Assembly: GCA_027486415.1 (NCBI GenBank)
Contig: JAIXPC010000002.1
Location: 372,001-436,000, forward strand
Source: Sphingomonadales bacterium
GTDB taxonomy: Bacteria; Pseudomonadota; Alphaproteobacteria; Sphingomonadales; Sphingomonadaceae
Direction: 5' to 3'
DNA: 64,000 bases
Each line of letters starts with the position of its first letter. Position 1 is the first letter of the stretch. Shown in pieces: positions 1-64,000 of this stretch. The notes beneath the pieces are model-generated. The model worked only from the letters and a program-made list of their open reading frames with translations, did not search any database and had not been told where the DNA came from. The position numbers were made by a program, and so were the translations under genes.

Positions 1-333
1 GTCGAGGTTGAGGCCATAGAGCGTGTTGATGGTCGTGCGGTTGATCGGGATCGGCACCAGCATCCCATCCACCGATGCCAGCACGCGATGTTCATACGGC
101 CGCCATTCGGTGAACTGCGACAGGTAAGTGACGATGGCATCGCTGTTGGTGTGAAAGATGTGCGGGCCATATTGGTGGTAAAGGATGCCGTCGGCGCTGT
201 GCAGATCGTGCGCGTTTCCGGCGATATGGTCACGCTTGTCGACCACCAGCACCTTTTCGCCGCGCACCCGGGCCAGCCGTTCGGCCATGACGGCGCCGGC
301 AAAGCCGGCACCCACAACGATCCAGTCATGCAT
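1..333 (-). CDS. glf: UDP-galactopyranose mutase, N-terminal part
   Basis: This enzyme converts UDP-galactopyranose to UDP-galactofuranose, a precursor for surface polysaccharides, using reduced FAD. About 110 N-terminal residues are visible; the rest lies beyond the left edge. The start of the protein shows the Rossmann FAD motif (VGAGFAGAVMAERLA), followed by VVDKRDHIAGNA and a YGPHIFHT stretch typical of the family. I chose the ATG at 333 because a GTGGAG ribosome site lies 7 bases upstream; an ATG two codons earlier (339) would sit too close to it. The start overlaps the stop of the glycosyltransferase, so the two are probably translationally coupled. Identification is by family recognition. 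Confidence 0.93.
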   Translation of the reverse strand, partial: MHDWIVVGAGFAGAVMAERLARVRGEKVLVVDKRDHIAGNAHDLHSADGILYHQYGPHIFHTNSDAIVTYLSQFTEWRPYEHRVLASVDGMLVPIPINRTTINTLYGLNLD

Positions 334-1504
334 CGGCATACTCCACTTCGTTTTCCAGGATTTCGACGATGCGGCCGCGCATCGATGCCCACGTGCTGTC
401 CCACGACGATGTCGCCAGCTGGGCGGTGACGGCGCGGCGCCAGGCCGGGTTGGTGGCGTCGGCCATCGCAGTATCGATGGCGCGCGCAAATTCCTGTGCC
501 GTGGCCCCGATGCGAACCAGGCCGAGCGCAGCATAAGGATTGACGACGTCGCGCACCGGGGTCGAGACGACCGGCAGACCAGCGGCCAGGAATTCCGGCG
601 TCTTGGTCGGGCTGATGAAACGGGTGGCGTCGTTCAGCGCGAACGGCATGAAGCCGCAGTCCCAGTGATGGAGATAGGCCGGCAGTTCGGCATAGTCCCG
701 TCCGCCCAGCCAATGGATGTTGGGGCGCAGCGGGCGACTGGCCGGATCGATCTTCACCACCGGGCCGACCATCACGAATTGCAGATCGGGCCGCAGATCG
801 GCGAGCTGGCCCACCAGCGCCATGTCCATCCGCTCATCGATGACGCCAAAGAAGCCGACGCGTGGGTGACGGATGGCGGCAAGATCGCCTGGCTCGGCCT
901 TCGGCGCGGCGGGATCGCGGCGGAAATGCTCCACATCGATGCTGGATGGCACCGGGTGGATGTTGCTGTGCCGGTGGCGCTTGGCCTCGTACAGGCTGTG
1001 GCCGCCGGTGAAGACCACGTGCGCCCGCGCCATCAGTTCGGCTTCAAGCTGGACAATACGGCTGTCGGCCTGCGCGAACAGCGACAGCTCGTCCATGTTG
1101 TCATAAACGGTGACGGCGGCACCGAGGTGGCGGGAGAATTCCAGCGCCATCGGCGTGTAGTACCAGGCGACGGCCGGGACCTCGCCGGCGAGCAGACGGG
1201 TGAGCAGCCCGGCGAGCACGCCATTGCGCTTCACGGCAGGCAGATCCCGGGGCAGCAGCGGCGTCGCCACGGTCACGCCCTTGTCGATCCGCAGTTGCCA
1301 GCCCGGGTCGTCGCCAATGATCAGCTCGGGCTCTTCCACATAGATCACGCGGTAATCGCGGGCGGCGCGGGTGAGCAGGTGCTGCGGTCGCTGGAAGACA
1401 AAGTTCCAGCGCAGGTGCGACAGGCACACCAGGAGCGGGCGAGTCGGGGTGAGGGCGGCGCGGACAGACAGCGGCGCGCCGCCGGCAACGGCGTTGTTCT
1501 CCAT
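326..1504 (-). CDS. Glycosyltransferase (GT-B fold, GT4-like)
   Basis: A 392-residue cytoplasmic glycosyltransferase that probably transfers a sugar from a nucleotide donor during exopolysaccharide or lipopolysaccharide synthesis. An N-terminal acceptor domain begins near residue 25 (LSHLRWNFVFQRPQHLL). The C-terminal donor-binding domain contains FISPTKTPEFLAAGLPVVST, the usual nucleotide-sugar site with two spaced acidic or lysine residues. The frame is open further upstream, but the ATG at 1504 is preceded by a GAAGGTG ribosome site and gives a normal family length. It overlaps glf by a few bases, which suggests a galactofuranose-linked pathway. The exact acceptor and donor cannot be told from sequence. 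Confidence 0.85.
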   Translation of the reverse strand: MENNAVAGGAPLSVRAALTPTRPLLVCLSHLRWNFVFQRPQHLLTRAARDYRVIYVEEPELIIGDDPGWQLRIDKGVTVATPLLPRDLPAVKRNGVLAGLLTRLLAGEVPAVAWYYTPMALEFSRHLGAAVTVYDNMDELSLFAQADSRIVQLEAELMARAHVVFTGGHSLYEAKRHRHSNIHPVPSSIDVEHFRRDPAAPKAEPGDLAAIRHPRVGFFGVIDERMDMALVGQLADLRPDLQFVMVGPVVKIDPASRPLRPNIHWLGGRDYAELPAYLHHWDCGFMPFALNDATRFISPTKTPEFLAAGLPVVSTPVRDVVNPYAALGLVRIGATAQEFARAIDTAMADATNPAWRRAVTAQLATSSWDSTWASMRGRIVEILENEVEYADA

Positions 1505-1645
1505 GGTTTTCACCTTCAGCGGACGGTCTCGCAGACGTGCGTGACCATCCCGGACAATCGCTGAAGGCCGGCATTGTTCCCTGCCCTGCTGCCGCACCCC
1601 CGGCGCGCGCTGCCGCCAAGTGCCTGTTTGCAATCCACAACAAAG

Positions 1646-1672
1646 CGGGCCCGCAGGGTCACTGCGGGCCCG
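1646..1672 (-). terminator. Intrinsic terminator after the DUF2383 gene
   Basis: A perfect 11-bp GC-rich hairpin (CGGGCCCGCAG arms, 5-base loop) lies just past the stop of the 1694-2119 gene. On the minus strand it is followed by CTTTGTTGT, a modest T-rich tract. It separates the DUF2383 gene from the glycosyltransferase-glf operon downstream. Confidence 0.75.
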
Positions 1673-1693
1673 AAGGGCAACCGGGAACCGGCG

Positions 1694-2119
1694 TCAGAGC
1701 GTTGCGCGCATTTCGGCAAACACGCTCTGGTCGGCGCGCACCTCGTCGTGCAGATCTGCCACCATCTGACGTTCGCTGGCGTCAAGATCGCTGTCGTTCA
1801 GGGCATTTTCGATGGCCTCCAGAAAAGCGCTCTCGCCGCGCTCCACTTCGGCCAGCGCCGCCTTGGTGTCGTCCTGCACCAGCGACCTGAGGTTGAGGAA
1901 CAGCCGGTGCGCCGCGCCCGTCACCGTGCCTTCATCGCGGGCCCGCGACATGCCGGGCATCACCGTGGCGAATTCCTCGATCAGATTGGCGCGTTCATGG
2001 GCGCGGTTGGCAAAGAATTCCGCAATGTTGGGCGCGTCAGCGATTTCGGCGGCCTGCTGATAACCTTTCTGGCTGTCGACGAGCATCTGATAGATGGTTT
2101 CCAGATCACGCGAGGGCAT
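1694..2119 (-). CDS. PA2169-like four-helix-bundle protein (DUF2383)
   Basis: A 141-residue, all-helical, soluble protein without signal peptide. The pattern LETIYQMLVDSQKGYQQAAE at the N-terminus, the central FFANRAHERANLIEEF helix and a long acidic third helix match the DUF2383/PA2169 family of ferritin-like four-helix bundles. These are often induced in general stress or stationary phase; their biochemical role is not established. The residues that would bind metal in true ferritins are only partly present, so metal binding is unproven. It is a single-gene unit: a terminator follows, and a weak EcfG-like motif lies about 65 bases upstream. It sits beside a thioredoxin-reductase-like enzyme and a hemerythrin, which fits a stress island. 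Confidence 0.8.
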   Translation of the reverse strand: MPSRDLETIYQMLVDSQKGYQQAAEIADAPNIAEFFANRAHERANLIEEFATVMPGMSRARDEGTVTGAAHRLFLNLRSLVQDDTKAALAEVERGESAFLEAIENALNDSDLDASERQMVADLHDEVRADQSVFAEMRATL

Positions 2120-2182
2120 GGCTTGTCTCCTGTCGGCAAGGGTGGCGACGCCAACAGCATCCCTGCCGGCCGTCGGGGGCGA

Positions 2183-2208
2183 TAAGCGGCCAGCGGCCCG
2201 GATGTTCC
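2183..2208 (-). promoter_or_regulatory. Weak EcfG-like promoter candidate for the DUF2383 gene
   Basis: On the minus strand a GGAAC box (2208-2204) is followed after 16-17 bases by GCTTA, a poor match to the CGTT -10 box of the alphaproteobacterial general-stress sigma factor. The distance to the DUF2383 start is sensible. Only the -35 box is convincing. Confidence 0.25.
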
Positions 2209-2256
2209 ATCAGCGCGGCTGGTGCGGATCCGGCGCGGCGGGAAAGGTTCCGCCCT

Positions 2257-2859
2257 TCAGCCGAACGCGACTTCGTGGGCAGGTGTTTCCGCGGCGATGC
2301 CCACCGACGCGATGCGGACGCCGCCGCGCTCCAGTACGCTCGCCAGCATCGCCAGATGGGCCGCCGCGATGGCATCGGGCGGTGCGGCTTCGCCATGGCG
2401 CACGATGCCCAGTCCCATGCCGGTGGCAGCGGCGATGTCGGTCAGCACGGCCTCGGCCATCGCCTTGCTGCGCGCATGCACCTCGCCCCGTTCCACTGCC
2501 GTCGACAGCAGCAGGGTGCCGATCCGCGCACTGGCCGCAGCGTCCGCCAGATCGATGCTGACGGCAAGGTTGTTGCGGTAACAGCGGGCCGGGTGACGTG
2601 CCGCGTCGTGACCATCGTTGCTGGCGGCAGCGTGGATGATTGCCGCCACCTGCTCCCGCGCCAGCACCCGCCCGACGAGGGCGCGGTCACCAGCATTGCC
2701 ACGCACCAGCCGCGCGCCTGCCGGCACCAGTTTGCCATCAGATGACGAGAAATCATCCAGGATCACGACATCATGCCCGGCGCCGATCAGCGCTGCCGCG
2801 ATCCGGCTGCCCACCACGCCCGCACCGCCCGTCACCAGCACCGTGATCGGCCTTGTCAT
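2257..2859 (-). CDS. Short NAD-dependent epimerase/dehydratase-like protein
   Basis: A 200-residue protein related to the extended short-chain dehydrogenases such as UDP-glucose 4-epimerase. The N-terminal nucleotide-binding motif TGGAGVVGSRIA is intact, as is a DD dinucleotide-ribose contact (VVILDDFSS) and the GNAGD motif. It is only about 60 percent of the usual 320-340 residues: the C-terminal sugar-binding half is missing. The catalytic YxxxK appears as HARSK, so the tyrosine is replaced by histidine. The start has a GGGAGGG ribosome site. The gene follows the thioredoxin-reductase-like gene by 16 bases and is likely cotranscribed with it. It may be a degenerate enzyme or a nucleotide-sensing protein; catalysis is doubtful. 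Confidence 0.7.
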   Translation of the reverse strand: MTRPITVLVTGGAGVVGSRIAAALIGAGHDVVILDDFSSSDGKLVPAGARLVRGNAGDRALVGRVLAREQVAAIIHAAASNDGHDAARHPARCYRNNLAVSIDLADAAASARIGTLLLSTAVERGEVHARSKAMAEAVLTDIAAATGMGLGIVRHGEAAPPDAIAAAHLAMLASVLERGGVRIASVGIAAETPAHEVAFG

Positions 2860-2875
2860 CGCCACCCTCCCGCTC

Positions 2876-3805
2876 TCAGCCAATATCGGCCGGCATGACC
2901 TGGCCATCGCGTTCGCGCAGCCAGTTGTGCGCGCGGGTGGCGGCAATCGCGCCATGGCCCATCGCCACGCTGATCTGGTCCAGCCCCTCCACGATGTCGC
3001 CGGCACCAAACAGCCCGTCGACACCGGCACCGAACATCGCGTCGGCCGGCAACTTGCCCTTCTCTCCCAGCCCCACCCCCAGATCGCGAGCCAGCGCGCT
3101 GCGCGGCTGCGTCACCTCCACCGGGTACAGCACGTCGAACCACAAGGGCGCATCGTCGCCGATCCTGACGCCAATGCCCTGAGTGCCCGGCTCCAGCGCC
3201 AGCAAGCTGCCGTGCACCAGCGCCACGCCCCGCTCCAGCAACGCCGCGGCCTCGGCCGCCGGTACTGGCCCGTCGCCGATCGAAACCAGGGTCACGTCGT
3301 TTGAGAAGGTCCGCAGGAACAGCGCCTCTCCGGCGGCGTCTGCCAGCGCGCCAATCACGGCAATGCGTTTGCCGCGATGCTCATACCCGTCGCAGATCGG
3401 GCAGTATCGCAGCGTGCCAGCGGTGATCGCGGCGCGCAGCACATCGGGGGCGAGATCCATCGGATCGGTCGCCAGGCCGGTGGCCAGCACCAGCGTTCGC
3501 CCCCGAAACTCGCCACCGTTGTCTGCCGCCAGCACGAAATCGTCCCCATCTCGCGCCGCCGCCACGATATGCGCCTTCGTCAGCCTTGCCCCATAGCGCC
3601 CGGCATGGGCACGCATCTGGTCGATCAGGTCGGGCCCGGCGATACCGGCGGCAAAGCCCGGCACATTGTGGCTGCGCGGGATTGCCAGCGCGCGGGACCG
3701 GCCGTCGTCGATCACCAGGGTGTCCCGGCAATAGCGCGCCAGGTACAGCGCCGCGCTCAATCCCGCCGGACCACCGCCCACCACGATCGCATCGTGCCTG
3801 TGCAT
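2876..3805 (-). CDS. Thioredoxin-reductase-like FAD/NAD(P) oxidoreductase
   Basis: A 309-residue cytoplasmic flavoprotein of the class II pyridine nucleotide-disulfide oxidoreductases. The FAD motif VGGGPAGLSAAL lies at residues 9-20, a redox-active CPIC at 135-138 (the CxxC of thioredoxin reductases is usually CATC), and the C-terminal FAD contact GAGDIVEG around 270. The NADP motif region is IAVIGALADAAGEA, lacking the usual GxGxxA spacing, so cofactor preference is uncertain. It probably reduces a thioredoxin-like partner or another disulfide. It is transcribed from a good EcfG-type promoter about 60 bases upstream, implying induction in general stress, and heads a two-gene unit with the short epimerase. 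Confidence 0.85.
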   Translation of the reverse strand: MHRHDAIVVGGGPAGLSAALYLARYCRDTLVIDDGRSRALAIPRSHNVPGFAAGIAGPDLIDQMRAHAGRYGARLTKAHIVAAARDGDDFVLAADNGGEFRGRTLVLATGLATDPMDLAPDVLRAAITAGTLRYCPICDGYEHRGKRIAVIGALADAAGEALFLRTFSNDVTLVSIGDGPVPAAEAAALLERGVALVHGSLLALEPGTQGIGVRIGDDAPLWFDVLYPVEVTQPRSALARDLGVGLGEKGKLPADAMFGAGVDGLFGAGDIVEGLDQISVAMGHGAIAATRAHNWLRERDGQVMPADIG

Positions 3806-3862
3806 CTCAGATGGTTGCTGTGCGCCATGCGGTCATCGCGGCCTCCTCGCCCAACGACCGCC

Positions 3863-3887
3863 AACGCGTAACAGGCCGTTTCGTTCC
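3863..3887 (-). promoter_or_regulatory. EcfG-type general-stress promoter (thioredoxin-reductase-like gene)
   Basis: On the minus strand GGAAC (3887-3883), a 16-base spacer and CGTT (3866-3863) match the consensus for the alphaproteobacterial general-stress sigma factor EcfG exactly. The predicted start point lies about 50 bases before the ATG at 3805. It is placed back to back with a weaker motif for the hemerythrin gene. Confidence 0.7.
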
Positions 3888-3899
3888 CGCTGCGGCTGC

Positions 3900-3925
3900 G
3901 GAAACATATCCGCGCCATCGCGGTT
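3900..3925 (+). promoter_or_regulatory. EcfG-like promoter candidate (hemerythrin gene)
   Basis: GGAAA (3900-3904), a 17-base spacer and GGTT (3922-3925) match the EcfG consensus at four of five and three of four positions. It is about 35 bases from the hemerythrin ATG. The pairing with the perfect divergent motif makes it more believable than the boxes alone. Confidence 0.45.
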
Positions 3926-3960
3926 AGGGCTGGGCCACATTGCTGCGAAAGGAACCGACC

Positions 3961-4398
3961 ATGGCCGCCAAGGAAGACGCGATCTCGATGCTGAAGGACG
4001 ATCACCGCGAGGTGGAAGAGCTGTTCAAGCGCTTCGAAGCGGCCACCACCAGCCGACAACAGCAGTCCATCGCCACCGAGATCTGCGCCGCGCTGCTCCT
4101 CCATGCCGAGATCGAGGAGGAGATTTTCTATCCCGCCGTCCGCAACGCCATCGACGAGACCGAACTGGTGGACGAAGCCGAAGTCGAGCATCAAAGCGCC
4201 AAGCAGCTCATCGCCCAGATCGAAAGCGGCGATCTTTCGACCGACATGTTCCGTGCCAGCGTGATGGTGCTGATGGAATATGTGCAGCATCACATCGAGG
4301 AAGAGGAAAAGGAGATGTTTCCCAAGGTGAAGAAGGCCAAGCTGGACCTTGCGGCACTGGGGGAAAGCATGAAGGCGGCCAAGTCCGAGCGCGTCTGA
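3961..4398 (+). CDS. Hemerythrin domain-containing protein
   Basis: A 145-residue single-domain HHE hemerythrin, cytoplasmic, expected to bind a di-iron centre and sense or scavenge oxygen, nitric oxide or peroxide. The iron-ligand histidines and carboxylates are visible in order: DDHREVEE, LLHAEIEEEIFYP, EVEHQSAK and QHHIEEEEKEMFP. A longer frame begins at 3940, but the ATG at 3961 starts where family members start and follows GAAAGGAACC, a suitable ribosome site. It diverges from the thioredoxin-reductase-like gene with EcfG-type promoter motifs between them, so a role in oxidative or nitrosative stress is inferred. Confidence 0.9.
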   Translation: MAAKEDAISMLKDDHREVEELFKRFEAATTSRQQQSIATEICAALLLHAEIEEEIFYPAVRNAIDETELVDEAEVEHQSAKQLIAQIESGDLSTDMFRASVMVLMEYVQHHIEEEEKEMFPKVKKAKLDLAALGESMKAAKSERV

Positions 4399-4467
4399 CG
4401 CGCAGCCTTTGGGGGGGCGGGTCTTTGACCCTCGACCTTGGCCCGCCGCCCCCTTACAACAGCGGGC

Positions 4468-5424
4468 ATGCACAGCCACGCCCACTCGCACCCGCTGGGC
4501 GGCCATGATCATCATGGCCACGGCCATGCCCACGCGCCGCCGAATTTCGGCCGCGCCTTTGCCGTGGGTGTGGGGCTCAATCTCACCTATGTCGCGATCG
4601 AGGCTGGTGCCGGCCTGTGGTTCGATTCGATGGCGCTGCTGGCCGACGCCGGCCACAACCTGTCCGACGTTGCCGGCCTGCTGATCGCCTGGGGCGCCCT
4701 GGCTCTGGCCCGTCGGGCACCATCGCCGCGCTTCACCTGGGGCCTGTCGCGCTCTCCGATCCTCGCCGCACTGGCCAATGCCCTGATCCTTGTCGCGGCC
4801 TGTGGCGGCATCGCGTTCGAATCGATCCACCGCCTCACCGACCCGCTGCCGGTATCAGGGAATGTGGTGATGGCGGTTGCCGGTGTCGGCATCCTGATCA
4901 ACCTGGGCACGGCGCTGATGTTCATGCGCGGGCGCAAGGGCGATGTGAATGTGCGCGGCGCCTATCTGCACATGATGGCCGATGCGGCCGTTTCGGCCGG
5001 GGTGGTCATTGGCGGGCTCGTCATCGGCATCACCGGCTGGACATTGATCGATCCGCTGCTGGGCCTTGCCGTCGCGGCCCTGGTGCTGCGCGGCACATGG
5101 GGCCTGTTGACCGAATCGCTGGCATTGGCGCTGGATGCCGTACCCGCCGGGATCGAGCCGGATGCCGTGTCGGGCTGGCTTGGCAATCTCGATGGCGTCG
5201 CGGCTGTCCACGATCTCCACATCTGGCCGCAGGGCACGACCGGCGCGATCCTGACGGCGCATCTGGTGATGCCCGCCGGCCATCCGGGCGACGAGGCGCT
5301 GGCCAATATTGCCCACGCCCTGCACCACAAGTTCAACATCAACCACGCGACATTGCAGGTGGAAACGGGTGCTGATCACTGCCGGCAGGCCCTACCGGAA
5401 GCCGCGCATCATCATCACCACTGA
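4468..5424 (+). CDS. Cation diffusion facilitator family zinc/cation efflux protein
   Basis: A 318-residue inner-membrane antiporter that exports Zn2+ or similar divalent cations in exchange for protons (CzcD/ZitB branch). The first 25 residues are histidine-rich and the last five are all histidine, which suggests metal-sensing or buffering tails. Six transmembrane segments can be traced. The transport site is shown by LLADAGHNLSDV (HxxxD, near residue 60) and its partner HMMADAAVSAGVV in helix V. A cytoplasmic C-terminal domain with HDLHIWPQG follows. I chose the ATG at 4468 because it places the histidine tail at the start as in relatives. It stands alone, 47 bases before mmsA. Confidence 0.9.
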   Translation: MHSHAHSHPLGGHDHHGHGHAHAPPNFGRAFAVGVGLNLTYVAIEAGAGLWFDSMALLADAGHNLSDVAGLLIAWGALALARRAPSPRFTWGLSRSPILAALANALILVAACGGIAFESIHRLTDPLPVSGNVVMAVAGVGILINLGTALMFMRGRKGDVNVRGAYLHMMADAAVSAGVVIGGLVIGITGWTLIDPLLGLAVAALVLRGTWGLLTESLALALDAVPAGIEPDAVSGWLGNLDGVAAVHDLHIWPQGTTGAILTAHLVMPAGHPGDEALANIAHALHHKFNINHATLQVETGADHCRQALPEAAHHHHH

Positions 5425-5471
5425 TGCTTCTACGGGTGGTCACGCCCGGCCCGGCCCGATAAAAGGCCGCC

Positions 5472-6971
5472 ATGCGCATCATCGATCATCACATCGCTGG
5501 CCAGGCCGTCGCCGCCGGCACCCGCAGCAGCCCGGTTTTTGATCCCAATTCGGGTCAGGTCCAGGCCGAAGTCCGCCTGGCCGGCGCCGATCTGCTGGAG
5601 CAGGCCGTCGCCGCCGCCCGCGCCGCACAGCCGGGCTGGGCCGCCACCAATCCGCAGCGCCGCGCCCGTGTCATGTTCAAGTTCAAGGAACTGGTCGAAG
5701 CCAATATCGACGAACTCGCCCGTGTGCTGTCGTCGGAACATGGCAAGGTGCTGGCCGATTCCAAGGGAGACATTCAGCGCGGGCTGGAGGTGATCGAATT
5801 CTGCTGCGGCATCCCGCACGTGATGAAGGGCGAATATACCCACGGCGCCGGCCCGGGCATTGACATCTATGCCCACCGCCAGCCCATCGGCATCGGCGCC
5901 GGTATCACGCCGTTCAACTTCCCGGCGATGATCCCGATGTGGATGGCTGGCGTCGCCATCGCCACCGGCAACGCCTTTATCCTGAAACCGTCCGAACGCG
6001 ATCCCACCCTGCCGCACATGCTGGGCGATCTGTTCAAGCAGGCGGGCCTGCCCGATGGCATCTTCAGCGTGGTGAACGGCGACAAGGAGATGGTGGACGC
6101 CATCATCCAGCACCCCGACATCGCCGCGATCAGCTTCGTCGGATCGTCTGACGTGGCGGAATATATCCATGCCGAAGGCTGCAAGCGCGGCAAGCGCGTG
6201 CAGGCGATGGGCGGCGCCAAGAACCACGCCGTGGTGATGCCGGATGCCGATCTCGATCAGGTGGTGCGCGATCTGGCCGGTGCCGCCTTCGGTTCGGCCG
6301 GCGAACGCTGCATGGCGCTGCCGGTGGTGGTGCCCGTGGGTGAGGCCACTGCCGAGGCCCTGCGCGCCAAACTGCTCCCCGCCATCGCGGCGCTGCGCAT
6401 CGGCACGTCGACCGATCCCGACGCCGATTACGGCCCGGTCGTCACCGCCGCCCACAAGGCGCGGATCGAAAGCTACATCCAGATGGGTGTGGACGAAGGT
6501 GCGGAGCTGGTCGTTGATGGCCGCGGCTTCACCCTGCAGGGCCACGAAAACGGCTTCTTCATCGGCCCCAGCCTGTTTGATCACGTGCAGCCGCACATGC
6601 AGTCCTATCGCGACGAGATCTTCGGCCCCGTCCTCCAGATCGTGCGCGCCCCCGATTTCGAAAGCGCGCTGGCCCTGCCCAGCCAGCACCAATATGGCAA
6701 CGGCGTCGCCATCTTCACGCGGAACGGCCACGCCGCCCGCGAATTCGCGGCGCGGGTGAATGTCGGCATGGTCGGCATCAACGTGCCGATCCCGGTGCCG
6801 GTCGCCTATCACAGCTTTGGCGGCTGGAAGCGTTCGGCCTTTGGCGACATCGGCCAGCACGGCATGGAAGGCGTGCAGTTCTGGACCAAGCGCAAGACGG
6901 TCACGGGCCGCTGGCCCGATGGCGGCGTTGGCGATACCGGCAGCGCCTTTGTCATTCCCACGATGGGTTGA
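5472..6971 (+). CDS. mmsA: Methylmalonate-semialdehyde dehydrogenase (CoA-acylating)
   Basis: Converts methylmalonate semialdehyde, from valine or thymine breakdown, to propionyl-CoA with NAD and CoA. The 499-residue length is normal for MmsA. The catalytic cysteine is C280 in [12 protein letters not shown], a context specific to the CoA-acylating branch; [13 protein letters not shown] and KPSERDP are the family's cofactor-binding segments. It begins the valine catabolic group, with enoyl-CoA hydratase directly after (8 bases) and mmsB further on. Identification is by strong family recognition. Confidence 0.95.
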
Positions 6972-6979
6972 GGGGACCA

Positions 6980-7753
6980 ATGGCTTACGAAACCATCCTC
7001 GTCGAACAGCATGACGCCGTCACGCTGGTGCGCCTCAACCGCCCGCAGGCGCTGAACGCGCTGAACAGCCAGGTGCTGGCCGATCTTATCGCCGCGTTCG
7101 AAGCCTATGACGGCGATCCGTCGCAGCGCTGCCTGGTCATCACCGGCAGCGAAAAGGCCTTTGCGGCCGGCGCTGACATCAAGGAGATGAGCGGCCAGAG
7201 CTTCGCCCAGATGTATGGCGGCAATTTCTTCGCCGGCTATGACCGGGTGACGGCGACGCGCAAGCCTTGGATCGCGGCGGTCAGCGGCTTCGCGCTCGGC
7301 GGCGGCTGCGAACTCGCCATGATGGCCGACATCATCATTGCCGCGGAGAACGCCAAGTTCGGCCAGCCCGAAATCAAGTTGGGCGTCACCCCCGGAATGG
7401 GCGGATCGCAGCGGCTGGGGCGCGCCATCGGCAAGGCCAAGGCGATGGAAATGTGCCTGACCGGGCGCATGATGGACGCCGCCGAGGCCGAGCGGTCGGG
7501 CCTGGTCGCCCGTGTCGTCCCCACTGAAACCTTGCTTGATGAAGCCGTGAAACTCGCCGCCACCATCGCCGGCATGGCACCGCTGGCCAGCATCGCCGTG
7601 AAGGAGGAGATCGACGCCACCTTCGAGATGAGCCTGAAGGAAGGCGTGCGTTTCGAGCGCCGGCTGTTCCACGGCCTGTTCGGCAGTGCCGACCAGAAGG
7701 AAGGCATGGCGGCCTTCGTCGAGAAGCGGCCCGGCAACTGGACGGGCGAATAA
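6980..7753 (+). CDS. Enoyl-CoA hydratase
   Basis: A 257-residue crotonase that adds water to a trans-2-enoyl-CoA. In this cluster it most likely hydrates methacrylyl-CoA in valine degradation, although a general fatty-acid role is possible. The oxyanion-hole motifs are clear: [11 protein letters not shown] near residue 60 and [17 protein letters not shown] near 105. The catalytic glutamates fall in GGGCELAM and in the [13 protein letters not shown] stretch. The frame is open from a TTG at 6968, but the ATG at 6980 has a GAGGGGACC ribosome site. It is transcribed with mmsA and meets the inverted unknown gene tail to tail with no gap. Confidence 0.92.
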
Positions 7754-8266
7754 TCAGGCTTTCAAGGCGCGCTTCACGGCGTCGGCATAGGCCGCGATCA
7801 CCTGCTCCAGCACCGCCGGGCGGCCTTTCGGCCCGGCAATCAGGCTGCTGTGGACATAGTCGCGCAGCCGCTCGTGCAGCCAGGCGGTGCGACCCAACGG
7901 CAGCATCGCCATCATCGCCTCGCCCAGATCAAACACCCTGCCCTTGCCGGCCAGCGCATAATCATCGCCGCGCACCCGCACCGCCTCCACATCGGCGAGC
8001 AGCGCCAGCTCCTCGTTGGCGGCCTCCAGCAATTGCGCCGCCAGCGGCTCCGCGGCGGAGCGTAGCAGCGTCTTCACCCGGTCGGACAGGAAATCGCGCT
8101 GGCCAAACATCAGGTTTCCGGTGCCCAGCCGGCTCGCTTCCGCCTCGGCGTGGGCAACCAGATCGGCGGCCAGATCGCGAAACGCGCGCTCCGCCGTCTC
8201 GCTGTGGCGCTGGCGCCAGGCGCGCAGATCACCGCCGATCATGAACCTGTTGATGATCGTCCGCAC
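7754..8266 (-). CDS. Unknown helical protein within the valine cluster
   Basis: A 170-residue protein I do not recognise. It has no signal peptide or transmembrane segment and is rich in alanine, arginine and leucine with alternating charges, which predicts a mostly helical soluble fold. I chose a GTG at 8266 because AAGGA lies 7 bases upstream; an internal ATG at 8242 is an alternative. It is inverted between the enoyl-CoA hydratase and mmsB. Its stop abuts the hydratase stop with no intergenic base, and its promoter must share the 114-bp divergent region with mmsB. The position suggests a local or coregulated role, but nothing in the sequence proves a link to valine metabolism. Confidence 0.6.
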   Translation of the reverse strand: MRTIINRFMIGGDLRAWRQRHSETAERAFRDLAADLVAHAEAEASRLGTGNLMFGQRDFLSDRVKTLLRSAAEPLAAQLLEAANEELALLADVEAVRVRGDDYALAGKGRVFDLGEAMMAMLPLGRTAWLHERLRDYVHSSLIAGPKGRPAVLEQVIAAYADAVKRALKA

Positions 8267-8380
8267 GCGTGATTCCTTGGGCAAAACGCAAGGCTGATTT
8301 GGCAATCGAAACCGTGCATGGCAAGGCGAACCCACAGCCAGCCCCACATTCAGCCCCACATCCCGCAAGGAACGAAGATC

Positions 8381-9259
8381 ATGGCCAGCATCGCATTCAT
8401 CGGCGTCGGCAACATGGGCGGCGGCATGGCCTTGAACCTGGCCAAGGCCGGCCACGACGTTCGCGCCTTCGATCTTTCGGCCGATGCGCTGGCGCGGGTG
8501 GCGGCGGGCGGCTGCACGGTCGCCACTTCTGCCATTGAAGCCGCGACGGGCGCCGATGCCATCGTTACCATGCTCCCCGCCGGCAGCCATGTCCGCGCCG
8601 CCTATGAAGGCGGGCTGTTCGATGCGGCGGGCCCCGATGCCATCCTGATCGATTGTTCCACCATCGATGTCGCCACGGCAAAATCGCTGGGTGAGGCTGC
8701 CGCCGCGCGCGGGCTGGCGATGGTCGATGCGCCGGTGTCGGGCGGGACCGCGGCGGCCGATGGCGGCACGCTCACCTTCATGGTCGGCGGGCCGGCAGAC
8801 GCCTTTGAACGCGCCCGGCCGATCCTTGAAAAGATGGGCAAGGCCGTCATCCACGCCGGCGGCGCCGGGATGGGACAGGCGGCCAAGATCTGCAACAACA
8901 TGATCCTGGGCGCCACCATGATCGCCACCGCCGAAGCCTTCGTGCTCGCCGAGAAACTGGGGTTGGACGCGCAGACCTTCTTCGATATCAGCAGCAAGGC
9001 CAGCGGGCAATCGTGGTCGATGACCAGCTATTGCCCGGTCCCCGGCCCGGTGCCCACCTCGCCGGCCAACCGCGATTACCAGGGCGGCTTTGCTGCCGCG
9101 CTGATGCTGAAGGACCTGAAGCTGGCCATGGCCGCCGCCCAAGGGGCCGGGGCCAGCGTACCGATGGGGGCCGATGCCGCCAGCCTCTATCAGCTGATGG
9201 TCAACAATGGCGGCGGCAACAGCGACTTTTCGGCGATCATCAGGCTGCTCAGGGGCTGA
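8381..9259 (+). CDS. mmsB: 3-hydroxyisobutyrate dehydrogenase
   Basis: Oxidises 3-hydroxyisobutyrate to methylmalonate semialdehyde with NAD, the step before MmsA in valine breakdown. The 292-residue protein has the N-terminal dinucleotide motif [15 protein letters not shown], the substrate motif [16 protein letters not shown] near residue 120, and the catalytic-lysine motif [12 protein letters not shown] near residue 170. A longer frame exists upstream, but the ATG at 8381 has AAGGAACG before it and starts exactly at the Rossmann strand. Together with mmsA and the hydratase it gives a nearly complete distal valine pathway. Confidence 0.94.
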
Positions 9260-9308
9260 TCTGCCGCGTTGGCAATTGGCGGCCATCCGCGCTATGCCCC
9301 CGCCCATC

Positions 9309-9971
9309 ATGGCCCAACCGCTGATCATCGCCCTGCCCAAGGGCCGCATCCTGAAAGAGGCGCTGCCGCTGCTGGCCAAGGTCGGCATCGTGCCGGAAGC
9401 CGATTTTTCGGACGAGAACAGCCGCAAGCTGACGTTCGCCACCAGCCGCGATGACGTGCGGGTGATCCGCGTCCGCAGCTTCGATGTCGCCACCTTTGTG
9501 GCCTTTGGCGCGGCGCAGATCGGCATCGCCGGCAACGACGTGCTGATGGAGTTCGACTTTTCCGAAATCTATGCGCCGGTCGATCTGAACATCGGCCACT
9601 GCCGCCTGTCGGTAGCACAGCCCGCCGCGCTCGATCCCGACCTGTCGCGCCTGTCCCACGTGCGCGTCGCCACCAAATATCCCGGCCTCACCCGCCGCCA
9701 CTTCGCCGCGCGCGGCTTGCAGGCAGAGGTGATCAAGCTGAACGGCGCGATGGAGCTGGCGCCGCTGGTCGGCCTGTCCAGCCGCATCGTCGACCTGGTA
9801 TCGACCGGCAAGACGCTGGCTGAAAACGGCCTGGTGGAGGTGGAGGTGATCGCGCAGATCACCAGCCGCCTGATCGCCAACCGCGCCGCCTTCAAGACCG
9901 ATGCGCGCGTGGTCGCCATCATTGATGCCATGCGTGATCTTGTGGACAATCGCGATGCCGCTGCGGCTTGA
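9309..9971 (+). CDS. hisG: ATP phosphoribosyltransferase, short form
   Basis: First enzyme of histidine synthesis, joining ATP and PRPP. At 220 residues it is the short HisG form that lacks the C-terminal histidine-binding domain and normally requires the HisZ partner, which is not in this window. [18 protein letters not shown] at the N-terminus and [11 protein letters not shown] are diagnostic. The ATG at 9309 fits the family start; one at 9294 is also possible. It overlaps hisD by 17 bases, so the two are translationally coupled. Confidence 0.93.
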
Positions 9972-11253
9972 CGCTTCCGCCCCCGGTTTCGCCGCCGCCT
10001 TTGCCGCGCTGGTGGATGCCAAGCGCGACGATGCCGCCGATGTGTCCGCTACCGTCGCCGGCATCATCGCCGACGTGAAGGCGCGCGGCGATGCGGTGAT
10101 CGCCGACCTCACCGCCCGGTTCGACCGGGTCGATCTCGACGCGCTGGGCTGGGAAATCCCGGCCGCCGACCTCGATGCCGCGCTGTCCGGCCTCGATCCG
10201 AATTTGCGCGCGGCGCTCGATCTCGCCGCCACCCGCATCCGCGCCTTCCACGAACGGCAAAGGCCCGCCGGCAACGACGCGACCGATGCTGCCGGCGTCC
10301 GCACCGGCGTGCGCTGGACACCGGTGGACGCGGCCGGCCTGTATGTGCCGGGCGGGCGCGCTGCCTATCCGTCATCGGTGCTGATGAACGCCATTCCCGC
10401 CGTCGTCGCCGGCGTGCGCGATCTGGTGATGGTCACGCCCACCCCCGGCGGCGAGGTCAATCCATTGGTGCTGGCTGCCGCGCGTGTTGCCGGCGTCTCC
10501 CGCGTGTTCCGCATCGGCGGGGCGCAGGCCGTCGCGGCGCTCGCCTTCGGCACCGCCACCATTCCCAAGGTCGATGTCGTCACCGGCCCCGGCAACGCCT
10601 GGGTGGCCGAAGCCAAGCGCCAGCTTTACGGCGTCGTCGGCATCGACATGGTCGCCGGCCCATCGGAAGTTGTCATCGTGTCGGACGGCAAGTCCAACCC
10701 CGAATGGATCGGCGCCGACCTGTTGGCCCAGGCCGAGCATGACCCGGTGGCGCAATCCATCCTGATCACCACGTCTGCCGCCGAAGCCGATGCAGTGGAG
10801 GCCGCCGTCGCCCGCCAGCTGGAAACCCTGCCCACGGCGGCGGTGGCTGGCGTGTCGTGGCGAGATTACGGCGCGATCATCGTCGTTCCCGATCTCGATG
10901 CCACCTTGCCGCTGCTCGATGCGCTCGCTGCCGAGCATGCGGAACTGATGGTCGACGATCCCGACGCCCTGTTCGCCCGGATGCGTCACGCCGGATCGGT
11001 GTTCCTCGGCCGCCACACGCCAGAAGCGGCGGGCGACTATCTCGCCGGCCCCAATCACGTGCTCCCCACCGGCCGCCGCGCCCGTTTCGCTTCCGGCCTG
11101 TCGGTGGTGGATTTCATGAAGCGCACCACCTTCCTCGATTGCGGCCCGCAGGGCCTGGCCGCCATCGGTCCGGCCGGCGCCGCTATCGCCGACGTGGAAG
11201 GCCTGGCGGCGCACGCTGCCTCCATCCGTCTGCGTCTCGAACCAGGTTGCTAA
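9955..11253 (+). CDS. hisD: Histidinol dehydrogenase
   Basis: Catalyses the last two steps of histidine synthesis, L-histidinol to L-histidine, using two NAD and one zinc. The 432-residue length is normal. Visible signatures include [18 protein letters not shown] around residue 120, [18 protein letters not shown] near 205, [10 protein letters not shown], and the zinc/substrate region LLAQAEHDP. It starts inside the end of hisG. No further histidine gene follows; the AT-rich leader of the secretion locus begins after its stop. Confidence 0.95.
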
Positions 11254-11713
11254 ACCGGATTGCCGGTGTTCGAATTGGCGTGGGGCTGGTCTGGCCTCCG
11301 ATCGCCGGCCCCTGCCACGTCTTGACCAGTCCAAGCCGCCCCTGCCGCCGCAGGCGGCGCTCCCTTGGCTGTGCCGGGCGAGAGATTGTGAAAGTTCAAT
11401 TTACGATTATAAAAATAATCAGACGATAATAATGCGCATCTTTAGGATAATCCATAAAGAGATTGTCCCATCCATGTACAAATGCGCTGACCGAATTGAA
11501 TCGGCCATCATAAAAATGATAAAAACCAGCGCGATAGGCCGTTGTGTGTATCACTTACACATATTCCGTATTTGTAAACACGCTTTGTGATCATCTCAGA
11601 CGGCTTTAACAGGTTCACTGACTTAACAGACAGATTCCCACTTGTGCGTTCCGTACAGCGGCGACTTGTGTGTTGAGACGTGAAACAGATTGTCGGTTTT
11701 TTCTGAGGTAATC
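11254..11713 (+). promoter_or_regulatory. AT-rich 460-bp leader of the secreted-protein locus
   Basis: No gene is visible here. The first 100 bases resemble flanking DNA and hold a small GC hairpin (11344-11358) without a T tract. From about 11390 the composition becomes strikingly AT-rich for this genome. The stretch contains several dyads: ATCAT-AAAA-ATGAT (11507-11520), TGTGTA-N5-TACACA (11544-11560, CRP/FNR-like in outline), and a direct repeat TTAACAG at 11606 and 11623, spaced 17 bases. A TGAGGTAA ribosome site ends the region. It probably holds a strong regulated promoter with an upstream activating element; I cannot place -35 and -10 boxes with confidence. Confidence 0.55.
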
Positions 11714-14116
11714 ATGTCGAAAACGAGTGGCACGCCGACCGCAAAGGCCTCTTCGGGTCAGGGTGGGTCTGGCCCCAAGGCCGACACTGTTCTGGGTCGA
11801 AAGCTGCAGCCTGCAGTTGCTTCTGCGGCCGATTTGCGACCGATGAAGCTGGCCCTCAAGGCCGTGAAGGAAGCCGACGACGCCCGCGATGCGTCGGGTG
11901 ACGAAGCGGTCGATGTGGCCGCGCCTGAAAAGATCGCCATGGTTGACCAGGCCGCCCAGGGCGCCGTGACCCTTGCAAGCGAGCCGGCCGATGCTGCCGG
12001 TCAGACCGCTGCGGCTTCGGCCGCCCCCGCTGCTGCCGCCAGCAGCGCGGGCGGGATCGGCGCCATGCCGCTCGTGCTTGGTGGCCTTGCCGTGGTCGGC
12101 GGCGGTCTCGCGCTGGCTGGCGGCGGGAAGAAGGACACGGCTCCCACGCCGCCCGTCACGCCGCCGGCAACTCCGGTCAACGGGGCCCCGGTCGTTGCGG
12201 CCACGCAGGCGGTGTCGGTGGCCGAAGACGCCAAGGCCACCATTACCGTTTCGGCCACCGATCCGAACGGCGATACCCTCAGCTACACCAACACCGCCCC
12301 CAGCAAGGGCAGTGTCACCGCGTCGGGCAACAGCTTCGTTTACACGCCCAATGCGAATTTCAACGGCACCGACAGCTTCACCGTCACCGTCAACGACGGC
12401 AAGGGTGGCACGGTCACGCAGACGGTCAACATCACCGTCACGCCGGTGAACGACGGTCCGGTCGCTGCTGCCGACACCGGCGCTGCCACCGAAGACGCCG
12501 CGGCGCTGACCGGTTCGGTGGCCACCAATGACAGCGACCTGGATGGCGATACGCTGACCTATGCGCTGGCTGCTCCGGTTGCGGGCCTGACGCTGAACAG
12601 CAATGGCAGCTACAGCTTCAATCCTGCCGATGCCGCCTATCAGAATCTCGCCGCCGGCCAGGTGCGCGATGTCGTTGCCAACTACAGCGTCTCTGACGGC
12701 AAGGGTGGTACCGCGACCTCGACCCTGACGATCAAGGTTACCGGGGTGAACGACGCGCCGTCCGTGGCGGCCGCCCAATCGGTGGCGGCGAACGAAGATG
12801 CGGCGTCGGTGGCCTTCACGGTTGCGGCGACCGATGTCGACCAGGGTGATGCCCTGGTTTACCTCGTCCCGTCCCAGTCGGCCAAGGGCGGCGCCGTGAC
12901 CGCGGGTACCGGTGGTACGTTCACTTATGTGCCGCTGCCCGATTTCAACGGCACCGATTCGGTTGTCGTCACGGTCACCGACCGGGCGGGGGCGCAATCG
13001 ACCCAGACCGTGACGTTCAATGTCGCGAGCAACCTGGCCGAAACCCTTTCGATCGACGTCAGCAATGACAGCCAGGCCACCACCTATGATGCGGCTGGCT
13101 CGGGCTTCACGGCCGGTGACAACTTCAAGTTCACCGACGATCCGGCACGCGCAACCAACGCCCGAATCGTCAACTTCACCCGTGGCGACACGATTGAAGT
13201 GGCCGGCAACGCTGATGGTTACAGCTTCTCGTCGGTCGGCACGGATCTGGTGATCAGCTTCAACAACACCAGCGCCGGCGTGCTCAACCAGATCGTGATC
13301 CCGGGCGTCGCCACCGGCTTCATCCGCGATGAAGCCAGTGCCGAAAGCGTGCTCGGCCACGACTTCTTCCGCGCCACCACCAATTCCGCCGGCGGTGGCA
13401 CTGGCACGGCAGCGGCTGGCGGCAACCTCGATCTCGACAACGACAGCAATGTCTCGACGACCGCGCTCACCAGCGCCGCCGGATCCGACATCGCGTATAC
13501 CGAGAACGCCGATGTCGCCAACGCCATCCGCATCACGGATTTCGCCCGTGGTGACACGATCACCGTGTCGAACGCGACGGCCAATACCTACAGCTTCACG
13601 TCGATCGGCAACGATCTGGTCATCACCGCCAACAAGGCCGGCATTGCCAGCTCGATCGCCATCGCCGGCGTGGTGCCGACCGGTGCCTTCGTCAACAACG
13701 AAGCCAGCGCCGAAGCCGCCCTTGGTTTCGACTTCTTCCGCTTCGCGTCCAGCGGCGGTTCGGGCGGTGGCTCGGGCGGCCAGGGCACGGCGCAGAGCAT
13801 CGATAACGGCGCCACGGTGTCGACCATCAACGCCGGCACCGCCGCTCTCAATTTCACCGATGATGCAACCAAGGAGACCAACGTTGTAATCACGAACTTC
13901 ACCGCAAACGACCGTATCAGCGTCAGCGGTGCCACTCTGGCTCAGTATTCGTTCACGAATACCGATCCCAACGATCTCGTCATCACCGCGCCAACCGGCA
14001 ATGGTGGTGTCAACAGCATCGTTCTTGATGACGTCCTTGTGGGCAAGAACGTCTTCATTTTCGACTATGCCACGGCCCGTCAGGCAGTTGGCTTCGATTT
14101 CATGGTCTTCGGCTAA
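11714..14116 (+). CDS. Large secreted protein with cadherin-like repeats (type I secretion substrate candidate)
   Basis: An 800-residue, cysteine-free, acidic protein without a Sec signal peptide. Residues 1-110 are Ala/Asp-rich; 113-138 form a glycine-rich hydrophobic segment (GGLAVVGGGLALAGGG) like the membrane-retention or prefix segments of type I adhesins. About 155-440 hold three tandem cadherin/VCBS-like repeats, with NGDTLSY, NFNGTDSFTVTVNDGKGG and VNDGPV/VNDAPS linkers and DxDxD calcium-type motifs. From 440 to the end there are three copies of a roughly 100-residue module (NF-RGDTIxV, YSF-DLVI, EASAExxLGFDFF). The C-terminus, FDFMVFG, looks like a type I secretion signal. The next gene encodes a second such protein, and a full exporter follows, so surface display as adhesin or matrix protein is inferred. 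Confidence 0.75.
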   Translation: MSKTSGTPTAKASSGQGGSGPKADTVLGRKLQPAVASAADLRPMKLALKAVKEADDARDASGDEAVDVAAPEKIAMVDQAAQGAVTLASEPADAAGQTAAASAAPAAAASSAGGIGAMPLVLGGLAVVGGGLALAGGGKKDTAPTPPVTPPATPVNGAPVVAATQAVSVAEDAKATITVSATDPNGDTLSYTNTAPSKGSVTASGNSFVYTPNANFNGTDSFTVTVNDGKGGTVTQTVNITVTPVNDGPVAAADTGAATEDAAALTGSVATNDSDLDGDTLTYALAAPVAGLTLNSNGSYSFNPADAAYQNLAAGQVRDVVANYSVSDGKGGTATSTLTIKVTGVNDAPSVAAAQSVAANEDAASVAFTVAATDVDQGDALVYLVPSQSAKGGAVTAGTGGTFTYVPLPDFNGTDSVVVTVTDRAGAQSTQTVTFNVASNLAETLSIDVSNDSQATTYDAAGSGFTAGDNFKFTDDPARATNARIVNFTRGDTIEVAGNADGYSFSSVGTDLVISFNNTSAGVLNQIVIPGVATGFIRDEASAESVLGHDFFRATTNSAGGGTGTAAAGGNLDLDNDSNVSTTALTSAAGSDIAYTENADVANAIRITDFARGDTITVSNATANTYSFTSIGNDLVITANKAGIASSIAIAGVVPTGAFVNNEASAEAALGFDFFRFASSGGSGGGSGGQGTAQSIDNGATVSTINAGTAALNFTDDATKETNVVITNFTANDRISVSGATLAQYSFTNTDPNDLVITAPTGNGGVNSIVLDDVLVGKNVFIFDYATARQAVGFDFMVFG

Positions 14117-14118
14117 TC

Positions 14119-14147
14119 GGTGAAAAAGGCAGTGCTGCCTGCTCACC
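14119..14147 (+). other. Intercistronic hairpin between the two secreted-protein genes
   Basis: Nested inverted repeats GGTGA/TCACC and GGCAG/CTGCC lie just after the first stop codon. The hairpin lacks a T-run, so it could act as an mRNA-stability or partial attenuation element, uncoupling expression of the two products, rather than as a full terminator. A strong ribosome site (AGAGGG) for the next gene follows directly. Confidence 0.4.
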
Positions 14148-14169
14148 CCAAGAAAAGAGGGAATAAACA

Positions 14170-17100
14170 ATGAATCGTCTGATCCTTGCGTCGGGCAGCA
14201 CCTTTACCGTTGGTGCTGGCTCGTCTCTGACCACCGTTTTCGGCACCACCGGCAACGAAACCCTTTCGATCGGCGTCGGCGCCAAGGTCGTGCTGGATGC
14301 CTCGTTCAACCGCGGTGGTGACACGATCACCCTCGCTGGCAACGCCGCCAGCTACACCGCCCGCCAGAGCGGCTCGTCGGTCATCCTGACCGATGCCTCG
14401 GGCTCGGAAATCACCATCCCGGTCGGTGTCACCGGCGCCTCGGTGGCCTTCGCTGACGCTGCTGCCCGCACGCTGGTGTTCAACACCCAGACCAACGCCA
14501 TCACGCTCGGTGCCGACGTCGTTGACGCCACCGCCGATGCCCTGGCCGCTGGCAGCTCGGCCGTCGCTGGTCGCGCCTTCAACCTCACTGCCGGCATCGA
14601 CAGCGGCGCTGCCTTCGCCGGCGGCGCTGGCGACGACACCTACAGCGCCATCGCCACCACCTTCTCGGCTGGCGACGTGCTGAACGGTGGCGCGGGCAAG
14701 GACACGCTTGCCATCGTCGACAACGTGGCCGGTATGGGCATCGCTGCTCCGTCGGCGACCCTGACCAGCATTGAAGCGCTGACCATCTCGACCAACGGGC
14801 GCGTCGGTGTCCAGGCCGTCCAAGGCACCACCGCCGTCGCCCAGGTCAACACGATCTCGTTCACCGGCGCTGTTGACGTTGGCGATCGCTACAGCGTGAC
14901 CTACAATGGTGTCACCCAGGCCAGCGCCGGTTCGGCGGCTGCGACTGCGGCTGGCGCTGCTACCGTTGTTGCCAACACCATCAATGCCATGGCCGGCTCG
15001 TCGATCGCCGCCGTCTCGGGCAACAATGTCGTTGTGACCGCGCCGGTTGCCGGTACGCCGTTGCCGGCCTTCTCGGTTGCTGTGGTCGATTCCACCAACC
15101 AGACTGGCCTTCCCTCGATCGCGCTCACGACCGCCAACGTTGTCGGCGTGGCCGGTGTGACCGCCGCCGCCTATGACGTGTCGAGCTTCACGTCGCTGAC
15201 GGATGCCACGGTCTCGGCCGATGGCGCTGTCAACCTGAAGGCTGCCGGCACCCAGAATGTTGCCATCACCTCTGGCGCTGGTGTGACCCTGGCTGGCGGT
15301 CTGGCGCAGAATGTCACCGCCAAGGGCGGCTTCACGGTCAGCGGCGGCAAGGGCGCCGTCACCGTTGTCGACAGCGCCCAGGGCGCCGTTGCGTCGTCGG
15401 TCACCGATGGCACCTCGGTGAACATCACCTCCACGTCGCGCAACGACAACGGCACGACCGGCACGATCACCGTCGGCAGCAACACCAATGCTCCGACCGG
15501 CGCCGTGGCGATCAAGAGCACCATTTCGGAAGTGAAGAGCGCGAACAACACCGCCGGTGGCGCCATCACCGTCACGGGCGGCACGAGCGTCTCGGTCGAT
15601 CAGGTCGCTGTAAAGGCCCTGAACGACGCTGGTTCGGCCAACGGCTCCATCACCAACGCCGCCGTCACCGTGACCGGCACTGCCAGCACCACGTCGGTTT
15701 CGGTCGCCGCGACAAAAGCCGTCGCGGCAGCCGCCACTGTTGCGGCCGTTGCCGGCGTTACGGAAGTGGCGACGCTGACCTTCACTACCCTCGCCAACAA
15801 TACCTCCGCAACCGTCAACGGTCTGACCTTCACCAACACGTCCGGTGGGACGCTCACCGCGCAGCAGGTGGCCGCAGCCTTTGCCAACCTCTCCGCCGGC
15901 GCGACCCACGGCGCTTCGACGCGGGGCGTTTATTCGGGCACCTTCTCGACGGAAGGCTGGACGTCGGGCGCTGTCGGCGGCACCACCGCTGCTCCGACCG
16001 TGACCTTCACCGGCACCACGACAGGCGCACGGACTGACCTGGGGACCGGCACCGGCATCTCGGCTGCAACGACTGTGACGGACGGCGTGACCGCCGTTGC
16101 CGCCGCTGGTCGCACCGGCGTCGTCGCCAACTCGGTCACCGTGACCGACGTCAACAATGGCTCCACCACGAAGGCTGGCACCATCACCTCGGTGACCGCC
16201 GCGAACTACACGACGGTTACGGTGAACAGCAACGCGCTGAACACCCTCAGCCTGACGGGCGGTTCGGGCAACATCACCATCGGCAACGGCAGCCTGGTCG
16301 GCAACACGGCCACCACGCTGAACCTGACGGTGAACGGCCTGACCGGCGGCACGCTGGACGATGCTGATGTCTACAAGACCATTAACGTCACCGCGACCGG
16401 CGCGAACTCGACCCTGGCCAACATCACCAACACCGCGCTGACCGCGCTGACGGTTGGTGGCGACAAGACCTTGACGCTGACCAGCACGGCCGGCGCCACT
16501 GCCCTGGCCAATGTCACCGTCACCGGCGCAGCCGGCGTGACGGCGACCTTTGGTGCCGGCACGATGAAGGCTATCGACACAACCGGCACGACCGGCACCA
16601 GCACCATCACCTTCGATGCGACGCTGGCCACCTACACCGGCGGTGCGGGTTCCGATCGTGTCACCACCTCGGCCGTTGCGCCCTCCAAGGCCATCGACCT
16701 TGGTGCCGGTGATGACCGCCTGCAGCTGGCGCAAGGCACGAATTCGGTGACGGGTGCCATTTCGGGTGGCAGCGGTACCGACCGCCTCATCATGACCGCT
16801 GCCGATGCGGCGACGGCCGACAACGATCTGGCCTTCTCGGCGCTGGTCACCGGGTTCGAAGTTCTCCAGCTCATTGATGTCAGCAACCAGTCCGTCAATC
16901 TGGCCAACCTGGGCATCACTTCGAACGTCGTGATCGGTAATCGCGTCAATACGGGCACGCTGCAGGTTGCCAACCTCGTGCGGGGTGGCACCGTCACCGT
17001 CAACGCCCAGACTGGGGCAGCTGATGTTGTCGAATTTGACAATGCTGCCTGGAGGGCAACGGGCGCCAGCAGCGACAGCCTGAACATCAACCTTGGCAGC

Positions 17101-17907
17101 TCGGCTGGTAACACGAACGAGAACAACGGCACGGTCCAGACGAAGGGCATTGAAAGCATCGCGCTCAGCGCAACTCACGCCACTGCCGACACAAACGGTG
17201 TTGATATCGCTGCCGGCACCTTCAAGAACACGGTTGCCGTCAACGATACCTCGACGACCGACTCGCTGGCATCGTTGACCATCACCGGTAACGCCGGCGT
17301 TATCCTCGACGTGGCCGGGTCGACCGCACTTCGCACGATCGACGCCAGCGCCAACACCGGCGGTGTCACCGTGACGGCCGCGAGCACGTTGGCCGCCACC
17401 CTCACCGGCGGTTCGGGCAACGACAGCCTGACGGCCACCACCGGCACCAATGCCGACGTGCTGAACGGCGGCGCCGGCAACGACACGCTGACTTCCAACC
17501 AGGGTCTGACCACCCTGACCGGTGGTGCTGGTCGGGACCTGTTCGTGGTGGCGACGGCCGGTGCCAACGGAAACGTCTACACCACCATCACCGATGCGGC
17601 GGCTGGCGATCGCCTCGAGCTGTCCAACCGGGGCACCGAGACGTTCGCGACGGCCAGGCTGAACCTGGCAGCTACGGCAACCTTTGCCGATTACCTGAAC
17701 CTCGCTGCTTCGGGCGACGGTTCTTTGGCCGGCCGGATCTCGTGGTTCCAGTTCAACGGCAACACCTACGTTGTCGAAGATCTGTCGGCAGGCGCCACCT
17801 TTGCCAACGGTAGCGATATCGTCGTCGCCCTGTCGGGCCTCGTCGATCTCAGCACCGCGTCGCTGGCCTACAACGTCGGCGGCGCTCCGGTCCTGATGTT
17901 CGGCTGA
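14170..17907 (+). CDS. S-layer-like beta-strand-repeat protein with RTX motifs
   Basis: A 1245-residue, cysteine-free protein dominated by Thr, Ala, Gly, Val and Asn, predicted to be nearly all beta structure. It has no Sec signal. Residues 1-110 hold a module (FNRGGDTITLAGNAASYTA, then ILTD...EITIPVGV) related to the C-terminal modules of the preceding protein. RTX-type calcium nonapeptides occur near residue 151 (GGAGDDTY), 824 (GGAGSDRV) and as a cluster at 1078-1126 (GGSGNDSL, GGAGNDTL, GGAGRDLF). The C-terminus ends APVLMFG. RTX repeats near the C-terminus plus absence of Cys match type I exported surface-layer proteins such as Caulobacter RsaA. Its role as the main S-layer or matrix protein is inference; the exporter genes downstream support secretion. 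Confidence 0.8.
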   Translation: MNRLILASGSTFTVGAGSSLTTVFGTTGNETLSIGVGAKVVLDASFNRGGDTITLAGNAASYTARQSGSSVILTDASGSEITIPVGVTGASVAFADAAARTLVFNTQTNAITLGADVVDATADALAAGSSAVAGRAFNLTAGIDSGAAFAGGAGDDTYSAIATTFSAGDVLNGGAGKDTLAIVDNVAGMGIAAPSATLTSIEALTISTNGRVGVQAVQGTTAVAQVNTISFTGAVDVGDRYSVTYNGVTQASAGSAAATAAGAATVVANTINAMAGSSIAAVSGNNVVVTAPVAGTPLPAFSVAVVDSTNQTGLPSIALTTANVVGVAGVTAAAYDVSSFTSLTDATVSADGAVNLKAAGTQNVAITSGAGVTLAGGLAQNVTAKGGFTVSGGKGAVTVVDSAQGAVASSVTDGTSVNITSTSRNDNGTTGTITVGSNTNAPTGAVAIKSTISEVKSANNTAGGAITVTGGTSVSVDQVAVKALNDAGSANGSITNAAVTVTGTASTTSVSVAATKAVAAAATVAAVAGVTEVATLTFTTLANNTSATVNGLTFTNTSGGTLTAQQVAAAFANLSAGATHGASTRGVYSGTFSTEGWTSGAVGGTTAAPTVTFTGTTTGARTDLGTGTGISAATTVTDGVTAVAAAGRTGVVANSVTVTDVNNGSTTKAGTITSVTAANYTTVTVNSNALNTLSLTGGSGNITIGNGSLVGNTATTLNLTVNGLTGGTLDDADVYKTINVTATGANSTLANITNTALTALTVGGDKTLTLTSTAGATALANVTVTGAAGVTATFGAGTMKAIDTTGTTGTSTITFDATLATYTGGAGSDRVTTSAVAPSKAIDLGAGDDRLQLAQGTNSVTGAISGGSGTDRLIMTAADAATADNDLAFSALVTGFEVLQLIDVSNQSVNLANLGITSNVVIGNRVNTGTLQVANLVRGGTVTVNAQTGAADVVEFDNAAWRATGASSDSLNINLGSSAGNTNENNGTVQTKGIESIALSATHATADTNGVDIAAGTFKNTVAVNDTSTTDSLASLTITGNAGVILDVAGSTALRTIDASANTGGVTVTAASTLAATLTGGSGNDSLTATTGTNADVLNGGAGNDTLTSNQGLTTLTGGAGRDLFVVATAGANGNVYTTITDAAAGDRLELSNRGTETFATARLNLAATATFADYLNLAASGDGSLAGRISWFQFNGNTYVVEDLSAGATFANGSDIVVALSGLVDLSTASLAYNVGGAPVLMFG

Positions 17908-17918
17908 TCGTGTCACAG

Positions 17919-17949
17919 GCCGCCGTCCGGGCTGATCGGCCCGGGCGGC
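17919..17949 (+). other. GC-rich hairpin after the S-layer-like gene
   Basis: Imperfect inverted repeat (GCCGCC-CCGGGC arms with a small bulge) 12 bases after the stop. It has no T tract of its own and precedes the real terminator by about 30 bases, so it probably protects the 3' end of an abundant mRNA. Confidence 0.4.
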
Positions 17950-17978
17950 AGCCTCGATCACCCGGATCGGAAAACGTT

Positions 17979-18017
17979 GGCCCGCATGCCACTCCGGTGG
18001 GATGCGGGCCTTTCGTT
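17979..18017 (+). terminator. Intrinsic terminator of the secreted-protein genes
   Basis: A long hairpin, GGCCCGCAT with inner CCAC paired to GTGG and ATGCGGGCC, is followed by TTTCGTT. It closes the two-substrate transcription unit and separates it from the DUF6447 and exporter genes, allowing much higher substrate than exporter expression. Confidence 0.85.
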
Positions 18018-18118
18018 GCCTGATGACCGTTTATGTCCTGTTCCGAACCTTTCTGGGCCGGGCATGGCAGGCACAGCCCCGCTATGGGCGCGCAATCATC
18101 TCAACTCAGGGAACCCGC

Positions 18119-18310
18119 ATGAGCAGCGTTACCATCGACAACATCACCTATCCGCTCGACGCACTGTCGGATGACGCAAAGGCCCAGATGGTCAGCCTGC
18201 AGGCTGTCGATCGCCGCCTGGCCGATCTCCAGGAACAGGTGGCCATCCTGCAGACGGCGCGGATTGCCTACTCCAACGCCCTGCGCGGCATGCTGCCCTC
18301 GCCGAACTGA
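18119..18310 (+). CDS. Small DUF6447 family protein
   Basis: A 63-residue protein whose start (VTIDNITYPLDALSDDAKAQ) and middle (LQAVDRRLADLQEQVAILQT) match the small DUF6447 family: a short beta hairpin followed by a coiled-coil helix. The role is unknown. I chose the ATG at 18119 with CAGGGAA upstream; the frame is open earlier, but that extension is not family-like. It lies between the two secreted proteins and their exporter, 24 bases before an unknown gene, so an accessory role in secretion or substrate regulation is possible. Confidence 0.75.
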   Translation: MSSVTIDNITYPLDALSDDAKAQMVSLQAVDRRLADLQEQVAILQTARIAYSNALRGMLPSPN

Positions 18311-18334
18311 TCGCACCGGCTGCGGGCTGACGGC

Positions 18335-18853
18335 ATGACGCCAGACGCCGCCATCACGCGACTGACGACCCACTACGACCCGGATGAGGACAGGGTCGCC
18401 CTGAACTGTGAAACCGGTTCGGGTACCCTGTCCCTCTGGATGACGCGCCGTCTTGCCGATCGGCTGCTGGCCGCCCTGTTCGACCTTGCGGGCAAGATCG
18501 ATGCCGGGCCGTCGGTGCCGGCCTTTGCTGAACCCTTCTGGCGCGCGCAAACCCAAAGCGAAGCCCAGGCGGCCCTGCCGGCGCTGCCACCCGTGCGTCC
18601 CGCGGCGCCCATCGATCAGCATCTGTTGAAGGCGGTGCGGATCGAACCGCAGCCCCAGTCGGTGACGCTTGTCTTCGAGGCGAAATCTGGCCTTTCGACG
18701 TCATTGGCTCTGCCATTGGCGCATCTGCTGCAGTGGTTGAAGATCCTGCACGGCAGCTATGTGGCGGCCGGCTGGGCGTTTGACGGCTGGCCGGAATGGT
18801 TTCTGGACGTGAATGCGCCGCCGGCGCCGCCAGCGGGAATCGTGCTCCACTGA
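18335..18853 (+). CDS. Unknown 172-residue protein of the secretion locus
   Basis: I do not recognise a named family. No signal peptide or convincing membrane span is visible. The N-terminal half has RLTTHYDPDEDRVALNCE followed by an amphipathic stretch (LWMTRRLADRLLAALFDLA). A proline/alanine linker lies at about 80-95. The C-terminal half has VTLVFEAKSGLSTSLALPLA and a tryptophan-rich end (AAGWAFDGWPEWFL). The two beta-rich halves look like a cytoplasmic binding domain. It is cotranscribed with the DUF6447 gene by position and precedes the TolC gene by about 180 bases. An accessory role in type I export is inferred from location only. Confidence 0.65.
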   Translation: MTPDAAITRLTTHYDPDEDRVALNCETGSGTLSLWMTRRLADRLLAALFDLAGKIDAGPSVPAFAEPFWRAQTQSEAQAALPALPPVRPAAPIDQHLLKAVRIEPQPQSVTLVFEAKSGLSTSLALPLAHLLQWLKILHGSYVAAGWAFDGWPEWFLDVNAPPAPPAGIVLH

Positions 18854-19036
18854 GGGGCGATCTGCGCGGATATCCCTGCCTGCAGGCCGGCGAAAACAAC
18901 CACATCCGGGCGTTCTTTCCAAAGACGCTGGGTAGTTTCCGAATGTAACCACGGCCTTCGTCACCTCGCCTGCGGCGGGGGCGTCAGGGCGTGGCGATAT
19001 GGTTCACGAGCGGCTGTTTGGCTCCACGGTGAAACC

Positions 19037-20449
19037 TTGAACAAGCCGTGTCGGTGCGGTGTCCGACAAGCGTTGAATAGGGTCAGTTCTTTGGTCAGGT
19101 TGCGCTATCGCCTGGGGCTTGTTTGCACCGTCTGGCCCTGTCTTGCCTCGGGTCTTGCTTTGGCTCAGCCGGCCGCAACCTATGGTCCGCCCAACCCGGC
19201 GGCGCGGCAACCGGCCCCCGTGGCGGCCGTGATCGATGCGCCCTATCCCGGTGTTTCCGCTGCTCTGCGCGACCTCGCCGCGGGTGCCGCCACCACGCAT
19301 CCGCAGATCAGGGCGGCCGAAGGGCAGATCAGGGCCGCCGGCTATGATGTGCGCGGGGCGAAGTGGCTGCGTTTTCCCAGCCTGTCGGTCGAGGCGCTGG
19401 CCATCAGCCGCGGCAGCGCCAACGCCGCGCAGGACGGTACGGTTCTGAACGCCGTGCTGGAACAGCCGATCTGGTCCGGCGGGCGGATCGCCGCTGCCAA
19501 CGATCGGGCCAAGGCACAACTGAGCCTGCAGCACGCCGTCCTCGACGAAACCGTGCGGGATCTCTCCCTGCGGGTGGTCCAGGCCTATTTCGACGTGGCC
19601 GCGGCTGCGATGCGAAGTACGATCCTTGCCGACGCGCTGGCCAAGCACCGGGAGCTTGCAGACACGATCTCCCGCCGGGTCGAACAGCAGGTCAGCCCGC
19701 AATCGGATCTGGATCTGGCGCGCGCCCGGGCCGCGCAGGTGGAACAGCAACTGGCCTTTGCCCAGGCGCAGCGCGGCGCCGGATACAACACGCTGGTCGA
19801 ACTTTCGGGCGACAACCGGATCGATCTGGGGGACGTGCCACCTTATAGCCCGGAACGCCATCATCCCGCCCGCGAAGGGGCCATCGAACGCGCGCTGGCC
19901 TGCGATCCGCGCAGCGCCCGTCTGCTGGCAGAGGCAAGCATCGCCCGCGCCGAACAGCGCGCGGCCAAGGCGGCCTTCTGGCCACAACTGGTCGGCCAGC
20001 TGTCCAGCAACGAAGTGCTTGGCGAACGTGTCGGTGTCGCCCTGCGCGCCCAGTCCGGCAACGGCCTTTCCCAGGCGGCCGCCGCCCAGAGCGCGGCCGA
20101 GCGCGCGCTGTCCCGCGAGGCGGCGATCGTGGCGGCGCAGCGCGACCTGCGCGAAGCGTTGCGACTGGATTTCGTCAACAACGGTGCCGCGCGCGACCGC
20201 ATTGCCAGTGCCGGCGCTGCCGCTTCCAGCTCGCAGTTCGTGATCGATTCCTACAAGCGGCAGTTCATCGCCGGTCGGCGCACATGGCTGGACGTGATGA
20301 ACGCCCTGCAGGAAGCCACCAACACCCGGCTGGCCGTCGTGGACGCGCAGATCACGGCGCAATCCACCACTGCCCGCATTGCCCTGCGAACCTGTGCCTG
20401 GCTGCCAAGGCCGCATTTCGACAAGACGGAACCGACCAATGGTCAATAA
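19037..20449 (+). CDS. TolC family outer-membrane channel of a type I secretion system
   Basis: A 470-residue outer-membrane efflux protein that would form the exit duct for the secreted proteins. The N-terminal region holds a signal peptide (LGLVCTVWPCLASGLALAQP). The two OEP repeats follow, with QPIWSGGRIAAANDRAKAQL near residue 140, long coiled-coil helices, and a second repeat ending with FIAGRRTWLDVMNALQEATNTR near 415, a motif of type I TolC proteins. The start is uncertain: the frame opens with TTG at 19037, and TTG at 19073 is an alternative closer to the signal peptide. No ATG is suitable. It overlaps the ABC exporter gene by 11 bases. Confidence 0.88.
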   Translation: MNKPCRCGVRQALNRVSSLVRLRYRLGLVCTVWPCLASGLALAQPAATYGPPNPAARQPAPVAAVIDAPYPGVSAALRDLAAGAATTHPQIRAAEGQIRAAGYDVRGAKWLRFPSLSVEALAISRGSANAAQDGTVLNAVLEQPIWSGGRIAAANDRAKAQLSLQHAVLDETVRDLSLRVVQAYFDVAAAAMRSTILADALAKHRELADTISRRVEQQVSPQSDLDLARARAAQVEQQLAFAQAQRGAGYNTLVELSGDNRIDLGDVPPYSPERHHPAREGAIERALACDPRSARLLAEASIARAEQRAAKAAFWPQLVGQLSSNEVLGERVGVALRAQSGNGLSQAAAAQSAAERALSREAAIVAAQRDLREALRLDFVNNGAARDRIASAGAAASSSQFVIDSYKRQFIAGRRTWLDVMNALQEATNTRLAVVDAQITAQSTTARIALRTCAWLPRPHFDKTEPTNGQ

Positions 20450-22541
20450 CAGCGCCATTTTCGCTGCGATCGAAGCCTTCGCGCGCGCCCGGGCGGCCTC
20501 GCTCGCGCCGGGCTGGAACGATGGGGTGGACCTCGATTCGCTGCCCGAGGGTGTCGCTGCCATCGGCACCCTTTGCGCCCGGCTGGGGTGGCCTGCGCCG
20601 GCCCAGGTTTCGGGCAGGCCCCGTCCTGACCAGTTCCCGCTGTTGTTGTGGTCCCCGGCGCTGGGATTCGTGGTGGCCGAACAATGGGCCAATGACACCA
20701 TGTTGCGCCTGCGCGATATCGATGGCGACCTGTGCCCCTTTGCCGACGACATGGTGTTCCTGGATCTTGGCCTGCCCGATCCGGTGACCCGTGAAGCCGG
20801 CGAAAAGGCGGTTTCGGTCTTCTGGAACGCGACGATGCGGCGTCGCAACGTGCTGCTCACCGCGACGCTGGCGACGGTCGTTGCCAATATCCTCACGCTG
20901 GCCACCTCGCTTTATTCGATGCAGCTGTTCGATCGGGTCATCCCGCTGGGCAGCTTTTCGACATTGTGGGTGCTCACCATCGGCGTTCTTGTTGCCCTGG
21001 TCCTCGATCTGGTGATCCGCACCACGCGCGCGCTGCTGGTCGAACGCGAAGCGGCCGAAATCGATGCCGAAGTGTCGGAATTCTTCTTTGCCCGCACCCA
21101 GGCCGTGCGTCTTGATGCGCGACCGCCCGGCATCGGCACCATGGCAGCGCAACTGAAGGGCCTGGAACAGGTGCGCGGGATCATGTCCTCCACCTCGCTG
21201 TTCGTGCTGGCCGATCTGCCCTTTGCCCTGTTGTTCATCATCGTCGTCTATTGGCTGGGCGGCGTCGTCGCGCTGATTCCGATCATTTCGCTGCCGCTGG
21301 CCCTTGGCGTCGCTTTCCTGATCGCGCGATCCTTGCGAGTCGGCACCGAACGCGCCCAGGTCAGCGGCAATCGCAAGAACGGCATGCTGGTCGAGGCGCT
21401 CGACGCCGTCGAAACCATCAAGGCCAACGGCGGCAGCTGGTTCATGCTGGCGCGCTGGAACCGCCTGATCCGCGAGATTCATCACCACGAAGACCCGATC
21501 AAGCGCACGTCGGCCCTCACCGCCTCGATCTTCTCGTCGCTGCAGCAGGTCGCCTATGTGCTGCTGATGGCGGTCGGCGCCTATGAAGTCGCCCAGGGTC
21601 GCCTCACCTCCGGCGGACTGCTCGCCTGCTCCATCATCGCCGGCCGTATCAACGGGCCGCTGATCAGCATGCTGCCCAATTTGATCGTCCAGTGGGGCTA
21701 TGCCCGCTCGTCGCTGAAGGCACTCGACATGATCCTGGCGCTGCCGGTTGACAGCACCGCCACCCGCGGCGCGCTGCGCCCCGGCCGCCTTGCCGGCAAC
21801 ATCGTGCTCGACAGGGTGAAGTTCGCCTACCCCGGCGCGCGCGAGGGGCTGGACATCCCGCAGCTCGAATTCCGCGCCGGGGAGCGCGTGGCGATCATCG
21901 GCGGCGTGGGTTCGGGCAAATCCACCCTGCTGCGGTTGATGGCCGGGCTTTACATCCCGCAACAGGGTTCGGTCAGGCTGGGTGGCCTCGATGTCGGCCA
22001 GATCGCCGACGACGTCGTGCGCGCCCATATCGGCTATCTGCCGCAGGATTATCGCCTGGTGAACGGCACCCTGCGCGAAAATCTGCTGATGGGCCTGGGC
22101 AACGTCAGTGATGACGAGCTGGTGCGCTGCGCCCAGCAGACCGGGCTGGCGAGCATGATCGCGGCCCATCCCAAGGGGCTTGATCTGATGCTGAGCGAAG
22201 GCGGGCGCGGCCTGTCAGGCGGCCAGCGCGGGCTGGTCGGCATGACCCGGCTGCTGCTCGGCAAGCCGGCTTTCATGCTGCTCGACGAGCCGACGGCGCG
22301 GCTCGACCAGTCGACCGAACAGCTGGTGATGAACAGCGTGCTGCAACAGCTGGCGCCCGATCACGGCCTGGTGATCGTCACCCACCGCCTGCAACTGCTG
22401 TCGGCCGTGCAGCGCGTCATCGTGATGGCCCAGGGCCGGGTCATCCTTGATGGGCCCACGGCCGATGTCGTCGCCAAGCTGACGGCCAAGCGTCCCGGTC
22501 CGCAGGTGGTCCCCACCGCCGCCGTCGCCCCCGCGCAGTGA
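20439..22541 (+). CDS. Type I secretion ABC exporter (permease-ATPase)
   Basis: A 700-residue inner-membrane exporter that energises type I secretion. Residues 1-135 form a cytoplasmic domain resembling a degenerate C39 peptidase-like domain without the catalytic cysteine context, as in LapB/HlyB-type exporters of uncleaved substrates. Six transmembrane segments run from about 138 to 430. The ATPase domain has Walker A GGVGSGKST near residue 488, the signature LSGGQRG near 592, Walker B FMLLDEP near 613 and a switch histidine in VIVTHRL. The chosen ATG lies inside the end of the TolC gene (ATGGTC...TAA), indicating coupling. Substrates are most likely the two large proteins upstream. Confidence 0.92.
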   Translation: MVNNSAIFAAIEAFARARAASLAPGWNDGVDLDSLPEGVAAIGTLCARLGWPAPAQVSGRPRPDQFPLLLWSPALGFVVAEQWANDTMLRLRDIDGDLCPFADDMVFLDLGLPDPVTREAGEKAVSVFWNATMRRRNVLLTATLATVVANILTLATSLYSMQLFDRVIPLGSFSTLWVLTIGVLVALVLDLVIRTTRALLVEREAAEIDAEVSEFFFARTQAVRLDARPPGIGTMAAQLKGLEQVRGIMSSTSLFVLADLPFALLFIIVVYWLGGVVALIPIISLPLALGVAFLIARSLRVGTERAQVSGNRKNGMLVEALDAVETIKANGGSWFMLARWNRLIREIHHHEDPIKRTSALTASIFSSLQQVAYVLLMAVGAYEVAQGRLTSGGLLACSIIAGRINGPLISMLPNLIVQWGYARSSLKALDMILALPVDSTATRGALRPGRLAGNIVLDRVKFAYPGAREGLDIPQLEFRAGERVAIIGGVGSGKSTLLRLMAGLYIPQQGSVRLGGLDVGQIADDVVRAHIGYLPQDYRLVNGTLRENLLMGLGNVSDDELVRCAQQTGLASMIAAHPKGLDLMLSEGGRGLSGGQRGLVGMTRLLLGKPAFMLLDEPTARLDQSTEQLVMNSVLQQLAPDHGLVIVTHRLQLLSAVQRVIVMAQGRVILDGPTADVVAKLTAKRPGPQVVPTAAVAPAQ

Positions 22542-22548
22542 TCATGAA

Positions 22549-23718
22549 ATGAAGGCCATGCAGAAACTCGCATCAATCCGCCTGTCGACCTGGATCATCC
22601 TCACGTCGGCGCTGTCCGTGTTCGCCTTCGTGGTCTGGGCCAGCTGGGCCGAGATCGACCAGATCTCCCGCGCCACCGGCAAGGTGATCCCGATCGGCAA
22701 GATCCAGGTGATCCAGAGTGTCGACGGCGGCGTGATCGAGGAGATGCGGGTGCGGGAAGGCGACATCGTCCGCAAGGGCGAGCTGCTGGTGCGGATCGAC
22801 CGGGTCAAGGTCCAGGCCGCCGTCGCCGAAAGCCGCGCCAAGGTCGCCGCCTTCAAGAGCATCATGGCCCGCATCGAGGCCGAACTCTATGACCGCCCGC
22901 TCAGCTTCCCGGCCGATGTGCGCGCCTATCCCGAATTCGTGTCGAACCAGACAGCGCTGTTCACCAAGCGCCGCTTTGCCATCACCTCGGAAATCGCCGC
23001 GCTGGAATCCATCAAGCGCCTGATGCAGCAGGAGCTTGAGCTCAACCTGCCGCTCGTGTCCAGCGGCGACGTCGCCCGCGCCGAAATCATCCGGATGCAG
23101 CGCGGCATTGCCGATATCCAGGGCCAGATCGTCAACAAGCGCAGCAAGTATCAGCAGGATCTGCAGGCCGAATTTGCCAAGGTCGAGGAAGACCTGGTCA
23201 GTGCCGAACAGATCCTGGCCCAGCGCGTCGACGCATTGGCCGCCACGGAACTGCGTGCGCCCAGCAACGGCATCGTCAAGAACGTGCGGCTGACGACGGT
23301 GGGCGCCGTGCTGCGGCCGGGTGACGAGGTGATGCAGATCGTGCCCACCGGCGAACGCCTGATCGTCGAGGCGCAGGGCGCGCCGCGGGATATCGCCTTC
23401 ATCAAGATCGGCCAGACGGCCTCGGTGAAATTCGATACCTACGACAGTGCGATCTATGGCTCGGGCGTGGGCGTTGTCTCCTACGTCAGCCCCGATACGC
23501 TGGTCGAGCAGCGGCCCGACGGCCAGAGCATGACCTATTACCGCATCAACCTCGATGTCGACATCAGCCAGATGCGCCCGCACAAGGCCGGCGAACGCAT
23601 CGTGATCCAGCCCGGCATGACCGTGACCGCCGAAATCAAGACCGGCGAGAACACCGTCATGCGCTATCTGACCAAGCCCATTCTGAAAACCGTTGCCGAG
23701 TCCTTCGACGAACGCTGA
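22549..23718 (+). CDS. HlyD family type I secretion periplasmic adaptor
   Basis: A 389-residue membrane-fusion protein connecting the ABC exporter with TolC. One transmembrane helix lies near residues 14-33 (WIILTSALSVFAFVVWASW). A biotinyl-lipoyl half-motif (VIPIGKIQVIQSVDGGVIEEM) follows, then a long periplasmic coiled coil, the second half (ALAATELRAPSNGIVKNVRL) near 230, and a C-terminal beta domain with GERIVIQPGMTVTAEIKTG, the HlyD signature. The start is 8 bases after the exporter stop; an ATG three codons later is also possible. The three exporter genes form one operon. Confidence 0.93.
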   Translation: MKAMQKLASIRLSTWIILTSALSVFAFVVWASWAEIDQISRATGKVIPIGKIQVIQSVDGGVIEEMRVREGDIVRKGELLVRIDRVKVQAAVAESRAKVAAFKSIMARIEAELYDRPLSFPADVRAYPEFVSNQTALFTKRRFAITSEIAALESIKRLMQQELELNLPLVSSGDVARAEIIRMQRGIADIQGQIVNKRSKYQQDLQAEFAKVEEDLVSAEQILAQRVDALAATELRAPSNGIVKNVRLTTVGAVLRPGDEVMQIVPTGERLIVEAQGAPRDIAFIKIGQTASVKFDTYDSAIYGSGVGVVSYVSPDTLVEQRPDGQSMTYYRINLDVDISQMRPHKAGERIVIQPGMTVTAEIKTGENTVMRYLTKPILKTVAESFDER

Positions 23719-24120
23719 CGGCGGCGGAAAATCCATCCGTTAACGAAAGTAATTTGTGATTGGCCCGGCGCCTTCGCGTGCTGTGGCTGGGCGATGGGCA
23801 GGGCGGGCGCCGGCCCTGTCAGCAAGCGGCCGGCTCCCTGTAATGTCGGGCTGGCGAGCGTCGCACCTGCCCACGGGCAGACTCGCTGCGGACGCTGGCC
23901 CGACCGTCGGCGTCGAGGCCTGGAATTGGCGCGCCGATTTCATCCGGAATTGGAACGACTTGGCTTTGAAGCGGTCTGCGCTGCGGCCTAATTTAGCACT
24001 GTCCTGTTGCATTTCAGTTTCGAAACAGACCGGACACAAGTCAATGCGCGGGGGGCGCAGACATCAACTTCAACGCAGCTTTCGCAATGCGAGACGGGGT
24101 CGGCTGGCGTGCAGGATACG
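23719..24120. promoter_or_regulatory. 400-bp region upstream of the winged-helix gene
   Basis: No convincing gene is present. The start of the stretch is AT-rich (around 23735-23760). A direct repeat GGAATTGG occurs at 23922-23929 and 23946-23953, spaced 24 bases. The second copy runs into a third related half, TTGGAACGACTTGG. This could be an operator for the adjacent regulator or for the locus. No clear terminator after the HlyD gene was seen. A TTG-initiated extension of the regulator frame from 24007 is possible but unlike the family. Confidence 0.35.
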
Positions 24121-24393
24121 ATGAACAGGGCATTTTCGGACGCCCTGGATCTGGACAAGCGCTTCACGGAACAACTGGGGATCATGGTCCTGCGCCCGGA
24201 AGCGCGCATGCTGATGACCCTCAGCCGTTCCGGGCCGCTCAGCATCAAGCAGGCCATCAGCCTGTCGGGCCTGTCCTATCGCGGTTTCTACCTGCTCCTG
24301 AACAAGCTGCAGGAACAGGGGCTGGTGCGCGTTGATCGCGACACCCATGATGGCCGCGTCCGCAAGCTGGTTCTGGCCCGCAGCATCATCTGA
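24121..24393 (+). CDS. Small winged-helix (MarR-like) DNA-binding protein
   Basis: A 90-residue protein, little more than one winged helix-turn-helix domain. LRPEARMLMTLSRSGPLSIKQ leads into ISLSGLSYRGFYLLLNKLQE (recognition helix), then QGLVRVDRDTHDGRVRKLVL (wing), the classic MarR order. The usual dimerisation helices are mostly missing, so it is shorter than typical MarR proteins (about 140). I chose the ATG at 24121 with AGGA just upstream; the frame extends upstream to a TTG at 24007. It ends the secretion locus and is a candidate regulator of the surface-protein genes. Confidence 0.75.
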   Translation: MNRAFSDALDLDKRFTEQLGIMVLRPEARMLMTLSRSGPLSIKQAISLSGLSYRGFYLLLNKLQEQGLVRVDRDTHDGRVRKLVLARSII

Positions 24394-24398
24394 TCGCG

Positions 24399-25547
24399 TC
24401 ACCGCCCGTAGACGGCCCTTTCCACGGCCCGCAACACCTCCACCGTGGCGGGTTCCCCGAACGGCAGATGCTGCATGCAGACGACAGCCGCCACGTCTGA
24501 CGCAGGATCAATCCAGTAATAGGTGTTGGCAATTCCCGCCCAGGCCAGGCTGCCCGGTGCGCGGCCATCGGGGCCTTCCACCGGGTTGATCAGGAAGCCC
24601 AGGCCCCAGCCGCAGTCCATCATCGGGAACAGGTCGAAATCCGTCGAAAGCCCGGGCATGTTGGTGCTCATGCGGCCAGCCGGCATTGCCACCTGGTTGC
24701 GGCTCATCTCGGCCACGGTTTCCGGCTTCAGGATACGCGCGCCGTTCAGCGTGCCCTTGTTCAGGATCATCCGGCAGAAAGTCAGGTAATCGCCCGCCGT
24801 GCCCACCAGCCCGCCGCCGGCGCCCTGGAACTCGGCACTCTCGCCGCCGCCGAAATGCACCGGGAAGGGCACCAGATTGCCATCGGGCATCCGCGCGTGC
24901 AGCGGGGTGAGGCGGGCCTTGACGGCATCATCAAAGGCAAAGCTGATGTCCGCCATCTTCAGCGGCCCGGTGACATGGCGGTCCAGCCAGTCGCCCAGTT
25001 TCATGCCAGCCGCGGCCTCCACCGCCAGCCCGACCCAGTCGGTGGAAATGCCATAGATCCACTGCGTGCCGGGATCGGCGAGAAGCGGCGCGTTCAGGCT
25101 GGCCAGGCTGCCGGGCGCGGCCGGGTTGTGCTGGCGATATTGCGTCAGCTCCGCCGACATGAATTCATAGCCAAAGCCGGACGTGTGGGTGAGCAGTTGC
25201 CTCAGCGTGATCGGCCCGGCGGCGGGGCGGGTGACCGGCTTTCCCTCATCGTCAAAGCCTTCCAGCACCTGCGGGTTGGCGAGCGGCGGCAGCAGGGCGC
25301 CGATATCGTCGTCCAGGCTCAGCCGGCCCTGTTCGACCAGCTGCATGGCGGCCACGCTGGCGATCGCCTTGGTCATCGAAGCGATCTGGAACAGGTCGTC
25401 GATGGCCAGCGGCGGGTCACCGGGGCCCTTGGTGCCCACCGCCACCTCGGCAAGCGTGCCGGCGCTGTTGCCGACAACGGCGACCGCGCCGGGGATGTTG
25501 GCAGCGGCCAATGTGGTTTCGAGGGCGTGTTGAATCCGGTCGCGCAT
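24399..25547 (-). CDS. Serine hydrolase of the beta-lactamase / EstB family
   Basis: A 382-residue hydrolase of the class C beta-lactamase-like superfamily, which includes esterases and D-aminopeptidases. The nucleophile motif SMTK (SxxK) is at residues 57-60 in [19 protein letters not shown], and a tyrosine in [10 protein letters not shown] fills the YxN-like position. [12 protein letters not shown] is another family marker. No signal peptide is visible, so a cytoplasmic esterase is more likely than a secreted beta-lactamase. It is convergent with the winged-helix gene (5-base gap) and lies downstream of purH, separated by two hairpin repeats. Confidence 0.88.
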
Positions 25548-25596
25548 ATGGGCCTCCCCTTTGGCGGGGAAGCTTAGGGAAGATGCCCACCCCCGG

Positions 25597-25662
25597 CCCC
25601 TCCCGCTTGCGGGAGGGGAGCAGCAAGGACATTCCCCTCCCGGCTGCGGGAGGGGAGCAGCA
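25597..25662. repeat. Two tandem 37-bp hairpin repeats
   Basis: Two copies of a GC-rich palindrome (CCCCTCCCG...CGGGAGGGG, followed by AGCAGCA) start at 25597 and 25634, a 37-base period. Each folds into a 9-10-bp hairpin with a tiny loop. The unit resembles dispersed intergenic palindromes common in high-GC proteobacteria and lies between purH and the serine hydrolase, where it could end purH transcription. Family identity is inference. Confidence 0.75.
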
Positions 25663-25665
25663 TCC

Positions 25666-27252
25666 TCAGTGCCGGAAATGCCGCATCCCGGTGAACACCA
25701 TCGCCAGCCCGCGCTCGTCGGCGGCGGCGATCACGTCCTTGTCGCGGATGGAGCCGCCGGGCTGGATGATGGCGGTGGCGCCGGCTTCGGCCGCGGCGAT
25801 CAGGCCATCGGGGAAGGGGAAGAAGGCATCGGAGGCCACGCACGAACCGATGGTCTTCGCCTGCGGCCAGTTCGCGGCCTCGGCGGCGTCGATGGCCTTG
25901 CGCGCGGCGATGCGGGTGGAATCGAGCCGGCTCATCTGGCCGGCACCGATGCCCGCCGTGGCGCCGCCGTTGGCATAGACGATGGCATTGGACTTGACGT
26001 GGCGGGCCACGGTCCAGGCAAACATCAGGTCGGCCCATTCGGCCTCGGTCGGCGCGCGCTGTGTCACCACCTGGCAGGCCTCGCGCAGCACGGCGCCATT
26101 GTCGCGGCTCTGCACCAACATACCGCCCGAAACCGGCTTCAGCATCAGGCCGGGGCGGCGCGGATCGGGCAGATCGGCGATCAGCAGGCGCAGATTCTTC
26201 TTGGCGGCAAACACCTTCAGCGCATCATCATTGGCGCCGGGGGCGATCACCACTTCGGTGAAGATGCCGGTGATGGCTTCGGCGGTCGGGCCATCGAGCG
26301 GCTGGTTGACGGCGATGATGCCGCCAAAGGCCGAGACCGGGTCGCACTGGAAGGCCTTTTCATAGGCTTCGGCCAGCGTGCTGCCGGTGGCGACGCCGCA
26401 CGGGTTGGCATGCTTGATGATGGCGCAGGCAGGTGCAGCGTCGCGCCATTCGGCGATCAGGTCCAGCGCGCCATCGGCGTCGTTGAGATTGTTGTAGCTC
26501 AGCTCCTTGCCCTGCACCTGGCGGGCGGCCGCGAGGCCATAAAGCTTGCCCTGCGGCAGGTAGAGCGCCGCCTGCTGGTGCGGGTTCTCGCCATAACGCA
26601 GCTCTTCCTTGCGGGTGAGCGCGACGGGCAGGACGGGCGGGAACGTCTCGCCCTGGTCAGCAAAGGCGAACCAGCTGGCGACGGCAGCATCATAGGCGGC
26701 GGTGTGGGCAAAGGCGGCGGCAGCCAGCTTGCGGCGCAGATCGAGCGGTGTGGCGCCGTCGTTGGCGTCCAGCGCCGCGATGAAGTCGGCATACTGGTCA
26801 GGGCTGGTCAGGATCGCCACGAACGCGTGGTTCTTGGCCGAAGACCGCACCATGGCCGGGCCGCCAATGTCGATATTCTCGATGATGTCCTCGCGCGGGG
26901 CGCCCTTGGCCACGGTGGCGGCGAAGGGATAAAGATTGATGACGGCCAGATCGATGGCGCCGATGCCGTTGGCAGTCATCGCTGCCACGTGCTCGTCATT
27001 GTCGCGCAGGGCGAGCAGGCCGCCGTGAACGCGCGGGTGCAGCGTCTTCACGCGGCCGTCCATCATCTCCGGGCTGCCGGTCAGTTCCGCCACGTCCTTC
27101 ACCTGGTGGCCCATGGCCCGCAGCGCGGTCGCGGTGCCGCCGGTGGACACCAGCTCCACCCCGCGCGCCACCAGCGCGGCGGCCAGCGGTTCAAGCCCCG
27201 CCTTGTCGGAAACGGACAAGAGGGCACGGCGGATGCGGACGAGATCGGTCAT
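25666..27252 (-). CDS. purH: Bifunctional AICAR formyltransferase / IMP cyclohydrolase
   Basis: Catalyses the last two steps of purine synthesis: formylation of AICAR with 10-formyl-THF, then closure to IMP. The 528-residue protein has the N-terminal cyclohydrolase domain ([24 protein letters not shown], residues 1-200) and the C-terminal transformylase domain ([15 protein letters not shown] near 205; KHANPCGVA near 270; AFGGIIAVN). The ATG at 27252 is the family start. It lies downstream of the heparinase-like and rpe genes, an order often seen in alphaproteobacteria. Confidence 0.96.
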
Positions 27253-27305
27253 GGCGGGCTTTCCGGGCTGGGCGTGATGCGGCGTGGCCCTAGCGCCTCC
27301 CGGCC

Positions 27306-29069
27306 TTATTTGCCAGCCCGCTTGAAGCTCCAATGGATGTCGGCGGCCATCTTGGCGGTGGTGCCCGACACCACCAGCTGCTGCGTGCGCTGCACCAGAC
27401 CTGCGGCATCGACCCACACCGAAGGCTCGATCGCCAGCCGGCAATCGCCGCCATCGTCGCGGCGCAGCTTGAACGCCCAGATGCGGCCCGCCGGCGTTTT
27501 CATCAGTGCGCCCAGGCCGTCGGCGGTGGGCGTCGCAGAAATGCCGGGGCCCAGGTGGAACCGCACATCGAAGCCGCGTTCGGAACGGCGGCGCAGCAGG
27601 CCCACATTCGCCGCCTCGATCAGGTCTTCACCGGCCAGTTCGGTGCCATCGGCGGTCAGCATCAGCCGCCGCCGCACCGTCAGGCCAAAGCGGCGCGCAT
27701 AGCCATTGTGGCTGGTTTCGATCAGTTGCCCTTCGGCGGCAGAGCGGAGCGCCAGCGTCACCTCCTCCACGCCATTGCCCAGCGTGCCATCGTCGCGCAC
27801 GCGGGTGGAATTGGTGTCGGCGATCACCAGCGTCGAATGTGCCGCCGTCGTCGTCAGGCCGGCTGCCAGCGCGGGAGCCAATGGCTGCGCGCCACTGCGT
27901 TCCAGCCCGCGCACGCCGCCGCAATTGGTGATCAGCCGATCCGGCCCGTCGCTCATTTCAAACGCCAGCGTGCCGGCGTGGCCGCTGTTCGACAGACGCG
28001 CCGATGGCGGCGGGCCGGCATCGATCACCACGACGCTGCGCCCGGCGGAGAGGCGGTGATAGCCGCTCCAGCGCCCGCCCCGGCGGATTTCGGTGCCGGT
28101 CGGCACCTTGCGCGCCAGCCGGTCGATGGCGTCTGCCCCGATCACCGCGCCGCCATGCCAGGCACCGATCTGGCCATCGCCCAGCATCAGTCCGCGCAGG
28201 GCCGGGGCAAGCCGCGCCAGCGTATCGGCAAACAGCGGCGGCGCGCGGTTGCCCAGGGCTTCAGGCGCAGCGGCGGTGAACAGCAACAGATCGGCCAGCG
28301 CCAGCGCATCGACCGGCGCGCGGCTGGCCATGCCGCCATCGGGCAGCACCAGGATCGGCAGCAGATGGTTGAGGCCGGCCAGCGCCGCTGCCGCGCGCTG
28401 TTCGCCGCCGGGGATCAGCGTGCCGGCGGCATACAGACCGCACAGCGCCCTGGCCTGGCCCAGCCCTTCCGAACCGCGCCGCGCGGCGCGATCCAGGTGC
28501 CGCGCCCACGTCGCCATCGCCGACAACACGGCCGACCGGTAGATCTGGTTCGACGATGCCAGGATCAGCGGCGCGTGGCCCAGCGCCATCAGCAGGCGGG
28601 TGCCGGTCACATCCGCGCGCCAGGCCAGGCTGTCATATTCGGTGAAACTCGCCAGCCAGCGCTGGACCAGATTTTCCGCCTCGCGGCGCGCGACGGCGCG
28701 ATCGGGCAGGATGGCGAGATCGCGCAGCCATTCCCAGCCGTTGGCCCAATCGCGCCACTGGGGCGGCGTGGCTTCGCGAAAGCTGATGTCGCGCGTCATC
28801 GCGGTGTGGCCGGCATGGATCAGCCGACCGGCAATGATGCGTTCCCCGATATGCGGGTCGCCCGGCACCGGATCCGCCGGAACGCCCAGCAATTTCAGCG
28901 GAAACCGCCCGCGCAGCCGAAAACTGTGCAGCGGCGAGGCATAGACCCGGCTGGTGATGCCTGCGGCCAGCCGTTCCACCAGCGACACGCCGCGATCACC
29001 TGCGCCGCGGCGCAGGCTGCCGTCTTCGTCTTGCGGCGCAGGATCGGGCGGCGCGCTGGAACGGGCCAT
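27306..29069 (-). CDS. Heparinase II/III family protein
   Basis: A 587-residue protein with an N-terminal alpha/alpha-toroid domain (about 60-330, including [16 protein letters not shown]) and a C-terminal beta-sandwich heparinase domain (about 350-570, with [19 protein letters not shown] and the [14 protein letters not shown] stretch holding the conserved histidine). These proteins degrade uronic-acid polysaccharides by beta-elimination, or act on cell-surface or wall glycans; the substrate is unknown. I see no clear signal peptide. The ATG overlaps the rpe stop (ATGA) and purH follows after 53 bases, so the three form an operon. Confidence 0.85.
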
Positions 29070-29731
29070 CAGCCGCCGCGGCCCTTCAATGCCGCGATGT
29101 TGGCGGCATAATGTGCCGCGCCGCCCTTGAAGCTGGCCGTGCCCGCCACCAGCACGTTTGCGCCCGCGGCCACCACCGTGGCGGCATTGCCGGCATCCAC
29201 GCCGCCATCCACCTCAAGGTCGATCTGGCGGCCGCTGTCGTCGATCATCCGGCGCAGCCGCTCGATCTTCTTCAACTGGCTGGTGATGAAGCTTTGCCCG
29301 CCAAAGCCGGGGTTCACGCTCATCACCAGGATCAGGTCGATATCGCCCAGCACCTCTTCCACCAGCTCCACCGGGCTGGCCGGGTTCAGCGACACGCCGG
29401 CCTTCTTGCCCAGCGCCTTGATGCGCTGGATGGTGCGGTGCAGGTGCGGCCCGGCTTCGGGGTGGACGGTCAGGATGTCGGCACCGGCTTCGGCAAAGGC
29501 TTCCAGATACAGGTCCACCGGGCTGATCATCAGGTGAACGTCGAACGGCAACTGGCTGTGCGGGCGCAGCGCCTTCACCACGGCCGGGCCGATGGTGATG
29601 TTGGGCACGAAGTGGCCGTCCATCACGTCGACATGGATCCAGTCCGCCCCCGCGGCGCTGATCGCGCGCACCTCTTCGCCCAGGCGGGCGAAATCGGCAG
29701 ACAGGATCGAAGGCGCGATACGAACGGTCAT
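29069..29731 (-). CDS. rpe: Ribulose-phosphate 3-epimerase
   Basis: Interconverts ribulose 5-phosphate and xylulose 5-phosphate in the pentose phosphate pathway. At 220 residues it is a normal TIM barrel. [17 protein letters not shown] at the N-terminus, [16 protein letters not shown] (metal-binding His and Asp), [13 protein letters not shown] and the C-terminal [12 protein letters not shown] (catalytic Asp) are all present. It is the first gene of the rpe-heparinase-purH unit; the stop overlaps the next start by one ATGA. Confidence 0.96.
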
Positions 29732-29754
29732 GCGCGCGTTCTAGCAGGGCGCGC

Positions 29755-29785
29755 GCAGGGGTGGTAGTGGCTGGGCCACCCCTGC
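29755..29785 (-). other. Hairpin between the TlpA-like gene and rpe
   Basis: A perfect 10-bp inverted repeat (GCAGGGGTGG / CCACCCCTGC) with an 11-base loop lies between the TlpA-like gene and the rpe start. There is no T tract. It may end the TlpA-like transcript or sit in the rpe leader. Confidence 0.4.
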
Positions 29786-29835
29786 TGCAACCGCCTGTGG
29801 ATTGATTGCGGTCAGCCCGTCTCAGCCCTGTTCCC

Positions 29836-31053
29836 TCAGGCCTTTTGACGCAGCAGCCTGGTCACCGTCTCGTCAAACTCGCGCTTGACCTTCTCGCTCA
29901 GCGCGCCCGTCGCGGGGCCAGCCCAGCCCACGTGCACTTCCTTTACCCGGCCATCGCGGCCGATGAAGATCGTTGAGGGCCACACCTTCACCGGCGCCAG
30001 ATCGCCCAGCACCTTCTTTGTGTCCTCATCGATCGGGCGGCCGCCATAGACCATCGGGTAAGGCAGCTTGTAACGCGTCTTGAAGCTGGTGATCTGGCGC
30101 ATGGCGCGGGCGACATCGGTGCCATATTCAAACTGCAGGCCGATCATCTCCAGCCCTTCCTTCTGCCGGCGCGCGGCATAGGGGCCAAGGAACTGCGCCT
30201 CGTCATGGCAATTGGGGCACCAGGCCCCGCCCAGCGAGATCACCACCACCCTGCCCTTGTAGCGGGCGTCATTCAGGCTGATCATCTGGCCATCGGGGGT
30301 CGGCAGGCGGAACGACAGCCGCTCGCCGCCGGGGGCTTCCACCGCCACGGCATTGATCGTCGCGGCCTTTTCCTTCTTCGCTTCGAACGGGTTGCCGGCC
30401 GGGCGGCTGGTGGCGGCGAACTGCGCGCCCTTCAGCGTGTCACCCGCCAGCGTGCCGACCCACAGGTTGGTGAAGCTGCCATCAAAGGTCGAAAGCTTCA
30501 GCTGGTTGCCGTTCAGCTCGCCCGACAGATAGCGCATGTCGCCGGTTGGGAGCTGCACCGTGCCCGATACCTGGCTGCCCACCTGCTTCAAGAGGATCAG
30601 CCCCTTCACCCTGTTGTCGCCATAGGCAAGGTTCCAGCGGCCGGTCACGTTGCCCGCCGGCTTCACCGCCGTCGGCGTGAAGCGCCAGGCGCCGCGCTGT
30701 GCCCTCGCATTCAGGGTCACGGTGCCTGTCGACCGCAGCACGGTGGCGGTGCCGGTCAGCGTGTCGCCGCCTGCGGCCTTCAGCTCCAGCCTGCTGTTGT
30801 AACTGGGGAAGGTCAGCGTAATGCTGTCCTTGTCGACAGCAACCTGTTCCACCTTCAGCCGTTCGGGCGGGTTCAACAGCCACGCTTGCGGTCCGGTCTT
30901 GCCTTCGCGCACCTCAAGGGTGAACGGCAGCGGGCCGCCGGGGTGTTCGAAACTCACGCGCCACTGGCCATAAAGGCCGGCGGCAAGCGCCTGCGTTGCA
31001 GTCAGGCCGGCAACCAGGCCGGCGGCGAAAAGGGTACGAAACTTGGCCATCAT
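29836..31053 (-). CDS. Exported TlpA-like thiol-disulfide oxidoreductase with N-terminal beta domain
   Basis: A 405-residue periplasmic protein. A signal peptide is clear (FAAGLVAGLTATQALAAG). Residues about 25-230 form an unusual beta-rich domain with GQWRVSFEHPGGPLPFTLEV and GRWNLAYGDNRVKGLILLKQ, two similar halves suggestive of a duplicated lipocalin-like or DUF domain. The thioredoxin fold follows (about 235-400) with the active site WCPNC at 278-282 and the cis-proline region VWPSTIFIGRDG. Probably a periplasmic disulfide reductase. The start is one of two adjacent ATGs (31053 or 31050) with AAGGGGA upstream. Confidence 0.85.
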   Translation of the reverse strand: MMAKFRTLFAAGLVAGLTATQALAAGLYGQWRVSFEHPGGPLPFTLEVREGKTGPQAWLLNPPERLKVEQVAVDKDSITLTFPSYNSRLELKAAGGDTLTGTATVLRSTGTVTLNARAQRGAWRFTPTAVKPAGNVTGRWNLAYGDNRVKGLILLKQVGSQVSGTVQLPTGDMRYLSGELNGNQLKLSTFDGSFTNLWVGTLAGDTLKGAQFAATSRPAGNPFEAKKEKAATINAVAVEAPGGERLSFRLPTPDGQMISLNDARYKGRVVVISLGGAWCPNCHDEAQFLGPYAARRQKEGLEMIGLQFEYGTDVARAMRQITSFKTRYKLPYPMVYGGRPIDEDTKKVLGDLAPVKVWPSTIFIGRDGRVKEVHVGWAGPATGALSEKVKREFDETVTRLLRQKA

Positions 31054-31124
31054 GATCCCCCTTGAACCCAAAGGCCGCTGTTCTGGCAATCGCGGCTTTT
31101 CTTGTGATACGCAAACTCCGGCTT

Positions 31125-31667
31125 TCAGCGCGCCTTTGCCGCGGCTTGCGCCCGCGCGGCATCGGCCGCCTGCAGCACTGCCCACGCCGCCTGCACGGCG
31201 CGAAACCGCTCGGCGGCTTCCGGCCCCGGCCCGGCCACATCGGGGTGGCTGGCCTTGGCGGCGGCGCGCCACGCGGCCTTGATCTCGTCGGCACTGGCGC
31301 TGGCATCAACACCCAGCACGCGCAACGCATCATGTTCGGCGCGGCTGCGGCTGCCGTCGCCCTCGCCGCCCCATTGCCAGTGCGAGGCGCGGCTGTACTG
31401 GCGCTGGCGGTCTTCGGCGGCGGCGCGCGCGGCGGCTTCTTCCGGCGTCAGGCCGCGGAAATAATCCCAGCCGGCGTTGTATTCGGCGGCGTGCTGCTGA
31501 CAGAACATCCAGCGTTCCGGGCTGTTGGGCGCTTTCGGGGCGGGGCGGTCACCGATGTTGCTGCAACCATCGCGATCGCACAGGCGCACGGTGGCAGCGG
31601 CGCGTTCGGCACCATAATCCCGCCAGCGCGGGAACCCCCAGTCATCGTTGCGCCGCTGCTTTGGCAC
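31125..31667 (-). CDS. J-domain protein with cysteine cluster
   Basis: A 180-residue co-chaperone that should stimulate a DnaK-type Hsp70. The J domain is C-terminal (about 112-175) with the essential HPD at 141-143 (AKASHPDVAG). The N-terminal half holds a possible zinc-binding cluster, CDRDGC at 30-35 and FCQQH at 55-59, so it is a type III-like J protein with an added metal site. No ATG is available; I chose the GTG at 31667 because GAGGAG lies 6 bases before it. It diverges from the MFS transporter gene over 115 bases. Confidence 0.82.
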   Translation of the reverse strand: MPKQRRNDDWGFPRWRDYGAERAAATVRLCDRDGCSNIGDRPAPKAPNSPERWMFCQQHAAEYNAGWDYFRGLTPEEAAARAAAEDRQRQYSRASHWQWGGEGDGSRSRAEHDALRVLGVDASASADEIKAAWRAAAKASHPDVAGPGPEAAERFRAVQAAWAVLQAADAARAQAAAKAR

Positions 31668-31782
31668 CGTGAACTCCTCAAACCCCCACTCTATGCCATC
31701 GCGCGCGGCCTTGCGAGTCCGCCCGGCCCGGATGGCGCTTCGGCTGGACGAATGCCGCGCAAACGGGCAGACCGTCTGCCAG

Positions 31783-33027
31783 ATGCTTGCCCTGTTGGCC
31801 ACGCGGCGCTTTGGCCCCCTGTTCGCCACCCAGTTCCTGGGCGCGTTCAACGACAATCTGTTTCGCACGGCGCTGGTGTTTCTGGTCGCCTATGATGTCG
31901 CTGCCGCTGATCCGAAACAGGCGGCGTTGCTGGCTTCGGCGGCGGCCGGCCTGTTCATCCTGCCGTTCCTGCTGTTTTCCGGCATTGCCGGTTCGGCCGC
32001 CGACGCGCGCGACAAGGCCGCCATCGCGCAAGTGGTGAAGATCGCCGAAATCGCCATCATGGCACTGGGTTGGGCGGCCTTTGCCATCGGATCGCTGCCG
32101 CTGGCGCTGTTCGTCGTGTTCCTGATGGGTTGCCATTCCACCCTGTTCGGCCCGGTCAAATATGCCATCCTGCCCCAGCACTTGCGCGAAGGCGAATTGC
32201 TGGCCGGCACCGGGCTGGTGGAAGGCGCCACCTTCGTCGCCATCCTGCTGGGCCAGGTGGCCGGCGGGCTGTTTGCCACCCAGGCTGTCGGCCCGGTGGC
32301 GCTGGCCATTGCCGCGCTGGGCTGGCTGGCGTCGCGGTTCATCCCGCCGGCCCCGCCCGAACCCGGCCGCCGCATCGATTGGAACCCGTTCTCCAGTGGT
32401 AAGGCGGCGCTGGGCCATGCCTTTGCCAATCGCCATCTGCTGGTGGCGACGCTGGCGATCTCGTGGTTCTGGGCGCTGGGCGCGGTCTACACCAGCCAGT
32501 TCGTGCCGCTGGCCAGGAACGACATGGGCGGCACCGAAGCGGTGGCGACCCTGTTCCTCGTTGCCTTTTCCATCGGCATCGCGGCGGGTTCGGTGGCGGT
32601 GGGGCGCTGGCTGAAAGGCCGGATCAGCACGCGGCTGTGTGCGCCGGCCGGGATCGCCATGGCGCTGGCCGGCATCGATCTGTGGTTTGCGATTCGCGGC
32701 GTCGGCGCGGTGCCAAAGGATGTCGCGGCCTTTTTCGCTGCGCCCGCCGGCTGGCGCGTGCTGGCCGATCTCACCCTGCTGGCACTGGCCGGCGGCGTGT
32801 TCTCGGTGCCGCTCTATGCCGTGCTGCAAACCGCTGGCGAAGCCGGCACGCGGGCCAGCGCGATTGCTGCCAACAACATCATCAACAGCCTGTTCCAGGT
32901 GGCCGCCGTGCTGGGGGCGGGCGCTGCCGTGGGCGCCGGGCTGGGCGTGCCGCTGGTGCTGATGATCGCCGGGATTACCGTGCTGCCGCTGTTGCCGGCG
33001 CTGAGGGCGGGCCGGCAGCCGGCATAG
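31783..33027 (+). CDS. MFS transporter, LplT-like lysophospholipid flippase branch
   Basis: A 414-residue inner-membrane protein with about 12 transmembrane helices. The start RRFGPLFATQFLGAFNDNLFRTALVF is typical of the LplT/Aas-associated MFS branch that moves lysophospholipids. In many bacteria the same domain is fused to, or next to, a 2-acyl-glycerophosphoethanolamine acyltransferase and acyl-ACP ligase; here it stands alone and no such gene is nearby. I chose the ATG at 31783. The 3' end overlaps the end of the convergent diheme-cytochrome gene by 53 bases. Substrate is inferred from family only. Confidence 0.82.
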   Translation: MLALLATRRFGPLFATQFLGAFNDNLFRTALVFLVAYDVAAADPKQAALLASAAAGLFILPFLLFSGIAGSAADARDKAAIAQVVKIAEIAIMALGWAAFAIGSLPLALFVVFLMGCHSTLFGPVKYAILPQHLREGELLAGTGLVEGATFVAILLGQVAGGLFATQAVGPVALAIAALGWLASRFIPPAPPEPGRRIDWNPFSSGKAALGHAFANRHLLVATLAISWFWALGAVYTSQFVPLARNDMGGTEAVATLFLVAFSIGIAAGSVAVGRWLKGRISTRLCAPAGIAMALAGIDLWFAIRGVGAVPKDVAAFFAAPAGWRVLADLTLLALAGGVFSVPLYAVLQTAGEAGTRASAIAANNIINSLFQVAAVLGAGAAVGAGLGVPLVLMIAGITVLPLLPALRAGRQPA

Positions 33028-34012
33028 AAGCGATCCACTGGCGGATCAGCGCCACGCCTTCCTCGTGGATCAGCGCCCGGCCGAACTGCGGCATCATCAC
33101 GCCGGGTTCGGATGACAACATGCGGTGCAGCAGGATGGAACGATCAGGCTGGCCGGGCAGGATCGAGAATTCATGCCCGCCCGAACCGCGCCCCGCCGCC
33201 ACCGGGCGCTTGTTCACGCCCAGATGCGCGGGCTCGCGCTCGTCGGGCGTCAGGTACAGTCCGGAATTGGACGCAAAGCCGCCGCGGCTGTGGCAGTGGC
33301 CGCAGTTCACCGCCAGATAGGCGCGGGCGCGGGATGCCACTGGCTCCGCCGTGTCGTCCCAGCGGGCCAGGCGCGGCAGGCCGGCCGCCGGCAATCCCGC
33401 CAGCCGGCCGCTGGCCTGCCATTGCAGCAATTGCCGGCCATCGTTCAGATTTCCCGCTGTCGGGCCCAGCGGCGTGATCGCCTCGCCATGCTGGTGGCAG
33501 GTCTTGCACTGGTTCTGGTTGGGCACCGTGTATTCAATGGCCTGCGCGCGGCCCTTCGCATCGGTGAAGGCCACCGGCACCTTGGCCCCGGCGCGCTTGA
33601 GCACCGCGCCGCCGGGCTGTTCGACATAACTCAGCGCGGCCCAGCCAGCCGGTCGGTGGATCAGCAGGCGGGTTTCGACCTGGCGGACATTCTGGCCGGG
33701 CCGGCGTTGATCGGCCGCAAAGGCAAATTTCTTGACGAGCACGGTGCCCACCGGGAAGGCCAGCGCGCCATCGGCGCGATACTGGGCCTTGGCGCCCGCC
33801 GGCATCCACACGAAACGCGCCTTTTCCGATCCATCCGAAAACAGCGGCGTGTTCAGCGTATAGGGCGTCACCCCCGGTGCCGGCGCGCCGCTGGCATCGA
33901 ACAGGCCGTAATCGGCAAGGCGCGGCGCGTCCGCCGTCATCAGCAGGTCGGCCTGAACGACAGGCGCCGGCGCCGCGCCCAGCAGCAACAGCGCCGCCAG
34001 CGCCCGCCTCAT
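32975..34012 (-). CDS. Exported diheme c-type cytochrome (HNE_0200 / SO2930 family)
   Basis: A 345-residue periplasmic protein with an N-terminal signal peptide (LAALLLLGAAPAPVVQA). Two haem-binding motifs are present, CKTCH at 169-173 and CGHCH at 237-241, and a possible distal Met in PGVMMPQFG near 310. YTLNTPLFSDGSEKARFVWMP and CHQHGEAITPLGPTAGNLN fit a small family (TIGR03806) that occurs in two-gene pairs with a parallel beta-helix protein (TIGR03805). The function of the pair is not known; electron transfer to or from a sugar or surface oxidation is one idea. It overlaps its partner by ATGA. Confidence 0.85.
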   Translation of the reverse strand: MRRALAALLLLGAAPAPVVQADLLMTADAPRLADYGLFDASGAPAPGVTPYTLNTPLFSDGSEKARFVWMPAGAKAQYRADGALAFPVGTVLVKKFAFAADQRRPGQNVRQVETRLLIHRPAGWAALSYVEQPGGAVLKRAGAKVPVAFTDAKGRAQAIEYTVPNQNQCKTCHQHGEAITPLGPTAGNLNDGRQLLQWQASGRLAGLPAAGLPRLARWDDTAEPVASRARAYLAVNCGHCHSRGGFASNSGLYLTPDEREPAHLGVNKRPVAAGRGSGGHEFSILPGQPDRSILLHRMLSSEPGVMMPQFGRALIHEEGVALIRQWIASMPAAGPPSAPATAAAR

Positions 34013-35220
34013 CGCGCCCGCGCCTCCAGCGCTGCCGGCAGCACGATGTCCTTGCGCGTGCTCACCACAAGGCTGGTGGGCAGCGGCGCGGGCCTGGCCT
34101 GCGTCGGCGGCGTGCCCTGCACGCCCAGGTTCAGCGTCACGCCCGGCGCATCACTGGATATCCCGCCATCGGCGGCCATCTCGCCGCCGCCCGGCACGGC
34201 AAAGCGCGTCACCCCGTCCCACATCACCGGTGGCAGCGGGCCGCCCAGAGCGGCGGCGATCTCCCTGCCGCCGGGGAAGGCGGGGGCCTTGCCGTTGTCC
34301 ATGAAATGATTGCCATAAACCGACACGCCGCGCGGCAGCGGGTTGTAGGCGGCATCGGTGAATTTCTGGGTATAGGCGACAATCATCACCGCCGCGCCCT
34401 TGTTGGCCATGACGTGATTGCCGGTCACGATCACGTTCCTGTTGGCCATCACCATGATGCCGGTGCCCGATGGCACGCTGGCGACGATATTGCCGGGCGC
34501 GGCAAAGTTCACATGGTTGTTGCCCACCACCTGGTTGTTCGCCAGTCGCACGTTGCGCCCGCCCTGCTGCGGCAGATCGGGCAGATCGAACACCAGGATG
34601 CCGCCGGCGTTGTTGGTGGCGGTGTTGTTCACCACATCGGCATCGTAACTGTTCTCGATCTCGATCCCGGCCACGTTCATTTCGGCGCGGCTGTTCCGCA
34701 CGATGATGGTCTGCGACTGGCCAACATAGATGCCGGCGTCCGATGCGCCCTTCACCAGCGCCCGGTCGATCAGCACGTTCTTCGAACTCACCGGATACAG
34801 GCCATAGGCGCCGTTGGTCGATTTCGGCCCGCCGGTCCATTCCACCCGCAGGTTGACCAGCGCGATGCCGTCGCTGCCCTTGGACTTGATGCCGTTGCCT
34901 GCCGCGTTCTCCACGGCCAGATCGCGCACCACCACATTGTCCGACGTGACCAGCACACCTTCGCCCGCCACCTTCTGCGCGGTGAAATCCAGGATGGTCT
35001 TGTCCGGCCCGTCGCCCTTCACCGTGACGCCATCGACATCCAGCGACAGCCCGTCGGCCAGCGCGTAACGCCCGGCAGCGATGTGCACCGTATCCCCCGG
35101 CTGCGCCTCGATCAGCGCCGTCTGCAATTTTTCCTGCGCGTCGCCGCCAGGGCCGACATGGATCGTCTTCGCCCCGGCTGGCACTGCCAGCGCCACCATC
35201 GTCAACAGCCATGCGCGCAT
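34009..35220 (-). CDS. Exported parallel beta-helix protein (partner of the diheme cytochrome)
   Basis: A 403-residue protein with a signal peptide (LLTMVALAVPAGA), placing it in the periplasm or outside. From about residue 30 to 330 it consists of right-handed beta-helix turns (IHVGPGGDAQEKLQTALIEA; NGIKSKGSDGIALVNL; AGIEIENSYDADVVNNTATN; GIMVMANRNVIVTGNHV), a fold typical of pectate lyases and C5-epimerases. The catalytic residues of known lyases are not obvious. It matches the TIGR03805 family, which is found with TIGR03806 proteins. It is the first gene of the pair. Confidence 0.85.
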   Translation of the reverse strand: MRAWLLTMVALAVPAGAKTIHVGPGGDAQEKLQTALIEAQPGDTVHIAAGRYALADGLSLDVDGVTVKGDGPDKTILDFTAQKVAGEGVLVTSDNVVVRDLAVENAAGNGIKSKGSDGIALVNLRVEWTGGPKSTNGAYGLYPVSSKNVLIDRALVKGASDAGIYVGQSQTIIVRNSRAEMNVAGIEIENSYDADVVNNTATNNAGGILVFDLPDLPQQGGRNVRLANNQVVGNNHVNFAAPGNIVASVPSGTGIMVMANRNVIVTGNHVMANKGAAVMIVAYTQKFTDAAYNPLPRGVSVYGNHFMDNGKAPAFPGGREIAAALGGPLPPVMWDGVTRFAVPGGGEMAADGGISSDAPGVTLNLGVQGTPPTQARPAPLPTSLVVSTRKDIVLPAALEARAR

Positions 35221-35340
35221 GCGTTCATCCTCTCCCCGATGGCGCGAGTGTCGAACAGAGCGCCCGCCCGCTCAACCCCCATATTCACCGGTTAATGCGC
35301 GTTCATCGCCTTCGCGCCGCCAGTTTGTTACCCATTGTCC

Positions 35341-36078
35341 ATGCACGCACCGATTCCCGCCCTGCAGATCCGTGGACTGATGAAGGCGTTCGAGGGATTC
35401 CAGGCCGTTGCCGGCCTCGATCTCGTCGTTCCGGCGGGGCAGATCTATGCGCTGCTTGGCCCCAACGGTGCCGGCAAGACGACAACGCTCAGAATGGTCA
35501 CCGGCCTTGCCCGCCCCGACGCTGGCGAGATCAGCGTGTTCGGCGTCGATGCCGTCGCCGATCCGATCGCTGCCAAGCAGCTGATCGCCTGGCTGCCCGA
35601 CGAACCCCTGCTCTACGACAAGCTCACGCCACTGGAATATCTCGCCTTCATCGCCGGCCTGTGGGGGGTGCCCGCCGCCGATGCCGAACCGCGCGCCCAG
35701 GCGCTGCTGACGCGGCTGACCCTGTGGGACAAGCGCGACATCCGCTGCGAAGGCTTTTCGCGCGGCATGAAGCAGAAGGTGGCGCTGGCCGGCGCGCTGA
35801 TCCACCAGCCGCGCCTGCTCATCCTCGATGAACCGCTCACCGGGCTGGACGCTGCGGCGGCGCGCTCGGTCAAGGATATCCTCCTCGAACAGGTGGCGGC
35901 GGGCGGCACCGTCATCCTCACCACCCACATCCTCGAAGTCGCCGAACGCATGGCCCAGCGCATCGGCATCATCCGCGCCGGGCGGCTGGTGGCAGAAGGA
36001 TCGATGGCCGAACTCGCCGCCGGGCGCGACGCGGGCACCACGCTGGAACAATTGTTCCTGGAATTCGCCGCGCAATGA
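35341..36078 (+). CDS. ABC transporter ATP-binding protein
   Basis: A 245-residue cytoplasmic ATPase of the ABC-2/CcmA type. Walker A GPNGAGKTTTLRM lies near residue 40, signature FSRGMKQKVALAGAL near 140, Walker B LLILDEPLTGLD near 160 and the switch histidine in VILTTHILEVAE. The signature is FSRGM rather than LSGGQ, as is common in this branch. The ATG at 35341 is preferred to an upstream TTG. The start of its membrane partner overlaps its stop (ATGA). Confidence 0.9.
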   Translation: MHAPIPALQIRGLMKAFEGFQAVAGLDLVVPAGQIYALLGPNGAGKTTTLRMVTGLARPDAGEISVFGVDAVADPIAAKQLIAWLPDEPLLYDKLTPLEYLAFIAGLWGVPAADAEPRAQALLTRLTLWDKRDIRCEGFSRGMKQKVALAGALIHQPRLLILDEPLTGLDAAAARSVKDILLEQVAAGGTVILTTHILEVAERMAQRIGIIRAGRLVAEGSMAELAAGRDAGTTLEQLFLEFAAQ

Positions 36079-37547
36079 TGGCGCTGGCCCGCGCCCCCGG
36101 CCTTGCCTGGCTGATCTGGCACGATGTCAGGGTGAAGGCCCGCGGTCGCGAAGCCGGGCGCTGGGGCCGCTGGATCGCCATCGTGCTGCTCGCCATTGCC
36201 CCGGTCATCGGCGGCGCGCTGATGGCGTGGCGGGTGCGCGGCGGGGCCGATGTGCCGGCGGCGGCGCTGGGCTATGTCGGCGCGGTGCTGGCCGGCATGC
36301 TGCTGGTGATGGTCAGTTCCGCCTATGCCCATGTGCTGCGGCTGGGTCGGGATCGCGGCGAACTGGAACTGCTGCTCACCGCGCCGATCCCGGTGCCGCG
36401 TGTCGTCGCCGCGCGCGTGGCCGGCGTGCAGGCGGTGGTGGCCCTGCCGTTCCTGCTGCTCACCTTGCCTTTCTTCCTCACCTCTGCGCTGCTTGGCCAT
36501 GTCGGCTGGCTGGCGGGGCCGCTGGTGGTGATCTCGGTCGCGCTGGTCGCAACGGCGCTGGCCCTCACCATCGGCGCCGGGCTTGAACGTCTGCTCGGCC
36601 CGGCGCGGGCCAAATTGCTGGCACAGATTGCCGGCGTCGGCCTTGCCGCATCGGTGTTCGCCATTGGCCAGGCGCCGAATTTCGCCCCGGTCTGGTTCGA
36701 AGCCACGCTGAAGCGCCTGTCACAGCGCCCGCCCGCGCCGTGGGACTGGCCGGCGCTGGCGGTGTTCGGCCAGCCGTTGCCCCTGATTGGCGTCCTCAGC
36801 CTCGCCATCGCTGCCGCGGTGTTTGCGACACGGCTCGCGGCCAGCCGCCTCGAAGCCGCACCCGTCGATCCCGTTTCTGCGCCGGCCACCGCCCGCAGCG
36901 TGCGTCCACCGCGCTTTGGCAGCGGCCCTGTGGCAGTTCTGTATGGCAAGGAACTCAAACTCCTCGCCCGCGATCCCGAACTCGTCTCGCAGATCGGCCA
37001 GCAACTGGTGTTCATGGTGCCGATCCTGGCGCTGATCTTCACCGATGGCGAGGTGACGCCGGCGCGGCTGGCGGCGGCCGGCGTGTTTCTGGCCGGTGCG
37101 CTCACCTCGTCGCTGGCCTGGCTGGTGCTGTGCGCCGAAGACGCGCCCGACCTGATTGCCACCGCCCCCTTGCGTCCCGGCATCGCCCTGCGTGCCAAGC
37201 TCGCCGCCGCGCTCACACCGCCGCTGCTGATGGTGGCAGCGCTGGCGCTGATCGTCGTCAGCCGTTCCCCTGTCGCTGCTGCCGTCATGCTGCCGATGGC
37301 GCTGATCACCGGCCTCGTCAGCGCCGCCATGCAGGCCTGGACCCAGCCGCCCGCCCGCCGCAGCGCCTTTCGCAAACGCTATCGCAGCTCGCTGCTGATG
37401 GCGGTGGGCGAATTCATCCTGCTGGGCAGCATGGCGCTCGCCACCCGTCTGCTGCTGGTGCCCAGCTGGTGGACACTGGCGGCGCTGGCGGTGCCGGTGC
37501 TGCTGCTCGCTGGCGTGTGGTGGTTCCGGCCCAAACCGGCGGAATAG
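36075..37547 (+). CDS. ABC transporter permease (ABC-2-like)
   Basis: A 490-residue integral membrane protein with about ten hydrophobic segments (for instance WIAIVLLAIAPVIGGALMAW near residue 35 and several pairs after 300). It has no ATPase motif and depends on the preceding ATP-binding protein, to which it is coupled by an ATGA overlap. The substrate is unknown; ABC-2 systems of this shape export drugs, polysaccharide or other lipophilic molecules. It is convergent with eda with only one base between the stops. Confidence 0.78.
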   Translation: MMALARAPGLAWLIWHDVRVKARGREAGRWGRWIAIVLLAIAPVIGGALMAWRVRGGADVPAAALGYVGAVLAGMLLVMVSSAYAHVLRLGRDRGELELLLTAPIPVPRVVAARVAGVQAVVALPFLLLTLPFFLTSALLGHVGWLAGPLVVISVALVATALALTIGAGLERLLGPARAKLLAQIAGVGLAASVFAIGQAPNFAPVWFEATLKRLSQRPPAPWDWPALAVFGQPLPLIGVLSLAIAAAVFATRLAASRLEAAPVDPVSAPATARSVRPPRFGSGPVAVLYGKELKLLARDPELVSQIGQQLVFMVPILALIFTDGEVTPARLAAAGVFLAGALTSSLAWLVLCAEDAPDLIATAPLRPGIALRAKLAAALTPPLLMVAALALIVVSRSPVAAAVMLPMALITGLVSAAMQAWTQPPARRSAFRKRYRSSLLMAVGEFILLGSMALATRLLLVPSWWTLAALAVPVLLLAGVWWFRPKPAE

Positions 37548-37548
37548 C

Positions 37549-38166
37549 TCAGCCGCGCAAGGCCGCTGCGGCCCGCGCCCGCGCTTCGATCGTGGCCCAG
37601 TCGCTTTCGCCGCGTTTCGCGATCCAGCTGCCGCCCACGCAGGCCACCGCCGGTTCGGCCAGCCAGCTGGCGGCGCTGTCAGCCGTGATGCCGCCCGTCG
37701 GGCAGAATTGCACGCCCGCGAACGGTGCCGCCAGCGCGCGCAGCGCCGGCAGGCCGCCGGCGGCTTCTGCCGGGAAGAACTTGACGCGATTGAAGCCCAA
37801 TTCCAGCGCCCGGATGATGTCGCTGGCGGTCGATACGCCGGGCAGGAACGGCACGCCGCGCGCGCGGGCCGCCGAACCGAGAGCCGCCGTGATTCCCGGC
37901 GACACGGCAAAGCGTGCGCCCGCTGCCAGCGCCGCCGACAGATCCGCAGCCGACAGCACCGTGCCCGCGCCCACGATGGCGCCCGGCACCTGCGCCATCT
38001 CGGCAATCACCGCCAGCGCTGCCGGCGTCCGCAGCGTCACCTCCAGCACCGGCAGGCCACCGGCCACCAGCGCTTCCGCCAGCGGGCGGGCATGGGCAAC
38101 ATCGTCCACCACCAGCACCGGGATCACCGGGGCCAGCGTCATCAGGGCCTGCATGTCGTCGCTCAT
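37549..38166 (-). CDS. eda: KDPG aldolase (2-dehydro-3-deoxy-phosphogluconate aldolase)
   Basis: Splits 2-keto-3-deoxy-6-phosphogluconate into pyruvate and glyceraldehyde 3-phosphate, the key Entner-Doudoroff step. The 205-residue TIM barrel has PVLEVTLRTPAALAVI (Glu in the proton relay), GAGTVLSAADL, and the Schiff-base lysine in FNRVKFFPAEAAGG near residue 125, followed by PTGGITADSAASWL. It overlaps glk by ATGA and is last in the zwf-glk-eda unit. Confidence 0.95.
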   Translation of the reverse strand: MSDDMQALMTLAPVIPVLVVDDVAHARPLAEALVAGGLPVLEVTLRTPAALAVIAEMAQVPGAIVGAGTVLSAADLSAALAAGARFAVSPGITAALGSAARARGVPFLPGVSTASDIIRALELGFNRVKFFPAEAAGGLPALRALAAPFAGVQFCPTGGITADSAASWLAEPAVACVGGSWIAKRGESDWATIEARARAAAALRG

Positions 38167-39242
38167 TGTCCCGTTCCCCCGCCGGTATTCCTGAATTGCC
38201 GGCCAAAGGCCGCCGCCGCACCCAGCAGGCCGGGCTGCGGATGGATGATCGCCTTCACCGGCAACCCCTGCATCATGCCGACAAATCGCCCCTTGGCGGC
38301 AAAGCGTTCGGCAAAGCCACTGGACGGCAGATGCGCCGCCAGCCGTGCGCCCAGTCCGCCGCCGATCACCACCGCCCCGGCCCCGTGCGCCAGCGCCATG
38401 TTGCCGGCAAAGCCGCCCAGCATCAGGCAAAAACGTTCCAGTGCGGCCGCCGCCAGCCGGTCTTCCCCGCTCAACGCCAGCCGCCACAACTCCGCATCGG
38501 GCAGATCATGGGCGGGCATGTCGTCCATGCCGGCCAGCACGGCGGCAATGTCGGCCAGCCCCGGCCCTGATATCACCCGCTCGCTGGAAACGCGGCCAAA
38601 CTTCCGCCGGAAATGCGCCAGGATCGCATCTTCCAGCGCATCGACGGCGGCAAAATCGCCATGGCTGCCCTCCGTCGGCAACACCCGCCAATCGCCACCG
38701 TCGCGCAGCAATGCCGCCACGCCCAGCCCGGTGCCGGGGCCCAGCACGCTGATCACGCCCTCATCCGGCAGGGGCGCATCCGGGCCACAGATGGGCGCAA
38801 AATCCGCCGGGCCGCAGGCTGGCACCGCGCTGGCCACGGCGGCGAAATCATTGATCACCAACTGCGCATCCACGCCCAGGTCGGCGCCCAGTTGCGCCGG
38901 ACGGATCACCCAATGATTGTTGGTCAGCCGCAATTCCGCGCCATTCGCAGGCCCGGCGATGGCAATGGCACAGGCGCGTGGCAGCGGCCGGCCGATGGCC
39001 GTACCAAACGCCGTCCAGCCGCTCACCAGATCGGCATGATCGGCACAGCGCATCACCACCGGTTCATCCAGTCGCGTCACGTGCCCGGCGGCATCCAGTT
39101 CGGCCAGCGCAAAGCGGGCGTGGGTGCCGCCGATATCGGCGGCCACGATGGTGTGCGCGCCGTGCGCGCGGGCGACATCGGCGGCCCCAACGGTGTGCGC
39201 GCCGCGCGCGCTGGCGATATCGCCCACGATCCGTTCAGTCAT
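38163..39242 (-). CDS. glk: Glucokinase with a duplicated N-terminal extension
   Basis: Phosphorylates glucose to glucose 6-phosphate for the Entner-Doudoroff pathway. The core begins at about residue 33 with VAADIGGTHARFAL (phosphate loop), followed by AIAGPANGAELRLTNNHW, VINDFAAVASAV (catalytic Asp) and VLGPGTGLGVAAL. The protein is 359 residues, about 30 longer than usual, because the first 35 residues include an imperfect 14-residue copy (GAHTVGAADVAR before GAHTIVAADIGG) of the following start. It overlaps zwf by 8 bases and eda by 4. Confidence 0.92.
   Translation of the reverse strand: MTERIVGDIASARGAHTVGAADVARAHGAHTIVAADIGGTHARFALAELDAAGHVTRLDEPVVMRCADHADLVSGWTAFGTAIGRPLPRACAIAIAGPANGAELRLTNNHWVIRPAQLGADLGVDAQLVINDFAAVASAVPACGPADFAPICGPDAPLPDEGVISVLGPGTGLGVAALLRDGGDWRVLPTEGSHGDFAAVDALEDAILAHFRRKFGRVSSERVISGPGLADIAAVLAGMDDMPAHDLPDAELWRLALSGEDRLAAAALERFCLMLGGFAGNMALAHGAGAVVIGGGLGARLAAHLPSSGFAERFAAKGRFVGMMQGLPVKAIIHPQPGLLGAAAAFGRQFRNTGGGTGQ
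39132..39222. repeat. 42-bp tandem repeat at the 5' end of glk
   Basis: Two near-identical 42-base units (39132-39173 and 39174-39215), with seven bases of a third, begin GA(T/C)ATCGGCGGCC and contain GGTGTGCGCGCCG. The unit is 14 codons long and keeps the reading frame. It looks like a recent in-frame duplication of the sequence that encodes the glucokinase phosphate-binding loop approach. Confidence 0.85.
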
Positions 39243-40680
39243 GCCAGCTCACCCCGTCGCGTTCGGTCAGCGCGATGGCGGCGGCCGGGCCCCAGTTGCC
39301 GGCGGCATAGGGCTTCACCGTCGTGCCGGCTGTGGTCCAGCCGGCACGGATCTCGTCGATCCACGTCCACTGCGCCTCCACCTCGTCGCGGCGGACAAAC
39401 AGGGTCTGCCGGCCTTCCACCAGGTCCAGCAGCAGCCGTTCATAGGCGATGCGGCGGCGCACGTCGGCAAAGGCGCCGGGCAGGCCGATATCCAGCGGCA
39501 CGGCGCGCAGTTTCAGCCCGCCCTGGTCCAGCCCCGGCACCTTGGCCATCATCGTCAGTCCCACATTCTCGTCGGGCTGGATGGAAATGATCAGCTTGTT
39601 GGCAGCCAGTGCGGCATCGCCGAACATGGAATGCGGCACGGCGCGAAACTGCACGATGATCTCGCTCACCCGTTCCGGCATACGCTTGCCGGTCCGCAGG
39701 TAGAACGGCACGCCCTTCCAGCGCCAGTTGTCCACGTGCGCCTTGATCGCCACAAACGTCTCGGTATCCGAAGCGCGGCCCAGCTCATCCAGATAACCGG
39801 GCACCGGCTGGCCGGCGATGGCACCGGTGCTATATTGGCCGCGCACCGTCGAGGTTTCCACCTGCCGCCCGGTGATCGGCCGCAGCGACCGCAGCACCTT
39901 CACCTTCTCATCGCGCACGGCGGCGGGATCGATGCGGGCCGGCGGCTCCATCGCCACCAGCGCCAGCAATTGCAGCATATGGTTCTGCACCATGTCGCGC
40001 AGCGCCCCCATGCCGTCATAATAATCGGCGCGGCCTTCCAGCCCCACGGTTTCACCCACGCTGATCTGCACGCTGCTGATTCCGGTGGCGTTCCACAACG
40101 GTTCAAACAGCACGTTGCCAAAGCGCAGCGCCAACAGGTTCTGCACCGTTTCCTTGCCCAGATAGTGATCGATGCGGAAAATCTGGCTTTCGGGGTAGGC
40201 GGCGGCCACCGCGTCGTTTATGGCCCGGCTGCTGGCGAGATCGTGGCCCAGCGGCTTTTCCAGCGCCAGCCGCGCGCCTGACGAAGCAAGGCCGGCGCCG
40301 GCGAGCCCGGCAATGGTCGGCCCGAACAGGCTGGGTGCCGTCGACAGGAAGATCGCCAGCCGATCGGGATCCCCCACCTCGGCGGCCAGCGCCGCAAAAC
40401 CGTCCGCCAGCGTCGCATCCAGCGGCACATAGGCCAGCCGGTCCAGGAAGGCGGCCACGCTGTCGGCGGGGCGGCGTTCGGCCTCCACCGCGGCTTCCAG
40501 CGCGGCCAGCGCCATGGCCCGAAACGCCGCCACCGTCAGCTGCGATCGCGCCGTGCCGATGATCCGCAGGTCGGGGTGCAGCAGGCCATCATTGTGCAGG
40601 CCGAACAGCGACGGGATCAGCATTCGCCGCGACAGGTCGCCGGTCGCACCGAACAGCAGCAGGGACGTGGCGGTGGTCAT
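39235..40680 (-). CDS. zwf: Glucose-6-phosphate 1-dehydrogenase
   Basis: Oxidises glucose 6-phosphate to 6-phosphogluconolactone with NADP or NAD. The 481-residue protein has the N-terminal LLFGATGDLSRRMLIPSLF dinucleotide motif, the catalytic RIDHYLGKETVQNLLALRF near residue 170 and EKPLGHDLASSR. The ATG at 40680 begins the family sequence. It heads zwf-glk-eda. The genes for 6-phosphogluconolactonase (pgl) and phosphogluconate dehydratase (edd), often in the same cluster, are absent. Confidence 0.95.
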   Translation of the reverse strand: MTTATSLLLFGATGDLSRRMLIPSLFGLHNDGLLHPDLRIIGTARSQLTVAAFRAMALAALEAAVEAERRPADSVAAFLDRLAYVPLDATLADGFAALAAEVGDPDRLAIFLSTAPSLFGPTIAGLAGAGLASSGARLALEKPLGHDLASSRAINDAVAAAYPESQIFRIDHYLGKETVQNLLALRFGNVLFEPLWNATGISSVQISVGETVGLEGRADYYDGMGALRDMVQNHMLQLLALVAMEPPARIDPAAVRDEKVKVLRSLRPITGRQVETSTVRGQYSTGAIAGQPVPGYLDELGRASDTETFVAIKAHVDNWRWKGVPFYLRTGKRMPERVSEIIVQFRAVPHSMFGDAALAANKLIISIQPDENVGLTMMAKVPGLDQGGLKLRAVPLDIGLPGAFADVRRRIAYERLLLDLVEGRQTLFVRRDEVEAQWTWIDEIRAGWTTAGTTVKPYAAGNWGPAAAIALTERDGVSWHD

Positions 40681-40775
40681 CACAAAGGCTTGAACAGCAA
40701 AGCGTGCGGGCCTGCAACCCGCCACCTTGAAAGCATGAGGTGGCAGCACGGCGGACGCACGGTAGACTTTGCGCC

Positions 40776-42089
40776 ATGGACACGCGAAACGTCGCCCTGA
40801 TCGGTGCCGGCTGCTCCGGCTTCACCACGGCCAAGCGGCTGCGCGATGCGGGCATCGCCTTCGACTGGTTCGAGGCATCAGACCGGATTGGCGGCAACTG
40901 GGCCTACAACAACCCCAACGGCATGAGCAGCGCCTACCAGTCGCTGCACATCGACACGTCGAAATGGCGGCTGCAGTTCGAGGAATTTCCGGTGCCTGCC
41001 GATTGGCCGGATTTCCCGCACCACAGCCTGATCGCGCAATATTTCAACGACTATGTCGATCATTTCGGGCTGCGCCCGCTGATCCAGTTCGAAACGCCGG
41101 TGACGAAGGTGACGCGGCGCAGCGACGGCCTGTGGGACGTGACGACACGGAACGGCACCGCCACCTATCGCGGCGTCGTCGTCGCCAACGGCCATCACTG
41201 GAGCCCCAACCGCCCGGTGTGGGACGGGCAATTCGACGGCCCCATCATCCACGCCCATGATTATCGCACGCCGTTCGAACCCATCGATTGCATCGGCAAG
41301 CGGGTGCTGGTCGTGGGGCTGGGCAACAGCGCCGTCGATATCGCATCCGAACTCGGCCAGCGCAGCATCACGGCGAAATGCTTCGTCTCCACCCGGCGCG
41401 GGGTGTGGGTACTGCCCAAATATTTCAACGGCGTGCCGGCCGACAAGCAGGCCGCGCCGCCATGGCTGCCCTTGCCGGTGGCCCGCTGGATCGGCCGCCG
41501 CAAGGTGAAGCAGCTGGTGGGCAACATGGAGGATTATGGCCTGCCCACCCCCGATCACGAACCGCTGGACGCGCATCCCACGGTGAGCGGCGAGTTCCTC
41601 GGCCGGCTGGGCAGCGGCGACATCAGCATCAAGCCCGCCATTGCCCGGCTGGATGGCGACGGCGTGGTATTTGCAGATGGCAGCCGCGAGGTGGTGGACG
41701 CGATCATCACCGCCACCGGCTACAACATCGATTTCCCCTTCCTCGATCCCGACGATGCCCGGGTCACCGACAATCACATCCCGCTCTACAAGCGCATGGT
41801 GCAGGCGGATCCGAACCTGCACGGCCTGTGGTTCATGGGGCTGGCACAGACGCTGCCGACGCTGGTCAACCTTGCCGAACAGCAGTCGAAACTGCTGGCG
41901 GCGTATCTGACGGGCGCATACGCGCTGCCCTCACCCGACGAAATGCGCCGCACCATCGTGGCAGAGGAAAAACGCTATCAGGGCCATTATTACGCCAGCC
42001 GCCGGCACACGATGCAGGTGAATTTCGAACCCTATGTGGCCGATCTCGCCGCCGAGATCAGGCGGGGGTCGCGCCGGAAGGCAGCCTGA
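40776..42089 (+). CDS. Flavin-containing monooxygenase
   Basis: A 437-residue FAD/NADPH enzyme that oxygenates nucleophilic N or S atoms, or performs Baeyer-Villiger oxidation. The FAD motif GAGCSGFTTAKRL is at the N-terminus, the NADP motif VVGLGNSAVDIASEL near residue 190, and the family fingerprint FxGxxxHxxx is approximated by ANGHHWSPNRP near 145. The substrate is unknown. The ATG at 40776 starts immediately before the Rossmann strand. Its last 32 bases overlap the 3' end of the convergent MATE gene. Confidence 0.88.
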   Translation: MDTRNVALIGAGCSGFTTAKRLRDAGIAFDWFEASDRIGGNWAYNNPNGMSSAYQSLHIDTSKWRLQFEEFPVPADWPDFPHHSLIAQYFNDYVDHFGLRPLIQFETPVTKVTRRSDGLWDVTTRNGTATYRGVVVANGHHWSPNRPVWDGQFDGPIIHAHDYRTPFEPIDCIGKRVLVVGLGNSAVDIASELGQRSITAKCFVSTRRGVWVLPKYFNGVPADKQAAPPWLPLPVARWIGRRKVKQLVGNMEDYGLPTPDHEPLDAHPTVSGEFLGRLGSGDISIKPAIARLDGDGVVFADGSREVVDAIITATGYNIDFPFLDPDDARVTDNHIPLYKRMVQADPNLHGLWFMGLAQTLPTLVNLAEQQSKLLAAYLTGAYALPSPDEMRRTIVAEEKRYQGHYYASRRHTMQVNFEPYVADLAAEIRRGSRRKAA

Positions 42090-43434
42090 CCCGCGCCAGC
42101 AACAGGAACCGCCCCCACAGCAGCACCGCCGACACCGCGCTGGCCAGGATGATCGCCCACACCAGGCCATCGACGCCGCCGCCGCCACGCACGCCCAGCC
42201 ACCACGCCAGCGGCATCATCAGCACGACATACGAAACAAGGTGCGTCGCCGTCGGCATCACGATGTCGTCGCGCGCCCTGAGTGATTGCGCGCCGACCAC
42301 CTGCAGGCCATCGGCGACAAAGAACAGGCTGGAAAGCGCCATCGCCGCCGCGATTCCGGCAATCACCGCCGGATCGCGGGAATAGGCCATGGCGATCTCG
42401 TGCGCGAACACCCACACTCCGCCCGACACCAGCAGCAGCACCGCCGTCGTCACGCCAAACCCCTGCCCGGCGGCGCGCATCATCGCCGGCTGGTCGCGCG
42501 CGCCATAGGCCCGGCCCACCAGCACGCTGGTGGCCACCGCCAGCCCCAGCGGCACCATGAACACCAGCGCGGCGACATTGATCACCACCGCCCACACCGC
42601 CACCGCCGTCGCGCCGATCCAGCCGGCAAAGATCGCCATCGCGGAAAAGGCCAGGCTCTCGATGAAATAGCTTGCCGACGCGCCATAGCCCACGCGCCGC
42701 ATGGCCTTGAACGCCTGGGGGTCGCGCGGGGCCGGCGTCAGCACGCCCAGTTCCCGCGCGCGCTTCCACGACAGGATGATCCACGCCAGCACGACCAGCA
42801 GGAACGCCCGGCTGGCAAAGGTCGCCCACGCGCTCGCCTCTGCGCCCTCCACGCCCAGCATGTTGCCGCCCGGCACCAGCCACAGGTTCACCGCCAGATT
42901 GACGATATTGGCCGCCCACATTGCCGCCGTGCCCGGCAACGCCCGGCCATGCGCCTCCAGCCAGAACAGGCCGGCATCAGCGACGATGATCGGCACCAGA
43001 GACACCGCCTGCACCATCAGCACCGGCGTCGCGCCATCGGCCAGCGCCGGCGCCAGCCCGAACGCGTGCAGCATCGGCCCACCGGCCAGCGCCAGAAACA
43101 CGGCGGCCGCCACGGAGATCCAGAAGGCATAGGCCAGCCCGCGCCGCAGGATGGCGCCGGTATCGGCCTCCCGCCCTTCGCCGATGGCCTGGCTGGTCAT
43201 CACCTGCACGCCCGACAACAGGCCCAGCGCGGTCGTCAGCACCACGCCCGTCACCGCCCAGGCCAGCGCGTGATAGCCCACCTCGGCGGCGCTGTGGCGG
43301 CCGACCACCACGGTATCGACCAGCCCCATCGCCATGATGCCCAGACGCGACCCCACCACTGGCGCCGCCAGCGCCAGCAACGCCGACAGGCCAGAGCCGG
43401 TCGTTTCGTCAGTGGGGGCCGGGGCGGCCGTCAT
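42058..43434 (-). CDS. MATE family multidrug efflux protein
   Basis: A 458-residue inner-membrane antiporter with twelve predicted helices, expelling cationic drugs or metabolites with Na+ or H+. AAPVVGSRLGIMAMGLVDTVVVGR at the N-terminus is the MatE domain start; VPLGLAVATSVLVGRAYGA in the second half is its repeat. NorM/DinF-like in outline. The ATG at 43434 is used. The gene stands alone. Confidence 0.9.
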   Translation of the reverse strand: MTAAPAPTDETTGSGLSALLALAAPVVGSRLGIMAMGLVDTVVVGRHSAAEVGYHALAWAVTGVVLTTALGLLSGVQVMTSQAIGEGREADTGAILRRGLAYAFWISVAAAVFLALAGGPMLHAFGLAPALADGATPVLMVQAVSLVPIIVADAGLFWLEAHGRALPGTAAMWAANIVNLAVNLWLVPGGNMLGVEGAEASAWATFASRAFLLVVLAWIILSWKRARELGVLTPAPRDPQAFKAMRRVGYGASASYFIESLAFSAMAIFAGWIGATAVAVWAVVINVAALVFMVPLGLAVATSVLVGRAYGARDQPAMMRAAGQGFGVTTAVLLLVSGGVWVFAHEIAMAYSRDPAVIAGIAAAMALSSLFFVADGLQVVGAQSLRARDDIVMPTATHLVSYVVLMMPLAWWLGVRGGGGVDGLVWAIILASAVSAVLLWGRFLLLARVRLPSGATPA

Positions 43435-43497
43435 CGGGGGGTCCTTGCTGCGCGAAATGCGCGGCACCCGATACAGGCCGGCGCGGCTTTCGGCAAA

Positions 43498-44040
43498 TCA
43501 GGCGGGCGGTTTTGGTTCGGGCCGCAGGCGGCAGCCCCGCGCCAGCATCACGCCGCGCACATAACTGCGCCTCAGCTGCCCGGCCAGCCGCGCGGCCGCC
43601 GCCACGCGGGCCGCCTTGTTGGCACCGGTCAACTGCCGGATGATGCCCTGGCCGGGGATCAGGCTGCCGGTGATGCCTTCCGCGCTGTCCAGCAGGCCTT
43701 CCACCGGCGTGCGGCCCTTCGCCTGGGCCAGCGCGGGATCGTCGATATCCGGGCCCACGAATGTCGTCATGCGATTGACCTCGCCATTCAACTGGCGACA
43801 GGTCCGCAAGCCCTTGATGTCATAGGGCGCGTCCATGATCTCGGCCAGTTCGCCGGCCACCTTGGGCTTGACGATGTTGAGGTCTTTCAGCGGCCGCACC
43901 GCCGCCCGGCCCAGCGTATCGTCGATGCCGCGTTCCTTGTCAGGCTGCACCACGGCTTCCGCCGCGCTGTTCTGCGGCGGCGAGGGCGGCGGTGTCTGTG
44001 ACTGCGCCAGCGCGAACATGAGGGCGGCGAAAGCGATCAT
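43498..44040 (-). CDS. Exported protein of unknown function
   Basis: A 180-residue protein with a short signal peptide (MIAFAALMFALAQS) and a proline-rich start. No family name can be assigned with confidence. Two cysteines are visible, one in RTCRQLNGEVNR and one near the C-terminus (LARGCRLRPEP), possibly forming a disulfide after export. Several basic amphipathic stretches (AARVAAAARLAGQLRRSY) occur in the C-terminal third. It lies between the MATE gene and folE. Confidence 0.6.
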   Translation of the reverse strand: MIAFAALMFALAQSQTPPPSPPQNSAAEAVVQPDKERGIDDTLGRAAVRPLKDLNIVKPKVAGELAEIMDAPYDIKGLRTCRQLNGEVNRMTTFVGPDIDDPALAQAKGRTPVEGLLDSAEGITGSLIPGQGIIRQLTGANKAARVAAAARLAGQLRRSYVRGVMLARGCRLRPEPKPPA

Positions 44041-44082
44041 CCCGCAAGGGTGCCCGCCGCCGCCGCCGCCTGCAAGTCGGGG

Positions 44083-44709
44083 TTAACCCTTCCCCATCAG
44101 GCGCAGCACTTCCGAACGGCTGCTGTTGTCGTCGCGGAACACGCCCATCATGCGGCTGGTGGTCATCACCACGCCCGGCGTCATCACCCCGCGCGCGCTC
44201 ATGCAGGCGTGGGTCGCCTCGATCACCACGGCCACGCCGACCGGATCGAGATGCTTCTGGATGCAGTCCGCCACTTCCGCCGTCAGCCGTTCCTGCACCT
44301 GCAGGCGGCGGGCATAGCCGTGCAGCACGCGCGCCAGCTTGGAAATGCCCACGACGCGATTCCGCGGCAGATAGGCGATGTGGCCCTTGCCGATGATCGG
44401 CGCCATGTGATGTTCGCAGTGCGACTGGAACGGGATGTCGCGCAGGATCACGATCTCGTCATACCCGCCCACTTCCGCGAACGTGCGCGACAGGTGCAGG
44501 CCCGGATCCTCGGCATAGCCCTTGGTATATTCGCGCCAGGCCTTGGCCACGCGCTTCGGCGTATCCAGCAGGCCCTCGCGGGTGGGATCGTCACCCGTCC
44601 AGCGGATCAGCGTGCGGATGGCGTCTTCGGCTTCGGCCTGCGGGATGGTGACGAAATCGGCCGGGGCCGGCGCATCCATCGGGGCGTCGTCGTCATAAAT
44701 CGCAGACAT
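44083..44709 (-). CDS. folE: GTP cyclohydrolase I
   Basis: Converts GTP to 7,8-dihydroneopterin triphosphate, the first step of folate and pterin synthesis. The 208-residue enzyme has the zinc-ligand motif SHCEHHMAP near residue 98, GKGHIAYLPRNRVVGISKL, and a second cysteine ligand in ATHACMSARGV. DTPKRVAKAWREYTKGY is typical of FolE1. A GAGAGGA ribosome site precedes the ATG. Confidence 0.96.
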   Translation of the reverse strand: MSAIYDDDAPMDAPAPADFVTIPQAEAEDAIRTLIRWTGDDPTREGLLDTPKRVAKAWREYTKGYAEDPGLHLSRTFAEVGGYDEIVILRDIPFQSHCEHHMAPIIGKGHIAYLPRNRVVGISKLARVLHGYARRLQVQERLTAEVADCIQKHLDPVGVAVVIEATHACMSARGVMTPGVVMTTSRMMGVFRDDNSSRSEVLRLMGKG

Positions 44710-44758
44710 GGCGTATCCTCTCGTGCGTGACAGCGCCCGCCTCGCCCGCGGTTGCGTC

Positions 44759-44798
44759 CAACAAAGCGCGGGGCCTAGGCGTGATGCCCCGGCCCCGC
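44759..44798 (-). terminator. Intrinsic terminator after typA
   Basis: On the minus strand GCGGGGCC pairs with GGCCCCGC (44768-44798) around an inner small stem, followed by GCTTTGTTG. It lies 40 bases past the typA stop and before folE. Confidence 0.7.
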
Positions 44799-44838
44799 AA
44801 TTGTTCCATTGTCGCAGGCCGATGGCCCGGGCGCCGTG

Positions 44839-46659
44839 TCAGCCCGCCGCGCGGGCCCGGCTGGCGCGCTTGCGCTCATGCGGATCAAGGTGGATCTTGC
44901 GCAGGCGGATGTGATTGGGCGTCACCTCCACCAGCTCATCCTCGTCGATATAGGCGATCGCCTGTTCCAGCGTCAGCTTCTTGGGCGGGCTCAGCTGGAT
45001 GGCATCGTCCTTGCCGCTGGCGCGGAAGTTGGTCAGCTGCTTCGATTTCAGCGGGTTGACCTCCAGGTCTTCCTCACGCGCGTTCTCGCCGATGATCATG
45101 CCCTGGTAAACGGCCTCGCCCGGCGCGATCATCAGCGTGCCGCGCGGCTGCAGATAGCCCAGCGCATAGGCCACGGCCTCGCCATTGTCGGTGGAGATCA
45201 GCACGCCGTTCAGACGGCCCGAGATCGGGCCCTTGTAGGGGCCATATTTCTCGAACAGCCGGTTCATGATGCCGGTGCCGCGCGTGTCGGACAGGAATTC
45301 GCCGTGATAGCCGATCAGGCCGCGCGACGGAGCGGAGAAGGTCAGGCGGGTCTTGCCGCCACCACTCGGGCGCATGTCGGTCATCTCGGCCTTGCGGGTC
45401 GCCATCTTCTCGACAACCGTGCCCGAATAGGCCTCGTCCACGTCGATCACGACAGTTTCATACGGCTCGGTGCGGTTGCCGGCCTCGTCCTTGTCAAAGA
45501 TCACGCGCGGGCGGCTGATCGACAGTTCAAAGCCTTCGCGGCGCATGGTCTCGATCAGCACGCCAAGCTGCAGTTCGCCGCGGCCCGCCACTTCGAATGC
45601 GTCCTTCGACGGCAGTTCGGTGATGCGGATGGCCACATTGCCTTCGGCTTCGCGGGCCAGACGGTCGGCGATCATGCGGCTGGTCACCTTCGAACCATCC
45701 TTGCCGGCATAGGGGCTGTCGTTGACGCTGAAGGTCATCGACAGGGTCGGCGGATCAATCGGCTGCGCGGCCAGTGCTTCGGTCACGCTCTGCTCGGCAA
45801 TGGTGTCCGCGACAGTCGCTTTGGTCAGGCCGGCCAGCGCGATGATATCACCGGCCACGGCCTCTTCCACCGGCACCCGCTCCAGCCCGCGGAAGGCAAA
45901 GATCTTGGAGGCGCGGCCGACTTCGGCGACATTGCTGTCAGGATTGAGCGCGTGGATCTGGCTGTTCACCTTCAGCGTGCCCGACATCACGCGGCCGGTG
46001 AGGATGCGGCCGAGGAAATTGTCGCGGTCCAGCAGGGACACCAGCATGCGGAACGGCGCGGTCGGGTCACCGCTCGGCGGCGGCACGTGGCCAACGATCT
46101 TTTCGAACAGCGGGGTCAGGTCGCCCGACCGCACGTCGTCGGTCGGGCCGGCATAGCCGCCACGACCCGATGCATAGAGCACCGGGAAATCCAGCTGCTC
46201 GTCATTGGCGTCCAGCGTCACGAACAGGTCGAACACTTCATCAAGCACTTCCGACGCGCGGGCATCGGGGCGGTCGATCTTGTTGACGACGACGATCGGC
46301 TTCAGGCCCAAGGCCAGTGCCTTGCCACAGACGAACTTGGTCTGCGGCATCGGGCCTTCGGCGGCGTCAACCAGCAGGATGACGCCATCGACCATCGACA
46401 GGATGCGCTCCACCTCGCCGCCGAAATCGGCGTGGCCGGGGGTGTCGACGATGTTGATGCGGTGGTTCTGCCATTCGATGCTGGTGCACTTGGCAAGGAT
46501 GGTGATCCCGCGTTCCTTTTCCAGGTCGTTCGAATCCATCGCGCGTTCGGCGACACGCTGGTTGTCGCGAAACGTGCCGGACTGGCGGAACAGCTGGTCG
46601 ACCAGCGTGGTCTTGCCATGGTCGACGTGCGCGATGATCGCGATGTTGCGGGTGGACAT
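44839..46659 (-). CDS. typA: Ribosome-associated translational GTPase TypA/BipA
   Basis: A 606-residue EF-G-like GTPase that binds the ribosome and supports 50S assembly and stress or cold adaptation. The G domain has [25 protein letters not shown] and NKIDRPDAR; the later EF-G-like domains and the BipA-specific C-terminal domain ([18 protein letters not shown]) are complete. The ATG at 46659 is the canonical start; the frame is open upstream. It diverges from the rodZ-like gene over 258 bases. Confidence 0.96.
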
Positions 46660-46917
46660 TGTAGATTTTCCGGAAAAGGACGTGGGTGGGGCACACCGCC
46701 GACACGCTTGCCGGCAATATTGGCTGCGGCCCATAGGGCAACAGGCCCCGAAGGGCAAGGATACCCTGCCCGCGCGCCGCCGCGCTGTCACCGGGGCGAA
46801 CGTCCCCTGTGTTCCGCAGGGTGTCCTGTTGTCGCGGGCAGATGGGGTGCGGAACCAAGATTGACTCTTGCGCTGGAGGTGGGCCAAGTCGCGGACAAAG
46901 CGGTGAGGGTCTACCGA

Positions 46918-47862
46918 ATGGCCGAAGAGGAACTAGCCAATGCAGCAGCGCCGGATACGTCCGGGCGGCCGCTGACGATTGGCGCAATGCTGGCCGATGC
47001 CCGCGCGGCATCGGGCCGCGAACTTTCCGATCTGGCGCGCGAAACCCGGGTGCCGCTGCGGCATCTGATGGCGATCGAGGCCGACGACCACGATGCCTTG
47101 CCGGCGCTGCCCTATGCGCTGGGCTTCGTCAAAACCTATGCCCGCACGGTCGGTCTCAATCCCGAAAGCGTGGCCGCGCAATTCCGCGCCGAAACCCGGC
47201 TGACGCCGCACGTGCCGTCGCCGCCCAGCCTGGAACCGATGGACGAAGCGCGGCTGCCGTCGCGCGGCATGGCGCTGGCCGGCGTGGCGGTGTTGGTCGC
47301 CGTCATCGGTGGCCTTGGTCTTTACGGGGCCGGCGTGTTCGATCCGGCGCCGCAGCCGGCAGCGGTCGCCGTGGCGTCGCCGCCCGTCGCGGCCCCCGCC
47401 GGCACGGCGCCTGCTGCTGCACCGGCCGGTGCGCCCGCGGCCGGCGGCCAGCCCGGCCCGATCGTGTCGCCGGGGCCGTTGCCGGCTGCTGCCGCCACCG
47501 CCGTTCCTGCCACAGGCCCGGTGGTGCTGTTCGCCCGCGAGGATGTGTGGGTGAAGATCTATGACCGCTCGACCGGCCGCAAGGCGTTCCAGGGCCTGAT
47601 GGTGACGGGCAGCAACTATCCGGTGCCCACCGATCGCGGCACACTCACGCTGCGCGCCGGCCGGGCCGGGGTGATCGATGTGAAGGTGGGCGGGGTGGCG
47701 CTGCCACCGCTGGGCGGGCCGGTTGACACGATCGATGGCGTGGTGCTGACACCGGGAGCGCTGGCGGCGCGGTTTAATCTGCCCATCACCGGTGCCACGG
47801 CTGGCGCTGCGGCCGTTCAGCCCGCCGCAAGCCCGGCGGGCGCATCACCGCGCCAACGCTGA
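46918..47862 (+). CDS. rodZ: RodZ-like helix-turn-helix membrane protein
   Basis: A 314-residue single-pass protein with an N-terminal helix-turn-helix (residues 19-75, LADARAASGRELSDLARETRV), a transmembrane helix near 120-142 (GMALAGVAVLVAVIGGLGLYG), a long Pro/Ala linker, and a C-terminal beta domain (VVLFAREDVWVKIYDRSTG, DUF4115-like). This is the RodZ architecture that links MreB to the wall-synthesis machinery. The ATG at 46918 is chosen; the frame extends upstream without a better site. It is followed directly by the cpoB-like gene. Confidence 0.82.
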   Translation: MAEEELANAAAPDTSGRPLTIGAMLADARAASGRELSDLARETRVPLRHLMAIEADDHDALPALPYALGFVKTYARTVGLNPESVAAQFRAETRLTPHVPSPPSLEPMDEARLPSRGMALAGVAVLVAVIGGLGLYGAGVFDPAPQPAAVAVASPPVAAPAGTAPAAAPAGAPAAGGQPGPIVSPGPLPAAAATAVPATGPVVLFAREDVWVKIYDRSTGRKAFQGLMVTGSNYPVPTDRGTLTLRAGRAGVIDVKVGGVALPPLGGPVDTIDGVVLTPGALAARFNLPITGATAGAAAVQPAASPAGASPRQR

Positions 47863-47882
47863 GTTTTGTGGAGTTTCGTGAC

Positions 47883-48782
47883 GTGACCCGTCTTTTGTCT
47901 GTCCTGCTTGCTGCCACAGTTTTGCTGCCCGTCGCGGCAGCGGCGCAGGCGGTGGACGTGGGCAAGCTTGATCGCCGTGTCGGCACGCTCGAATCGGAAA
48001 TGCGCGCCGTGCAGCGCAAGGTGTTCCCGGGCGGCAACGCGCGCTTTTTCGAACCGGAAATCGCGCCGGCCGCCGCAACACCCCCGCCGCCCGCCCCCGA
48101 TGCGGTGCCGGCCACCACGCCGATCGCCGACCTGACGGCGCGCGTCGATGCGCTGGAAGGCCAGTTGAAGACGATGACCGGCCAGATCGAGGCGATCGAA
48201 TACAAGTTGCGCCAGATTGACGATGTCCAGCGCCGGCTGAAGGGCGATGTGGAATTCCGCCTGAACGCCCTGGAAAAGCCCGGCGGTGGCGCGGCTGCTG
48301 CCACGGATCCGGCTGCTCCGGCGGCGGCGGGTGCTCCTGTCATCACTCCACCTGCCGCCGCTGTGCCAAAGCCCGTCGCCGCCAAGCCGGCCACCCCCGA
48401 TGCCGCCTGGGCCGCCGCCTATCCCAAGGTGACGGCGCGCGACTGGCCGGGCGTGGAAGCGGCGATGACCCAGTTCGTCGCCGATTGGCCGAAATCGACG
48501 CGGGTGCCGCAGGCCAAATATTGGCTGGCGCGCAGTTTCGCCGCGCGCGGGCAGAATCCGCAGGCGGCCAAGGCCTTCCTTGATGTCTATCAGTCGGCGC
48601 CGCGATCCACTCCGGCGCCTGATGCCCTGATCGGCCTGGCCGGCGCTCTCAATGCCATGTCCAAGCCCACCGACGCCTGCCAGGTGCTGACCGAGCTGAA
48701 TTCGGTCTATGGTGCCAAGCTGACCGACACGCAGAAGGCCGATGCCGGGCGTCAACGCACCCGCGCCAAATGCGCCGCCTGA
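47883..48782 (+). CDS. cpoB: Tol-Pal associated coiled-coil / TPR protein (YbgF/CpoB)
   Basis: A periplasmic 299-residue protein. A signal peptide (LLSVLLAATVLLPVAAAAQA) is followed by a coiled coil (VGKLDRRVGTLESEMRAVQR and LTARVDALEGQLKTMTGQ), a Pro/Ala linker, and C-terminal TPR repeats (AAWAAAYPKVTARDWPGVEAAM and later). This is the YbgF/CpoB layout that couples Tol-Pal with wall synthesis. I chose the GTG at 47883 with GTGGAG upstream; a GTG at 47868 is also possible. The tol-pal genes themselves are not in the window. It overlaps tilS by 41 bases. Confidence 0.85.
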   Translation: MTRLLSVLLAATVLLPVAAAAQAVDVGKLDRRVGTLESEMRAVQRKVFPGGNARFFEPEIAPAAATPPPPAPDAVPATTPIADLTARVDALEGQLKTMTGQIEAIEYKLRQIDDVQRRLKGDVEFRLNALEKPGGGAAAATDPAAPAAAGAPVITPPAAAVPKPVAAKPATPDAAWAAAYPKVTARDWPGVEAAMTQFVADWPKSTRVPQAKYWLARSFAARGQNPQAAKAFLDVYQSAPRSTPAPDALIGLAGALNAMSKPTDACQVLTELNSVYGAKLTDTQKADAGRQRTRAKCAA

Positions 48783-49752
48783 TCTGATCGCCGATATCGC
48801 CGCTGCGCTGGGGCGGCCGGTGGGCGCCGCTGACCGGGTCGCCGTCGCCGTTTCGGGTGGGGCCGACAGTGTGGCCCTCCTCGCTCTCGCCGCCGATGCC
48901 TTGCCGGGGCAGGTGACCGCGCTCACCGTCGATCACCGGCTGCGCGCCGGATCAGCCGCCGAAGCTGCCGCCGTCGCCGCGCAATGTGCCCAGCGCGGCA
49001 TTCCGCACGAAACGCTGGTGCGCGACGGGCCGGCCTTCACGGCCAATATCCAGGCCCAGGCCCGCGCCGCCCGCTATGCCCTGCTGGCGGATTGGTGCGC
49101 CAACCATGGCCACAACCTGCTGCTGACCGCCCATCATGCCGATGATCAGGCCGAAACGCTGCTGATGCGGTTGAACCGCGCGTCGGCCAGCGATGGCCTT
49201 GCCGGCATCCGCGCGTGCCGCCCGCTGGGGCGCGGTGTCACCCTCGTCCGCCCGCTGCTGGCCCGGCGCAAGGCCGACCTCGCCGCGATTGCTTCCGGCT
49301 GGCAGACAGCCGACGATCCCAGCAACCGCGATCCCCGCCACGATCGCACCTACGCGCGCGCCCTGCTGGCGCAAACGCCGGCGCTTGACGTCACCGCGCT
49401 GGCGCAAAGCGCGGCCCATCTCGCCGCCGATGCCGACGCACTGGCCTGGGCCGCTGATCTGGCCTGGCAGAGCCGCGTGCGACCGGATGGCGATGCGCTG
49501 CTGGTCGACGCCGCCGGATTGCCCCAGGCCATCACCAACCGGGTGCTGGCGCGGGCGATCCGGGAACTTTCGGGCCGGCAGCCGCGCGGCAGCGACGTGG
49601 CGCGGCTGGCGCAGCGAATCGGTGCCGGCAAAAGCAGCACTTTGGCCGGCGTCGGTGCACGCGGTGGCAGCATCTGGCGACTTTTCGTCACCCGCGCACC
49701 ACAATCTGGCAGCAAAACACCAGCGAAACCCCCCGGATTTGGGGCAGAATAG
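48742..49752 (+). CDS. tilS: tRNA(Ile)-lysidine synthetase
   Basis: Changes C34 of the CAU-anticodon tRNA(Ile) to lysidine using ATP and lysine, an essential decoding step. The PP-loop [16 protein letters not shown] is near residue 33, followed by [14 protein letters not shown] and [17 protein letters not shown]. At 336 residues it has the short alphaproteobacterial C-terminus. It starts inside cpoB and precedes ftsH by about 80 bases; cpoB-tilS-ftsH is a common order in this class. Confidence 0.93.
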
Positions 49753-49762
49753 CACAGGCCGA

Positions 49763-49790
49763 TTGCAACCCGGCCAATCCATCCTATTTT
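49763..49790 (+). promoter_or_regulatory. Candidate promoter of ftsH
   Basis: TTGCAA (49763-49768), a 16-base spacer and TATTTT (49785-49790) resemble a vegetative sigma factor promoter in the gap before ftsH. Confidence 0.35.
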
Positions 49791-49835
49791 GGCACCATCG
49801 CCTTTCGTGCGCGCGTATCTGATCAGGAAGTGACC

Positions 49836-51779
<1,944 letters not shown>

Positions 51780-51803
51780 CGCCTCAAGCTATTGAATGGC
51801 AAG

Positions 51804-51832
51804 GCCCGGCGCCTGTCGGCGCCGGGCTTTTT
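51804..51832 (+). terminator. Strong intrinsic terminator after ftsH
   Basis: A perfect 10-bp hairpin (GCCCGGCGCC, loop TGTC, GGCGCCGGGC) followed by TTTTTC. The T-run ends at the stop codon of the convergent MFS gene. Confidence 0.95.
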
Positions 51833-53175
51833 CATGACTCATCGTCGGTGCGCTCACCTGGTTCGCGCGCCAGTTCTGGCTTGCTGATGGCATAGACCGC
51901 GAGACACAATAGCCCCACGGCGCCGAGCCAGTAAGTGAGCGTGTGGCCGACCTGGTACAGGCCGATTCCCACCGCGGGTGCAACAATGAAGCAGCTGCCG
52001 TTCACAGAGGTGACGGCTCCCGCCACCCCGCCCTGCTCGGCGCGGCCAACGGCAAGGCTGGCCCCGGCAGTGAAGCCGGGGCGGGCAAGGCCGTAACCAA
52101 GGCTCATCAGTGCAAAGGCGATCACAAGCCCGTAAAGGCTGCCCGACAATGCGATCCCGGCCGTGCCGCCTGCGGCGATGACCGTCCCGAACCGCATCAG
52201 GGCAGGCGGCGTAAGACGCAGCTGCGGGATCAGCACCCACTGCGCCAGCAGGGTTGAAAAGGCCCCGGCCATGAAGATCAGCGCGATGGCATGCTGTGAT
52301 TCCAGCGCGTTGCCGCCCAGCGTGTCGATAACCAGGAACCCAAGCGCCTGCCCCGTCGCGGCCTGGATCGATCCCGAAACAAAGCCGAAGATCATAAAGG
52401 GTGCGATGCGACCGTCCTTGACGCTGAGGCGCTTTGGTCGTCCCGCCGCCGCCGCGTTGACGCTGGCGCCGGTGGTGGTGCCGGCCAGATTCGGTTCCGA
52501 CGACGGCGCGCCGCTGCCGCTGCGAGGGCCGGGCTGGTGGGTAGGATCATCGTCCGGCAGCACCTTGGCCACCGCCAGCATCACGACCAACGCGATGGCA
52601 GCAAAGGCAAACATCGGCCCCGACAGGCCAAGGGGCGCCAGGATGAACAGCGGCGCAACTGCTGGTCCGATGATGGTGCCCAGACCGAAAGCGGATGACA
52701 GGCTGGAAAGCGCCGCGGTGCGATCCTGTTCGCTGGTGCGGCTGGCGACATAGGCCTGCGCTGCCGGATTGGCCGCCGATCCGAAGATGCCGAACAGGCT
52801 CCGCAATATTGCAAACAAAGCAAATGTGGCCACCGGTGCCAGCCAGCCCTGCAGGCCAGCGAAGATCGCGACCCCACACCCTGCCATCGAAACCATGAAT
52901 CCCAGCGAGCCAACCAGCATCAGCCGTCGCCGGCCACGAATATCGCTCTGCCGGGCCCAATAGGGGGCGCTGAATGTCCACAACAACGCCGACAGCGAGA
53001 AAATCACCGCCACCAGCATGTCGGGCAGATGGATCACGCGGGCAATCGCCGGCAGCACGGTCTGGAGCGCAGTATTGCCCGCCGCCACCGTCAGCAGCGC
53101 GGCGAACACCACCGCGAATTGGCTTCGCGGCAGCGAGGGATTGGCAAGGCCGGCAAAGGGATTGGGCGTATGCAC
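51832..53175 (-). CDS. MFS efflux transporter
   Basis: A 447-residue inner-membrane protein with about 12 helices. The helix 2-3 loop carries the drug-efflux motif APYWARQSDIRGRRRLMLVG (motif A), and LSSAFGLGTIIGPAVAPL in helix 5 fits the motif C region of drug/H+ antiporters. A charged cytoplasmic loop of about 45 residues (210-255) separates the halves. The substrate is unknown. The start at 53175 is the first ATG. Confidence 0.85.
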   Translation of the reverse strand: MHTPNPFAGLANPSLPRSQFAVVFAALLTVAAGNTALQTVLPAIARVIHLPDMLVAVIFSLSALLWTFSAPYWARQSDIRGRRRLMLVGSLGFMVSMAGCGVAIFAGLQGWLAPVATFALFAILRSLFGIFGSAANPAAQAYVASRTSEQDRTAALSSLSSAFGLGTIIGPAVAPLFILAPLGLSGPMFAFAAIALVVMLAVAKVLPDDDPTHQPGPRSGSGAPSSEPNLAGTTTGASVNAAAAGRPKRLSVKDGRIAPFMIFGFVSGSIQAATGQALGFLVIDTLGGNALESQHAIALIFMAGAFSTLLAQWVLIPQLRLTPPALMRFGTVIAAGGTAGIALSGSLYGLVIAFALMSLGYGLARPGFTAGASLAVGRAEQGGVAGAVTSVNGSCFIVAPAVGIGLYQVGHTLTYWLGAVGLLCLAVYAISKPELAREPGERTDDES

Positions 53176-53287
53176 TCGCGTTCAATGGGCCGGCGGCGCG
53201 CCGATGCCAACCCGTTACTTTTCCCCGCCGCCCTTGCCATGGCGTTGCGGGGGCGACACCATCGCGCTGAAAATGGGGAGGCCGATG

Positions 53288-54313
53288 ATGACGACGGGTG
53301 TGCGCCAGGGAACAGTGCTCGTCACGGGAGCATCGGGGTATATCGCCGGGTTCGTGATCCAGCGGCTGGTCGCGGAAGGCTGGCAGGTGCGCGGAACCCT
53401 CCGTTCTCTGGCGCGAGCTGCCGAGGTACGGGCGACGTTGGGCTTGTCCGATCTTGAATTGGTTGCCTGCGATCTGATGCGGGACGACGGCTGGGCGGAG
53501 GCGATGCACGGCATTGATTTCGTGCAGCATATCGCCTCACCAATTCCCGCTGCCGAGCCCAGGGACCCCAACGAACTCATTGTGCCGGCGCGAGAGGGCG
53601 CGCTGCGGGCGCTGCGCTTTGCCCATGAAGCAGGGGTCAGGCGCGTGGTGATGACCAGCAGTATGGCGGCCATCGCCTATGGCCACGGGCCGCGCGCCAC
53701 GCCCTTCACCGAGGCCGACTGGTCCAACGTCAACAGCCTCGACGCCTATGCCTATATCAAGTCCAAGACCCTGGCCGAACGCGCCGCGCGCGAGTGGATG
53801 GCGGCCAACGGCGGCGGGATGGAATATGTGTCGATCAATCCTGCGGCCGTGCTTGGGCCGGTATTGGGGCCGGACTTTTCGACGAGCCTCGAAGTGGTGA
53901 AGAAACTTCTTGATGGGGCGTTGCCCGGCCTGCCCAACCTGGGCTTTGGGGTGGTCGATGTGCGTGATGTGGCCGAACTCCACGTCCGCGCCATGACGGA
54001 GCCGGGGCTGGACGGCGAACGCTTCATCGCGCAGGGGCGTTTCCTGTGGATGCGGGAAGTAGCGGACGTGCTGAAGACTGGCCTTGGTGACAAGGCGCAG
54101 CGTGTGCCGCTCAGGGGCCTGCCAAACTGGCTGTTGAAATTGCTCGCCAATTTCGATGCCACGGTAAAGATGGTGGTACCGGAACTGGGCCGACGCCGCG
54201 ATGCCACCGCCGCGCACGCGTTGCAGCGGCTGGGCTGGAAAACCCGCGATGAAGCCATCACCATCCTCGACTGCGCAAACAGCCTGATCGAGAAGCGGCT
54301 GGTGAAGCGCTGA
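53288..54313 (+). CDS. NAD(P)-dependent epimerase/reductase (dihydroflavonol-reductase-like)
   Basis: A 341-residue extended short-chain dehydrogenase. VTGASGYIAGFVIQRLVAEG is the nucleotide-binding motif; VVMTSSMAAIAYGHG holds the catalytic Ser/Thr region, and YAYIKSKTLAER is the YxxxK. The family includes dihydroflavonol and aldehyde reductases; the substrate is unknown. I chose the ATG at 53288 because GGGGAGG lies 6 bases upstream; the frame is open much earlier, overlapping the MFS gene on the other strand. It converges on the DUF885 gene. Confidence 0.87.
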   Translation: MTTGVRQGTVLVTGASGYIAGFVIQRLVAEGWQVRGTLRSLARAAEVRATLGLSDLELVACDLMRDDGWAEAMHGIDFVQHIASPIPAAEPRDPNELIVPAREGALRALRFAHEAGVRRVVMTSSMAAIAYGHGPRATPFTEADWSNVNSLDAYAYIKSKTLAERAAREWMAANGGGMEYVSINPAAVLGPVLGPDFSTSLEVVKKLLDGALPGLPNLGFGVVDVRDVAELHVRAMTEPGLDGERFIAQGRFLWMREVADVLKTGLGDKAQRVPLRGLPNWLLKLLANFDATVKMVVPELGRRRDATAAHALQRLGWKTRDEAITILDCANSLIEKRLVKR

Positions 54314-54314
54314 G

Positions 54315-56144
54315 TCAGCGGGCCTTCTGTTGGGCAATCCAGCGATCGATCTTGGCCTCCAGCACCGCCATCGGCAGGGCACCGGTCATCAGCACCTGGC
54401 GGTGGAAGCCCTTGATATCAAAACTGGATCCCAGTGCGGCCTGCGCTTTGGCGCGCAGGCGGGTGATGGTGAGCTGGCCGATCTTGTAGGCCAGCGCCTG
54501 GCCCGGAATGGCGATATAACGCTCGACCTCGGCAGTGGCGTCCGTGCGACTCATGCTGCTGTTGGCCAGCATGTATTCGATGGCCTGATCGCGCCCCCAG
54601 CCCTTGGCATGGATGCCGGTATCAACGACGAGGCGCAGGGCGCGCAGCATCTCGTCCTCATACCGGCCCTGCAATTGATAGGGATCAGTGAACATGCCGA
54701 GTTCCGGCCCGAGGCTTTCGGCATAGAGGCCCCAACCTTCTGCAAAGGCGGTGTTGCCGCCAAAGCGCTGGAAAGCGGGCAGTTTGTCATTCTCTTGCGC
54801 CAGGCTGACCTGGAAATGATGGCCCGGCACGGCTTCGTGCAGGAACAGCGTCTCGACGCCGTAATTGCTGCGCGAGGGCAGGTCGTAGCTGTTGTAATAG
54901 AACACGCCCGGCCGGCTGCCGTCGGGGGTGCCACCCTGGTAACTGCCTGCAGCATCAGTCTTTTCCCGGTGCGGCGGCACGGGACGGATATCCAGCGGCG
55001 ACTTGGGCAGCGTATCGAACAGCCGGCCGATCACGGCATCGATGCGCTTGCCGACAGCGCGATAGGAATCGCCCATCGCCTGCGCACTCGCGAACTTGAG
55101 GCGTGGATCGGTCCGCAGGTGGGTGAAGAAGGCGGCGCGGTCGCCGGGCACCCCGACACGCTTCTGCACATCATCCATCCCCTTGAGAATGCGGGCAACT
55201 TCCGACAGTCCGATGTTGTGGATCTCGTCTGGCGTCAGGCTGGTGGTGGTGTTGCTGGCCACCAGGTAGCGATAGAGTTCGGGGCCACCCGGCATGGCGA
55301 CCAGGCCCGGCAGTTCCCGCGCAACCGGCAGATATTCGGTCTTCAGGAAATCACGCAGGCGAATGAGGGCCGGGTTGACGCGTTCGCCCACCATCTTGCG
55401 ATAGGCGGTGGTGAGCCGAGCCTGATCTTGTGCACTGATTTCGCTGGGAAATTTCTGCACCGGCTTCATCATGATCGAGCCATCGACATCGCCGGCGGTG
55501 AGGTTGTTCAGCTGATCGATGATGTTGTTGACCACCAGTTTCGGCTGCACCACGCCGGTCTTCATGCCCTGGCGGAAACGCAGGATGGCGAGGTCGAGGA
55601 ACAGCGCGAACTGGTCATTGCGCTTCAGCGCATCCTCGTAATCTTTCAATGACTTGAAGGGCGCCGCACTCTCGCCGCTGTTCAGTTCCGGCAGGAAGGT
55701 GTGGAAGCCGAAGAAGTGATCGATGGGGCGCGGGGCGGTGGCGGCGAGGATGGCGGGCTGCAGCCCGGCCAGATCGGTTTCGCGCTGCCACTTGAACGTA
55801 TCGTAACTCACCTGTTCGTCGGGGGTCAGCGCGGCGCGGTCGATGGCGGCCAAGGCCTTGAGTTCATTGATCGCCGCCTGCCTTTCCGCGGCGTAGGCGG
55901 CATCGGTGAACACCTCGCCCAGTTCGCCGGCGCGGCTGGTGTCGCCGCGGAACAGGCCCATCAGCGGATTGCGCTTCAGATTGTCGGCATCGCTCGCCGC
56001 GAACAGCGAAGCGAGGGCCATTGATGGTGATGGGCTGGCCGTTGCTGCCGCGGGGCTGACCACCTCGCTGTTCCGGGTGGCCATTTGTGCCGCAACGGGG
56101 GACATGGCTGACAGGCTGACAGCAAGCAGGAACAGGGCGCGCAT
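54315..56144 (-). CDS. Exported DUF885 family metallopeptidase-like protein
   Basis: A 609-residue protein with a signal peptide (LFLLAVSLSAMSPVAAQ). The all-helical DUF885 domain fills the rest. A zinc-peptidase-like motif, FLHEAVPGHHFQ (HExxPGHH) near residue 435, and a downstream glutamate in FAEGWGLYAESL agree with gluzincin-like peptidases. The substrate is unknown. Two adjacent ATGs exist; the second (56144) is better spaced from GGAGAG. Confidence 0.86.
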   Translation of the reverse strand: MRALFLLAVSLSAMSPVAAQMATRNSEVVSPAAATASPSPSMALASLFAASDADNLKRNPLMGLFRGDTSRAGELGEVFTDAAYAAERQAAINELKALAAIDRAALTPDEQVSYDTFKWQRETDLAGLQPAILAATAPRPIDHFFGFHTFLPELNSGESAAPFKSLKDYEDALKRNDQFALFLDLAILRFRQGMKTGVVQPKLVVNNIIDQLNNLTAGDVDGSIMMKPVQKFPSEISAQDQARLTTAYRKMVGERVNPALIRLRDFLKTEYLPVARELPGLVAMPGGPELYRYLVASNTTTSLTPDEIHNIGLSEVARILKGMDDVQKRVGVPGDRAAFFTHLRTDPRLKFASAQAMGDSYRAVGKRIDAVIGRLFDTLPKSPLDIRPVPPHREKTDAAGSYQGGTPDGSRPGVFYYNSYDLPSRSNYGVETLFLHEAVPGHHFQVSLAQENDKLPAFQRFGGNTAFAEGWGLYAESLGPELGMFTDPYQLQGRYEDEMLRALRLVVDTGIHAKGWGRDQAIEYMLANSSMSRTDATAEVERYIAIPGQALAYKIGQLTITRLRAKAQAALGSSFDIKGFHRQVLMTGALPMAVLEAKIDRWIAQQKAR

Positions 56145-56216
56145 CATCACTCTCCGAAATTGGGCGTGTTGCCTGCATAATACGGGGATCGGCGCAGTCA
56201 ATCGCCTTGCCGCGCG

Positions 56217-56642
56217 TCAGTTTAGGCGCGGCACCGCCAGCCGGCGCAGCTCGATCTTGGGGCAGCGGTCCATCACCACTTTCAGCCCGGCGGCTTCGGC
56301 TCGGGCGGCGGCGGTTTCATCAATGACGCCCAGTTGCGTCCACACGGCCTTGGCGCCGACGGCAATCGCCTCGTCCACAACTCCGGCGACAAACTCGCTG
56401 CGGCGGAACACGTCGACCAGGTCGATGGGCCCTTCCACATCGGCCAGCGATGCCACCACGGTCTGGCTGTGAATGGTCTGTCCGGCGAGCGCCGGGTTGA
56501 CCGGGATGACGTGATAACCATGGGCCAGCAGCACGCCCATCACCTCGTGGGCGGCGCGTTCGGGGCGGTCACTGGCGCCGACCAGCGCGATGGTGCGCGC
56601 CTCCATCAGCAGCTGGGCGATATCGCGATCCTCGGTCAGCAT
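56217..56642 (-). CDS. CoA-binding domain protein (YccU-like)
   Basis: A 141-residue cytoplasmic Rossmann protein of the YccU/CoA-binding family. TIALVGASDRPERAAHEVMGVLLAHGY at residues 17-43 is the binding motif; VNPALAGQ and WTQLGVIDETAAARAEAAG follow. Members bind CoA in relatives; the cellular role is unclear. The ATG at 56642 has AAGGGAG upstream. It follows the Mrp/ApbC gene by 11 bases and is probably cotranscribed. Confidence 0.86.
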   Translation of the reverse strand: MLTEDRDIAQLLMEARTIALVGASDRPERAAHEVMGVLLAHGYHVIPVNPALAGQTIHSQTVVASLADVEGPIDLVDVFRRSEFVAGVVDEAIAVGAKAVWTQLGVIDETAAARAEAAGLKVVMDRCPKIELRRLAVPRLN

Positions 56643-56653
56643 GGCAGCTCCCT

Positions 56654-57682
56654 TCACAGTCCGACGGTGACAATCACCCCGCGCGCGATCTCGTCAAACA
56701 CGGTGGCCGCCTCGCCCGACACCGGCTGTGCCTCTTCCGAAGCGGTCCGCACCGCCATCTGCAGCGGGATGCGGCCCAGGAAAGGCACGCCCATCGTCCG
56801 GGCTTCGGCTTCCGCTCCGCCGTGGCCGAAGGGATCGGAGACATGGCCGCAATTGGGGCAGCAATATCCCGCCATATTCTCCACCACGCCCAGCACGCGC
56901 ACACCCACTTCGCCAAACATGGCCACGGCGCGGCGTGCGTCGATCAGGGCCAGATCCTGCGGCGTGGAAACGATCACGGCGCCATCGGGTTTCAATTTCT
57001 GGGCCATGGTCAATTGCACATCGCCGGTGCCGGGCGGCAGATCGATCACCAGCACGTCCAGCGCGCCCCAGTCGCATTGTTCGACCATCTGGACGAGCGC
57101 GGAGGAGGCCATCGGCCCGCGCCACACGATCGCCTTGTTCGGATCGGTCATCATCCCCATCGAAAGCGCCTTGATGCCGTGGCGGGTTTCGGGTTGCAGC
57201 CGATCATTCTCAACCCGCGCGCGGCCTTCGATGCCCAGCAGCGTGGGCACGGACGGGCCATAGATATCGGCATCCAGCAGGCCCACCGTCTGCCCGGCGC
57301 GGGCCAGCGCAAACGCCAGGTTGGCCGCTACGGTGGATTTGCCGACCCCGCCCTTGCCGCTGGCCACCGCCACCAGCTTGCGGATGCCGGGCACGGTGGT
57401 TTCCTTGGGCCGGGCGCTGCCTGCCGGCGCGGCGGCGCGATCCGCGGTGAGGATGATGCGCGCGGCGGACACGCCCGGCACCCGCTGCACGGCGGCTTCC
57501 ACGGCGGCCTGCAACCGTTCGGCGGCAGTGCGATCAAGGCCGTCGACGGCCAGCACCAGCCCGGCGTGGCCGTCTTGTTTCACCACCACGCCGGCGGCGC
57601 GGCCCGTGGCGGCAATGCTGCCACCGCCGGCCGGATCGGCCACCGTGGCCAGCGCGGCCATCACATCATCCTTCACGGCCAT
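56654..57682 (-). CDS. apbC: Iron-sulfur cluster carrier protein Mrp/ApbC
   Basis: A 342-residue P-loop NTPase that carries and transfers Fe-S clusters. An N-terminal MIP18-like domain (1-90) precedes the deviant Walker A SGKGGVGKST near residue 110. DADIYGPSVPTLLG and IDLPPGTGDVQLTM follow, and a CPNC pair near 275 bridges the cluster between monomers. The ATG at 57682 is used. It diverges from hflK over about 130 bases. Confidence 0.94.
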   Translation of the reverse strand: MAVKDDVMAALATVADPAGGGSIAATGRAAGVVVKQDGHAGLVLAVDGLDRTAAERLQAAVEAAVQRVPGVSAARIILTADRAAAPAGSARPKETTVPGIRKLVAVASGKGGVGKSTVAANLAFALARAGQTVGLLDADIYGPSVPTLLGIEGRARVENDRLQPETRHGIKALSMGMMTDPNKAIVWRGPMASSALVQMVEQCDWGALDVLVIDLPPGTGDVQLTMAQKLKPDGAVIVSTPQDLALIDARRAVAMFGEVGVRVLGVVENMAGYCCPNCGHVSDPFGHGGAEAEARTMGVPFLGRIPLQMAVRTASEEAQPVSGEAATVFDEIARGVIVTVGL

Positions 57683-57815
57683 CGGTGTCTTGTTCCTTCC
57701 AGAAGTGCAGGCATAATCCACCGCGTCAACGCCGCGGTGCCGCACGCACTCGCAATCCCTGTTCGGCGTTCGTATATAGTGACTTCAACCCGTCTGATAA
57801 GGTTTCATCCCGCCC

Positions 57816-58919
57816 ATGCCCTGGCAGAACAATGGTGAAGGCGACGGCCCGCCGCACAGCGACGGAGACGACGTGCCGGCCAAGCCGACCAGCAATCGCC
57901 CCGTCAACCCGTGGGGCGAAGGCCCGCCGCGCCGCCCGATGGGCAAGCCCGGCAAGCAGGGTGGCGATTTCGACGATCTCATCCGCCGCAGCCAGGAACG
58001 GCTGAAGACGCAGTTTGGTGGCGGCAACGGCGGCGGTGGCGGCGGCATGGGCGGCATGGACCTGGGCGACAGCCGCTGGCTGATCTGGGGCGGCGGCGCG
58101 ATTGCCGCGGCGTGGATCGTGCTGTCCAGCTTCTATTCGGTCGACGCGCAGTCGGCAGCGGTGGTGCAGCGTTTTGGTGCCTATGTGGAAACCACCGGGC
58201 CGGGCGTGCATTTCAAATTGCCGTGGCCGATCGATGCGGTGGAGCTTCGCAAGGTCGAACAGATCAACATCATCGATATCTCGTCGAGCGAGGGCGCCAA
58301 CGAGAATCTGATGCTGACCGGCGATCAGAACATCATCAACCTTGCCTACACGGTGCGCTGGAAGATCCGGAATCCGGAAAATTTCCTGTATGAACTCGCC
58401 GATCCGGAAAAGACCGTGCGCGAAGTGGCCGAAAGCGCCATGCGCGCCGAAATTGCCCGCGCCTCGCTGAACGCGGCATTGGGCCCGCAGCGCGCCCAGA
58501 TCGCCGATCAGGTGCGGGAACGGATGCAGGAACTGCTCGACAGCTATCGCGCCGGGATCGACGTGCGCGGTGTTGACATCAAGCAGGCCGATCCGCCCGC
58601 CGCCGTCGATGGCAGCTTCAAGGATGTTTCGGCCGCCCAGCAGGACGCCCAGCAATATCTGAACCGTGCCCGCACCTATGCCCAGGCGCTGGTGGCCAAG
58701 GCGCAGGGCGATGCGGCGGCGTTCGACGCCGTCTATGCCCAGTACAAGCTGGCGCCCGAAGTGACGCGCAAGCGCATGTATCTGGAAACCATGGAGCGCG
58801 TGCTGTCGAAGGTGGACAAGACCATCGTCGATGCCCCCGGCGTCGCCCCCTATCTGCCGCTGCCCGAAGTGCGCCGCCGCGCGGCTGCCGCCGCCGAACC
58901 GGCCCCGGCCCAGCGTTGA
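57816..58919 (+). CDS. hflK: FtsH modulator HflK
   Basis: A 367-residue inner-membrane protein with a long Gly/Pro-rich cytoplasmic N-terminus, one transmembrane helix near 92-108 and a periplasmic SPFH/Band-7 domain (SVDAQSAAVVQRFGAYVETTGPG, ADPEKTVREVAESAMR). With HflC it forms a large cage that encloses FtsH and limits its activity on membrane substrates. The next gene is hflC (12-base gap). Confidence 0.94.
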   Translation: MPWQNNGEGDGPPHSDGDDVPAKPTSNRPVNPWGEGPPRRPMGKPGKQGGDFDDLIRRSQERLKTQFGGGNGGGGGGMGGMDLGDSRWLIWGGGAIAAAWIVLSSFYSVDAQSAAVVQRFGAYVETTGPGVHFKLPWPIDAVELRKVEQINIIDISSSEGANENLMLTGDQNIINLAYTVRWKIRNPENFLYELADPEKTVREVAESAMRAEIARASLNAALGPQRAQIADQVRERMQELLDSYRAGIDVRGVDIKQADPPAAVDGSFKDVSAAQQDAQQYLNRARTYAQALVAKAQGDAAAFDAVYAQYKLAPEVTRKRMYLETMERVLSKVDKTIVDAPGVAPYLPLPEVRRRAAAAAEPAPAQR

Positions 58920-58931
58920 GGACCCAAGGAC

Positions 58932-59777
58932 ATGGCAACCCTGAACCGCAATCCTGCCCTGCTCGCCGGCATCGGCTTTGCCGCCGTCGTGCTGGCGATG
59001 AGCAGTTTCTATACCGTTCCCGAAACCAAGCAGGCCGTCGTGCTGCGCCTGGGCAAGCCGGAACGCATCGTCAACGAATATGATCCCAAGGCGAAGCTGG
59101 GCGAAACCGGCGCCGGGCTGACGGTGAAAGTGCCGTTCATCGAGGATGTGCGCTTCATCGACAAGCGCATCATGGACCTCGACATGGACGCGCAGACCGT
59201 GCTTTCGACCGATCAGCTGCGGCTGGTGGTGGATGCCTTTGCCCGGTTCCGCATCGTCAATCCGCAGCGCATGGTGGAAACCGTGGGAACCGAACAGAAT
59301 GCCGCCGACGCGCTGAAGCGCATCCTGGCATCAAAGCTGCGGAACGAACTGGGCAAGCAGCCGTTTGCCGCGCTGCTGTCGCCGGAACGCGGGCAGCTGA
59401 TGGATGAAATCCAGCGGACCGTGAACACCCAGGCCAAGCAATATGGCGCCGAGATCGTGGACGTGCGGATCAAGCGCGCCGACCTGCCGTCGGGCCCGCC
59501 GCTGGAAGCCGCCTATGCCCGCATGGCATCGGCCCGCCAGCAGGAAGCCGCCACCATCCGCGCCCAGGGCAACAAGCAGGCGCAGCTGGTGCAGGCCGAA
59601 GCCGACGCGCAGGCCGCGCGCATCTATGCCGACAGTTTCGGCAAGGATGCGGAATTCTATGCCTTCTACCGCGCCATGCAGGCGTATCGCACCACGTTCG
59701 AAGACGGCACCGCATCGGTTGTGCTGGGGCCGAACAACGAATTCCTGCGGGAATTCGAAGGACGGCGGACGCGGTAA
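58932..59777 (+). CDS. hflC: FtsH modulator HflC
   Basis: A 281-residue partner of HflK. One N-terminal transmembrane helix (residues 9-25), then the SPFH domain (VPETKQAVVLRLGKPERIVN) and a helical region (SARQQEAATIRAQGNKQAQL) that oligomerises with HflK. It follows hflK directly and precedes the DegP-like protease gene, a usual order in alphaproteobacteria. Confidence 0.95.
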   Translation: MATLNRNPALLAGIGFAAVVLAMSSFYTVPETKQAVVLRLGKPERIVNEYDPKAKLGETGAGLTVKVPFIEDVRFIDKRIMDLDMDAQTVLSTDQLRLVVDAFARFRIVNPQRMVETVGTEQNAADALKRILASKLRNELGKQPFAALLSPERGQLMDEIQRTVNTQAKQYGAEIVDVRIKRADLPSGPPLEAAYARMASARQQEAATIRAQGNKQAQLVQAEADAQAARIYADSFGKDAEFYAFYRAMQAYRTTFEDGTASVVLGPNNEFLREFEGRRTR

Positions 59778-59874
59778 CAGGGCTTGAAAACGCGCCAGCC
59801 TGTTCATGCACGGTTAGGCGTGTTGTTTGCATAAGGCACACGGGCTCAATCAATTCGCAACCGGAAAGTCACTC

Positions 59875-61443
59875 ATGCGCTCAACCCTTGTTCGCAATCT
59901 TGTTCCCGCCGCCGTGCTGATGACCGGCGTTGCCGCCATCGCGGTGGCGCAGGCGCCCGGCCAGCCGGTGGCGCAGAACGCCGTGCCGCCCGCCGTGGCC
60001 ATCCAGCCGCCCGGCGGCGCGCCGCGCAGCTTTGCCGATCTGACCAGCAAGCTGGCGCCGGCGGTGGTGAACGTTTCGACGACGCAGAAGGTGGAAATCG
60101 GCCGGATGCGGCGGATGCCGGGGATGCAGGGCAATCCGCTGGAAGAATTCTTCCGCCGGTTCCAGGAACAGCAGGACGGCGGCGAGCCGGTGACGCGCGA
60201 GGCGACCAGCCTCGGGTCTGGCTTCATCATCGCCGCCGATGGCTATATCGTTACCAACAATCACGTGATCTCGGCCGGTGAAGGTCGCAACCAGCCGGTG
60301 GAATCGATCACCGTGACGCTGGCCGATCGCCGCGAGTTCAAGGCGCGCGTGGTGGGCCGTGATCCGCTGACCGATCTGGCCGTGCTGAAGATCGAGGCGA
60401 GCGGCCTGCCGTTCGTGCAGTTCGGCAACAGCCAGGCGGTGCGCGTGGGTGACTGGTCGATTGCCATCGGCAATCCGTTCGGACTGGGCGGCACTGTCAC
60501 CGCCGGCATCATCTCGGCGCTGCACCGCGATATCGGGTCGGGCCAGTATGACCGCTATATCCAGACCGATGCCAGCATCAACCAGGGCAACAGCGGTGGC
60601 CCGTTGTTCGATCTGGCCGGCAACGTGATCGGCATCAACACCGCCATCTTCTCGCCGACCGGCGGCAACGTTGGCCTGGGCTTTGCCATTCCGGCGGAAC
60701 TGGCCAAGCCGGTGGTGGACCAGCTGAAGGCAACCGGCGCGGTGAAGCGCGGTTACCTGGGTGTCGCCATCCAGCGCCTGTCGTCGGACATCGCCGCCGG
60801 CCTGGGCCTGCCCAAGGACAAGGGCGAGATCGTCGCCACTGTGGAGCCGGGTGGCCCCGCCGCCCGCGCCGGCGTGCGCCAGGGCGACGTGATCCTGAGC
60901 GTGGGTGGCCGCGAGGTCGATTACGACAACAGCCTGTCCTACCTGATCGCGACGACGCCGATCGGCACCACCGTGCCGCTGGAGATCATCCGCGACGGCA
61001 AGCGCATCCGCCTGAACGCGACGGTGGCACAGCGCCCGTCGGAAGCGGTGGTGGCGCAGCGTGCCGGCCTGCCCGGCGGTGCCGAGGAAGAGACGCCCGG
61101 CGAGGACAACAGCAAGTCGCCCGGCATCGAGGCGGCGCGCGCCAGCCTGGGCATCACGCTGCAACCGCTGACCGCGCAGTTGCGCCAGCAGCTGCGGCTG
61201 GACGAGAAGGTGCAGGGCGTGGTGATTGCCGGCATCAGCCCGTCGTCGGACGCGGCCTCGAAGGGCCTGCAGCGCGGCGACATCATCGTGAAGATCGGCC
61301 AGAAGCCGGTGACCAGCCCGGCCGAAGCCGCCGCCGCCGTGGACGCCGAACGCAAGGCCGGCAAGGACACGGTGCTGATGCTGGTGCAGCGCGGCAACAC
61401 GCCGGCGCGCTACACGGGTGTGAAGCTGATCCCGGCGAAGTGA
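59875..61443 (+). CDS. Periplasmic serine protease, DegP/HtrA family
   Basis: A 522-residue protease/chaperone for misfolded envelope proteins. A signal peptide (LVPAAVLMTGVAAIAVAQA) precedes the trypsin-like domain with H130 (TNNHVIS), D167 (DPLTDLAVLKIE) and S240 (QGNSGGPLF). Two PDZ domains follow (about 300-390 and 430-515). I chose the ATG at 59875 with CCGGAAAG upstream; an extended frame starts at 59827. It is likely expressed from its own promoter after hflC, although readthrough is possible. Confidence 0.95.
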   Translation: MRSTLVRNLVPAAVLMTGVAAIAVAQAPGQPVAQNAVPPAVAIQPPGGAPRSFADLTSKLAPAVVNVSTTQKVEIGRMRRMPGMQGNPLEEFFRRFQEQQDGGEPVTREATSLGSGFIIAADGYIVTNNHVISAGEGRNQPVESITVTLADRREFKARVVGRDPLTDLAVLKIEASGLPFVQFGNSQAVRVGDWSIAIGNPFGLGGTVTAGIISALHRDIGSGQYDRYIQTDASINQGNSGGPLFDLAGNVIGINTAIFSPTGGNVGLGFAIPAELAKPVVDQLKATGAVKRGYLGVAIQRLSSDIAAGLGLPKDKGEIVATVEPGGPAARAGVRQGDVILSVGGREVDYDNSLSYLIATTPIGTTVPLEIIRDGKRIRLNATVAQRPSEAVVAQRAGLPGGAEEETPGEDNSKSPGIEAARASLGITLQPLTAQLRQQLRLDEKVQGVVIAGISPSSDAASKGLQRGDIIVKIGQKPVTSPAEAAAAVDAERKAGKDTVLMLVQRGNTPARYTGVKLIPAK

Positions 61444-61449
61444 GATTGT

Positions 61450-61484
61450 GTCGGGGGAGCGGGCGACTGCTCCCCCGACCTTTA
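61450..61484. terminator. Bidirectional terminator between degP and the acetyltransferase-like gene
   Basis: An 11-bp hairpin (GTCGGGGGAGC / GCTCCCCCGAC, loop 8) starts 7 bases after the protease stop, followed by CTTTAC. Since the convergent gene ends just at its other side, it probably serves both strands. Confidence 0.8.
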
Positions 61485-62636
61485 CAGCGCCTTTTCGTAG
61501 ATCCGGTATGTCCGCGTCACGTGGCTGTCGATCGCATCGGCGATGGACCGCATCGGGCCGTTGTCGTCGAGAATCCAGCCGATCTCGCCTTCGGACGCGC
61601 CGAACTCGCTGACGGCGACACGGCGGATATATTCGATCATCTGGAACGCCATCAGCGACGCGACGCGGTGGCCCTGCAGCGATTTCCGGATGCCCATCAG
61701 CGGCACGCGCATGCGCTTGACCTTGGGCGCGCGCAGCCGCCACAGCAATTTCGCCCAGCCGAACGGGAACAGGCTGCCATTCAGATCGCGGGTCAGCTCG
61801 TTGATGTCGGGCAGGGTGATCATGAAGCCGACCGGCACGCCTTCATATTCGGCGACGCGCACCAGCCCTTCGAAGATGATGGGTTTGAGCTTCTTGCCGA
61901 CATAGGCGATCTCGGCCGGGGTGAGCGGCACGAAGCCCCAGTTGTCGGACCAGGCATCGTTGAGAATATCGAGGATCAGCGCCGCTTCCTGGTCGAACTT
62001 CGACTTGTCCACGGGCCGCGTCACCAGCTTGGCGTTGCGTTCGGAGAACGCGACGATGCGCTGCACCATTTCCGGAAACGGCTGGGCGATGGGCAGCGAC
62101 CAGGCGTGCAGATCCTTGACGCCGGCATAGCCGCGCGCCGCCACCAGCCGCTCGTAATAGGGCCGGTGATGGCCCATCATCACGGTGGGTGGGCCGTCGA
62201 AACCTTGCACCAGCAGGCCGGGTTCGTCCCAGATCGACAGGCTGAACGGGCCGAGCGCGCGGGTCATGCCCTTCTTGCGCAGCCAGTCCTCGGCCGTCGC
62301 GAACAGCGCATCGGCCACCGCCTGATCGTCGATGCATTCGAACATGCCGAAATGACCGGTGCCCGGCCCGCCGCCGGGGGCTGTGGGCGCGATCACCAGT
62401 TGATCGACCTGCGCCGAGATGCGGCCGACAACCTTGCCATCCTTCAGCGCCAGCCAGAAGGCGGCTTCGGCATGGCCGAACCACGGGTTGGTCTTTTCCC
62501 CGCCAATCAGGCCGTGCATTTCCGATTTCAGCGGCGGCACCCAGTGCGGATCGCCGGCGTAAAGCGTCCACGGCAGATTGACGAAGGCCGTGCGGTCGGC
62601 GGCGGTTTCAACGGGCTTGATACTGATATTGCTCAT
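61482..62636 (-). CDS. GNAT-like N-acyltransferase family protein
   Basis: A 384-residue cytoplasmic protein. The N-terminus (FVNLPWTLYAGDPHWVPPLKSE) and a central acyltransferase-like domain (KVVGRISAQVDQ; GVPVGFMITLPDIN) suggest two GNAT-type folds, as in large peptidyl-transferase-like proteins. The precise substrate is unknown; relatives sometimes carry unrelated automatic names. It lies 42 bases upstream of no gene on its strand but follows lptG in orientation, so cotranscription with lptF-lptG is possible. Confidence 0.7.
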   Translation of the reverse strand: MSNISIKPVETAADRTAFVNLPWTLYAGDPHWVPPLKSEMHGLIGGEKTNPWFGHAEAAFWLALKDGKVVGRISAQVDQLVIAPTAPGGGPGTGHFGMFECIDDQAVADALFATAEDWLRKKGMTRALGPFSLSIWDEPGLLVQGFDGPPTVMMGHHRPYYERLVAARGYAGVKDLHAWSLPIAQPFPEMVQRIVAFSERNAKLVTRPVDKSKFDQEAALILDILNDAWSDNWGFVPLTPAEIAYVGKKLKPIIFEGLVRVAEYEGVPVGFMITLPDINELTRDLNGSLFPFGWAKLLWRLRAPKVKRMRVPLMGIRKSLQGHRVASLMAFQMIEYIRRVAVSEFGASEGEIGWILDDNGPMRSIADAIDSHVTRTYRIYEKAL

Positions 62637-62678
62637 CGTGGGCGGTGATACGAAGCAATCAAGGCAGAATGGCGGCGA

Positions 62679-63773
62679 TCATTCTTCGGTGCGGATCAGC
62701 ACGGCTTCACCGATCAGCAGGAACAAGAGGAAGGGCGCCCACGCCGCCATCAACGGCGGCACCGTGCCGAAATTGCCCATCGCCAGCATGAAATTGTCGG
62801 CCACGAAGAAGGCAAAGCCCAGCGCCATGCCGATCACCGCGCGCACGAACAATTTGCCCGAACGCGCCAGCCCGAACGCGGCGACGGCGCCCAGCAAGGG
62901 CATCAGCACCGCCGACAACGGCCCGGAAATCTTGTGCCAGGCCGCGGCCTCCAGCACGTCGGTCGGCTTGCCGGCGGCGCGCTGTTCGGCGATCTGCGGC
63001 CACAGGTTCCACAGCGCGACGAAATTGGGGTTGATCGTCGTCGTGTTGAACTGGCGCGGCACCACGTCGGTGGCGAAATCGATGGTTTCGCGCGTTTCCA
63101 GACCGCCGCTGGCCACGTCGAACAGCCGCACATCCGAAAGCCGCCAGCCGCCCGCCCGCGGCACGGCGCTTTTCGCCATCACCACCTGCACCAGCCGGTT
63201 GTCGCGCCGGTCATAGATGGTGACGTCAGACAGCCGGGTGGCGGCGCCGCGCCCCGCCACGGCATCGGCGTGGAACAGGTCATCGCCGCCCCGCACCCAG
63301 CTTTGGGTGGGCTTGGCCGCCGCCTTGGGCAATTTGCGATATTCCTGTTCCTGCCACGCCTTCAGCCGCGCGCTGGCCGGCACCGCGATGCTTTCGTTCC
63401 AGGCGAAATTGGCCACCGCCACCAGCAGCGAGGCGACCATCAGCGGGCTGAGGATGTGGTGGGCCGACAGGCCGGCATTCTTGAAGATCACCACCTCGCT
63501 GTTCTGGTTCAGCGTTGCCAGCGTCACCAGCGTCGCCAGCAGCACCGAAAACGGCAGGAACAGCTGCACGATCTGCGGCGCGCGCAGGGAGACATAGACC
63601 CACAGATCCGCCTCGCTGTTCCCCGCCGCCGCCAGCACCTTGCCCGATTCCGACAGCAGGTCGAGCGACTGCAGGATCACGGTGAGGCCGATGATGAAGG
63701 CGGCCACCCGGATCAGGAACATGCGCGCCGTGTACCAGGCGATGGTGCGCGACGGGAAAAGCATCTGCAACAT
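62679..63773 (-). CDS. lptG: LPS export ABC transporter permease LptG
   Basis: A 364-residue inner-membrane protein of the YjgP/YjgQ family. Three N-terminal and three C-terminal transmembrane helices surround a periplasmic beta-jellyroll domain. FLIRVAAFIIGLTVILQSLDLL opens the protein; LPFSVLLATLVTLATLNQNSEVV is the conserved coupling region. LptG with LptF and LptB extracts lipopolysaccharide from the inner membrane. It starts 3 bases after lptF. Confidence 0.93.
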   Translation of the reverse strand: MLQMLFPSRTIAWYTARMFLIRVAAFIIGLTVILQSLDLLSESGKVLAAAGNSEADLWVYVSLRAPQIVQLFLPFSVLLATLVTLATLNQNSEVVIFKNAGLSAHHILSPLMVASLLVAVANFAWNESIAVPASARLKAWQEQEYRKLPKAAAKPTQSWVRGGDDLFHADAVAGRGAATRLSDVTIYDRRDNRLVQVVMAKSAVPRAGGWRLSDVRLFDVASGGLETRETIDFATDVVPRQFNTTTINPNFVALWNLWPQIAEQRAAGKPTDVLEAAAWHKISGPLSAVLMPLLGAVAAFGLARSGKLFVRAVIGMALGFAFFVADNFMLAMGNFGTVPPLMAAWAPFLLFLLIGEAVLIRTEE

Positions 63774-63776
63774 GGA

Positions 63777-64000
63777 TCAGCCCGCCGACAGCACGTCGTC
63801 GGCCCAGTTCTGGCGCCGCACCAGCTTGCCGGCCAGCGCCGACAGCGCGCCGGTGATCTTGCCGAACCAGCGATCCAGCGCGCCGATCGGCTGGCCGCCG
63901 GGCCGGTTGAGCACGCGGAACAGCCACAGCGCGAGGCCGAGGAACAGCGCATAGGGCACCCATTGCGCCAGCACCGGATCGACACGGCCCAGCGCGCCCA
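63777..64000 (-). CDS. lptF: LPS export ABC transporter permease LptF, C-terminal part
   Basis: The last 74 residues of a YjgP/YjgQ-type permease; the rest lies beyond the right edge. A final transmembrane helix (WVPYALFLGLALWLFRVLN) is followed by a basic cytoplasmic tail. The name rests on its position immediately before lptG and on the helix pattern, since few conserved motifs remain. Confidence 0.75.
   Translation of the reverse strand, partial: GALGRVDPVLAQWVPYALFLGLALWLFRVLNRPGGQPIGALDRWFGKITGALSALAGKLVRRQNWADDVLSAG

Follow-up and report, generated by a model that had tools for sequence, protein, structure and literature searches.

Results

Organization of the locus

The window, i.e. 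the whole stretch of 64,000 nucleotides of a Sphingomonadales genome that was analysed, contains at 32975-35220 a stand-alone operon of two genes, the first of which encodes a beta-helix protein (P0002) and the second a diheme c-type cytochrome (P0001) (Table 1). The stop codon of P0002 and the start codon of P0001 share an ATGA, by which the two genes are probably translationally coupled. P0002 matches TIGR03805 with 405.3 bits, above the curated cut-off of 141.5, and P0001 matches TIGR03806 with 351.8 bits (E 3e-105), above the curated cut-off of 313.3. Both proteins are predicted to be exported, judging by signal peptides read by eye, and the two CXXCH motifs of the cytochrome, CKTCH and CGHCH, would each bind a haem. 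The position and overlap of the genes, both family assignments, the export and the haem binding had all been proposed in an initial annotation of this DNA, with which our results agree. The pair occurs as a single copy in the genome, which also encodes CcmF for haem attachment.

The operon is flanked by a convergent MFS gene and a divergent ABC exporter gene. The MFS gene (31648-33027), located on the opposite strand, shares 53 bases with the 3' end of the cytochrome gene, and resembles only the transporter part of the acyl-ACP phospholipid O-acyltransferase (PRK06814).

Table 1. Features of the locus and their positions in the window
Feature	Position	Strand	Basis
Beta-helix protein P0002, 403 aa, first gene of the pair	34009..35220	-	TIGR03805 405 bits; PF13229 E 1e-18
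Signal peptide of P0002, ~residues 1-17		-	read by eye
Right-handed beta-helix domain, residues 32-337	34210..35127	-	profile match
Conserved acidic/aromatic stretch: D161, Y165, E187, E189 (N190 just after)	34654..34740	-	conservation in both beta-helix branches
Diheme c-type cytochrome P0001, 345 aa, second gene of the pair	32975..34012	-	TIGR03806 352 bits
Signal peptide of P0001, ~residues 1-21		-	read by eye
ATGA, overlap of P0002 stop and P0001 start codons	34009..34012	-	sequence
Putative P460/c'-beta-like domain, residues 29-178, first CXXCH at its end	33479..33928	-	sequence profiles; fold weak
Lys94 codon	33731..33733	-	alignment with M. capsulatus P460 Lys78; 131/131
First haem motif CKTCH, residues 169-173	33494..33508	-	sequence
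C-terminal cytochrome c domain, residues 225-330	33023..33340	-	sequence; weak Pfam Cytochrome_CBB3 match
Second haem motif CGHCH, residues 237-241	33290..33304	-	sequence
Met307 codon, likely axial ligand of haem 2	33092..33094	-	invariant 131/131
Short divergent intergenic region toward the ABC exporter gene	35221..35334	.	gene map

Pairing of the two families across genomes

That the two families recur as a pair, as the initial annotation also held, is evident in every sample. All 12 genomes with TIGR03806 above its cut-off among 289 sampled from the class, and all 37 such genomes among 399 sampled from the Proteobacteria, also encode a strong TIGR03805 match, and conversely each TIGR03805 match above ~289 bits in the 399 genomes shares its genome with TIGR03806, all of these being counts that ignore phylogeny. 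Furthermore, at 77 of 80 named loci from Alphaproteobacteria, SAR86, Bacteroidota, Planctomycetota and other groups, the beta-helix gene is adjacent to the cytochrome gene, upstream and on the same strand; at the remaining three it is located elsewhere in the same genome. In some gammaproteobacteria the two proteins are fused into a single polypeptide of 880-1019 aa. The pairing is near-obligatory and occurs far beyond chance, and the near-constant adjacency together with the gene fusions is strong evidence that the two proteins form a complex. Neighbour clustering of the loci revealed no third conserved gene beside the pair, and a search there for co-occurring transport or sugar genes, to which the initial annotation had pointed, likewise found none conserved.

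The pair itself is previously known, and the pairing already figures in the TIGRFAM family descriptions. The window pair is like the known one (SO2930 family diheme cytochrome and parallel beta-helix) in its full-length matches, gene order and adjacency, and we found no difference between them. Two variations in setting were observed among the loci. In a Flavobacterium (locus L053, ~1-8951) an aspartyl-protease-like gene splits the pair, and the upstream ORFs resemble, by eye, planctomycete-type cytochrome and DUF1501 genes; at three loci (L007, L008 and L009) the pair is retained in AT-rich, streamlined alphaproteobacterial genomes of 1.4 Mb.

Haem motifs and ligands of the cytochrome

Lys94, C169, C172, H173, C237, C240, H241 and M307 are invariant in all 131 complete TIGR03806 members, and Lys94 is present even in fusion proteins in which the neighbouring residues have changed; E113 and R115 are absent from a few divergent relatives in the same alignment. 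No other His or Met that might cap haem 1 is conserved at residues 25-230 of the 131 complete members. Since Lys94, both CXXCH motifs and Met307 are invariant and haem 1 has no conserved His or Met cap, haem 1 is probably reactive or ligand-binding, and haem 2, with its His/Met pair, is probably an electron carrier.

Probable relationship of the N-terminal domain to cytochrome P460

Pfam Cytochrome_P460 was matched by 26 of 56 N-terminal domains of the family (best E 2e-4) and the next family by 5 of 56; the window protein itself scores 15.5-17.9 bits against PF16694, below the gathering score of 27. When the profile of the N-terminal domain was aligned by HHalign with P460 sequences from the genomes of the class, the probability was 72% with narrow sampling, and 94%, with a score of 48.0, with a broad sampling that added divergent members and McP460. 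In comparison, 200 column-shuffled controls in which the CXXCH tail was kept had a mean score of 25.5 (sd 1.1, maximum 30.4) and a probability of at most 46%. The second cytochrome domain reached 10% and the reversed P460 body 16%; the P460 body without its CXXCH tail still gave 67%. A rotated P460 alignment also scored high; as rotation leaves the homologous segments together, the rotated controls were dropped as a null. The profile signal is largely local, resting on the segments FPxGxxxVK and CXXCH. When solved structures were searched with the profile of the N-terminal domain, P460 was not found. In Foldseek searches with two AF2 models (pLDDT 81 and 92.5), P460/c'-beta chains ranked top by probability, up to 0.77, but none of these matches was significant (E at least 0.08, TM 0.3-0.44), so that the fold comparison is at most supportive.

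In the P460 alignment, Lys94 falls on Lys78 of M. capsulatus P460, which is the lysine bonded to the porphyrin (PMC6427953). The cross-link position is occupied by Phe or Met in cytochrome c'-beta, and P460s with a lysine and a carboxylate oxidise NH2OH (PMC11928373). At the position of the distal carboxylate (the equivalent of Glu96/Asp102) the alignment has a gap, with E113 and R115 nearby in a likely strand. The family thus compared is like cytochrome P460 (PF16694; McP460, NeP460) in its CXXCH-ended domain, its FPxGxxxVK segment and its lysine at the cross-link position, but differs from it in that it has additional segments and a second, fused cytochrome domain, is partnered by a beta-helix and offers no sure distal carboxylate, with the window protein scoring under the Pfam cut-off. 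Cytochrome c'-beta would belong to the same superfamily as the N-terminal domain, and its chains also stand high in the Foldseek lists; unlike c'-beta, however, the TIGR03806 family always has Lys at the cross-link position.

From these comparisons, the N-terminal domain of TIGR03806 very probably belongs, as a distant relative, to the cytochrome P460/c'-beta superfamily. A reactive haem 1 is likely, and a cross-link between Lys94 and the haem is a tentative proposal; the lysine may be cross-linked, an axial ligand or structural.

The beta-helix protein and its sister branch

A group of divergent beta-helices lacks TIGR03806, carries its own C-terminal cytochrome c domain and is encoded beside a CCP/MauG di-haem gene in 8 of 8 loci (L169, L170 and L185-L190). 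As in the window, a related beta-helix with the same core residues stands there beside a di-haem enzyme and an electron-transfer cytochrome c domain; the haem enzyme, however, is unrelated, and the cytochrome c domain is fused to the beta-helix. Y139, D161, Y165, E187, E189 and N190 are common to both branches whatever the haem partner, so the conserved face probably serves something that both systems share rather than one haem partner.

The initial annotation described the helix as carbohydrate-binding-like. Its fold is that of a right-handed beta-helix, and phage pre-neck appendages are the only chains of solved structure that its profile matches. Catalytic beta-helix lyases use Lys, Arg or His, and the beta-helix positions that are conserved at 97% or more include none of these; a role as polysaccharide lyase is therefore unsupported. 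NosD is likewise a periplasmic beta-helix partner of a redox enzyme, but the window protein scores only 37.2 bits against TIGR04247 (range 37-44), far below the NCBIfam cut-off of 300, which led us to abandon the idea of a NosD-like role as copper chaperone.

Distant relatives and the Shewanella proteins

Some distant TIGR03806-like modules follow GSDH-type (PQQ-type) sugar-dehydrogenase propellers in one large protein (L164-L167), which in L166 and L167 contains further CXXCH motifs; ThuA/F5-8C domains also occur in distant relatives. The GSDH fusions are far from the subfamily of the window. In Shewanella oneidensis, SO_2930 and SO_2931 have been listed as outer-membrane or extracellular c-type cytochromes, the latter as a diheme lipoprotein (PMC4837345, PMC5357785). 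At two loci (L159 and L160) a fusion of beta-helix and TIGR03806 is followed by a second TIGR03806 gene, an arrangement that is the one expected of SO_2931-SO_2930, with which we infer these loci to be identical. An Mtr-like extracellular electron conduit was considered and dropped, as the cytochrome has two haems only and no porin gene is conserved beside the pair.

Discussion

We consider it likely that the pair forms an exported two-protein haem enzyme, in which a P460-like reactive haem is wired to a His/Met haem and docked on a beta-helix. Haem 1 would be held by the CXXCH at the end of the N-terminal domain, with His173 as its only conserved axial ligand, its distal side open or reactive, and the invariant Lys94 at the site of the lysine that P460s bond to the porphyrin. 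The second haem, in the class I-like C-terminal domain with Met307, would carry electrons between haem 1 and a periplasmic cytochrome/oxidase chain. The beta-helix would be a stable partner that probably presents or binds the substrate, perhaps a surface glycan, through its conserved acidic/aromatic face. The genes with their domains and motifs, the near-constant pairing and the fusions, the P460 kinship at the profile level and the constancy of Lys94 are results of the comparisons above; what we infer is that haem 1 is catalytic or binds ligands, that Lys94 touches it or is bonded to it, which way the electrons flow and what the beta-helix does.

A different reading is that of a plain electron-transfer diheme protein, in which both haems are low spin and the pair relays electrons to an acceptor from a donor at the surface or in the periplasm; the P460-like fold would then be mere ancestry, and Lys94 structural or the sixth ligand. 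Met307 does mark haem 2 as an electron carrier, the Shewanella protein SO_2931 is counted among the outer-membrane cytochromes, and the dehydrogenase propellers to which related modules are fused need an electron acceptor. However, haem 1 has no conserved sixth ligand, save possibly a lysine, and that lysine is kept as strictly as the cysteines of the haem motifs and coincides with the cross-link site of P460, so that we regard this reading as unlikely. The electron outlet at the surface suggested in the initial annotation is weakened because haem 1, in a P460-like domain, is without a conserved His or Met as sixth ligand; as far as sequence comparison goes, the P460-like domain points to a redox enzyme at the surface and not just to a conductor of electrons.

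The same annotation had offered an oxidative step on a glycan; in such a system a polysaccharide would be bound or cleaved by the beta-helix, and its electrons would pass to the cytochrome. The oxidation has become more likely through the P460-like domain, and a glycan is a plausible substrate by analogy: the beta-helix fold, the acidic and aromatic residues conserved across the branches, and the GSDH fusions and ThuA/F5-8C domains are all consistent with it. Nevertheless, neither a sugar nor a transport neighbour is conserved at the loci, the most conserved beta-helix residues include no Lys, Arg or His, and the GSDH fusions are distant from the window's subfamily, which leaves the glycan-oxidising system in this form rather improbable. 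Less probable still, as a special case of the two-protein haem enzyme favoured here, is true P460 chemistry, i.e. the oxidation or detoxification of hydroxylamine or NO in aerobic heterotrophs. The invariant Lys at the cross-link site, the conserved polar E113 and R115 in the likely distal strand and the hydroxylamine oxidation by known P460s with a lysine and a carboxylate (PMC11928373) speak for it, but nitrogen genes are not conserved beside the pair, the position of the carboxylate is uncertain, and the beta-helix is left unexplained.

Taken with the GSDH fusions, the sister branch suggests a modular redox machine that is exported and built on a scaffold presenting the substrate. Within the limits of what could be checked, the P460-like domain of haem 1, the constancy of Lys94 and the sister branch with its CCP/MauG enzyme are new: the P460-like N-terminal domain is absent from the family names, Pfam assignments and literature checked, and the literature searched yielded neither a functional study of the pair nor a link between the family and P460. 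It is conceivable, though we hold it with some reserve, that TIGR03806 represents a large branch of the P460 superfamily that has gone unrecognised in aerobic heterotrophs. Its Lys-cross-linked haem would be wired to another haem, with the beta-helix as docking partner, and the whole would make up a new class of surface redox enzyme, to which the CCP/MauG system would be a parallel built on the same scaffold. To our knowledge, the lysine-cross-linked P460 haem has been characterised in few proteins, mostly from nitrifiers and methanotrophs. If our proposal is true, this cofactor would be widespread in Alphaproteobacteria, SAR86, Bacteroidota and other groups, as part of a wired diheme enzyme whose partner is fixed, and two uncharacterised families, together with the poorly understood Shewanella cytochromes SO_2930 and SO_2931, would become a directly testable enzyme system.
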